From Clostridia bacterium (GTDB taxonomy: Bacteria > Bacillota > Clostridia > TANB77 > CAG-508): a stretch of 37,863 nucleotides of DNA. Made by a program: the position numbers and the translations under genes. Shown piece by piece: positions 1 through 37,863 of this stretch. Location of the stretch: contig JAAWKD010000022.1 of NCBI GenBank assembly GCA_022797215.1, forward strand, positions 1 through 37,863, in the 5' to 3' direction. Positions within the stretch are counted from its first letter, which is position 1, and each line of letters begins with the position of its first letter. Below the pieces are notes generated by a model. It had not been told where the DNA came from and did no database searches. It was given only the letters and a program-made list of their open reading frames with translations.

Positions 1-202
1 ATTGTCTAAATTGTTAAAGTAATCTCTCTCGTCATTTTTTGCCTGCTCTGTCTTGTCTTTAGCATCTTGGGCTAGCTTAAATATACTATTATCTCCCATA
101 ACATACATAATTGTGATTCCTGCTAAGATAAGTAATACCACGATTGTTACAACGAGTGCAACTAATGTGATTCCGTCTATTCTTTACTTCTTTTTTCTTC
201 AT
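1..202 (-). pseudogene. Prepilin-like (type IV pilin N-terminus) gene, 5' end, frameshifted and cut by window edge
   Basis: The minus strand has a good start at 202 (AAGGAG, then ATG) encoding MKKKEVKNR. One base later the reading frame shifts to GITLVALVVTIVVLLILAGI, which then stays open to position 1. A short basic leader followed by G-[IF]-T-L-x-[AE] and about 20 hydrophobic residues is the signature of class III/type IV prepilin leaders, cleaved by prepilin peptidase and common in Clostridia pseudopilins. The junction at 174-176 needs a one-base correction (or a 5-base duplication of ggaat) to join the two parts. It may be a genuine pseudogene or a sequencing error. The rest of the protein lies outside the window, so its role is unknown. 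Confidence 0.6.
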
Positions 203-215
203 TGGTTCTCCTTCT

Positions 216-318
216 GTGTCAGTTTAGGGACGTATTTTTAACCAACACTTTTTATCTTTTTACATAAATTTTTATTTTCATAAAAGCGTTAGTTAAAAAT
301 ACGTCCTTAAACTAACAC
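216..318. repeat. Long inverted repeat (27-bp arms), MITE/REP-like
   Basis: Arms at 216-242 and 292-318 are inverted copies with two mismatches in 27 positions; each contains GGACGTATTTTTAAC or its complement. The spacer is a 49-base AT-rich loop. It starts just upstream of the prepilin-like ribosome binding site. There is no coding potential. The GGGAC core recalls the shorter hairpins in the ribosomal operon, but the arms are otherwise different. Confidence 0.75.
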
Positions 319-607
319 TCTTTTGTTTTTAGTATTTACATTTTGAATTACTTTTATACACATTCTTACTATTTTTCTTTGTTTTAGCAGAATACTTTAC
401 TTATTTTGTTTTCAATGTGCTATAAAAGTTCTTCTTAAGTTTTGCAATTTCGCTTTGCTTCACACGGCTAGCTTAATACTAACACTTTAATTATAACATA
501 TTATTTTACGATGTGTCAATATATGTTATGTCATTTTTTGACTTTATCTGTTTTTCGTAAAATAAACAGTACAAAATGTACTGCTTATTCAGCTAACTGA
601 AGTCTAT
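319..607. other. Non-coding stretch with a degenerate repeat
   Basis: I see no gene here. Around 432-476 there is a degraded copy of the CGCTTTGCTTC-containing palindrome found in the ribosomal operon gaps. The rest is AT-rich sequence without a convincing promoter or open frame. Confidence 0.4.
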
Positions 608-651
608 ACAAACGCACCATAATTCCTTATAGGGGATTATGGTGCGTTTGT
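608..651. repeat. Perfect 16-bp inverted repeat, 12-base loop
   Basis: Arms 608-623 (ACAAACGCACCATAAT) and 636-651 are exact reverse complements. Neither side is followed by a T-run, so it is a weak candidate for an intrinsic terminator. It lies just downstream of the small minus-strand reading frame ending at 669. Confidence 0.7.
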
Positions 652-668
652 GATATTTGCTTATGGTG

Positions 669-845
669 TTAACCAAAATACAGTAAGAACTTATATAGCG
701 GTACTGCATTTTCCTGACTATTCATGCATTTCTCAATCTCCTTAGCATTTTCTTCCATCTTTTCCGCAAAATGTTTTTCCATATAATTCAAAAGTTTTGG
801 TTCCTCTTCTAGCCCCTCCTTTATAACTTCTCTCCATTTATCCAT
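669..845 (-). CDS. Small hypothetical protein (58 aa), possibly a gene remnant
   Basis: The frame begins MDKWREVIKEGLEEEP and ends in PLYKFLLYFG. It is charged and helical. The frame remains open about 28 codons upstream of this ATG (RIETLTQENKQ precedes it), so the ATG may be internal to a decayed longer coiled-coil gene. An AGGA lies 11 bases upstream of the ATG, a poor spacing. Codon choice includes GCG, CCG and CTG, which are rare in the neighbours. I do not recognise the family. Confidence 0.3.
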   Translation of the reverse strand: MDKWREVIKEGLEEEPKLLNYMEKHFAEKMEENAKEIEKCMNSQENAVPLYKFLLYFG

Positions 846-920
846 TTGTTTGTTTTCCTGAGTCAGAGTTTCAATCCGACTTTTATTGTTGTTATTTTCT
901 ATATTGTAAAACCAAAAGTT

Positions 921-936
921 AGAGGATTTTTCCTCT
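921..936 (-). terminator. Weak candidate terminator after rnr
   Basis: On the minus strand AGAGGA and TCCTCT form a 6-bp stem with a four-base loop, followed after three bases by TTTTGGTTTT. It is 65 bases past the rnr stop codon. The stem is short, so this call is tentative. Confidence 0.3.
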
Positions 937-1001
937 CACTATTTAGTGAATTTTAGGAATTCTATTTTTCAAGTTATTACTTGCCATATTACGTAATTAT
1001 A

Positions 1002-2918
1002 TCACAAAATAGCTTCAAAGTCTATTCTTCTTGTTAGTTTATCTGCAAAAATAACTCTAATACGAATACTATCTCCTATTTTATACATCTTCTTGCTTTT
1101 CTCACCTTGTAAAGTCTTTTTATTCTCATCATAAATAAAATACTCATCTCCTAAATCATCAAAACGAATTAGTCCTTCTACAGTATTCTCTAACTCCACA
1201 AAAATACCAAAAGAAGTAATACTTGAAATAATACCATCATACTCTTCACCAATTTTATCTTGCATAAACTCAGCCTTTTTAATATCTTCAGCATCTCTTT
1301 CTACTTTTTGTGCAATTTTTTCTCTATCAGATGAACTTTCTGCATAACGTGCCGATTGCTCCCCATACTTTTCTAATTGTTCATCTGACAGTTGGTAATT
1401 ATTTTCTAAGTATCTTGAAATAATTCTATGAATAAATAGGTCGGGATATCTTCTAATTGGCGAAGTAAAGTGACAATAATATTTACTAGCAATTCCAAAA
1501 TGTCCTTTATTTTCATTTCCATATCTTGCAATTTTTAGAGTTCTTAAAACCAAATTCGATACGACTCTTTCTTCTGGCTTGCCTTGTATTTCTTCTAATA
1601 CTTCTGCAAAAGCCTTTGGATGAATATTATCTTTGCTTCCCTTTATTTTATACCCTAAATTCCACAAGAACTTATTTAACTCCTCTATTTTCTCCATATC
1701 AGGTACTTCATGCACACGATAAATAAATGGCGCTTCTAACCAATAAAACTTTTCTGCTACTGTTTCATTGGCAGTTAGCATAAATTGTTCGATCAATTCA
1801 TTGGTAAAATACATTTCATATTTTTTAACATCTACTGCTATGCCATGCTTATCTAAAACAATTTTACTTTCTGGAATATCTAATTCTAAACTTCCTGCTA
1901 ATCTCCTTCTTTGTTTTAAAATATTTGCGAGTTCTGCCATTCTTTTGAAATGTGAAAAATATGGATTCTCTTGGTCTAATTCATCTAAAATATCTTGTAC
2001 TTCTTTATAACTCATTCTTCTAGTTACATTGATAATACTCTTTTGAATATCTGATGAGATTACTTTTCCATTTTGATCAATTTCCATAAGAACAGTAAGT
2101 GCAAATCTATCTTCTCCTTGATTTAAGCTACAAATACCATTTGATAGTTCTTTTGGAAGCATTGGGATTACTCTATCTAGCATATAGATACTAGTTCCCC
2201 TAACAATTGCTTCTCTATCTAATAAAGAATTTTCTTTTACATAGTAACTAACATCTGCAATAGATACGTTTAACAAATAGTTTCCATTTTTTAATTTTTC
2301 TACTGCTACTGCATCATCTAAGTCTTTGGCATCTTCTCCATCAATTGTAAAAATCTCTTTTTCTCTTAAATCTAAACGATTTGGAATATCTTTTTTTGCC
2401 ACTTCTTGTTTGATGCTAGTTGCTTCTTCTATCACAGGGTCTGGAAATTCATAAGGTAAATCATATTCTTTTACTAATGACAGCATGTCTACACCAGCTT
2501 GATCTTGATATCCTAAGATCTCTATAATCTTTCCTTCTGCACTTTTATTCCCTTGTGGAAACTTCGTAATCTGAGCTACTACTTTTTGGTTATTTTTCGC
2601 TTTTCCACAATTCTTTTTTGAAATAAAGATATCGCTATTTACTTTTCTATCATCTGGAACCACAAATCCAAAATTTCTACTTTTTTGAAATACACCAACA
2701 AAGGTATCTTTATTATGTTTTAACACTTTTAATACCTTTCCTTCTTGATGCTTATCTTCTCGGCTTGCTTCTATTATTTTAATTAATACCTCATCACCAT
2801 CAATGGCATCCTTGGTATTACCTCTAGAAATATAGATTTCATCTTCTTGCTCTTCTACTTTGACAAAACCAAAACCTTTTTCATTTCCTCTAAAAATTCC
2901 TGTAAAATCTTTTTTCAT
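1002..2918 (-). CDS. rnr: Ribonuclease R (RNB-family 3'-5' exoribonuclease)
   Basis: 638 aa. Processive 3'-5' exonuclease acting on structured RNA, in quality control of rRNA, tRNA and mRNA. Two cold-shock/OB domains (about 1-60 and 70-130, both with GFGFV-type motifs) precede the RNB catalytic core (about 180-515). The Mg-binding cluster is visible as D193, D199, D201 and D202, and the FTSPIRRYPDL motif is present near the end of the core. An S1 domain closes the protein (about 555-635). It lacks the N-terminal helix-turn-helix of longer enterobacterial RNase R and is on the short side for the family. Ribosome binding site AAAGGAG precedes ATG. secG lies upstream, as in many Firmicutes, but here the two are separated by an independent unit. 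Confidence 0.96.
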   Translation of the reverse strand: MKKDFTGIFRGNEKGFGFVKVEEQEDEIYISRGNTKDAIDGDEVLIKIIEASREDKHQEGKVLKVLKHNKDTFVGVFQKSRNFGFVVPDDRKVNSDIFISKKNCGKAKNNQKVVAQITKFPQGNKSAEGKIIEILGYQDQAGVDMLSLVKEYDLPYEFPDPVIEEATSIKQEVAKKDIPNRLDLREKEIFTIDGEDAKDLDDAVAVEKLKNGNYLLNVSIADVSYYVKENSLLDREAIVRGTSIYMLDRVIPMLPKELSNGICSLNQGEDRFALTVLMEIDQNGKVISSDIQKSIINVTRRMSYKEVQDILDELDQENPYFSHFKRMAELANILKQRRRLAGSLELDIPESKIVLDKHGIAVDVKKYEMYFTNELIEQFMLTANETVAEKFYWLEAPFIYRVHEVPDMEKIEELNKFLWNLGYKIKGSKDNIHPKAFAEVLEEIQGKPEERVVSNLVLRTLKIARYGNENKGHFGIASKYYCHFTSPIRRYPDLFIHRIISRYLENNYQLSDEQLEKYGEQSARYAESSSDREKIAQKVERDAEDIKKAEFMQDKIGEEYDGIISSITSFGIFVELENTVEGLIRFDDLGDEYFIYDENKKTLQGEKSKKMYKIGDSIRIRVIFADKLTRRIDFEAIL

Positions 2919-2983
2919 AGTTCTCCTTTAATTATCTACTATTATTTTACTACAAATATCATTTCTTATTCCAATTTTACTTT

Positions 2984-3012
2984 ATAATAACACACACTAA
3001 TTTTTTTATCAA
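2984..3012 (-). promoter_or_regulatory. Sigma-70-type promoter for rnr
   Basis: Read on the minus strand: TTGATA (3012-3007), 17-base spacer, TATTAT (2989-2984). It is about 65 bases upstream of the rnr start, so rnr is probably transcribed on its own. Confidence 0.7.
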
Positions 3013-3191
3013 GCTTACGTATTCTATACAAAAAACATTAGGAAGTTGTAATAATTATAATAACTATCTTGCGCATTCATAACTTAACTATGCCTCTGCA
3101 TAAGATATCTGTAACTCGCTTTGCTCTATTAATTATGAAATCTGCGTCAATTATACAAATCATTAAAATAATTTATTGCAATTTCCTAAAT
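3013..3191. other. Non-coding gap with a partial palindromic repeat
   Basis: No supported gene. 3099-3130 contains CATAAGATATCTGTAACTCG followed by CTTTGCTC, a half copy of the repeat family seen at 12931-13052, 17621-17661 and 18729-18768. Confidence 0.5.
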
Positions 3192-3234
3192 AAAAAACTT
3201 CTTCCCCCCGTTTATCTTAGCAAACGGGGGGAAG
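3192..3234 (-). terminator. Strong intrinsic terminator of the 127-aa gene
   Basis: A 13-bp stem, CTTCCCCCCGTTT with its exact complement, has an 8-base loop. It is followed on the minus strand by a run of six T (3197-3192). It lies 16 bases past the stop codon of the upstream small gene. Confidence 0.9.
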
Positions 3235-3249
3235 AGTCACTCACTCAGT

Positions 3250-3633
3250 TCAATCATAGAACCAAAAACACCAGTGTCCCTGGCTGTTCAAGAACCAGTC
3301 CACCGCGTCAGGATCAAATCCATCTTCTTCGGCTTGTCTTTTTGCTTCCTCCAGAGTCCATGTAGCAATTTTCTGATAATCTTCTTCTGCAACTCGACGT
3401 AGAATTTTTTCAAATTCCAAATCGCTTTCCATTTCTTCGAGGTTCTGTTCCAGAGCTTCTTTTTTCTGTGACAACTCGCTATACTCATCCCAATGGTATT
3501 CCTGTTGCTCTCGCATCCGCTCCTTGAGTTCCGTATTTTGCGAGTATTGAATGATGTTTCCAATCAGCAACATGGACACAATGCTGATTATGAAAGCAAC
3601 ACTCACTTTCTTCCGTCTACTCCAGTTTTTCAT
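3250..3633 (-). CDS. Membrane-anchored coiled-coil protein of unknown function (127 aa)
   Basis: The N-terminus KNWSRRKKVSVAF is positively charged, followed by one transmembrane helix (about 12-30). A long charged coiled coil comes next (about 35-85, many E/Q/K heptads), then an aromatic C-terminus (HWCFWFYD). The orientation should be N-in with the coiled coil outside. The start has AGGAGG 7 bases before ATG. It sits between its own consensus promoter and a strong terminator, as a monocistronic unit inserted between secG and rnr. Codon use is richer in G and C than the flanking genes, suggesting transfer. The domain plan loosely resembles septum proteins such as FtsL/DivIC or spanin-like proteins, but I see no family signature. 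Function unknown. Confidence 0.8.
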   Translation of the reverse strand: MKNWSRRKKVSVAFIISIVSMLLIGNIIQYSQNTELKERMREQQEYHWDEYSELSQKKEALEQNLEEMESDLEFEKILRRVAEEDYQKIATWTLEEAKRQAEEDGFDPDAVDWFLNSQGHWCFWFYD

Positions 3634-3720
3634 TTTGTTACCTCCTAGATTTTACAAAGTGATAGTTTTTGTTGCAATACGCAACACAGATAAAACTTAG
3701 GTCTTCCACCTATTTAATCT

Positions 3721-3749
3721 ATTATACCACAAATTCACATAAAATTCAA
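3721..3749 (-). promoter_or_regulatory. Consensus promoter for the 127-aa gene
   Basis: Minus strand: TTGAAT (3749-3744), 17-base spacer, TATAAT (3726-3721). The transcript leader before the ATG is about 80 bases and contains two small hairpins, one of them GTTGCGTATTGCAAC. Confidence 0.85.
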
Positions 3750-3774
3750 CTTCTTTATCTTACTAAAATAGCAC

Positions 3775-3804
3775 AAAAAGGGACTATGTTCTTTTCATAG
3801 TCCC
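3775..3804 (-). terminator. Terminator of the S10-spc-alpha-secG operon
   Basis: GGGACTATG and its complement CATAGTCCC form a 9-bp stem with a 7-base loop, followed on the minus strand by TTTTT. It lies 18 bases after the secG stop codon. No comparable terminator occurs between rplQ and secG. Confidence 0.88.
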
Positions 3805-3821
3805 CTCTATTTGATTTTGTT

Positions 3822-4070
3822 TTACACTAGATATAGAATACCTAAAACAAGTGCTAATACAACAAATGCAATTCCTAACATAATTGTCCATCTTTTTAGC
3901 TTGCCTTGTTTTGTTCTTCCTTTATTTTGCTCATAGAAATTATTGGTTGAAGAACCTGTAATTGTTCCTGAAGCCCCTGCTTTTTCGCTATTTTGCATTG
4001 TTGCTAAAATAATTAAAGCAACACATACAATGATATAAATAACTAATACGATATATTTTGCTATTTCCAT
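3822..4070 (-). CDS. secG: Protein translocase subunit SecG
   Basis: 82 aa, usual length for the family. Small inner-membrane subunit of the SecYEG channel that aids protein export. Two hydrophobic segments (about 4-24 and 60-81) flank a polar Gly/Ser/Asn linker; the conserved region after the first helix reads MQNSEKAGASG. It starts 28 bases after rplQ with AAGGAT nearby and is the last gene of the superoperon, ahead of a clear terminator. Co-transcription with secY is unusual in gene order but functionally coherent. Confidence 0.93.
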   Translation of the reverse strand: MEIAKYIVLVIYIIVCVALIILATMQNSEKAGASGTITGSSTNNFYEQNKGRTKQGKLKRWTIMLGIAFVVLALVLGILYLV

Positions 4071-4098
4071 ACTTGTTTCATCCTTTCTAGAGCAAATT

Positions 4099-4623
4099 CT
4101 ATACTAATTCTAGAATAACTATTTCTGCATTGTCTCCTCTTCTTGGTCCAGTTTTTAGAATTCTTGTGTATCCTCCAACTCTACCTTCATATTTAGGAGC
4201 AATTTCATTAAATAATTTTGCAGTTAAGTCAATGTTGTTTCCTTTTGCATCTTTTACTTTATTAACTGTTTTCATCATTTTTCTTCTAGCATTCAATCTA
4301 GATGGCATATCTTTTTGCCTTTTTTCAGTTGTTGTTTCTTTTACTACTTTTAAATATTCTTTACCATTTTTGCTTTTTACAAGTTCTGTTTCTTTGTTTC
4401 CCTTAGCATCTAATTTCGCTTTAGAAACTTTCACTTCTACTTCTTCAAAGTTATCTTTCTCTTTTACTGCTAAAGCAATAATGCTATCTACCATAGCTTT
4501 TACTTCTTTTGCTCTAGCTTCAGTTGTCTCTATTTTACCATGTAATATTAAATCAGTTACTAATGTTCTAAGCATTGCTAATCTAATATCAGTTGTTCTA
4601 CCTAATTTTCTATTTGTTGCCAA
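4099..4623 (-). CDS. rplQ: 50S ribosomal protein L17 with an internal insertion
   Basis: 174 aa; bacterial L17 is usually about 115-130 aa. The N-terminal block [18 protein letters not shown] and the C-terminal block [15 protein letters not shown] are typical. The extra length lies between them, about residues 53-107, a Lys/Glu-rich stretch replacing the usual short GKRGDLHARR-type linker. The start is TTG at 4623 (MATNRKL), preceded by AGGAGG at 8 bases; no ATG fits. It is the last ribosomal gene of the alpha operon, followed directly by secG. Confidence 0.95.
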
Positions 4624-4652
4624 TTTCTTCGCCTCCTTTTTAGTTTTCTATC

Positions 4653-4703
4653 GGTGACAGAATTTTCCCTTTTGTATTCCTCTAGGGATAAGTTCTGTCC
4701 ACC
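4653..4703 (-). repeat. Palindromic GGGGACA-type element, copy 1 (rpoA-rplQ gap)
   Basis: The outer arms read GGTGACAGAA and TTCTGTCCACC. The inner part TTTTGTATTCCTCTAGGGA matches the inner block shared by the other six copies. Half-copies (ctgtccacc, ctgtccccg) follow at 4733-4765. It lies about 30 bases upstream of the rplQ ribosome binding site. Confidence 0.8.
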
Positions 4704-4785
4704 GCTGGGTTTTGTGCCCTACTGGTTCTTACTATTCTGTCCACCGTCAGGGTTCTCTGTCCCCGTCGGGTTACGACTTTTTTCT

Positions 4786-5733
4786 TTATTCTTCTTCCTT
4801 GGCAAAGTCTAATCCTAATGAATGTAATTTATTAGTTACTTCATCTAAAGATTTCTTTCCAAGATTTCTTACTTTCATCATATCACTTTCTGTTTTGTTG
4901 GTTAAGTCTTCTACTGTAGAAATTGCTGCTCTCTTTAAGCAATTGAATGATCTAACAGATAATTCTAAGTCTTCAATAGACATTTCTAGAACTTTTTCTT
5001 TCTTAGATTCTTCTTTTTCTACCATGACTTGTGTATTCTTTGTTGCTTCTGATAAGTCAATAAATAATTCCAAGTGACCTGTCATAACTTTTGCAGCTAA
5101 ACTTAATGCCTCATCAGGCTTCAAGCTTCCGTTTGTCCAAACTTCGATAGTTAATTTATCGTAGTCTACCATTTGTCCAACTCTAGTATTTTCTACTGCA
5201 TAATTTACTTTCTTTACAGGTGTATAAATAGAATCTATTGGTAATACACTAATTGCTTGATCTGGCTTTTTATTCTTTTCAGCGTTATTATAACCTCTAC
5301 CCATATCTGCAGTCATTTCCATTACTAAATGACCACCTTCTGATACTGTAGCAATATGTAAATCTGGATTTAGTATTTCTACTGTACCATCTGTCATAAT
5401 ATCTCCAGCTTTTACTTCACCTGGTCCTTTGAAATCAATTCTTAATACTTTTTCCTCATTTTTATCCATTTTCAAACTAACAGTTTTTAAATTGATAACA
5501 ATTTCTGGAACATCTTCTACTACATTTGGAATAGTAGAGAACTCATGTAATACTCCATCAATCTTAACACTTGTAATTGCACATCCTGGAAGTGAGGATA
5601 GTAAAATTCTTCTTAAAGAGTTACCTATTGTAATACCATATCCTCTTTCTAATGGTTCGCATACAAATTTTGCATAATTTTTATCATTATCCATCTCTAA
5701 GCATTTAATATTTGGCTTTTCGAATTCTATCAT
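4786..5733 (-). CDS. rpoA: RNA polymerase alpha subunit
   Basis: 315 aa, normal length. The N-terminal domain dimerises and nucleates assembly of RNA polymerase; motifs [20 protein letters not shown] and the [11 protein letters not shown] region are plain. A linker of about 20 Glu/Lys-rich residues leads to the C-terminal domain (about 245-315), which carries [19 protein letters not shown] and the helix-hairpin-helix region [11 protein letters not shown] for UP-element and activator contact. GGAGG is 5 bases from the ATG. It lies between rpsD and rplQ, the standard alpha-operon order. Confidence 0.98.
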
Positions 5734-5787
5734 TTTTTACCTCCCAATAGATAATAGAAAAACATTTCTATTTTTACAATTAAATTA

Positions 5788-6414
5788 TTATTTAGAGTAA
5801 AGCTCTACTATTAAATGTTCTTCGACTGGTAAATCGACATCTTCTCTTGCTGGTAGTTTTACAACTTTACCACTTAAGTTTTTAACATCTTTCTCTAGCC
5901 ATTCTGGAACTGGTCTTGCTCCGTTTTCTTCTACGTTTAGCTTAATAACCCCATTATCTTTTCTAATTTCTCTTACAGAAATTACATCTCCTGCTTTTAC
6001 TAAATATGATGCGATGTCTACTTTATGACCATTCACTTCAAATGTTCCATGTGTTACTAACATTCTTGCTTGTGCACGTGATGCGCCATATCCTAAACGA
6101 TATACTACATTATCTAATCTAGTTTCTAAAATTTGAAGTAATACTTCACCTGTTTTACCTCTGTTTGCAGACGCCATATCAAAGTATTTTCTAAATTGTT
6201 TTTCACCTACACCATAAAAAGCTTTTGTTTTTTGTTTTTCTCTTAACTGAGTACCATACTCAGAAAGTTTCTTTTTCTTTTGGCCATTTTGACCTGGTGC
6301 ATAATTTCTTCTAGAAATACTGCATTTATCTGTGTAGCATCTTGAACCTTTTAAGAACAATTTTTGTCCTTCTCTACGACAAATACGACATTGTTCATCT
6401 TTATATCTTGCCAT
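5788..6414 (-). CDS. rpsD: 30S ribosomal protein S4 (zinc-binding form)
   Basis: 208 aa. Primary 16S rRNA binder; in many bacteria S4 also represses its own operon. The N-terminus carries four cysteines (C9, C12, C26, C31) of the zinc-containing form common in Clostridia. The S4 RNA-binding domain follows ([20 protein letters not shown] and onward to about 160). It lies 18 bases after rpsK in the alpha operon. Confidence 0.98.
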
Positions 6415-6432
6415 TTTATTTTTTCACCATCC

Positions 6433-6834
6433 TTATACTCTTCTTCTTTTTGGTGGTCTACAACCATTGTGAGGAATTGGGGTAACATCTTTAATTGAGC
6501 TAATTTCCAATCCTGCTGATTGTAATGACCTAATTGCTGCTTCACGACCAGAACCTGGTCCTTTTACAAATACTTCAACTGATTTTAATCCATGTTCCAT
6601 TGCTGCTTTTGCTGCAGTTTCTGCTGCTTCTCCAGCTGCAAATGGTGTGCTCTTTCTAGAACCTTTAAATCCAAGTTCACCAGCACTTGCCCAAGAAATT
6701 GCATTTCCTTGAACGTCTGTAATTGTAACTATTGTATTATTAAAACTAGAATGAATATGAGCCATACCTTTTTCAATGTTTTTTCTGTCTCTTCTTCTAG
6801 TTACTGTTTTTTTCGTTACATTTTTTGTTGCCAT
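6433..6834 (-). CDS. rpsK: 30S ribosomal protein S11
   Basis: 133 aa, usual length. Platform protein of the 30S subunit near the mRNA exit. The conserved [13 protein letters not shown] block, [18 protein letters not shown] and the C-terminal [18 protein letters not shown] tail are all present. Standard position between rpsM and rpsD. Confidence 0.98.
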
Positions 6835-6872
6835 TTTGTTTTATTCCCTCCTTATTTTATCAGGCTTATATT

Positions 6873-7238
6873 TTATTTTTTACTTTTGCTAACTAATTTT
6901 CTTGGTCCTTTTCTTGTACGAGCGTTTGTTTTTGTTCTTTGTCCTCTTACAGGAAGACCTCTTCTATGTCTCATACCTCTATAGCATCCAATTTCAGTTA
7001 ATCTTTTAATGTTTAAAGCAACCTCTCTACGTAAGTCACCTTCAACGGTATAACCTTCCATTGCATTTCTAATATCTTGTACTTGATCATCTGTTAAGTC
7101 TTTTACTCTAATATTAGGATCTACTTTTGCTTTTTCAAGAATTTTTTGTGAACTTGTTAGGCCTATTCCATAAATATAAGTTAGTCCTATTTCTATTCTT
7201 TTTTCTCTAGGTAAATCAACTCCTGCTAAACGAGCCAT
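6873..7238 (-). CDS. rpsM: 30S ribosomal protein S13
   Basis: 121 aa. Head protein contacting the P-site tRNA and the 50S bridge B1. [21 protein letters not shown] and the C-terminal basic tail ([20 protein letters not shown]) are diagnostic. GGAGG lies 11 bases before the ATG. It follows rpmJ after a 160-base gap that contains nested hairpins. Confidence 0.98.
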
Positions 7239-7274
7239 TTTTATTTACACCTCCAAATATTTTGTTTTCTATTT

Positions 7275-7381
7275 TGTGTCCTATTATTGGTGAAATGCAT
7301 TGGCAAAAACCAATCAATAATATTTTTGGACATATATATAAACACAAATCTATATTACAGCCGCGTCTTTAAGATTTGTGC
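7275..7381. repeat. Nested hairpins in the rpmJ-rpsM gap
   Basis: Outer TGTCC (7276-7280) and GGACA (about 7328-7332) enclose arms ATTATTGGT and ACCAATCAATAAT. A second hairpin, CACAAATC (7344-7351) with GATTTGTG (about 7373-7380), follows. This gap has no open frame. It does not share the inner block of the seven GGGGACA elements. Confidence 0.5.
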
Positions 7382-7399
7382 TATATTTATAAGTTTTAA

Positions 7400-7513
7400 C
7401 TATCCTTGTCTTTGTTTGTGTTTTGGGTTTTCGCAAATAACGCGAATGGTACCTTTTCTTTTAATTACCTTGCATTTTTCACACATAGGTTTTACTGATG
7501 GTCTTACTTTCAT
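7400..7513 (-). CDS. rpmJ: 50S ribosomal protein L36 (zinc-type)
   Basis: 37 aa, standard length. It reads [20 protein letters not shown] and continues to a KHKQRQG end. The Cys3-His zinc ligands C11, C14, C27 and H32 identify the zinc-binding paralogue. GAGGTG lies 7 bases upstream of the ATG. Usual neighbours infA and rpsM are on either side. One of the GGGGACA palindromes ends about 37 bases before the start. Confidence 0.97.
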
Positions 7514-7549
7514 TTCTTTCACCTCTTTGTTTCGTTTAAGTTTTCTAAC

Positions 7550-7599
7550 GGGGACACATTTCTCCCCTTAGTATTCCTTTAGGGACGAAGTATGTCCCC
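7550..7599 (-). repeat. Palindromic GGGGACA-type element, copy 2 (infA-rpmJ gap)
   Basis: Outer arms GGGGACACAT and TATGTCCCC pair with a near-perfect stem. The inner block CCCCTTAGTATTCCTTTAGG matches the other copies. It begins 11 bases after the infA stop codon (in transcript order) and ends shortly before the rpmJ ribosome binding site. Confidence 0.9.
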
Positions 7600-7610
7600 G
7601 CTAGGTTCTA

Positions 7611-7829
7611 TTACTTTGCACGCCATGTGATACGACCTTTGGTCAAATCATATGGTGATAATTCAACTTTTACTTTATCGCCTGGAAGAATCTTGATGTA
7701 ATTCATTCTTAATTTTCCAGAAATATGAGCTAAGATTTGATGTCCATTTTCTAATTCAACTTTAAAGTTAGTATTAGGTAGTGCTTCTACTACTGTTCCT
7801 TCAACTTCTATAACATCCTCTTTTGACAT
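7611..7829 (-). CDS. infA: Translation initiation factor IF-1
   Basis: 72 aa, one S1/OB fold. It binds the A site of the 30S subunit during initiation. [13 protein letters not shown], the [21 protein letters not shown] strand pair and [11 protein letters not shown] are canonical. I chose the ATG at 7829, not the in-frame ATG four codons upstream, because that upstream ATG lies within the ribosome binding site ATGGAGG and the family starts MxKEDxIE. Preceded by map, followed by rpmJ. Confidence 0.97.
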
Positions 7830-7919
7830 ATTTTCCTCCATTATTTGTGGTCAATTTTGTTCTTAATTAACCAGTTTAATTGCACCTAGGCACAATATCT
7901 TGTATAGTATATCGCATTT

Positions 7920-8690
7920 TTACAATAATGTCAATATCTCTGGCTCTTTTTCTGTAATTAAAATGGTATTTTCATAATGGGCTGCGAGCGTTTCATCTTC
8001 TGTTACAATTGTCCACCCATCGTCTAATACACAAATGTCTGGTTTTCCTACCATTACCATTGGCTCTATTGCTAGAGTCATACCAGGTTCTAGTCTTATA
8101 CCTCTTCCTGCTTTTCCATAATTTGGAATACCTGGATCTTCATGCATTTCTTCTCCTATTCCATGTCCTTGAAATTCTCTTACTACATTAAATCCATTTT
8201 TTTCAACGAATTCACCTATTGCATGAGAAATATCGCCAATGCGATTTCCTTTTACTGCATATTGAATTCCCTCAAAAAAAGCTTGTCTTGTAATATCCAC
8301 TAATTTCTGTTTAATTGGCGTACTATTACCAACAACAAAAGTTCTTGCAGCATCTCCATGAAATCCATTTTTATAAACCACTAAATCAATGCTAACAACA
8401 TCTCCATCATGTATTACTCTTCTATTAGATGGTATTCCATGAATAATTTCATCATTAATGGAAACACATAAGGTACCAGGGAAATCAGGCACGCCTTTTT
8501 CGCCACTAGGGTATCCTTTTTGCGCAGGAACTCCGCCATGTTCCCTAATAATCTTTTCAGCAAACTGGTCTAAATCCATGGTTGTAATTCCTGGTTTAAT
8601 ATATTTTTCAATTTCTTGATACACGAAGCCTGTTAGTCTACAGGCTTCTTTCATTTTTTCAATTTCTTTTTGTGATTTAATCGTTACCAA
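7920..8690 (-). CDS. map: Methionine aminopeptidase, type I
   Basis: 256 aa. Removes the initiator Met from nascent proteins after deformylation. The five metal ligands are D102, D113, H176, E209 and E240, and substrate-side H84 is present. The start is TTG at 8690 (MVTIKSQKEIEKMK), with AGGAAG 9 bases upstream. It lies between adk and infA as in most Firmicutes spc operons. The deformylase that acts just before it is encoded at 28191-28733. Confidence 0.97.
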   Translation of the reverse strand: MVTIKSQKEIEKMKEACRLTGFVYQEIEKYIKPGITTMDLDQFAEKIIREHGGVPAQKGYPSGEKGVPDFPGTLCVSINDEIIHGIPSNRRVIHDGDVVSIDLVVYKNGFHGDAARTFVVGNSTPIKQKLVDITRQAFFEGIQYAVKGNRIGDISHAIGEFVEKNGFNVVREFQGHGIGEEMHEDPGIPNYGKAGRGIRLEPGMTLAIEPMVMVGKPDICVLDDGWTIVTEDETLAAHYENTILITEKEPEILTLL

Positions 8691-8744
8691 TTTTCTTACT
8701 TCCTTTTTTCAGTTTAAGAACCTCCTACCTTAACATTATTCTAT

Positions 8745-9407
8745 TTATTTGGTTAATTCTAGAATTTTTGTTACTGCCTGTTCTGAAGCATTTTCAGCTG
8801 TTGGTTCTTTAGGTGTAATGGATATTAAAACACCTTTTTCTTTGTAATATTCTATTAAATCTTTAGAATTCTCACGATATACTTCTAAACGATTTCTAAT
8901 AGTTTCTTCATTATCATCTGTTCTAGTAGATAATAGAGCTCCACAAATATCACATATCCCATCTACTTTAGACGGTTTAAATTTTGTATTGTAAATTGCC
9001 CCACATTCTTTATTAGAACATGTTGCTCTATTTAAAATTCTCTCAATAATAATTTTATCTGAAATAATTAATTCAGGTACAAGGGTAATTTCCTTTCCTT
9101 GCTCTCTCAAGATATCATCTAATGCTCTTGCTTGTTCTATGGTTCTTGGAAATCCATCAAGTATCACGCCATTTTTAGCATCTTCCCAGCTTAATCTATC
9201 TTTAACAATATTAATTGTTACTTCATCTGGTACTAGCTGTCCTTTTGAAATATAGCTATTGGCTAATTTTCCAAGTTCTGTCTCCTTTTTTATTTGCTCA
9301 CGAAACATATCTCCAGTAGATATATGTGGAAGTCTAGTCTCTTTTGCTAATATTTTAGCAGCCGTTCCTTTTCCACTACCCGGGGCACCTAACATTACAA
9401 TATACAT
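8745..9407 (-). CDS. adk: Adenylate kinase (zinc LID form)
   Basis: 220 aa. Catalyses ATP + AMP to 2 ADP in the cytosol. P-loop GAPGSGKGT at 7-15, DGFPRT at 84-89, and a LID domain with four cysteines (C130, C135, C152, C155) that bind zinc structurally, as in Gram-positive enzymes. The start is taken at 9407 (MYIVMLGAPG), which has GGGAG 8 bases upstream. A longer frame to 9443 only reads through the upstream hairpin repeat. Located between secY and map. Confidence 0.97.
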   Translation of the reverse strand: MYIVMLGAPGSGKGTAAKILAKETRLPHISTGDMFREQIKKETELGKLANSYISKGQLVPDEVTINIVKDRLSWEDAKNGVILDGFPRTIEQARALDDILREQGKEITLVPELIISDKIIIERILNRATCSNKECGAIYNTKFKPSKVDGICDICGALLSTRTDDNEETIRNRLEVYRENSKDLIEYYKEKGVLISITPKEPTAENASEQAVTKILELTK

Positions 9408-9426
9408 AGATTTTTCTCCCTTCACG

Positions 9427-9462
9427 CATTTTGGACGGAGCATATCTGTCCGTCCTAAAATG
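9427..9462. repeat. GGACGGA hairpin in the secY-adk gap
   Basis: CATTTTGGACGGA and TCCGTCCTAAAATG form a 13-bp stem with one bulged base around a short loop. It resembles the GGGGACA elements in placement, directly before a ribosome binding site, but lacks their inner block. Confidence 0.65.
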
Positions 9463-9475
9463 TCTTTTAAAATTA

Positions 9476-10798
9476 TTAATCTAAGAATCCTTTATAATGT
9501 CTCATTACTAATAATGATTCTAATTGTTGTACCATCTCTAATGCAACACCTACTACAATCAAGATAGAAGTTCCACCAAATGTTAAATCTACATTTGGAA
9601 TAAATCTAGTTAACATTGGTAAAATAGCAATAATTGCTAAGAAAAGTCCACCAAACCATAATAGCTTTGAGATAACAGAGCCCAAGTAGTCTGATGTTGG
9701 TTTTCCAGCTCTAATGCCTGGAATGAATCCACCATTTTTCTTAATATTATTAGCCACCTCTAGTGGATTGAAAGTTGCATATGTATAAAAGAATGTAAAT
9801 CCAACAATTAACAATAAATATACAAGTGCATTTATAATCGTATATCCAACTGGTACCCCTGCTGATGAAGTAGCAATTGAAAATTTATAAATCACTGACC
9901 AGAAACCTGTTTGAGTCGCAATATCTGGTACAAACATTTGAATAATCATAGCTGGGAAAGTCATAAATGATGAAGCAAATATAATTGGCATAACACCTGC
10001 CATTGCTAATTTCAATGGAATATGTGTATTTTGTGCTCCTACCATTCTTCTTCCTACTACCTTTTTAGCATATTGTACAGGTATTCTTCTCTCAGCTTGT
10101 TGAACAAAGATTACTCCAGCAATTAATATAATTGCACCAATCACAACACCTAGTGCCATTAGTAATCCTGTTGTGCTAAAAGTTCCTGTTCCCATAATTA
10201 AATTCCAAATAGTCGTAACTGCACTTGGTAGTCCTGAAATAATACCTACGAAAATAATCATAGAAATACCATTTCCAACTCCCTTTTCTGTGATTTGTTC
10301 TCCAAGCCACATTAAAAGTGCTGTTCCTGCCATTAATGAAATAACAACTAATGCTCCTGTTGCAAATCCTTCTCCCACGAAAATTCCAGAAGACTTATAA
10401 GATAGGTATAAACCAATTCCCTCAATTAAAGCAAGTACTACTGTTAATAATTTAGTATACTTGTTAATTCTATTTCTTCCTTCTTCTCCGCCCTCTTTCA
10501 TTAATCTTTCTAAACTAGGAATAACCATACCTAGTAATTGAATAACAATAGAGGCTGTAATATATGGAGTTATAGACATAGCAAAGATAGAGAATCTTGA
10601 AAAAGCTCCACCTGAGATTAAGTTAATTAATCCTGCCATTCCATTAGCTCCTGACATAGCTTCATTTAAAGCAAATGTGTCAACACCAGGAATTGTAATA
10701 AAGCAACCTAGTCTAAATAATACGATTAATAATAGTGTATATAAAATTCTCTTTCTTACATCTGGTGTTTTCAATGCGTTAATAATCGTTTTAAACAT
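9476..10798 (-). CDS. secY: Protein translocase subunit SecY
   Basis: 440 aa, ten transmembrane helices, central pore of the Sec channel. PGVDTFALNEAM, the plug region after TM1, LGMVIPSLERLMKEGGEEGR after TM2, and the QQAERRIPVQYAKKVVG cytosolic loop are typical. Its ATG shares one base with the rplO stop (TAATG), so it is translationally coupled to L15. It is followed after about 70 bases, including a hairpin, by adk. Confidence 0.98.
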   Translation of the reverse strand: MFKTIINALKTPDVRKRILYTLLLIVLFRLGCFITIPGVDTFALNEAMSGANGMAGLINLISGGAFSRFSIFAMSITPYITASIVIQLLGMVIPSLERLMKEGGEEGRNRINKYTKLLTVVLALIEGIGLYLSYKSSGIFVGEGFATGALVVISLMAGTALLMWLGEQITEKGVGNGISMIIFVGIISGLPSAVTTIWNLIMGTGTFSTTGLLMALGVVIGAIILIAGVIFVQQAERRIPVQYAKKVVGRRMVGAQNTHIPLKLAMAGVMPIIFASSFMTFPAMIIQMFVPDIATQTGFWSVIYKFSIATSSAGVPVGYTIINALVYLLLIVGFTFFYTYATFNPLEVANNIKKNGGFIPGIRAGKPTSDYLGSVISKLLWFGGLFLAIIAILPMLTRFIPNVDLTFGGTSILIVVGVALEMVQQLESLLVMRHYKGFLD

Positions 10799-11232
10799 TA
10801 GATCACCTCAGCCTTTCCTCCTAAAGCTTCAATTTTTTCTTTTGCAGCTTTAGTAAATCTTACGGCTTTGACATTTACTTTCTTCTCTAAAGTACCTGTT
10901 GCAATAATGACAATACCATCATTTGCTTTACGAATGATACCATCTTCAATTAAACTTTCAGCCGTAACATCTTCTTTGCTTGATTTGTTAAGCATAGTAA
11001 GTGTTACTTCTGTGTAATTGTTAGCAAAAATATTAGTAAATCCTCTTTTTGGTAATCTTCTATATAATGGTGTTTGACCTCCTTCAAATCCTCTTCTAAC
11101 TCCTCCACCACTTCTTGCTTTTTGTCCTTTATGTCCTCTTCCAGAAGTTTTTCCAAGACCTGAACCAACGCCACGACCAACTCTAGTTCTTGTTTGTGTT
11201 TTTTGTGCTGGTTTTAATTCGTCTAAATTCAT
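10798..11232 (-). CDS. rplO: 50S ribosomal protein L15
   Basis: 144 aa. The Gly/Arg-rich N-terminal arm ([19 protein letters not shown]) penetrates 23S rRNA; the globular C-terminal part ends [10 protein letters not shown]. The start at 11232 ([10 protein letters not shown]) has AGGAGG 9 bases upstream; the extended frame to 11295 merely translates the repeat element. rpmD, normally directly upstream, is missing. Confidence 0.97.
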
Positions 11233-11275
11233 TTTGCGATTACACCTCCTATTTTTAATTATTTGAGTTCTCGTT

Positions 11276-11325
11276 GGGGACATATTTCTCCCCATAGTAT
11301 TCCTCTAGGGACAAGATATGTCCCC
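11276..11325 (-). repeat. Palindromic GGGGACA-type element, copy 3 (rpsE-rplO gap)
   Basis: Outer arms GGGGACATAT and ATATGTCCCC pair exactly over 10 bp; the inner block reads CCCCATAGTATTCCTCTAGG. It occupies the position where rpmD (L30) is usually found; the whole gap is 108 bases, too short for rpmD. Confidence 0.9.
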
Positions 11326-11340
11326 ATTAGACTTTTTAGT

Positions 11341-11832
11341 TTATAGAATATCTGCTACAGTTTTTCCTCTTTTATGAGCAATTTGTTCAGCTGTTTTCAT
11401 ACTTTTTAATCCTTCTAATGTAGCATATACCACGTTTCTTGGGTTATTTGTTCCAATAACCTTTGTTCTAATATCTTTATATCCAGCAAGTTCAAGTACA
11501 GGTCTTACACTACCACCTGCGATAACTCCAGAACCTTCTTGAGCTGGCTTTAATACAACACTAGCACTTCCAAATTTTCCAACATATTCATGAGGAATTG
11601 TTGTTCCTACGATTGGAACTTCTACTAAATTCTTTTTAGCTTCCTCAATTGCTTTTTTAATAGCATCTGGAACTTCGGCTGCTTTACCATTGCCTACACC
11701 AACGTGTCCGTTTTCGTCACCAACAACAACAACAGCACTAAATCTAAAGTTTCTACCACCTTTTACAACTTTTGCTACTCTGTTGATTGCAACTACTTTT
11801 TCTTTTAATTCTGATGTATTTTCTGATTGCAC
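11341..11832 (-). CDS. rpsE: 30S ribosomal protein S5
   Basis: 163 aa. Decoding-fidelity protein of the 30S body. The double-stranded RNA-binding-like N-terminal domain has [20 protein letters not shown], and the C-terminal domain has [19 protein letters not shown]. The start is GTG at 11832 with AGGAGG about 9 bases upstream. In transcript order it follows rplR and precedes rplO. Confidence 0.97.
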
Positions 11833-11878
11833 TTTATTTTCCCTCCTTTTTTAATACTTAACATCGTTCTTCTCTAAT

Positions 11879-11928
11879 GGGGACACATCCTTCCCCTTAG
11901 TATTCCTTTAGGGACAAGGTATGTCCCC
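11879..11928 (-). repeat. Palindromic GGGGACA-type element, copy 4 (rplR-rpsE gap)
   Basis: Outer arms GGGGACACAT and TATGTCCCC; inner block CCCCTTAGTATTCCTTTAGG is identical to copy 2. It begins 6 bases after the rplR stop codon in transcript order and ends about 30 bases before the rpsE ribosome binding site. Confidence 0.9.
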
Positions 11929-11934
11929 ACTGAG

Positions 11935-12294
11935 TTAGAATTCTAGTCCATTCTCCCTTGCGGCTTCTGCTAACTCTTTTACTACTCCATGATAAATGTA
12001 TCCGCCTCTATCAAAAACAACTTCTTTGATTTTCTTATCAAGAGCTTTCTTTGCAATTAAAGCTCCAACTTCCTTAGCAGCTTCTTTATTAGCATGTTTT
12101 GTTTTTACTTCTTTATCTAAAGTAGATGCTTGAGCTAAAGTATTTCCAGCTACATCATCAACAATTTGTACATATAAATTGCTATTGCTTCTATATACAC
12201 ATAATCTAGGACGCTCTGCTGTTCCTGAAATTTTATTGCGAACTCTAATATGTCTTCTTTCTCTTTCAAGCTTTCTATTGATTTTCTTAATCAT
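11935..12294 (-). CDS. rplR: 50S ribosomal protein L18
   Basis: 119 aa. 5S rRNA-binding protein of the central protuberance. [20 protein letters not shown] and the C-terminal [20 protein letters not shown] are family signatures. Regular spc-operon position between rplF and rpsE. Confidence 0.98.
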
Positions 12295-12354
12295 TATTTT
12301 CTCCTTTCTACTAATGTAACAGCATTAGCATATTGACTATTCAAATTTGAAATT

Positions 12355-12894
12355 TTATTTCTTACCAGCTTTACCTTCTTTACGTCTAATATGTTCTTCA
12401 GCATATTTAATACCTTTACCTCTATATACCTCTGGAGGTCTTTTTGTTCTGATAACAGCTGCTGTTTGACCAACTACTTCTTTATCAATTCCTCTAACAG
12501 TGATATGGTTTGCATCTGCTAAATCAAAAGTAATTCCTGCTGGTGGTTCAATCTCAACATTGTGAGAGTAACCTAAATTCATAACTAATTTATTTCCTTG
12601 TTTTTGAGCTCTATAACCAACACCATTAATTTCTAGCTCTCTTTTGAATTCATGAACAACTCCTTCAATCATGTTGTTAATTAAAGTTCTTGTTAATCCA
12701 TGTAAGCTTCTGTTTTCAGCTTCATCATTAGGTCTAGTAACATGAATAGTGTTTTCTTCCATTGTTATAGTTATATTTTTGTGTAAGTCTCTTTCTAATG
12801 TTCCTTTTGGTCCTTTTACAGTAATATGGTGATCATTTAAAGTAACTTCAACACCTTCTGGTACTGTAATAGGTTTATTTCCTATTCTTGACAT
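12355..12894 (-). CDS. rplF: 50S ribosomal protein L6
   Basis: 179 aa. Two tandem repeats of the same fold bind 23S rRNA near the sarcin-ricin loop. MSRIGNKPITVPEGVEV, VNGVGYRA-type EINGVGYRAQ and PPEVYRGKGIKY are diagnostic. GAGGTG is 7 bases upstream of ATG. A 158-base repeat-filled gap separates it from rpsH. Confidence 0.98.
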   Translation of the reverse strand: MSRIGNKPITVPEGVEVTLNDHHITVKGPKGTLERDLHKNITITMEENTIHVTRPNDEAENRSLHGLTRTLINNMIEGVVHEFKRELEINGVGYRAQKQGNKLVMNLGYSHNVEIEPPAGITFDLADANHITVRGIDKEVVGQTAAVIRTKRPPEVYRGKGIKYAEEHIRRKEGKAGKK

Positions 12895-12930
12895 TTCCTT
12901 TCACCTCTTTGCTTTTTATTTCCTTTCACA

Positions 12931-13052
12931 ATCTCGCTTTGCTTGATTGTATAAGTTATCTGTAACTCGCTTTGCTTCGTTTCACTACGCATAAGTTATT
13001 CGTAACTCACTTCGTTCAAACCACTAACTTAGCTTCGTACAGCTAACGCTAC
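12931..13052. repeat. Composite CGCTTTGCTT palindromic repeats (rpsH-rplF gap)
   Basis: The gap contains ACAATC/GATTGT around CGCTTTGCTT, then two successive ATAAGTTAT-(C/T)-TGTAACTC units and an ending CACTAACTTAG/ACAGCTAAC. Related units lie at 17621-17661, 18729-18768 and, degraded, near 3099 and 432. Confidence 0.7.
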
Positions 13053-13451
13053 TTACCAAATATAAGCTAATACTTCTCCTCCAAGTCCTTCTTTTCTTGC
13101 TTCTCTATCTGTTTTAATTCCTTTTGAAGTAGAAATTAAAGCAACTCCTAAGCCATTTAGAACTTGTGGTAATTCTTCTTTAGACGCATAAACTCTTAAA
13201 CCTGGTTTACTAATTCTCTTTAAACCATCAATTACTCTTGCGCCTTTTTCATCATATTTTAATGTGATACGAATCACACCTTGACTATTTTCATTAATTT
13301 CTTCATAAGCAGCAACATATCCTTCTTTAAATAAGATATCAGCAATTGCTTTTTTCATATTTGAGCTAGGTATATCAACTGTTTTATGTTTTTGACTGTT
13401 AGCATTTCTAATTCTTGTTAACATATCTGCGATTGGGTCAGTTGTGTTCAT
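13053..13451 (-). CDS. rpsH: 30S ribosomal protein S8
   Basis: 132 aa. Binds the central domain of 16S rRNA; in E. coli also the translational repressor of the spc operon. [33 protein letters not shown] and the EALAYIW-like GGEVLAYIW end are canonical. AGGAGG precedes the ATG. Follows rpsN by 17 bases. Confidence 0.98.
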
Positions 13452-13468
13452 TTATTTTTCCCTCCTTT

Positions 13469-13654
13469 TTACCAACTTGCCTTTTTCACTCCTGGAATTT
13501 CTCCCTTATGAGCTAATTCTCTAAAACAAACACGGCAAATTCCGAATTTTCTAATATATGCATGTGGTCTTCCACAAATTTTGCAACGGTTATATTCTCT
13601 TGTTTTGTATTTTTGTTCTCTTTGTTGTTTTACCTTTAAAGACTTTTTAGCCAT
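13469..13654 (-). CDS. rpsN: 30S ribosomal protein S14, zinc type
   Basis: 61 aa, the short zinc-binding form. Cysteines C24, C27, C40 and C43 (CKIC and CRVC) bind zinc; the end [11 protein letters not shown] is invariant. Position between rplE and rpsH is standard. Confidence 0.98.
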
Positions 13655-13675
13655 GAATTTCTCCTTTCTTTTCGT

Positions 13676-14215
13676 CTACCCTTGGAATGGCATTCCTAAT
13701 AATGAAAGTAACTCTTTAGCTTCTTCATCATTTTTTGCAGTAGTAACGAAAATAATATCCATACCTCTAATTTTATCAATTTTATCATATTCGATTTCTG
13801 GGAAAATTAATTGCTCTTTAATTCCCATTGAATAGTTTCCTCTTCCATCAAAAGAATTGCTTGAAACTCCTCTAAAATCTCTTACTCTTGGTAATGCTGT
13901 GTTAAATAGTTTGTAAGCAAAATCATACATTTTACCACTTCTTAATGTAACTTTGCATCCCACATTAACGCCTTCTCTAAGTTTGAAAGCTGCAATGGCC
14001 TTTTTAGCCTTTGTAATAATTGGCTTTTGACCAGTGATAATTGTTAAATCATTTACTGCATTTTCTAATGATTTTGGATTATCTTTTATATCTCCTAAAC
14101 CAATGTTAATTACGATTTTTTCTAATTTAGGAACTTCCATTACTGACTTATAATTAAATTTTTTCATCATTGCTGGTATAATTTCTTTTTGATATTGTTC
14201 TCTTAATATTTCCAT
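13676..14215 (-). CDS. rplE: 50S ribosomal protein L5
   Basis: 179 aa. Binds 5S rRNA and contacts P-site t[33 protein letters not shown] and [19 protein letters not shown] are signatures. AGGAGG lies 13 bases upstream of ATG. Placed between rplX and rpsN. Confidence 0.98.
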
Positions 14216-14236
14216 AAGTCTTTACAGACCTCCTTT

Positions 14237-14545
14237 CTATTTCAATTTTGCTCCACATTTCTTGCAAACACGTACTTTGCTATCTCCTTCAACTAGATAT
14301 CCTACTCTAGTTGCTTTATTACATTTTGGACATACTACGTTTACTTTGCTACTATGTATACTACATTCTACAGGGATGATTCCTCCCTCTTCACCTTGTT
14401 TTCTAGGTTTAACGTGTTTTTTACGAATATTAACACCTTTGACAACTATTTTTTGTGTCTTAGGAATTACTTCTAAAACTTCTCCTGTTTTTCCTTTATC
14501 ATTTCCAGATAAAACTTTAACATTGTCACCTTTTTTGATTTTCAT
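14237..14545 (-). CDS. rplX: 50S ribosomal protein L24 with C-terminal Cys4 motif
   Basis: 102 aa. Assembly initiator of the 50S subunit. KOW motif near the start (KKGDNVKVLSGNDKGKTG), then VKGVNIRKKHVKPR. The C-terminus carries CPKC (72-75) and CKKC (94-97), a zinc-ribbon-like pair seen in a subset of L24 proteins. GAGGTG is close to the ATG. Upstream is a 170-base repeat-filled gap from rplN. Confidence 0.97.
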   Translation of the reverse strand: MKIKKGDNVKVLSGNDKGKTGEVLEVIPKTQKIVVKGVNIRKKHVKPRKQGEEGGIIPVECSIHSSKVNVVCPKCNKATRVGYLVEGDSKVRVCKKCGAKLK

Positions 14546-14571
14546 TTATTTTTCACCTCTTTATTTCAAGT

Positions 14572-14712
14572 TTTCGTGTCTTTCTTTTAAAGAGCTACGA
14601 TTTCATCTTTGTAACACTCATACAGCTTTTTCAGCTGTCTTCGCTAACAAATATTTCAATCTCGCATCTTTAATCCGTATCGCTCTAATGTCTGCTAGAC
14701 ATTTTCGCTAAC
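14572..14712. repeat. Palindromic repeats in the rplN-rplX gap
   Basis: Contains CAGCTTTTTCAGCTG (about 14630) and a TGTCTGCTAGACA hairpin (about 14689-14701), plus TCGCTAAC and GAGCTACGATTTC pieces reminiscent of the CGCTTTGCTT repeats, with weaker similarity. No open frame is supported. Confidence 0.45.
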
Positions 14713-14715
14713 GGC

Positions 14716-15084
14716 TTAAAGAACCTCTGGAGCTAATGAAAGTATTTTCATATACTCTCCATCTCTTAATTCTCTAGCTACAGGACCAAAAATACGAGTT
14801 CCTTTTGGTGTTTTATCTTCTTTGATAATTACTGCTGCATTTTCGTCAAACCTTACATAAGAACCATCTGCTCTTCTAATTGGCTTTTTAGTTCTTACAA
14901 CAACAGCTTTTACAACATCACCTTTTTTTACAACACCACCTGGTATAGCTGCTTTTACAGAAGCAACAATAATATCGCCTACACCAGCATATTTTCTATA
15001 TGAACCACCTAAACATCTAATGCACATAATTTCTCTTGCACCAGTGTTATCAGCAACTTTTAAGATACTTTGTTGTTGTACCAT
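14716..15084 (-). CDS. rplN: 50S ribosomal protein L14
   Basis: 122 aa. Forms inter-subunit bridge B8. [20 protein letters not shown] and [15 protein letters not shown] are signatures, ending [12 protein letters not shown]. The start at 15084 has AAGGAGA 5 bases upstream; the longer frame to 15135 reads through a repeat. Precedes rplX. Confidence 0.97.
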
Positions 15085-15109
15085 TACAATCTCCTTTCTA
15101 AACTCTAAC

Positions 15110-15160
15110 GATGACACATCTTTCCCCCAAGTCACTCCTTTAGGGCTAAGGTGTGTCCCC
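15110..15160 (-). repeat. Palindromic GGGGACA-type element, copy 5 (rpsQ-rplN gap)
   Basis: Arms GATGACACAT and GTGTGTCCCC; inner block CCCCAAGTCACTCCTTTAGG is a variant (GTCACT for GTATT) shared with copy 6. It lies about 26 bases upstream of the rplN start. Confidence 0.88.
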
Positions 15161-15181
15161 GCAGGGTTTCACTTCCTCTTT

Positions 15182-15445
15182 TTATTTTATTACTGCCTTT
15201 TCTAAAACTTCAACTACTCTCCATCTCTTATCTTTAGAAAGTGGTCTTGTTTCCATTACTTTTACTTTATCACCTGTTTGGCATGAATTGTTTTCATCAT
15301 GAGCTTTTAATTTGTATGTTTTCTTTTCAATTTTTCCATACATTTTGTTCATTTCACTAGTTTTAACAGCAACTACTACTGTTTTATCCATTTTGTCAGA
15401 AACAACAATACCAATCATGGTTTTACGAAGATTTCTTTCTTCCAT
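15182..15445 (-). CDS. rpsQ: 30S ribosomal protein S17
   Basis: 87 aa. OB-fold 16S rRNA binder. [19 protein letters not shown], the [25 protein letters not shown] region and [10 protein letters not shown] are typical. Start at 15445 (MEERNLRK) has AAGGAGG at the right distance; the longer frame to 15499 is repeat read-through. Confidence 0.97.
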
Positions 15446-15473
15446 CTTTTCCTCCTTTTCTGAGTCTTCTATG

Positions 15474-15524
15474 GGGGACACATCTTTCCCCACGGTCACT
15501 CCTCTAGGGCTAAGGTATGTCCCC
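15474..15524 (-). repeat. Palindromic GGGGACA-type element, copy 6 (rpmC-rpsQ gap)
   Basis: Arms GGGGACACAT and TATGTCCCC; inner block CCCCACGGTCACTCCTCTAG. It lies about 30 bases upstream of the rpsQ start and shares the GGTCACTCC variant with copy 5, suggesting one is a duplicate of the other. Confidence 0.9.
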
Positions 15525-15541
15525 GCCCGGGATTTTCCTAT

Positions 15542-15739
15542 TTATTCTGTCTTAAGTTCTCTTTCTCTAAGAACTGTTTTAATTCTTGCTATATCTTTCT
15601 TCACTTCTTTAATTTTCATAGGATTATCTAATCCATTTGTTGCTAAACTAAATCTTAGTTTAAACAATTCATTTTTTAGTTCTCCTAATTCTTTTTCTAG
15701 ATCTGGTGAAGACATTTCTTTGATTTTATTTATCTTCAT
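15542..15739 (-). CDS. rpmC: 50S ribosomal protein L29
   Basis: 65 aa from the ATG at 15739. Two-helix protein near the exit tunnel. [20 protein letters not shown] and [17 protein letters not shown] are diagnostic. The start overlaps the rplP 3' end by 14 bases; an AGGTAGGTG lies just upstream. A GTG three codons earlier is possible but less likely. Confidence 0.96.
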
Positions 15740-16172
15740 CACTATCACCTACCTCGCTTGCAGTTTCTCTTTTGACAAACTTACATTTAATAGATAACTT
15801 GTTTCCAGCTAATCTTAATGCTTCTTTTGCAGTTTCTTCTGGAACACCTGCAATTTCAAACATTACTCTTCCTGGTTTAACAGCCGCTACCCAATATTCT
15901 ACCGCACCTTTACCTTTACCCATACGAGTACCAATAGGTTTTGCAGTCATTGGTTTGTCTGGGAAGATTTTAATCCAAACCTTTCCACCTCTTTTAATGT
16001 AACGAGTCATAGCAACACGGGCTGCTTCTATTTGGTTAGATGTAATCAAACCAATTTCTTGAGCCTGTAATCCGAATTCTCCATCAGATACTTTATTTCC
16101 TCTTGCTGCTTTCCCTCTTACTCTACCTTTTTGTAGTTTTCTATATTTCGTTCTTTTTGGCATTAATGGCAT
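15726..16172 (-). CDS. rplP: 50S ribosomal protein L16
   Basis: 148 aa. Binds near the peptidyl-transferase and A-site tRNA region. [18 protein letters not shown] and [19 protein letters not shown] are typical. The start shares a base with the rpsC stop (TAATG), with GGAGGAG ahead, so coupled translation is likely. Confidence 0.97.
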
Positions 16173-16834
16173 TATCTGTCTCCTCCTTCCACTACTTTCT
16201 TCTTAGTTGGAAGAACTTCTCCTTTATAAATCCAAACTTTAACACCGATTTTTCCATATGTGGTATCTGCTTCTGCAAATCCATATTCGATATCTGCTCT
16301 TAAAGTTTGAAGTGGAATAGTACCTTCTTTATAGAACTCTGTTCTTGCCATATCTGCTCCACCTAATCTTCCAGATACGGCAGTTTTAATTCCTAAAGCA
16401 CCTGCTTTCATAGTTTTTTGCATACATTGTTTCATAGCTCTTCTAAAAGAAATTCTTCTTTCTAGTTGTCCTGCAATGTTTTCAGCAACTAATTGTGCAT
16501 CTACATCAATGTTCTTAACTTCAGTAATATTTAAGTTTACTGTTTTACCAATCATTTTTTCAAGTTCAGCTTTTAATACTTCTGCAAGGTTTCCACCTTT
16601 ACCAATTACTAAACCTGGTTTTGCTGTATATACATTTACTCTTACGAACTTAGCAGTTCTTTCAATTTCGATTTTTGAAATTCCTGCAACATATAATTTT
16701 TTCTTAACATATTCACGGATTTTGTGGTCTTCTACTAAGTAATCTGCAAAATTTCTCTTGTCTGCATACCATTTAGAATTCCAATCTTTAATGACACCTA
16801 CTCTTAATCCGTTAGGATCTACTTTTTGTCCCAT
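16172..16834 (-). CDS. rpsC: 30S ribosomal protein S3
   Basis: 220 aa. mRNA entry-channel protein with helicase role. KH domain around 60-110 with [20 protein letters not shown], and the C-terminal [18 protein letters not shown] block. AGGAGG lies 10 bases before the ATG. Followed without gap by rplP. Confidence 0.98.
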
Positions 16835-16853
16835 TTTGTTAAGTCCTCCTTTC

Positions 16854-17207
16854 TTAATCTCTCTCTTTTAACACGATTGTAATATGGCTTGTTCTTTTTC
16901 TAATTCTTACTGCACTACCTTTTGCAGCTGGTCTAATTCTTTTTAGAGTTGGACCTTGATTTGCATAAATTTCTGCAACATATAGTTTTTCATGTGCCAT
17001 ATGATGATTGTTTTCAGCATTGGCAATTGCTGATTTTAATAATTTTTCTATAATTTCGCTTGATGCTTTTGGAGCATATTTTGCAATTGCTAAAGCTTCA
17101 TCAATATCTTTTCCTCTAATTAAATCTGCTACAATTTTTACTTTTCTACTTGAAATTCTAGCATATCTTAGAGTTGCTTCTGCTGTTGGAATGATAACTT
17201 CCTCCAT
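16854..17207 (-). CDS. rplV: 50S ribosomal protein L22
   Basis: 117 aa. Lines the exit tunnel. [20 protein letters not shown] and the hairpin-tip region [19 protein letters not shown] are signatures. The start at 17207 has GAGGAGG ahead; the frame extended to 17252 runs into the repeat. Confidence 0.97.
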
Positions 17208-17242
17208 CTTTTCTTCCTCCTCTACTTTTTTGAGTTCTTGTT

Positions 17243-17293
17243 GGGGACACATCTTCCCCCTTTGTCATTTCTCTAGGGACAAAATATGTCCCC
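17243..17293 (-). repeat. Palindromic GGGGACA-type element, copy 7 (rpsS-rplV gap)
   Basis: Arms GGGGACACAT and ATATGTCCCC; inner block CCCCCTTTGTCATTTCTCTA is the most divergent of the seven. It ends about 20 bases before the rplV ribosome binding site. Confidence 0.88.
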
Positions 17294-17306
17294 GTCAACT
17301 TTTATC

Positions 17307-17585
17307 CTATTTAGCCGTGGTTGTCTTGTCTCCTGAATGTCCTTTAAATGTTCTTGTTGGTGCAAATTCACCTAATTTATGTCCTATCATTTCTTCTGTG
17401 ATATAAACTGGTACATGTTTTCTACCATCATGAACAGCAATTGTGTGTCCAACCATTTGTGGATAGATTGTAGATGCTCTTGACCAAGTTTTGATTACTT
17501 CTTTATTTCCATTTTCATTCATTGCATCAATTCTCTTTAATAATTCTGGTGCAACAAATGGTGGCTTTTTTTCTGATCTTGACAT
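17307..17585 (-). CDS. rpsS: 30S ribosomal protein S19
   Basis: 92 aa. Head protein in bridge B1 contact with S13. [40 protein letters not shown] and [15 protein letters not shown] are canonical. GGAGG lies close to the ATG. Between rplB and rplV. Confidence 0.98.
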
Positions 17586-17620
17586 TAATCTTTCCTCCTT
17601 CTTTTTAACTTTTCGTTGTA

Positions 17621-17661
17621 TAAGTCATCTGTAGCTTGCTTCGCTTCGCACAGCTGACTTA
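17621..17661. repeat. CGCTTCGCTT palindrome (rplB-rpsS gap)
   Basis: TAAGTCATCTGT (17621-17632) pairs with ACAGCTGACTTA (17650-17661) with one mismatch over 12 bp. The loop carries GCTTGCTTCGCTTCG. Same family as 18729-18768. Confidence 0.75.
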
Positions 17662-17682
17662 ACTTTCTTCTCTTTTCATTTT

Positions 17683-18510
17683 CTATTTTCTTCTTTTTGT
17701 TATTAGCTTATCGCTTTGTTTATGGTTCTTTCTTGTCTTGTATCCTAAAGCTGGTTTACCCCAAGGAGTCATTGGTCCTGCGTGTCCTACTGGTGCTTTA
17801 CCTTCACCACCACCATGAGGGTGATCTACTGGGTTCATTACAGAACCTCTAACAGTTGGTCTAATTCCCATATGTCTTGTTCTTCCTGCTTTACCAATTT
17901 TAATATTTTCATGGTCTGCATTTCCTACAGTACCAATAGTAGCCTTGCAAATAGCCATAACTAATCTCATTTCGCCAGAAGGAAGTCTTACATGTGCATA
18001 TTTTCCTTCTTTAGCCATTAATTGAGCTTCTTGACCAGCTGCTCTAACCATTTTTCCACCTTGACCTGGATTCAATTCGATATTGTGAATCATAGTACCT
18101 ACTGGAATGCTTTCAATTTTCATGCAGTTTCCTGGTTTAATATCTGCTTTTTCTCCTGATACTACTTTATCACCATCTTTTAATCCTACTGGTGCTAAAA
18201 TGTATGCCTTTTCTCCATCTTCATATTGAATTAATGCGATATTTGCACTTCTGTTTGGATCGTATTCGATACCAATAACTGTTGCTGGCATATCTACTTT
18301 GTTTCTCTTGAAATCAATAATTCTATATTTTTGTCTATTTCCACCGCCTTGATGTCTTACTGTTATTCTTCCATATGAATTTCTACCTGCATTTTTCTTT
18401 TTAGTTGCTAGTAGAGATTTTTCTGGTTCTTTTTTTGTGATTTCTTCAAATGTAGAAACTGTCATGTTTCTTCTTGAAGGTGTGTAAGGTTTAAATCTTT
18501 TTGTTCCCAT
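17683..18510 (-). CDS. rplB: 50S ribosomal protein L2
   Basis: 275 aa. Needed for peptidyl transfer and subunit joining. [18 protein letters not shown] near the start, [21 protein letters not shown], and the conserved [19 protein letters not shown] containing the functionally important His. The ATG at 18510 fits the family start, but no clear Shine-Dalgarno lies in the 15 bases upstream, unusual for this operon. A 260-base gap separates it from rplW. Confidence 0.97.
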
Positions 18511-18770
18511 TTCATTTACGAAACTTTGAAAATCTTCGTCTTGCGTTGTCAGATTTCACAAATATTCTTTCGACATACCTTTGTATAGTCTCCAAAAATA
18601 TTTTCTCATCTTCCTAGCAATACTCGCTTTTGAAAGTTCCTTCCTCTCTTTCTTCATTATTATTTATTATCCGAGTTTATTTCTCGATAATTTTTATAAG
18701 GTTTACAATCTCTTTTCATTCGATTGCATAAGTTATCTGTAACTCACTTCGTTTGGACAGCTAACTTAAT
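18511..18770. other. Unusually long rplW-rplB gap
   Basis: This is the longest gap in the operon. It contains the palindrome at 18729-18768 and a 33-codon basic open frame (18657 down to 18556, starting MKKERKELSKASIARK) without a ribosome binding site. No function can be assigned; a structured spacer or leader for L2 is possible. Confidence 0.5.
18729..18768. repeat. CACTTCGTTT palindrome (rplW-rplB gap)
   Basis: TAAGTTATCTGT (18729-18740) and ACAGCTAACTTA (18757-18768) pair over 12 bp with one mismatch; the loop contains AACTCACTTCGTTT. Clear member of the same family as 17621-17661 and 12931-13052. It begins three bases after the rplW stop codon in transcript order. Confidence 0.8.
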
Positions 18771-19118
18771 TTAGGCGCCCATAAAGTGTTCAATACTGTC
18801 TTTATATTTCTTAGAAACTTTAACTTCTTTTCCGCCTTTTGATAAATATTTTACATCAGATGGGTTTGTATCAATTGTAACAATTGCTTTTTTCCAATCA
18901 GGAGTTTTTCCTGATGTTTTACCCATTCTTTTATTTTTTCCTTTAACACTCATTGTGTTAACATTTAAAACCTTTACTTCAAAAAGTTTTTCTACTGCAT
19001 TTCTAATGTCAATTTTAGTAGCTTTCTTATTTACTTTAAAGGTATATTTTCCTTCTTGTAATCCGTCATTACTTTTTTCAGTAACAACTGGTGCTATGAT
19101 AACGTCTTCTGCTTTCAT
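18771..19118 (-). CDS. rplW: 50S ribosomal protein L23
   Basis: 115 aa. Docking site for trigger factor and SRP at the tunnel exit. [20 protein letters not shown] and [20 protein letters not shown] are typical. Its ATG overlaps the rplD stop by one base (TAATG), with GAGGAGG inside the rplD end, so coupled translation is expected. Confidence 0.98.
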
Positions 19119-19741
19119 TATGCATACACCTCCTCTAATTTTTTAACAGTATCTTCTGTTACGACTAGATTTTTATGTTTCAATAAATCATATACATTGA
19201 TAGTTCCAACTTGAAGTGTTTTAACTCCTTCAATGTTTCTTGCTGATTTTTGAACAATTTCATCTTTTTCAGCTAAAAGAATAACTGCTTTTCCTTCTAC
19301 TTTTAAGTTGTTTAGAACTCTTGCCATTTCTTTTGTTTTAATTTCTTTTAATGGTAATTTTTCTACAACAACTAATTCTTTCTCTAATACTTTAGAGCTT
19401 AATAATGATTTGATTGCTAATTGTCTTTCTTTTTTATTTACTGTGTAATTATATGAACGTGGTTTTGGTCCTAATGCGATACCTCCACCTACCCAGTGTG
19501 GTGCACGGATACTACCTTGTCTTGCACGACCTGTACCTTTTTGTCTCCATGGTTTTCTTCCACCACCAGATACTTCGCTTCTTGTTTTAGTGCTTTGTGT
19601 ACCTTGTCTTTGATTAGCTAGGTAATTTACTAAAACATGATGTACTACTGTTTCATTTGGTTCAATACCAAATACTTCTTCTTTAAGTTCAATTGTCTTT
19701 ACTTTTTTACCTTCTATATCGTATACATCTACTTTAGGCAT
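19118..19741 (-). CDS. rplD: 50S ribosomal protein L4
   Basis: 207 aa. Its extended loop lines the exit tunnel; in E. coli L4 is also the S10-operon regulator, which has not been shown here. The loop motif [20 protein letters not shown], then [19 protein letters not shown], is present. AGGAGG lies near the ATG. Follows rplC by 14 bases. Confidence 0.98.
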
Positions 19742-19755
19742 TTGTCTTTCCCTCC

Positions 19756-20388
19756 TTATTTACTTTTTACACTTGTTTTTAGTTTTAAAATAGCTCCATT
19801 TGCTCCTGGTACACTACCTTTTACTAAAACTACATTTTTGTCTAAATCTACTTTTACTACTTCTAAGTTTTGAATAGTAACAGTTACATGTCCCATATGT
19901 CCTGGTAATCTTTTTCCTTTAAATACTCTACCTGGTGTAGTTGTTGATCCCATTGAACCTGGTCTTCTATGATACATAGAACCATGTCCCATAGGTCCTC
20001 TTGATTGACCATGACGTTTAATAACACCTTGGAATCCTTTTCCTTTTGAAGTTCCTTGAATGTCTAGTTTATCTCCTGCTACAAAAGTATCAGCTTTTAA
20101 TTCATCTCCTACTTTTACTTCTTGAACAGAATCAACTCTAAATTCTCTTAAATGTTTTTTAGGTGTTAAATTAACTTTTGTATAATGACCTTTTACAGGT
20201 TTAATTACTTTATGTTCTTTTACATCTCCGAAACCTAATTGAATAGCATTGTATCCATCAGTTTCAACTGTTTTTACTTGTACTACTGTACATGGACCAG
20301 CTTCAATAGCTGTTACTGGAATTACTTTTCCTTGTTCATCAAAGATTTGAGTCATTCCAACTTTTTTTCCAATTAATGTTTTACTCAT
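19756..20388 (-). CDS. rplC: 50S ribosomal protein L3
   Basis: 210 aa. Early assembly protein near the peptidyl-transferase centre. [20 protein letters not shown] and the [20 protein letters not shown] loop, followed by [15 protein letters not shown], are signatures. GGAGG lies about 10 bases upstream of ATG. Second gene of the operon. Confidence 0.98.
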
Positions 20389-20489
20389 TGTCTCTATTTC
20401 CTCCTAACTATTGGCTGATTTTTTTAATCAGCTTGGTTTGATTTTTGTTTTCTTTTAAAATATATCCTTATTTTAATTTTTTCTAAGGA

Positions 20490-20822
20490 TTACAATTTAA
20501 TTTCAATATCCACACCTGCTGGCAAATCAATTTTCATTAAATTGTCAACTGTTTTTTGTGTTGGGTAAAGAATATCAATTACTCTTTTATGTGTTCTCAT
20601 TTCAAATTGTTCTCTTGAATCCTTGTGTTTGTGAGGAGAACGTAAGATTGTAACAATCTCCTTTTCTGTTGGTAATGGAATAGGACCTGATACTTTAGCT
20701 CCTGTCTTTTTAGCAGTATCTACTATTTTTTCAGCAGACTGTTCTAAAACAACTGAATCATAAGCTTTTAGTCTTATTCTGATTTTTTCACTTGTTACTG
20801 TAGTTTCTTTCTTTGTTGCCAT
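20490..20822 (-). CDS. rpsJ: 30S ribosomal protein S10
   Basis: 110 aa. Head protein and NusE transcription-antitermination factor. [40 protein letters not shown] and [12 protein letters not shown] are canonical. AGGAGG precedes the ATG. First gene of the superoperon, behind a leader of about 250 bases. Confidence 0.98.
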
Positions 20823-21075
20823 TTAAAAATTCCCTCCTTCTATTTTTTCTGGACTTTTTCGTCCATATTTCGGTCGGAAGTTATAACGCACCCTGGTGTT
20901 TCATTTATTACCAATATAAAAACCCAAGTTTTGTATGTGTTCACTTGGGATAAGTGCTCTTTATTTTGTAACTTACCGCCTTGGTCTAAGCCACGACATA
21001 CTCCATAAGAGTTCCCTCCAAATCTAAAATACTCTAAATTTGTAGCCACATCTTACTTCATCGCCAAATACATAC
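20823..21075 (-). ncRNA. 5' leader of the S10 operon, possible transcription attenuator
   Basis: The transcribed leader from the promoter at 21081-21109 runs to rpsJ. It contains an intrinsic-terminator-like hairpin: CCCAAGT (20949-20943) pairing with ACTTGGG (20929-20923), followed by TTTTTATA. Upstream, GGTAAGT (20977-20971) can pair with ACTTATCC (20955-20948) and would take two bases from the terminator stem, an alternative fold. CCAAG farther upstream could pair with CTTGG of the terminator. The reading frame through it (21049-20840, GTG start) has no ribosome binding site and is not proposed as a gene. The ligand, if any, is unknown. Confidence 0.55.
20918..20949 (-). terminator. Terminator-like hairpin inside the S10 leader
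   Basis: Seven-base stem, loop of 13 bases, then five T on the minus strand. It precedes rpsJ by about 95 bases, so if active it would end transcription before the first gene unless counteracted. Confidence 0.65.
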
Positions 21076-21080
21076 TGTAT

Positions 21081-21109
21081 TATTATACTACGGCTTTTAT
21101 GCAAAGTCA
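21081..21109 (-). promoter_or_regulatory. S10 superoperon promoter
   Basis: Minus strand TTGACT (21109-21104), 17-base spacer, TATAAT (21086-21081). It lies about 260 bases upstream of rpsJ and is the only strong promoter found ahead of the ribosomal genes. Confidence 0.88.
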
Positions 21110-21161
21110 ACCATTTTTAGGTATTTTTGTAAATTGTTTCTGCATAACAGAAAAAGTACAT

Positions 21162-21206
21162 AAAAAAGACATATTTTTCTCCCCATGGTTTAACATATGT
21201 CTTTTT
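21162..21206 (-). terminator. Terminator after nrdG
   Basis: AAAAAGACATAT (21163-21174) pairs exactly with ATATGTCTTTTT (21195-21206) around a 20-base loop, ending on the minus strand in a T-run. It lies just past the nrdG stop codon and separates nrdDG from the S10 promoter. Confidence 0.8.
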
Positions 21207-21212
21207 CTCTCT

Positions 21213-21704
21213 TTATTCAATTACTACTACGTTTCCACACTTCAAGCTTTTTTGTACATCAATCACTCTTTGGTTAGAAGAACCTTTCCATTTTAATGTA
21301 GGATTATGTAACTCATCTACATACTGCCCATCTACTAAAACGTCAATATAGTTTAATACCTCCTCGTTTTTCAAGTCTCTGTCAAATAGAAAACCACTCC
21401 ATACCCATATTGTCTTGTTAGGATAGACTTCCTTAAATGCCTTTGCAAGTCTCTTAGTCCCCTCTATATTAGTTGGATGCATTGGCTCTCCACCTAAGAT
21501 AGATAATCCTTCTATGGTATTATTATCACATAACTCTAATACCTTATCGATCGTATCTTCTGTAAATTCTTTCCCTCCATTAAAGTCATGGGTTTCTGGA
21601 TTAAAGCAATTCTTGCAGTGGAATGCACATCCTTGCATAAAAATAGATACTCTAATTCCTGGTCCATCCGAAATATCCATCTTGCGAATCTTATTATATC
21701 TCAT
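21213..21704 (-). CDS. nrdG: Anaerobic ribonucleotide reductase activase (radical SAM)
   Basis: 163 aa. Uses S-adenosylmethionine and a 4Fe-4S cluster to create the glycyl radical on NrdD. The Cx3Cx2C cluster motif is C26, C30 and C33 (CAFHCKNC), followed by FNPETHDF; GGEPMHP is the SAM-contact motif. The start at 21704 (MRYNKIRKMD) has AAGGAGG ahead; ten further upstream codons would be read through the ribosome binding site region. Downstream of nrdD, separated by a hairpin. Confidence 0.96.
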   Translation of the reverse strand: MRYNKIRKMDISDGPGIRVSIFMQGCAFHCKNCFNPETHDFNGGKEFTEDTIDKVLELCDNNTIEGLSILGGEPMHPTNIEGTKRLAKAFKEVYPNKTIWVWSGFLFDRDLKNEEVLNYIDVLVDGQYVDELHNPTLKWKGSSNQRVIDVQKSLKCGNVVVIE

Positions 21705-21726
21705 GTTCTCCTCCTTTTTGATAAGC

Positions 21727-21760
21727 AAAGACATATAGGGCTCTTACCATATATGTCTTT
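21727..21760. repeat. Hairpin between nrdD and nrdG, related to the nrdG terminator
   Basis: AAAGACATATA (21727-21737) pairs exactly with TATATGTCTTT (21750-21760), loop 12 bases. The AAAGACATAT stem is the same as in the hairpin at 21163-21206 on the other side of nrdG. It may modulate the NrdD:NrdG ratio as a partial terminator or RNA stabiliser. Confidence 0.75.
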
Positions 21761-21772
21761 TGTTTTACTTGA

Positions 21773-24025
21773 TTATACTGCTTCTTGTACTACTGCTTGA
21801 GTATGGCAATGACCACATTCTTCCTCTTCATTTTCATCATAATCCTTATTATCAATATGAAGAACTCTTTCTTTAATTTCTTGTGTTCTTCCTTTATTCC
21901 AGAAATTACTTCCAATGTATCCACAAGTTCTTCTTGCTACATTTAATGTATCATGGTTTCTATTTCCACATTCTGGGCAATACCATTCTAAATCTTCATC
22001 AATTAGAATTTCACCTGTAAATCCACATTCTTGGCAATAATCTGATTTTGTATTTAATTCAGCATACATAATATTATCATAAATATATTGGATAATTTGA
22101 ACTACAACATCTAAATTATTTTGTAGATTTGGTGTTTCTACATAAGAGATAGCGCCTCCTGGGCTTAGCTTTTGGAATTCACTTTCTAATTTTAATTTAG
22201 AGAATGCATCAATTTCTTCAAAAACTGGTACATGGTATGAATTGGTAATATAGTTTTTATCTGTGATTCCTTCTACTACTCCAAATCTTTCTTTTAAACA
22301 TTTAGAGAATTTATAAGTTGTTGATTCAATAGGAGTTCCATAAACACTATAATCGATATTTTCTGCAGCTTTCCATTCTTGACATTTGTCGTTCATTTTT
22401 TGCATTACCTGAACTGCGAAATCTTTTCCTTCTCCATTATCTGTATGGCTCTTATCTGTCATATATTTTACACACTCATATAGTCCTGCATATCCTAGAG
22501 AAATTGTTGAATATCCGTTATGTAATAATGGTTCTAAACTTGCTCCTTTTGGAAGTCTTGCTAGTGCTCCATGTTGCCATAAAATTGGTGCAATGTCACT
22601 CGTTACTTTTGATAGTCTCTCATGTCTTACTTGTAATGCTTTATGGCATAATTCCAATCTTTCTTCATAAATATCCCAGAATTTCTTTTGATCTTTTCCA
22701 GAAGATAAAGCAACATCCACTAAGTTAATAGATACTACTCCTTGATTAAATCTTCCATAATATTTACCTTTTCCTTCTTGATAATTTTTAGCATTTGCTA
22801 AATTTCCAAGACTCATTGTTCTATCTGGTGTTAAGAAAGAACGACATCCCATGCATGGATAACACTCTCCATCTCCCAATTCATTTTTCTTCAATTGTTT
22901 CATCATTTTTTCTGAGATGTAGTCTGGAACTAATCTTTTAGCTGTACATTCTGCTGCTAATTTTGTTAAGTACCAATATTTACTTTCTTCATGAACATTA
23001 TCTTCTTCTAGTACATACAATAATTTAGGGAAGGCTGGGGTAATATATACACCTTTTTCATTCTTAAATCCTAAAATTCTTTCTTTTAAGAATTCTTCAA
23101 TAATTAATGCTAATTCTTCTTTGTATTCTTCTGTTTCTCCTAGATACATAGTAACTGATAAGAATGGAGCTTGTCCATTAGTGTTTGTCATAGAATTAAC
23201 TTGGTAATTGAAAGTTTGTACTCCATCTGCAACTTCTTTTTTCGTGTCTAACTCTGCAAACTTTTTAGCTTGTTCTTCTGTTAATCCATTTTCTTTATAT
23301 TTTTTATAATATTTATCATAGCTACTTTTTACAAATGGTGCTAAGTGAGATAGAGATACTGTGGCACCACCATAAGTAGAAGAGGTAACTGCTAAAATGA
23401 TTTGTGTTGCAATGGTACATGCAGTAATGAATCTATGTGGTTTTTCAATCATAACGCCATTCATAATCGTACCATTTTGTAACATATCATCTAAATTAAT
23501 TAATTCACAATTAGTTAAAGCATTTTGTGCAAAGTAGTCTGCATCATGGAAATGGATAATTCCTTCATCATGTGCTTTTACTACATCTTCTGGTAATAAA
23601 AATCTTCTAGTAATGTCTGTACTTGTAATTCCCGCTAAATAATCTCTTTGTGTAGTTACTACTTTTGCATTTTTATTTGCATTTTCACTATTCCAATATT
23701 CACTTTCACCTTCAATTAATTCTTTGATACTTTGGTCTGTTGTATTTGCTTTTCTAACTAATGCTCTTGTGTAACGATATGTAATATATTGTTTTGCTAA
23801 ATTGTATTTTCCAATTTCCATTAATTTTTGTTCAATAATATCTTGTATATCTTCTACAAGGATTCTCGATTTATCTAATTCTTCAATATATCCAATAATT
23901 TCATCAATTTCTTCCTTTGTTGCCTTTTCCTTTCTTCTTACTTCATTGTTTGCTTTTCCAATAGCTACTCTGATTTTCTCAGGGTTATATTCTACTATTG
24001 TTCCATCTCTTTTGATTATTTTCAT
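21773..24025 (-). CDS. nrdD: Anaerobic (class III) ribonucleoside-triphosphate reductase
   Basis: 750 aa. Makes dNTPs from NTPs under anaerobic conditions using a glycyl radical. N-terminal ATP-cone (about 1-92, MKIIKRDGTIVEYNPEKI) for allosteric control. The core carries the conserved radical-enzyme fold. The C-terminus has a Cys4 zinc site (C664, C667, C683, C686) and the glycyl-radical motif RRTCGYIG with Gly702, then a tail with CGHC (737-740). GGGGGT lies ahead of the ATG. Forms an operon with nrdG; its promoter region is shared with the divergent Crp/Fnr-type gene. Confidence 0.97.
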   Translation of the reverse strand: MKIIKRDGTIVEYNPEKIRVAIGKANNEVRRKEKATKEEIDEIIGYIEELDKSRILVEDIQDIIEQKLMEIGKYNLAKQYITYRYTRALVRKANTTDQSIKELIEGESEYWNSENANKNAKVVTTQRDYLAGITSTDITRRFLLPEDVVKAHDEGIIHFHDADYFAQNALTNCELINLDDMLQNGTIMNGVMIEKPHRFITACTIATQIILAVTSSTYGGATVSLSHLAPFVKSSYDKYYKKYKENGLTEEQAKKFAELDTKKEVADGVQTFNYQVNSMTNTNGQAPFLSVTMYLGETEEYKEELALIIEEFLKERILGFKNEKGVYITPAFPKLLYVLEEDNVHEESKYWYLTKLAAECTAKRLVPDYISEKMMKQLKKNELGDGECYPCMGCRSFLTPDRTMSLGNLANAKNYQEGKGKYYGRFNQGVVSINLVDVALSSGKDQKKFWDIYEERLELCHKALQVRHERLSKVTSDIAPILWQHGALARLPKGASLEPLLHNGYSTISLGYAGLYECVKYMTDKSHTDNGEGKDFAVQVMQKMNDKCQEWKAAENIDYSVYGTPIESTTYKFSKCLKERFGVVEGITDKNYITNSYHVPVFEEIDAFSKLKLESEFQKLSPGGAISYVETPNLQNNLDVVVQIIQYIYDNIMYAELNTKSDYCQECGFTGEILIDEDLEWYCPECGNRNHDTLNVARRTCGYIGSNFWNKGRTQEIKERVLHIDNKDYDENEEEECGHCHTQAVVQEAV

Positions 24026-24058
24026 GTTTTACCCCCTATGTTTTTTTCTTAGTTCTAG

Positions 24059-24136
24059 GAAAGTGCTTGCACTTTCTGTAGAAATAAGTTATGCAAATGT
24101 TACAAAATATTAAAAGCTATGCTTTTTAGATTTTGT
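24059..24136. repeat. Two palindromes in the nrdD leader
   Basis: GAAAGTGC-TT-GCACTTTC (24059-24076) is a perfect 8-bp inverted repeat with a two-base spacer. ACAAAATATTAAAAGC (24102-24117) pairs with GCTTTTTAGATTTTGT (24121-24136) with two mismatches. Both lie between the proposed nrdD promoter and its start. The ACAAAATATT pieces loosely resemble NrdR boxes, but the match is not convincing. Confidence 0.55.
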
Positions 24137-24183
24137 AAATTTGCGCTTTGTTTCTTTTTTTATTTCCTTTGTGCTTTAGGATG

Positions 24184-24233
24184 ATTATATTCTATTTGAA
24201 AATTCGATTTTAGAAAGTTGCTATGGCAACTTT
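24184..24233 (-). promoter_or_regulatory. Proposed nrdD promoter with Crp/Fnr-type operator
   Basis: On the minus strand TATAAT (24189-24184) has no recognisable -35 at 17 bases. Just upstream lies the palindrome AAAGTTGC-TATG-GCAACTTT (24214-24233), 8-bp perfect arms. Its centre is about 45 bases before the likely transcription start, close to a class II activator position. Function is inferred. Confidence 0.6.
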
Positions 24234-24359
24234 TTGTAATTTTCTTTTTCAGGTTTGCTATAAGCCTTGTATTAACTATGTTTTTTTATAATATTACAAT
24301 TATGTTACAAAATATTTCTTTATCTAAACCCATGAGAATTCACTTTTTATTTTTTTAGT

Positions 24360-24389
24360 GTTGCTATGGCAACTATTTTGTGATATAGT
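24360..24389 (+). promoter_or_regulatory. Promoter of the Crp/Fnr-type gene overlapped by an operator
   Basis: TTGCTA (24361-24366), 17-base spacer, TATAGT (24384-24389). The palindrome GTTGCTATGGCAAC (24360-24373), the same core as at 24217-24230, covers the -35 box, which suggests repression when occupied. Confidence 0.65.
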
Positions 24390-24408
24390 ATTCATATAGG
24401 TGATTTGA

Positions 24409-25032
24409 ATGGTTAGAAATTTTGACTCTGATAATTTTATAGATAGGCTAAAAAGTAACTGTAGACTCATTGAAATCAAGGAATTTCAAGCTGATGAAAT
24501 TATTACTACTTTACTTTCAAAAAGAAATCAATTTTGCATCTTATTAGAAGGACGAGCACAGCTTTTAACTTATGATAAAGATGGTAATAAAAAAATTCTA
24601 TATTATTATACCAAAAATGATGTATTTGGTGAACCTCTCTTTAAGATTTATATGGATAGAGAGTTGTTTGTTTTAGCAAAAGAAAAGTGCAAAGTTCTTT
24701 TTTATCCCTATGATGCTGCAGAAAATTGCACAGAAGATTGTTTATATCATATTGAGATTTTAAAAAATCTTCCTGACCTTGTTTTTACTAGTATTGCTAA
24801 ACAAAACTTTAGAATGTTACTCCTTACCAATAAAAGTGTTAGGGATAAACTTCTTACTTATTTTCAGATACTTGCTTCTGAAAGCCATAGTAAGAGCTTT
24901 GAACTTCCACTTTCTCTAACAGATTTATCTGATTATTTGATGATTGAAAGAACTGCTATGATGCGTGAAATTAAAAGGCTAAAAGATGAAAAGATTATTA
25001 AGAAGAATAAGAATAAAATTACTTTGAGTTAA
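24409..25032 (+). CDS. Crp/Fnr-family transcriptional regulator
   Basis: 207 aa. N-terminal cyclic-nucleotide-binding-like beta-barrel (about 15-115, with ILLEGRAQLLTYDKDGNKKI and NDVFGEPLF), a dimerisation helix (about 120-158) and a winged helix-turn-helix (about 165-207, SLTDLSDYLMIERTAMMREI). It has five Cys (18, 43, 94, 107, 111), including CTEDC, but not the N-terminal cluster of E. coli FNR, so the signal is unknown. AGGTGA is 5 bases before the ATG. It diverges from nrdDG and its own operator-like palindrome overlaps its promoter; likely control of anaerobic nucleotide reduction is an inference. Confidence 0.9.
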   Translation: MVRNFDSDNFIDRLKSNCRLIEIKEFQADEIITTLLSKRNQFCILLEGRAQLLTYDKDGNKKILYYYTKNDVFGEPLFKIYMDRELFVLAKEKCKVLFYPYDAAENCTEDCLYHIEILKNLPDLVFTSIAKQNFRMLLLTNKSVRDKLLTYFQILASESHSKSFELPLSLTDLSDYLMIERTAMMREIKRLKDEKIIKKNKNKITLS

Positions 25033-25041
25033 AAATGCGAA

Positions 25042-25066
25042 AGGACCTATCTTAGGTCCTCTTTTT
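25042..25066 (+). terminator. Terminator of the Crp/Fnr-type gene
   Basis: AGGACCTA (25042-25049) and TAGGTCCT (25053-25060) form an 8-bp stem with a three-base loop, followed by CTTTTTATA. It also sits at the 3' end of the convergent radical SAM gene. Confidence 0.8.
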
Positions 25067-26066
25067 ATACTATATACCATATCTTATTATTCTCAAAATA
25101 ATGATTTAATTCTTTTCTAAAAAACTCTTCTCCCTCTTTCCTAATATCTGTTTGATACATATACTTACCTTTTCCTCTTCCTGTCATTTTACTTTTATTA
25201 AATATCTCTATACTATTTTGAAATGCTTCTTTATTAATTGCATCATGTACATAACTATATGTCATAAAAATCACTTCAAAAAATATCTTTTCTTTCGCTT
25301 TTGGGCTTAAATTTTGTTGTAAGTATACAATTAATTCATGATATAGCTCTCTCCAATTTTCTAAAAAGATAACAGGTGCAATTAGTATTCCCACTTCATA
25401 ATCTGCCTCTACTAATTTGTTAATTGCTTCTACTCTCTCTTTTAATCTTGAAGTTCCAAACTCCACATGATTAATAATATATTCAGGATTCACGCTCATT
25501 CTAATAATCACTTTATGTCTATGGTCCAATGGCAATAAATCATCTACATAAGCAAATTTTGTTGGAAAGGTTAGTTTTCCCTTTTCAGTATCTTTAAAAT
25601 TTTCTATTGTCCAAACTAAGTTGTTTGTTATCGTATTTTCCAATACCAAATCACTATTACTTCCGATTTCAAAAGTTAATTCTTTGTCTGATTTATTTGC
25701 TGTTTTGATAATTTTTTCTAGCATTTCTTCTCTGTTTACAAATAGTCTCATATAGGCACATTTATTATAATGGCATACTAAGTAACAATACATACAACTA
25801 GCAATACAACCTGAAGAAGTATATGGTACTAAATAGTCAGATACTTTGTGATTTTCTACAAATTTATGTGTTTTCCTTGTACCAATAATTAAATTTTTCT
25901 TCATTTTCAAAAATTCTGAATTTTCCTTTTTTCTCATTTCTTCTATATTGTTATGATTTTCAATCTGGATTTTAGGAACATCCTTATATTTTTCTAATAA
26001 CTTTTTTCCTAACTCATAATTTTCTATATCTTTTTCAAAATAAATAGCAGTTGGTTTAAATATCAT
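25065..26066 (-). CDS. Spore photoproduct lyase-like radical SAM protein
   Basis: 333 aa, the length of SplB. The 4Fe-4S motif is C87, C91 and C94 (GCIASCMYCYLV). Remaining blocks align in order with SplB as I recall it: RLFVN, FEIGSNSDLV, KFAYVDDLL, RMSVNPEYIINHVEFGTS, IAPV and the C-terminal GKGKYMYQ. The residue matching the SplB catalytic H-donor Cys (about C141, in a FEAACTSD block) is Ser136 here, so true spore-photoproduct repair is doubtful. The start at 26066 (MIFKPTAIYF) is chosen for GGGAGG 7 bases upstream. Transcribed alone after a terminator. Confidence 0.85.
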   Translation of the reverse strand: MIFKPTAIYFEKDIENYELGKKLLEKYKDVPKIQIENHNNIEEMRKKENSEFLKMKKNLIIGTRKTHKFVENHKVSDYLVPYTSSGCIASCMYCYLVCHYNKCAYMRLFVNREEMLEKIIKTANKSDKELTFEIGSNSDLVLENTITNNLVWTIENFKDTEKGKLTFPTKFAYVDDLLPLDHRHKVIIRMSVNPEYIINHVEFGTSRLKERVEAINKLVEADYEVGILIAPVIFLENWRELYHELIVYLQQNLSPKAKEKIFFEVIFMTYSYVHDAINKEAFQNSIEIFNKSKMTGRGKGKYMYQTDIRKEGEEFFRKELNHYFENNKIWYIV

Positions 26067-26133
26067 TTCTTTCCCTCCCATTTTTATTTTTACCATCATG
26101 AGTAATTTTTATCCATTCCAGATTTTTCTAAAA

Positions 26134-26171
26134 TAAAAAAACAGTAGATTTTTAAATTTTCTACTGTTTTT
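26134..26171 (-). terminator. Terminator after the Ppx/GppA-like gene
   Basis: AAAACAGTAGA and TCTACTGTTTT form an 11-bp stem, followed by a T-run on the minus strand. It ends the 26.2-32.2 kb gene run before the radical SAM gene. Confidence 0.8.
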
Positions 26172-26178
26172 AACCATA

Positions 26179-27063
26179 TCATTTTCCTATAAGTCCATAC
26201 ACCATAGCAATGTTAGTTGGCACTACATATTTTGCTCCAACCTCTTCTGCTACTACTAATACAAAAGCACACATCGCTCTTGTAGCATACCACCAATTCG
26301 GATCACTTACTCTATTTTTTATTTCTTCTAAGGAAATAGCTTTGTAATATCTTTGTGTTTCACTTTTTCTCGTTTCTATATCCATCATAATAGGGGCTGT
26401 TTCATCACTATATAAAGTATTTTTTTCATACTTAATACCAGAATTTCTTGCAAATTTTTCATGACCTCCACCTGCTAATATCAATATATCTGCTTTTTCT
26501 TTTGGCAAATTTAATCTCTCTCTTATATAACTCTTTACAGTTTCTAAATCTGTTGTTGCATACTCCTCTGCCAAATCTGGAAATTCTTGCATGATATCCA
26601 TAACACCTATGTTAGTATTAACATTTTCCTTAATTTCATTATCATAAATTGCAATTTCAGTAGAACCTCCTCCACCAATAAATACACAAACTTTTCCTTT
26701 AACAAATCTAGTCGTGCCAAAAACAGTTAATTGATTTTCTTCTTGTTGTGAAATAATCTGAAATTGATATCCTGTTTCTCTTTCAAACCTGCTTAGAAAT
26801 TCACTTTTTTCCGCTTCTTGTAATTCTCTAAAAATACTAGTTCCACATATAAAGATATCTTGTACTTTAGTTTTCACTTCATTAACACTATAGATTAACT
26901 CTTGCACATCTTCTTCTCTTAATTTTCCATCTTCCATATAATGTTTTTTAAATTGTATCGTTTTTTCGTCTATCCTTTTAACTGTATTTCCATCATATTG
27001 GTCAATTTTTGTACATGTTGACCCAACTTCTACTATTATTTGGTTTTCTTTTTCCTTCACCAT
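26179..27063 (-). CDS. Ppx/GppA-family phosphatase-like protein
   Basis: 294 aa. Actin-like ASKHA fold: phosphate-1 loop VEVGSTCTKIDQ near the start, ICGTSIFRELQEA, phosphate-2 loop FIGGGGSTEIAIY, and adenosine-side LAGGGHEKFA. The family hydrolyses polyphosphate or pppGpp, but this protein has only the core length, without the HD extension of long Ppx. Substrate cannot be told. The start at 27063 (MVKEKENQ) has GGAGAG 9 bases upstream; an ATG 9 bases earlier overlaps that site. It overlaps the end of the broken upstream gene. Confidence 0.8.
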   Translation of the reverse strand: MVKEKENQIIVEVGSTCTKIDQYDGNTVKRIDEKTIQFKKHYMEDGKLREEDVQELIYSVNEVKTKVQDIFICGTSIFRELQEAEKSEFLSRFERETGYQFQIISQQEENQLTVFGTTRFVKGKVCVFIGGGGSTEIAIYDNEIKENVNTNIGVMDIMQEFPDLAEEYATTDLETVKSYIRERLNLPKEKADILILAGGGHEKFARNSGIKYEKNTLYSDETAPIMMDIETRKSETQRYYKAISLEEIKNRVSDPNWWYATRAMCAFVLVVAEEVGAKYVVPTNIAMVYGLIGK

Positions 27064-27068
27064 TATTT

Positions 27069-27522
27069 TCATCTCTCCAATTCTCTTAATCCTTTTACTC
27101 TTGCTACATTAAATCCAAGACATTCAGCCATTTGCATGGTTATTTCATCATCAAAATGCATACAAGTAATTTTGCTTCTTTCATTTTGACTAAATATTCT
27201 TTTTAATTCTTCTATACTTATATGTGCTGGTGTATCATATCTTATAGCCTCTATTAGAAACTTTTCATATTCACTTGGAGCTACTAATTGAAATGTATTT
27301 GATTCATTTTCCGTAATCGTCAAAAGTTGTTCTAATTTTTCTTTCTCAGGATATAGGATAGTAGGTTTAATCCCTTTTACATATTTGCAAAATAGATTCT
27401 CCACAGTCAATTAGTAATAACCTTTTTCCTTGCTCTTCTTTATAATATGCTGCATTATTTCCAAATTCTGCATTAAAACAAAAACCATTCCCTATAAAAT
27501 CTATTGTCTGCTTTTTCTCCAT
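27069..27522 (-). pseudogene. Metallo-beta-lactamase-fold hydrolase, internally deleted and frameshifted
   Basis: The start at 27522 gives a 51-codon frame, MEKKQTIDFIGNGFCFNAEF to LLLIDCGESIL, the N-terminal beta-sandwich of ribonuclease Z-like MBL proteins; it stops at 27367. A second frame, shifted by one and open from about 27410 to 27069, gives GIKPTILYPEKEKLEQLL and later ITCMHFDDEITMQMAECLG, the C-terminal part. The segment that should contain HxHxDH, the metal-binding motif, is missing between them. So both a deletion and a frame change are present and catalysis is not expected. It sits between the UDG-family gene and the Ppx-like gene. Confidence 0.75.
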
Positions 27523-27537
27523 TTCTTACTCCTCACC

Positions 27538-28188
27538 TCAAAAATTTTCTTGCATAATATATTTAATATCTTCTATGGATTTATCTATATTAAATCTTCC
27601 ATTTCCAATAGGATAATATACAGAATAAAACTTATACTCTTTGCCATTTATGTCTTTGGTAAACAATTGCTTTCTACACTGTGAAACAGATATCTTTTGT
27701 TTTAGTACAATAGAACTTACTTGATTTCCAAATAGAATAACCACTTTAGGATTAATCATTTCTATTTCTTGCTCTAATAAGTCTAAATATTCTTCATAAA
27801 CACTATTTGGTATTACTCTTGCATCTACTTGTGTGCATTTTCCAAGATTGGTAATAAAATACTGATGTTTTTCTACCTCTTCATAAACTTGTTTTGCAAA
27901 TTCTTCTGTCCAATCAGTTGGTTTATATTCTTTTATCTTTTTATAAATTCCTTCATCCATTAGTTCTAATTGATAAAATAAATCCCATATGTTTTTAGTA
28001 CCAATCCATGGAGATTTTATTCCCTTCCATTCTTTAGAAGATGCAATATTCCTTCCTGTTGGATTCATAAAAACAAAACAGATATTAGGATTTTTTGCAC
28101 ATCCTCCGTTATATATAGAATCTAATTCTTTTGCTCCATACTTTTTTTGCAATTTATCATACTTTACTTTTAAGTCCTCTAATTTCAT
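27538..28188 (-). CDS. Uracil-DNA glycosylase superfamily protein
   Basis: 216 aa. Motif 1 region FVFMNPTGRN (38-47), the NLGKC block (114-118), the strand VVILFGNQV (149-157) and the YYPIGNGR end motif (191-198) match the UDG-like fold of families 4-6 and related proteins. The catalytic Asp of classical GQDPYH is not present in the same form, so exact substrate is uncertain. The ATG lies just after the def stop codon with GAAGGAT ahead, so it is likely co-translated with def. Confidence 0.8.
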   Translation of the reverse strand: MKLEDLKVKYDKLQKKYGAKELDSIYNGGCAKNPNICFVFMNPTGRNIASSKEWKGIKSPWIGTKNIWDLFYQLELMDEGIYKKIKEYKPTDWTEEFAKQVYEEVEKHQYFITNLGKCTQVDARVIPNSVYEEYLDLLEQEIEMINPKVVILFGNQVSSIVLKQKISVSQCRKQLFTKDINGKEYKFYSVYYPIGNGRFNIDKSIEDIKYIMQENF

Positions 28189-28190
28189 TT

Positions 28191-28733
28191 TTATCCTTCT
28201 TCTTTTAACCTAAATTTATTTATCATTTCTTTTGTTGCAAATCTATTTTCGCCTGATACTTTTTCTAAAAATACAATGCCCTCTAAATGATCACATTCAT
28301 GCTGAATATCTCTTGCCGTAAAGCCCTTTACTTGCTTTACTATCTTTTCGCCTTGCTCGTTATAATAAGTTACTTCAATATAAGTATATCTCTCAACTTT
28401 CCCTCTAATAGAAGGTACACTTAAGCACCCTTCATATTCTATTGTTTTTTCTTCTGATAACTTTCTCCATGTTGGATTTATCATAACCGTTGTTGGTACT
28501 TCTTCACAATCTTTATAAAAACATTTTTCTTTATCTACTTGAATAATAGCAATTCTTTTATTTACTCCTACTTGTGGTGCTGCTATGCCAAATCCTTCTG
28601 TAAAGTTTAAGGTTTCTTTCATATCTTCAATTTGCTCTAATAGTTCTTTATCAATATTTTTTATATCAACTTCTTTACATTTCACAGCTAAAATAGGATC
28701 ACCTACTTCTCTTATTTTTAGAATTCTTCCCAT
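28191..28733 (-). CDS. def: Peptide deformylase
   Basis: 180 aa. Removes the formyl group from N-terminal fMet. The three motifs are GFGIAAPQVG (47-56), EGCLS with metal-ligand C103, and HECDH with H145, E146 and H149. Length fits the family. It acts just before Map, encoded in the ribosomal operon. Followed by the UDG-family gene with almost no gap. Confidence 0.96.
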   Translation of the reverse strand: MGRILKIREVGDPILAVKCKEVDIKNIDKELLEQIEDMKETLNFTEGFGIAAPQVGVNKRIAIIQVDKEKCFYKDCEEVPTTVMINPTWRKLSEEKTIEYEGCLSVPSIRGKVERYTYIEVTYYNEQGEKIVKQVKGFTARDIQHECDHLEGIVFLEKVSGENRFATKEMINKFRLKEEG

Positions 28734-28750
28734 AATAACTTACCTCCTTG

Positions 28751-29620
28751 TTATATCCATTCTTCTATAATCTCTTTAGAAATACTTAAATTTCCTTTTC
28801 CTACACCAATCTCTATATCTGGTTTTGGTGTTCCATGATAGTCACTTCCGCCACTTATATATAAATGATTTTCTTTTGCATATGCTACTAAAATATCCTT
28901 TTTGTCATCATCTGCTGATGATGGATGGAAACATTCTATTCCATCTAGCTCCGCCTCTCTTCTCAAATCCTCTATAAATTTCATTGTATCTGGTATTCTA
29001 TACTCAAAAGGATGTGCTAAAAAAGCTTTTCCTCCTGCTTTATGAATAATATCAATTACTTCTTTATATGAAGGTCTAAATTCTACATGGTTCATAAAAT
29101 AGCTACTTTCTGGGTTCGCTAAACCTTTTCTAAAAAATATTCCAAATGACTGCGTAAATTCCCCTAAAACCGAATGATTTTCTTTATGTTCCATTACTTC
29201 TTCATAAATCGCTCTTTCTACATATTCAGATGCAGTCTTAGGCTTTCTAATTTTACTTTCATCATAGACAAGTCCATGCTTATCACATATATCTAATAAC
29301 CTTTGATAACATATCATTTGTTGCTCTTTTAACTTTTCTTCAGAGTAGTACTTTTGACACCAGTTATCAATCACATCTGTATCTACATGATATGCCAATA
29401 TTTCAATATTCCTTTTTTGAAACACAGCATGTAATTCTGAGCCTTTGATAATCTTCCCACTAAAAAGGTTCTTTTGAAAAGCTTCATCTTGATACTGCTT
29501 ACAAGTATCATGATCTGTAATTGATATATACTCTAATTTTTTAGCTTCACACATTTTTAATACTTCTTCTACAGTTTTATCTCCATCTGAATATATAGTA
29601 TGCATATGAATATCTATCAT
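28751..29620 (-). CDS. PHP-domain phosphoesterase
   Basis: 289 aa. Metal-binding PHP motifs are visible: DIHMHTIYSDG at the start (H5, H7, D12), ITDHDT, then HAVFQ-type ELHAVF, AHPFEYR and GSDYHG near the end. The family includes YciV/RNase AM and 3',5'-nucleotide phosphatases acting on pAp or short oligoribonucleotides. The start at 29620 (MIDIHMHT) has AGGAAG upstream; the longer frame to 29653 overlaps the neighbouring gene. Confidence 0.85.
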   Translation of the reverse strand: MIDIHMHTIYSDGDKTVEEVLKMCEAKKLEYISITDHDTCKQYQDEAFQKNLFSGKIIKGSELHAVFQKRNIEILAYHVDTDVIDNWCQKYYSEEKLKEQQMICYQRLLDICDKHGLVYDESKIRKPKTASEYVERAIYEEVMEHKENHSVLGEFTQSFGIFFRKGLANPESSYFMNHVEFRPSYKEVIDIIHKAGGKAFLAHPFEYRIPDTMKFIEDLRREAELDGIECFHPSSADDDKKDILVAYAKENHLYISGGSDYHGTPKPDIEIGVGKGNLSISKEIIEEWI

Positions 29621-29640
29621 AATATTTCTTCCTTTCTTTA

Positions 29641-30630
29641 TCATTCTTGCCATTGATATAGGCTTAAATCTACTTTACCATTGATTACCTTAATTCCCTC
29701 TTTTTCTAGCTTCTGCTTTTGAACTCCTTTTCCACCAAATACAAAAGCCTCTGCAAGCTCTCCCTTGCTATTTAGCACTTTATAACAAGGATATTTATGT
29801 TCATCTGGATTTTTGTGAAGTATATTTCCGACTACCCTTGCTAGCCCTTTATTTCCTAAACTTTCTGCCACTTGTTTATACGTAACTACTTTCCCCTTTG
29901 GAATGGTAGTTAAATATTCATATACTCTTTTAGATAAACCATCTCTTGTCAAACCACACTTATTTCCAATGGATAAGTTATAACTATTATCTATTAAACT
30001 ATATATCTTCTTTGTATCTACTGTTTCATCTAACTTTATAGTTATCCAACTTTTTTTATTCATATGATACCCTGGAAAAATATTAGGCTGATTTAAAATA
30101 TCTTCTATCTTTTCTTTTTGGTATCTTAAATCTATTACTTCAACAACCTTATCTGATTCTAATCCTAATTTTCTTTCTGATAGGGTTAATAGGACTCCAT
30201 ACCATTTATCATTTTGTGTATTTCTCCATATAGCATTATCATCAAATTTTTCCCATAAAAATTCTAGCCCGTCTCCATACTTTTTCTTTATATATTGTAT
30301 CACTTCTTTTGCTTGCTTACTTTTAAAGGCTTCTTTACTAGTACATTTTTGAATAATATCCTCTATTACATTTCCATATTCTTGCTTTATACTTCCTATA
30401 AATTGTCCTGTAGATGTCTCAACATCTACCAAAGCAAACTCTTCCTCATTTTCTAAATCTGTTAATTTAGCATAGCTTTCTTTCTCTGAAATAACTACCT
30501 GAATTTCAAATTGATTGTTTTGTATCTTTGTTTGATAAATATATTTGCTCTTATCCTTTTTAAAACCATATTCTTCTAATAATGTGTTATTTATTTCTCT
30601 ATTTTTTAATTTACTTTCTAAGTTTCTCAT
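29641..30630 (-). CDS. YjbR/MmcQ domain fused to a methylguanine-DNA-methyltransferase-like domain
   Basis: 329 aa. The N-terminal part has an extra alpha/beta segment, then a YjbR/MmcQ-like region (about 105-225; WYGVLLTLSERKLGL, FPGYHMNKKSWITIKLD). The C-terminal 95 residues are the MGMT DNA-binding and active-site domain: IPKGKVVTYKQVAESLGNKG, ARVVGNILHKNP, and active-site PCYKVL with Cys282. The normal motif is PCHR; here His and Arg are Tyr and Lys. The acceptor Cys is retained, so alkyl transfer is possible but the activating His is lost. Ends about 20 bases before the PHP gene. Confidence 0.82.
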   Translation of the reverse strand: MRNLESKLKNREINNTLLEEYGFKKDKSKYIYQTKIQNNQFEIQVVISEKESYAKLTDLENEEEFALVDVETSTGQFIGSIKQEYGNVIEDIIQKCTSKEAFKSKQAKEVIQYIKKKYGDGLEFLWEKFDDNAIWRNTQNDKWYGVLLTLSERKLGLESDKVVEVIDLRYQKEKIEDILNQPNIFPGYHMNKKSWITIKLDETVDTKKIYSLIDNSYNLSIGNKCGLTRDGLSKRVYEYLTTIPKGKVVTYKQVAESLGNKGLARVVGNILHKNPDEHKYPCYKVLNSKGELAEAFVFGGKGVQKQKLEKEGIKVINGKVDLSLYQWQE

Positions 30631-30656
30631 TTATCTTCCATCCAATACTCTGCTTT

Positions 30657-30995
30657 CTATTTCCATATTCTTTCACAATTTTTTCTTTCTTTCTCTTTAA
30701 AAGCCTTAAAAACATCTATATCATTCATATTAGCAATACTAAGTAGATAAATAAAACAATCTGCAAGTTCTTCTTCTACACTAGTATCATATTTTTTAGC
30801 AACATCTAAATATCCTTTTGTATTTTTTCTAATTGCTTTTGCCAATTCTCCTAGCTCCTCCAGAAATAACATCATTTCTCTCTCAATCGTAACATCGTCA
30901 AACTTTCTATCTTTTTTCATATCTTTAATATATTGTTGAATTTCTGCTACACTGCTATTTTCATTTAACATCTCTAATTTTTCTTTTAATTCCAT
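30657..30995 (-). CDS. MazG-like nucleotide pyrophosphohydrolase
   Basis: 112 aa, single-domain. The catalytic EExxE (46-50, EELGE) and ExxD (76-79, ELAD) metal motifs are present, followed by FIYLLSIANMNDIDV and KEKERKN. Such proteins hydrolyse (d)NTPs to the monophosphate and clean the nucleotide pool. GAGGT lies ahead of ATG. Between the cupin and the YjbR-MGMT gene. Confidence 0.88.
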   Translation of the reverse strand: MELKEKLEMLNENSSVAEIQQYIKDMKKDRKFDDVTIEREMMLFLEELGELAKAIRKNTKGYLDVAKKYDTSVEEELADCFIYLLSIANMNDIDVFKAFKEKERKNCERIWK

Positions 30996-31044
30996 ATCTT
31001 ACCTCTAATTTTTATTCTTGTATTATTCTATGTTGTTCTAGATA

Positions 31045-31356
31045 TCAAGCTGGTGTACATGGCATAACAATGTTGCAATTTGCCTCCCAGAAATATGTTT
31101 CTCCTTTATCAATTAAAATAACATCACCTTTTTGAAAATGGATTGTCTCTTCTTTCTTATTTAGAGTTCCATTTCCTTCTACTACATAAATTAACTCTTT
31201 ACACTCTTCATTCATGCAATATCCTTTATCTGGATATCTTCCTTTTATTACTGCTGTTGCACAATTAATGTCTTTATCATCTAATGGATATTCCCAAACA
31301 GTACATTTATCACTATTATTAAACTTCTCTACTTCATTTAGTTTCACTAATTTCAT
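31045..31356 (-). CDS. Small single-domain cupin protein
   Basis: 103 aa. Conserved cupin barrel: ELIYVVEGNGTLNKKEETIHFQ and GDVILIDKGETYFWEA. The usual metal-binding His pair is mostly replaced (Cys and Glu instead: MNEECKELIYVVEG), so metal chemistry is uncertain. Substrate unknown. Part of the same minus-strand run. Confidence 0.8.
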   Translation of the reverse strand: MKLVKLNEVEKFNNSDKCTVWEYPLDDKDINCATAVIKGRYPDKGYCMNEECKELIYVVEGNGTLNKKEETIHFQKGDVILIDKGETYFWEANCNIVMPCTPA

Positions 31357-31369
31357 GTTTTAATCTCCT

Positions 31370-31537
31370 CTATTCTATATATCTAGTCTCTTCATTCCTA
31401 TCAATGATATTGTGAGCATGTTGCATTTCTTCTGGTGTATATAGTACTACTTTATGCTTTTCATAATTTAATTCTTTTGGAAATCCCTGCTCTCTTGTTA
31501 TTTGCAAGGTATCATTTGTTTCTATATATGATCCCAT
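31370..31537 (-). CDS. Small hypothetical protein (55 aa)
   Basis: It starts MGSYIETNDTLQITREQGFP and ends with a DRNEETRYIE tail. AGAAGGAAGG lies about 10 bases upstream of ATG, and codon use fits the neighbours. The polished ends with a short middle suggest an internally shortened version of a longer conserved protein, but I cannot confirm a family. It is followed 13 bases later by the cupin gene. Confidence 0.55.
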   Translation of the reverse strand: MGSYIETNDTLQITREQGFPKELNYEKHKVVLYTPEEMQHAHNIIDRNEETRYIE

Positions 31538-31565
31538 AATCTTATTCCCTTCCTTCTTTGTATTA

Positions 31566-32246
31566 TTAATACCATCCGCCGTCTGCTTTAATGACTTCTG
31601 AATTTATAAAACTAGCATCTTCACTTGCTAAAAATGTTACTACTTTTGCAATCTCCTCTGGTTCTCCAAATCTCTTTACTAAAATTCTCTCCGTCTCCCC
31701 CTTCACAAAATCATCTGAAAGCTCTTTATTCATTTCTGTATTTACCCATCCTGGTGCAACACAATTCACTCTTACATAAGGCGCATATTCAACTGCTGAA
31801 TCATAAGTCAAGCTAATTAAGCCTGCTTTTGACGCATCATACTCTGCACTACTAGGGTAGTATGTATTGATGCCATTAGTACTAGAAATATTAACTATTA
31901 CTCCTCCTTTTTGTTGCATCATTTCTTTTCCCACTAATTTTGTTAAAACAAATGGCGCTATTAAATTGACATCTAAAGTTTTTTTCCAATCTTCAACAGT
32001 CTTCTCTTCAAATTCTTTTATCGCTTTGTTCACCATATTTTTTATCTCTATTTCATTTTCCAAATTTGCTTGAATAGCCAATACTTTTACATTATACATT
32101 TCTTCTATTTGTTGTTTTAATTCTTCTGCTTTTTCTCTACTATTAATATAATTGATTATAATGTCATACCCTTTTTTTGCAAATTCTCTTGCTATTGCTT
32201 TACCTATTCCTCTGGTACTACCTGTAATTAACGCCACCTTATTCAT
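31566..32246 (-). CDS. Short-chain dehydrogenase/reductase lacking the NNAG segment
   Basis: 226 aa, about 20 short of a typical FabG-like SDR. The Rossmann loop TGSTRGIG (8-15), N94 in LDVNL, S121/S122, and the Y136-x3-K140 catalytic pair are all present. Between F79 and E80 the strand with NNAG, which follows KEFG in relatives, is missing; the frame is preserved. This points to an in-frame deletion of about 18-22 codons. Fold stability and activity are doubtful. Strong ribosome binding site (GAGGAGAGG). Confidence 0.85.
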   Translation of the reverse strand: MNKVALITGSTRGIGKAIAREFAKKGYDIIINYINSREKAEELKQQIEEMYNVKVLAIQANLENEIEIKNMVNKAIKEFEEKTVEDWKKTLDVNLIAPFVLTKLVGKEMMQQKGGVIVNISSTNGINTYYPSSAEYDASKAGLISLTYDSAVEYAPYVRVNCVAPGWVNTEMNKELSDDFVKGETERILVKRFGEPEEIAKVVTFLASEDASFINSEVIKADGGWY

Positions 32247-32315
32247 AAATTTCTTCCTCTCCTCTCTTTATATTTCCTTCATTCTATCACAAAGCTTCTC
32301 TTTTTTAAATACCTT

Positions 32316-32344
32316 TTGACATTTTACGTAGTTTGTAGTATAAT
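32316..32344 (+). promoter_or_regulatory. Perfect consensus promoter of a 60-codon gene
   Basis: TTGACA (32316-32321), exact 17-base spacer, TATAAT (32339-32344). It is the best promoter in the window, and it points to the small plus-strand gene starting 31 bases downstream. Confidence 0.92.
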
Positions 32345-32374
32345 AAATTATCTTTTATAGAGGAGGGACATCTT

Positions 32375-32557
32375 ATGTCTACTGATTACGCTGTTCAAAT
32401 CAGAATGGCAAATCTCAACGCAGCTTTTTCCGGACTGGATGCAGGGTTTCTTTCCCAACTGAGCACTAAGGAGCTTCAGGATTTGCTGACCAAGGTTACC
32501 ATAGCTGAGTCCAATATCCGGCAGGAACTGAAAAACGTCAACAAGAAGCCGCATTAA
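32375..32557 (+). CDS. Small protein of unknown function (60 aa), autonomous unit
   Basis: It begins MSTDYAVQIRMANLNAAF and ends RQELKNVNKKPH; predicted to be two amphipathic helices (about 5-25 and 29-52), no cysteines, no signal peptide or membrane segment. GGAGGG lies 9 bases before ATG. It has its own consensus promoter and terminator and is the only plus-strand gene in the region. Codon use (many C/G third positions, CGG, CTG, GCC-type) differs from flanking AT-rich genes, so recent transfer is likely. I do not recognise a family; a small regulator or mobile-element cargo is possible. Confidence 0.75.
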   Translation: MSTDYAVQIRMANLNAAFSGLDAGFLSQLSTKELQDLLTKVTIAESNIRQELKNVNKKPH

Positions 32558-32591
32558 TTCCCTCAACAGCAATTGGTTCTATTGAGCCTTC

Positions 32592-32626
32592 AAAGGGATA
32601 TGTGCATTACTAGCACATATCCCTTT
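32592..32626 (+). terminator. Terminator of the 60-codon gene
   Basis: AAAGGGATATGTGC (32592-32605) pairs exactly with GCACATATCCCTTT (32613-32626) with a 7-base loop. The run after the stem is TTATATAT, not a pure T-run; still a strong hairpin. Confidence 0.75.
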
Positions 32627-32645
32627 GTTATATATGATATACCCT

Positions 32646-33227
32646 TTATATTTTTTTGATTATCTTGCAATTTCTTTTTGTATTTCCTTTTCCCATTATT
32701 GCTTCATAAATGTCTAATATCTCGTCCATAACAACTTTCTCTTCACATTGTAGATTAGAAAATAATAGTGGCGTATATATAACATCAAATAAAAATAAAT
32801 CGAAATTTAGCTCTCTAAATCCTACATTTTCATAAAAATTTTTTCTTTTCTGTCTCTCCATATTTTCCTTTTCATTTTTTCCTAAACCAATTTTTTCAAT
32901 TTCTATAAAGATACCTTTACTCTCTTTTTCTTCCTTGAATAAGAGTTTTAATGCTTTTGTTCCGAATTGCTGATTTCTATATTGTTTCAATATAGCTAAG
33001 TAATCTAAAACAATGTATCCATTTTCTCTAACTCGATTTATTGTCATAAATCCTACCATTTGACTTTGGTATACAATTTTTATAATTCTTACATAACCCT
33101 TTTTATATGCTCTTTTAATTTCTCTAATAGATTTTCGTTCTTCTTCTGGAAACATTTCTATATAATAAGGATATATTTCTTCTTTAAACTGTTCTATTGT
33201 TATATCTTCTAATTGCATATCTTCCAT
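32646..33227 (-). CDS. GNAT-family N-acetyltransferase
   Basis: 193 aa. The GNAT fold is visible: IIKIVYQSQMVGFMTINRV, central strand YIVLDYLAILKQYRNQQFGT, which gives the acetyl-CoA-binding Q/RxxGxG/A-like turn, then FYENVGF. A C-terminal extension of about 40 residues follows. Acceptor substrate unknown. It follows the plus-strand small gene convergently. Confidence 0.8.
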   Translation of the reverse strand: MEDMQLEDITIEQFKEEIYPYYIEMFPEEERKSIREIKRAYKKGYVRIIKIVYQSQMVGFMTINRVRENGYIVLDYLAILKQYRNQQFGTKALKLLFKEEKESKGIFIEIEKIGLGKNEKENMERQKRKNFYENVGFRELNFDLFLFDVIYTPLLFSNLQCEEKVVMDEILDIYEAIMGKGNTKRNCKIIKKI

Positions 33228-33623
33228 TCTTTTATCCCTTTCTCGTTTAAGTTATTCCTTCCGAAACTATACCATTTAGTACTTCTTGCACATTTATATT
33301 TTCATTAAATCTATAAATCTTACCTAATTTATATCACAAAACTATTCTAAATACAAATTTTAGAATAAAATTGGATTGAGGATAAGTATACCAGACTTTT
33401 CAAAAACAAAAAAATAACAGATAATTTCTTATCTGCTATTTCTGGCTCCTTTGCGTAGGACGTATTCGAAAAATCTATCGCAAAAAAGTTACTTATTTCC
33501 GTTTCAAATATAGTTATAGCAATAGATTTCAAGAAATGTACCCACAAATCGGTGTTTTTCACCTATAACTATGCCTTTAATTTAACATAAAATTTCAGGT
33601 TTGGCAATACTTTTTTTCATTTT
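33228..33623. other. Gap with gene remnants and a terminator
   Basis: No intact gene. A short open stretch on the minus strand ends FNENINVQEVLNGIVSEGIT (about 33250-33320) without a start, and looks like a gene remnant. ATAGTTATAG pieces recur inverted at about 33505 and 33563. Confidence 0.45.
33408..33439 (-). terminator. Terminator in the AKR-GNAT gap
   Basis: ATAGCAGATAA and TTATCTGTTAT form an 11-bp stem with one G-T pair and a four-base loop, followed on the minus strand by TTTTTTTG. It lies about 185 bases past the AKR stop codon and probably ends that transcript. Confidence 0.75.
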
Positions 33624-34490
33624 TTATTCAAACTGATTAGCTAATTGGTCTACAGTAATTCCACCCTTTCCTTCCCAATCAATTACTATCTTATCAAATT
33701 CTTCTGCTTTAAATAAGTCTAATTTATTATAATCTTCCATATCAATTGTAAAATTTAACGAATTTATATTTTCATTTATTCTACTACTGTTAGTAGTTTT
33801 GATCAACACATTTAATTTCTTATGTTTAATAAGCCAATTTAATATAATTTGATTTTGTGTTTTATTGTATTTCTCTGATAATTCAACTAATAATGGATAA
33901 TTTCTATTAGCAGTTTTATTTCTTCTTAATGGTTGATAAGCACAAAATATGATATTATTATCTTTACAATATTCTATAATTCCAATATTTTCATTTAATT
34001 TACACTCTAGATTATAAACACCTTCATAGATACTAATTGGATATTTCTCATTTACTTCTTTTAATTGTTCAAGATTTGAATTTGATAATCCTAAACTCTT
34101 TGCTTTTCCTAATTCTATCATTCTATTCATTTCTTTGTATGTATCGATTAATGATAGTTTGGTAAAAATAACAGAATGTAGCATTAAACAATCCACATAA
34201 TCAATGTCCATTATTTCCAAATATCTATTTAATTGTTCCTCAATGTCAGTTATTTTCTCAACAGTTGGTTCTATTTTTGTTGTGATAAAAAATTTATCTC
34301 TGCCTACTTTCTTAATAAACTCCCCAATAAAACTCATTACCTTACCATTTTCATATAAATGACTAGTATCAATATAATTTTGTCCTAACTTGAAAGATTC
34401 AATTAAAGCATTCATACTATCTTCCTTCTGAGTTAAATCAATTCTAAATGTTCCTATTCCTAATGGAAATATATCTTTTAAATTTATCAT
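33624..34490 (-). CDS. Aldo/keto reductase family protein
   Basis: 288 aa TIM barrel. The catalytic tetrad is present: D41 (YIDTSHLYENG), Y46, K72 (ITTKIEP), H105 (CLMLHSV). The NADPH-binding C-terminal loop appears as IKTTNSSRINENI. Reduces aldehydes or ketones; substrate unknown. Very AT-rich codons compared with the ribosomal block. In the same direction as the SDR remnant upstream. Confidence 0.88.
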   Translation of the reverse strand: MINLKDIFPLGIGTFRIDLTQKEDSMNALIESFKLGQNYIDTSHLYENGKVMSFIGEFIKKVGRDKFFITTKIEPTVEKITDIEEQLNRYLEIMDIDYVDCLMLHSVIFTKLSLIDTYKEMNRMIELGKAKSLGLSNSNLEQLKEVNEKYPISIYEGVYNLECKLNENIGIIEYCKDNNIIFCAYQPLRRNKTANRNYPLLVELSEKYNKTQNQIILNWLIKHKKLNVLIKTTNSSRINENINSLNFTIDMEDYNKLDLFKAEEFDKIVIDWEGKGGITVDQLANQFE

Positions 34491-34511
34491 TTTATTCCTC
34501 CAAAATTTATA

Positions 34512-35027
34512 TTAATTTCTCTCAATTATAATATCTGCAATTGTTAAATTAGTATCATTTGTAACATTATCCATGATTGTTTTAGCAACATCATAAGGTT
34601 TCATAAATATAGATTGTTTTTCTTCTGATACATAGTCTCTACTATTCTTGTAAAACTCTGTATTTATTCCTCCTGGATATACTCCTATTATTTTTACACT
34701 TGTACCTTTATATGCAACTTTCAAACTTTCTGTATATCCTCTTTCTCCCCATTTAGTAGCACAATATACTGATTCTTGTTTGTTTCCTCTTAATGCTGCT
34801 GATGACATTATATTTACTACTTTTAAGTCTTTTTCTTCTTTAATCTTTAAAGTTTCTGTTGAAAACAAAATCATACCTTGCAAACCTTTAAAGCATTTAT
34901 CTATATCTTCTTTTTCATATTTTGTAGGTAGCTTAAATGATGGCTCTCCTGCATTATTAATTAGTATTTTTATATTTCCTATATTTGATATTTCTTTAAT
35001 AACATTTTTAACAAATTCACTATTTCT
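34512..35027 (-). pseudogene. 5'-truncated short-chain dehydrogenase/reductase
   Basis: The open frame runs from about 35027, inside the end of the upstream gene, without a start codon. It shows KILINNAGEPS (NNAG motif), then NIMSSAALRGNKQESVYCATKWGE with S, Y and K catalytic residues, and PGGINTEFY. The N-terminal Rossmann strand with TGxxxGxG is missing. A possible internal TTG at 34883 would start after NNAG and is not a credible start. It abuts the 116-codon gene, so the join is probably a recombination point. Confidence 0.75.
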
Positions 35028-35370
35028 TTATCCATTTTGTTTCCTCCTCTTTAACCTTTATCTCTACTTTATTTCCAAACTTTATGCCTTCTGGATCATT
35101 CTGCTCTCTATAATAAGTAATATATTGTGCTGTAACCATTGGATTTATAGAAAAGTAGTATTTACAAAGCCTTCTAAATAAGAGTAAACTATCATCGTTT
35201 TCGTAAAATAATAATATATCTAGCATTTCATCTAATTTTCTTTGAATATACCTTTCATCTTTCACATTATCTCTTATAATTTTTTCTATTTCAGATTTTA
35301 CTATTGCATATCTTTGTTTATGCAAATCTATTATAGATTTGCACATATTATATAATTCTTCTTTTTCCAT
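35020..35370 (-). CDS. Hypothetical protein downstream of abiEii (116 aa)
   Basis: Charged helical N-terminus (MEKEELYNMCKSIIDLHKQR) followed by LDEMLDILLFYENDDSLLLFRRLCKYYFSINP, no cleaved signal or membrane helix. GAGGTGG precedes the ATG, 18 bases after the AbiEii-like gene, so it is probably the third gene of that operon. I do not recognise a family. Its last codons overlap the truncated SDR. Confidence 0.65.
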   Translation of the reverse strand: MEKEELYNMCKSIIDLHKQRYAIVKSEIEKIIRDNVKDERYIQRKLDEMLDILLFYENDDSLLLFRRLCKYYFSINPMVTAQYITYYREQNDPEGIKFGNKVEIKVKEEETKWIKK

Positions 35371-35388
35371 AATCCACCTCGCTTTATA

Positions 35389-36210
35389 TTATACAACTAA
35401 AGGTTCTAATTGTTTTATAAAATCTAATATTGTACCTAAAACAATATCTGTTTCTTTTCCTATCCAATTATATCTACTATTTTGAACATTTTCTAAAAAA
35501 TTTGCATTATTAAATATTTTACTCAATTCATTTGCTATTTCAGATGTAGTATTAATTTTTAAATCACTATTAATACAATATATATTAATTAATTTAATTA
35601 ATAATGACTTGTCCATATTTCCTTCGGTTATAAGATAATAAAAATCATATATATCTTTATATCTTGTTGTTCTAATACCATGTTTTAACATAGATAGAAG
35701 TTTTTCAACAAAAATCTGCTCTTTAGTATTTATTAATAATGTCATACTGTTATTAAATACTTCAAAGTTAAACATATATTCTTCTTGTTCTATATCTAAA
35801 TTGTTATGTACTCCAATATCAACTTTAGTTTCTATTTGATTTCCAAATGAATCTTTTAAAACAATATTAACTCTTTTTCCATGATAATCTTGATGTTTTA
35901 AAGGTTTTATTTTTTTATTAACTATTATTGTTATTCCATCATCAATTTGATTTAATTTATCAAACAATAACAATATACTTTTATCTTCTAAAGAATATCT
36001 AATTAAATCTATATCAATATCAACAGTAGCTCGTCTTTTGTCATTAGTTATATTAAACATAACTACTCCACCCTTGACTGTAATATTGTTTCTATAATTA
36101 GATTTTGCAATCTTGCTTAATATTATATCTTGTGCAACTTTTGATGTTGCATAAGCATCTTCATATCCTTTTTCTAAATAAAAGTCTATGCTTTCTAATA
36201 AATTTATCAC
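35389..36210 (-). CDS. AbiEii-type nucleotidyltransferase toxin
   Basis: 273 aa. Motif I K46-G-G, with VVMFNITNDKRRATVDIDID (T62, D64, D66, D68), matches the nucleotidyltransferase AbiEii toxin family. Motif III K-V-D (TKVDIG) and motif IV KDIYDFYYL follow, then a helical C-terminal domain. In AbiE systems this protein inhibits growth, by NTP transfer to RNA in studied cases. GTG start overlaps the antitoxin stop by one base, with GGGAGG upstream. Toxin of the pair with the gene at 36210-36752. Confidence 0.88.
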   Translation of the reverse strand: MINLLESIDFYLEKGYEDAYATSKVAQDIILSKIAKSNYRNNITVKGGVVMFNITNDKRRATVDIDIDLIRYSLEDKSILLLFDKLNQIDDGITIIVNKKIKPLKHQDYHGKRVNIVLKDSFGNQIETKVDIGVHNNLDIEQEEYMFNFEVFNNSMTLLINTKEQIFVEKLLSMLKHGIRTTRYKDIYDFYYLITEGNMDKSLLIKLINIYCINSDLKINTTSEIANELSKIFNNANFLENVQNSRYNWIGKETDIVLGTILDFIKQLEPLVV

Positions 36211-36752
36211 TAAAAAACCTCCCTATGTATAATTTCAAAAATGTTTTTTCCATTAGCAAAACATTCTAAATAATCTGCAAGTAAACTCATATCTATTTCG
36301 TCTACAATTTCTCTGTAATTATTTATTATTTCCTTGTAATAATCAAAAGCAAAAGTATTCTTATTTCTTATTAGTTCAATTAACATTCTCTCTTTGTTAT
36401 AAATATTTATTTGAACATTATTATAATTTACTTGACTTTTTCCAATTTCAAAAAGATGGTTTGCCATAAATATTTGTTCAACTTTTTCATTTTTTATTTT
36501 ACTAACATTGTTCGGAGTTGCAAGGAAATATTTATTAGGTATAACATCTGTTAAACCTAGATAAAAAAATGCACTTTCCGATGTAAAAATAGTATTAGAA
36601 TACTTCTTTACAATATATTCCAAATGATTGTATTTTTCCGTATCAGAATATAAACCTTTCTCGATTTTGTATAATTCTTTATTTTCAACTTTTTTACTTA
36701 TATTATAATTATCTAATCCTTTATCTTTTAATTCTCCGTATTTATATATCAT
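36210..36752 (-). CDS. AbiEi-type antitoxin / transcriptional repressor
   Basis: 180 aa. N-terminal winged-helix part (IYKYGELKDKGLDNYNISKK, ELYKIEKGLYSD), then the C-terminal AbiEi region (FTSESAFFYLGLTDVIPNKY). The start at 36752 (MIYKYGELK) is chosen because the promoter at 36771-36799 would place the transcription start next to the ATG at 36770. AbiEi binds inverted repeats upstream of its own operon and represses it; the large palindrome at 36772-36825 fits that role. Followed with one-base overlap by the toxin. Confidence 0.85.
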   Translation of the reverse strand: MIYKYGELKDKGLDNYNISKKVENKELYKIEKGLYSDTEKYNHLEYIVKKYSNTIFTSESAFFYLGLTDVIPNKYFLATPNNVSKIKNEKVEQIFMANHLFEIGKSQVNYNNVQINIYNKERMLIELIRNKNTFAFDYYKEIINNYREIVDEIDMSLLADYLECFANGKNIFEIIHREVF

Positions 36753-36770
36753 ATTTTTCGCCCCAAACAT

Positions 36771-36825
36771 ATTTTAGACTAAATTTAGGTAAATGTCAAT
36801 GCTTTTACCTAAATTTAGTCTAAAA
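36771..36825 (-). promoter_or_regulatory. abiE promoter embedded in a 22-bp palindrome (operator)
   Basis: Arms 36772-36793 and 36804-36825 are exact inverted copies of 22 bases (core ACTAAATTTAGGTAAA), with a 10-base spacer. On the minus strand TTGACA (36799-36794) lies in the spacer and TAAAAT (36776-36771) lies at the end of one arm, 17 bases apart. An AbiEi dimer on the palindrome would cover both promoter boxes. Confidence 0.88.
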
Positions 36826-36859
36826 TTAATTTTTATTAATATAAAATCTAATACTTTTA

Positions 36860-37156
36860 CTATATAAATGATTCAAACATATTTAAATTATATTTTTCTA
36901 AAATTTTATTTCTGACTATTTCCTCTAAAGCAGTACAAAGACCATTTAAAAATCCATTATTCATAATCATTTCATTTCTTTCATAAGTATATCTCCATTC
37001 GATAAACGCACTATCTACTCCTTCTATCTCTATATCAAAATTGTAATTATTTAATCTGTATTTCAGTTCATCTGAAATATTAGCTTCTATAATTAATTTC
37101 TTTATAGAATGTCCTTTAGGAATTTCTTTTGTGTTCATAATTATTATAGATTTCAA
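36860..37156 (-). pseudogene. Probable HEPN-domain protein, N-terminal half missing
   Basis: The frame reads IPKGHSIKKLIIEANIS and then AFIEWRYTYERNEMIMNNGF. GH-x-IKKL followed by WRYxYE and a final helix is the C-terminal half of HEPN-type proteins in my reading; the N-terminal half is lacking. The frame's first codons (37140-37156) overlap a plus-strand fragment that starts abruptly, so the gene was probably cut here. Partner of the nucleotidyltransferase at 37444-37764 is an inference. Confidence 0.5.
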
Positions 37157-37391
37157 AAATAATTCACAAGCCTTATTTGATGATCAAAGTACAATTAAGA
37201 CTACTGCTCTCAGCGGTAAAAAAGGTACAGAATATGAGTTAGGCGACGTTCTTATCCAGCACGATAGGCTTGCATTTTTTTCAACACTTAAAAAAATTAT
37301 TGAACAGGAAGATGGATTTAAGGTGAATTTCTATCCTGATGCTCTCTACTACGATTCAAAATGTATTCGTTTTCAGATTGTCATTGAGTAA
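37157..37391 (+). pseudogene. 5'-truncated foreign gene fragment
   Basis: The plus-strand frame NSQALFDDQSTIKTTALSGK continues to YYDSKCIRFQIVIE and stops at 37391. It is open upstream only to about 37131, where the bases belong to the HEPN-like gene; no promoter or ribosome binding site is present. Codon use is richer in GC than neighbours. A clear terminator follows. I do not recognise the family. Confidence 0.55.
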
Positions 37392-37400
37392 CAAGCAAAG

Positions 37401-37425
37401 CCCCAGTTCTTATTAAGAACTGGGG
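37401..37425 (+). terminator. Terminator of the inserted fragment
   Basis: CCCCAGTTCTT and AAGAACTGGGG form an 11-bp perfect stem with a three-base loop, followed after a few bases by a T-run (about 37435). It lies 10 bases past the stop codon of the fragment. Confidence 0.85.
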
Positions 37426-37443
37426 TGTTCGCTATTTTTTATG

Positions 37444-37764
37444 TTATGCTACTTTTATTCCTGTATCTACAACTTCTTTAACAAAAGGATTTGAAACTTT
37501 TTCAAAATCTTCTGTTGTTATTGGGTGTGGCTCTATTCTAGCATCTATGTCCCAAGTCATTCCCATTAGAACTGCCATACAATCATAAATATCTTCAAAA
37601 TCATCAGAAATAACTGCAATATCTATATCGCTATCTTCGTTTTCTGTTCCTTTAGCATAAGAGCCAAATAATATAATTGCTGTAACATTATATTGTTTTT
37701 TTATTTCTTCTATAAACTTGTTTATACTATCTACAATATCTTTATTTATTGTTCTTTCAACCAT
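37444..37764 (-). CDS. MNT-type nucleotidyltransferase (antitoxin-like)
   Basis: 106 aa. Minimal nucleotidyltransferase with ILFGSYAKGTENEDSDIDIA: G34-S35, then D46 and D48, and a third acidic residue near IDARIEP. Such MNT proteins pair with HEPN toxins (HepT/MntA) and add AMP to them. The HEPN candidate lies just downstream, beyond the inserted fragment. AGGAGG lies 7 bases before the ATG. An operator-like palindrome lies immediately upstream. Confidence 0.87.
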   Translation of the reverse strand: MVERTINKDIVDSINKFIEEIKKQYNVTAIILFGSYAKGTENEDSDIDIAVISDDFEDIYDCMAVLMGMTWDIDARIEPHPITTEDFEKVSNPFVKEVVDTGIKVA

Positions 37765-37782
37765 TTTCGTACCTCCTAGTAT

Positions 37783-37816
37783 AATAATGTTAAGTCAGAA
37801 ATGACTCGACATTATT
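37783..37816. promoter_or_regulatory. Operator-like palindrome upstream of the MNT gene
   Basis: AATAATGT-TA-AGTCA and TGACT-CG-ACATTATT are inverted around a four-base centre. It begins about 15 bases upstream of the MNT ribosome binding site and overlaps a possible -10 box (TATACT on the minus strand near 37784-37779). Typical position for autoregulation of a toxin-antitoxin operon; this is inferred. Confidence 0.6.
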
Positions 37817-37863
37817 TTATTTTTTTCTATGAGTTATTCAAAAACTCATAACATAATATTAGA

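Follow-up and report, generated by a model that had tools for sequence, protein, structure and literature searches.

A self-contained, codon-foreign single-gene cassette found at unrelated chromosomal sites in Clostridia

How does a gene of 60 codons come to lie, with a promoter and a terminator of its own, inside an operon of host metabolic genes that are read from the other strand? The question was posed by a 37,863-nucleotide stretch of DNA from a Clostridia bacterium (contig JAAWKD010000022.1; hereafter, the window). An earlier note on this DNA had described a compact autonomous cassette with a perfect promoter, a strong ribosome binding site (RBS) and a hairpin terminator, oriented against its surroundings, and each of these features was recovered. 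The sigma-A/70 type promoter (TTGACA-17-TATAAT, 32316–32344; -35 at 32316–32321, 17-nt spacer, -10 at 32339–32344) scored 12/12, with the runner-up site in the 3-kb region at 10/12, and its exact pattern was observed once in the whole window against 0.033 expected from base composition. It is followed by a leader (AAATTATCTTTTATA) with its RBS (32345–32367; gaggaggg at 32360–32367), by the ORF (32375–32557; ATG at 32375, TAA at 32555–32557; protein MSTDYAVQIRMANL...NKKPH), by a small tetraloop hairpin (GGTTC-TATT-GAGCC, 32575–32588) and by an intrinsic terminator stem-loop (32591–32627; 15 bp, 7 of them GC) whose T-tract is weak (TTATATATGA), all on the plus strand. The flanking SDR oxidoreductase gene (31566–32246) and GNAT acetyltransferase gene (32646–33227) belong to the host operon and are both on the minus strand, antisense to the cassette. 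The earlier note had overlooked the tetraloop hairpin, the truncation of the GNAT gene and the relatives of the cassette. An open frame of 60 codons is weak evidence by itself (572 of 20,000 shuffles remain open). Strong promoter-RBS arrangements are common in the family (the relaxed pattern TTGAC..TATAAT..GGAGG..ATG occurs three times in the window genome and is present in 272 of 292 family genomes), and a strong promoter by itself therefore does not distinguish the cassette.

The site was compared with that of sister species G015, where a 380-aa acetyltransferase gene runs straight into the SDR gene and the site is empty. The window matches the G015 locus (L140) up to L140:901 and resumes at L140:1448; 364 bp of the window (32290–32653), comprising the whole cassette and without counterpart in G015, stand in place of 546 bp that encode the second acetyltransferase domain of the G015 GNAT gene. 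The GNAT gene of the window has 193 codons versus ~380 in three sister species (G015, G003 and G014), and its stop codon falls inside the inserted block. At the block edges no clear target-site duplication was seen (at most a 7-nt T-rich repeat common to both), no recombinase or integrase was associated with the block, and no attC-type site was found at its ends. Integron-type gene cassettes share with the present ones their small genes, variable coding sequence and possible tandem arrangement (as in G014, below); they differ in that every cassette here is driven by a promoter of its own, its ends show neither an integrase nor an attC-like site, and the chromosomal loci are unrelated. In the same operon, a 55-aa ORF (31370–31537) has a counterpart of ~129 aa in G003, indicating a break or frameshift in another operon gene of the window.

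Relatives were sought in one genome per species, among 30 genomes of the genus, ~292 of the family and 245 sampled from the class; carrier genomes appear to be metagenome assemblies. Searched with the single sequence, the genus genomes gave the window copy and one weak, unrelated match, and the 292 family genomes gave two proteins from another genus (G218, E 2e-8, 44% over 55 aa; G161, E 4e-7), which match each other by BLASTP at E 3e-18. A profile of the three proteins recovered the first cassette protein of G014, a member of the window's genus (G014a, E 0.003), whose cassette anatomy is identical to that in the window; among the 245 class genomes it found no member besides the window genome (G000). 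Four of the ~292 family genomes carry the cassette. The four related cassettes in three other species occupy unrelated loci, as a tandem pair in G014 and singly in G218 and G161 (the last at a contig end), which bears out the earlier proposal to look for the cassette beside variable neighbours. Relatives share the anatomy (TTGACN-17-TATAAT with A, T or G at the variable position, AGGAGG-type RBS, 59–62 codons, terminator stem), and their proteins begin MAYDH, MSYE or MSTDY. The earlier note had named a lost promoter or a broken frame in relatives as grounds for rejecting the gene; both are kept in all relatives found. The second G014 cassette (G014b, L036:9376–9573) follows directly in tandem, has 65 codons and shares the leader; its protein, a putative relative, has no BLAST-detectable similarity to the first G014 protein.

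Pairwise identities were 27–44% for amino acids, 57–71% at second codon positions and 30–42% at third positions. Because relatives conserve second positions while third positions are near saturation, the ORF is a real gene and not a chance frame; to judge from these alignments, the cassette proteins are of old divergence under protein-level constraint. The window protein is 40% identical to that of G218, from another genus, and 32% to G014a, from its own; this greater closeness across genera fits transfer. Weak profile matches in many genomes to the N-terminus of SigF/SigG-type sporulation sigma factors were set aside as a shared LS.EE..LL helix motif rather than homology.

A second empty site was found at the G014 locus, where the tandem pair (~670 bp of cassette DNA) lies between spoIIP and pgi; these genes are adjacent without a cassette, with both flanks present, in ~18 sister genomes, the genome of the window among them. 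The spoIIP-pgi gap of G015 may hold a decayed promoter remnant. In the window genome (G000:C36), the gap that holds cassettes in G014 is occupied (L139 ~2130–2205) by a 12-bp inverted repeat (ATTTTATCTTTT/AAAAGATAAAAT) flanking an inner hairpin, which is a MITE-like element or a bidirectional terminator.

Codon use had been called foreign, and the measurements agree. The GC3 of the ORF is 0.525 versus 0.06–0.23 in 19 host genes, and its per-codon log usage of -0.75 lies ~10 standard deviations below that of 87 sixty-codon blocks of window genes (0.385 ± 0.114; lowest block +0.07). High expression does not account for this GC3, since ribosomal protein genes of the window reach only 0.06–0.18. 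GC3 is likewise foreign in all five cassettes (0.35–0.54 versus 0.06–0.23 in host genes). Long residence in AT-rich genomes should lower GC3, yet it has not fallen in any of the five copies, so that repeated acquisition from a higher-GC pool is the simplest inference; the GC3 of cassette genes could in principle be maintained by selection. The gene is real, conserved and codon-foreign, and sits in a self-contained cassette inserted at unrelated chromosomal sites.

The protein had been proposed to be a small two-helix protein of no known family, and both parts of the proposal held. AlphaFold2 predicted helices at residues 3–19 and 31–56 (pLDDT 81) and at 3–19 and 31–55 when one relative was added (pLDDT 88), a helical hairpin with no strand in any model of the 60-aa protein. 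With a known family defined as a match above the curated cut-off or at E below 0.001, Pfam, NCBIfam, PHROGs and PADLOC returned nothing significant for the window protein or its relatives. Structure searches retrieved generic helical hairpins of all kinds and nothing specific.

The earlier note had also suggested a phage-related role, which was not borne out: searches of phage, plasmid and viral-contig collections with the family members and one profile gave no relative. The sole phage match (LR756511, E 0.07) was rejected because no ORF lies at that place. The leader pattern (below) matched viral contigs, where no related ORF accompanied it, and a cassette-skeleton pattern combined with the hairpin returned only the known cassettes plus chance matches in family genomes and two unrelated matches in viral sequences. 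The neighbours of the cassette in the window are host metabolic genes, with no prophage around.

Morons are single genes whose promoter and terminator are transferred along with them (PMC2147016, PMC6814406). Phage morons and the present cassette have in common a single gene of foreign composition with a sigma-70 type promoter and an intrinsic terminator of its own, insertion between or into unrelated genes, and patchy presence in relatives with empty sites in close ones; they differ in that the cassette lies in chromosomal operons, outside any phage or prophage, has no relative in phage collections, and carries a recurrent shared leader and pre-terminator hairpin. Because its neighbours are host metabolic genes and no phage matches it, we describe the cassette as moron-like in its working and do not class it as a phage moron.

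With modest confidence, we read the unit as a moron-like single-gene cassette that a bacterial chromosome acquired horizontally and that codes for a helical-hairpin protein which likely binds a partner. Mobility of the cassette is well supported; its function we infer from size, fold and distribution. The self-contained unit was inserted antisense into the operon, and the acetyltransferase gene lost its second half. The cassette would travel as a passenger, moved by recombination of the homologous or illegitimate kind, without a transposase of its own. Its source would be a putative mobile gene pool of ~45% GC; neither the phage, plasmid and viral collections nor the sampled genomes yielded a donor or carrier. 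The kind of genomes that match suggests a host gut origin. Expression from its promoter should be constitutive and high in any Firmicutes host of low GC. The product is predicted to be a soluble helical hairpin (helices of ~17 and 25 residues), probably dimerising, which may be a small inhibitor or adaptor that works in stoichiometric amounts through binding to a macromolecular partner; a competing phage, a conjugative element or a defence complex would be examples of possible targets. The family diverges fast and occurs patchily, which suits an accessory role related to conflict. Helical mini-proteins that are strongly expressed, patchy in distribution and fast-evolving include phage and conjugation inhibitors and regulators.

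The most serious alternative, which we consider possible but rather unlikely, places the function in the RNA: leader and tetraloop hairpin would be the conserved parts, and the abundant transcript, or its hairpin bound by the protein (for autoregulation or in an RNP), would be the functional entity. The leader is nearly identical in the window and G014a, although their proteins are 32% identical, and similar in G014b; the pattern TATAATN{1,4}ATTATCTTTTN{1,8}AGGA matched only the three cassettes of the genus among its 30 genomes, with no match for a reversed control. The small tetraloop hairpin lies downstream of the stop codon, 1–4 nt before the terminator, in four of the five cassettes. In the alignment of these four, 20 of 20 cells are paired and three of the five pairs change on both sides, against at most 45% pairing in slid controls. 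The sequence GYTCWATTGAGY is confined to these cassettes among 140 loci, and a hairpin of this kind accompanies five of the 112 terminator-like stems counted in related DNA, three of the five being cassettes, which leaves 2 of ~109 other terminator stems. Set against this are the conservation of the ORF at the protein level, the absence of the hairpin from G014b, and the Rfam search, in which no family reached its gathering score; the covariation, seen in only four sequences whose alignment was built on the hairpin itself, is suggestive and not proof. The conserved pre-terminator hairpin offers a directly testable protein-RNA hypothesis.

That the gene is a toxin or antitoxin left alone, whether half of a pair or an orphan antitoxin retained for its anti-addiction effect, is very unlikely. 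Its small size, strong promoter and patchy distribution would suit such a role, which the earlier note had raised, and an AbiEii/AbiEi pair (type IV toxin-antitoxin, abortive infection; by PADLOC) lies 2.7–4.1 kb away in the window (35389–36770). That pair, however, has its own antitoxin and lies outside the inserted block, no Pfam, NCBIfam or PADLOC family was matched, and there is no partner ORF beside any relative or in the 364-bp block, which holds a single ORF. An MNT-type nucleotidyltransferase gene (37444–37764) forms with the AbiE pair a defence-type patch 2.7–5 kb from the cassette.

Interference with conjugation, in which the protein would be a stand-alone analogue of a PcfF-type two-helix stalk that binds or titrates a relaxase, we regard as highly improbable. 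The top PDB profile match was the PcfF stalk (residues 73–114), and this stalk, a two-helix bundle, binds the relaxase PcfG (PMC6514445). The E-value of 0.014 is marginal, the matches that follow are unrelated, and the structure search named nothing specific. Unlike PcfF/MobC-type relaxosome accessory proteins, the cassette protein is of half their length and has no ribbon-helix-helix domain, the NINQ relaxase-binding motif of PcfF is not seen in the cassette family, and the cassette lies near neither oriT nor a relaxase, with no conjugation genes adjoining it in the window. The similarity to the PcfF stalk is retained as a lead only. Least probable, and already contradicted, is an ordinary resident gene with expression-driven codon bias, or an ORF that arose by chance between host genes: the family does have many strong-promoter arrangements, but highly expressed ribosomal genes keep a low GC3, empty sites exist, and the gene is absent from nearly all sister species.

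On the preferred reading of a moron-like cassette, this small orphan gene belongs to a real and mobile family of genes that has escaped the annotation libraries; a broad literature search found no such cassettes described. More speculatively, and with a probability we put well below even, the cassettes may represent an uncatalogued system in gut-type Clostridia, in which interchangeable, fast-evolving, codon-foreign helical-hairpin genes spread singly or as tandem pairs, framed by conserved control elements: a strong promoter whose leader is specific to the genus, and a covarying pre-terminator RNA hairpin recognised by the protein or a host factor.

Some smaller observations concern the surroundings of relatives and a further gene in the window's genus. 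SplB, which adjoins the cassette in G218, was dropped as a partner because cassette neighbours differ elsewhere. A tyrosine integrase by tRNA-Gln in G218 (L037:2036–3291) marks the end of an integrated element ~0.5 kb from the cassette, which lies outside that element. A 77-aa gene in the window's genus (L108:1270–1503; MARRKTYGESLSVWERQKDE...) has a perfect promoter and a GC3 of 0.40, encodes an unrelated protein, and is possibly another foreign single-gene unit.
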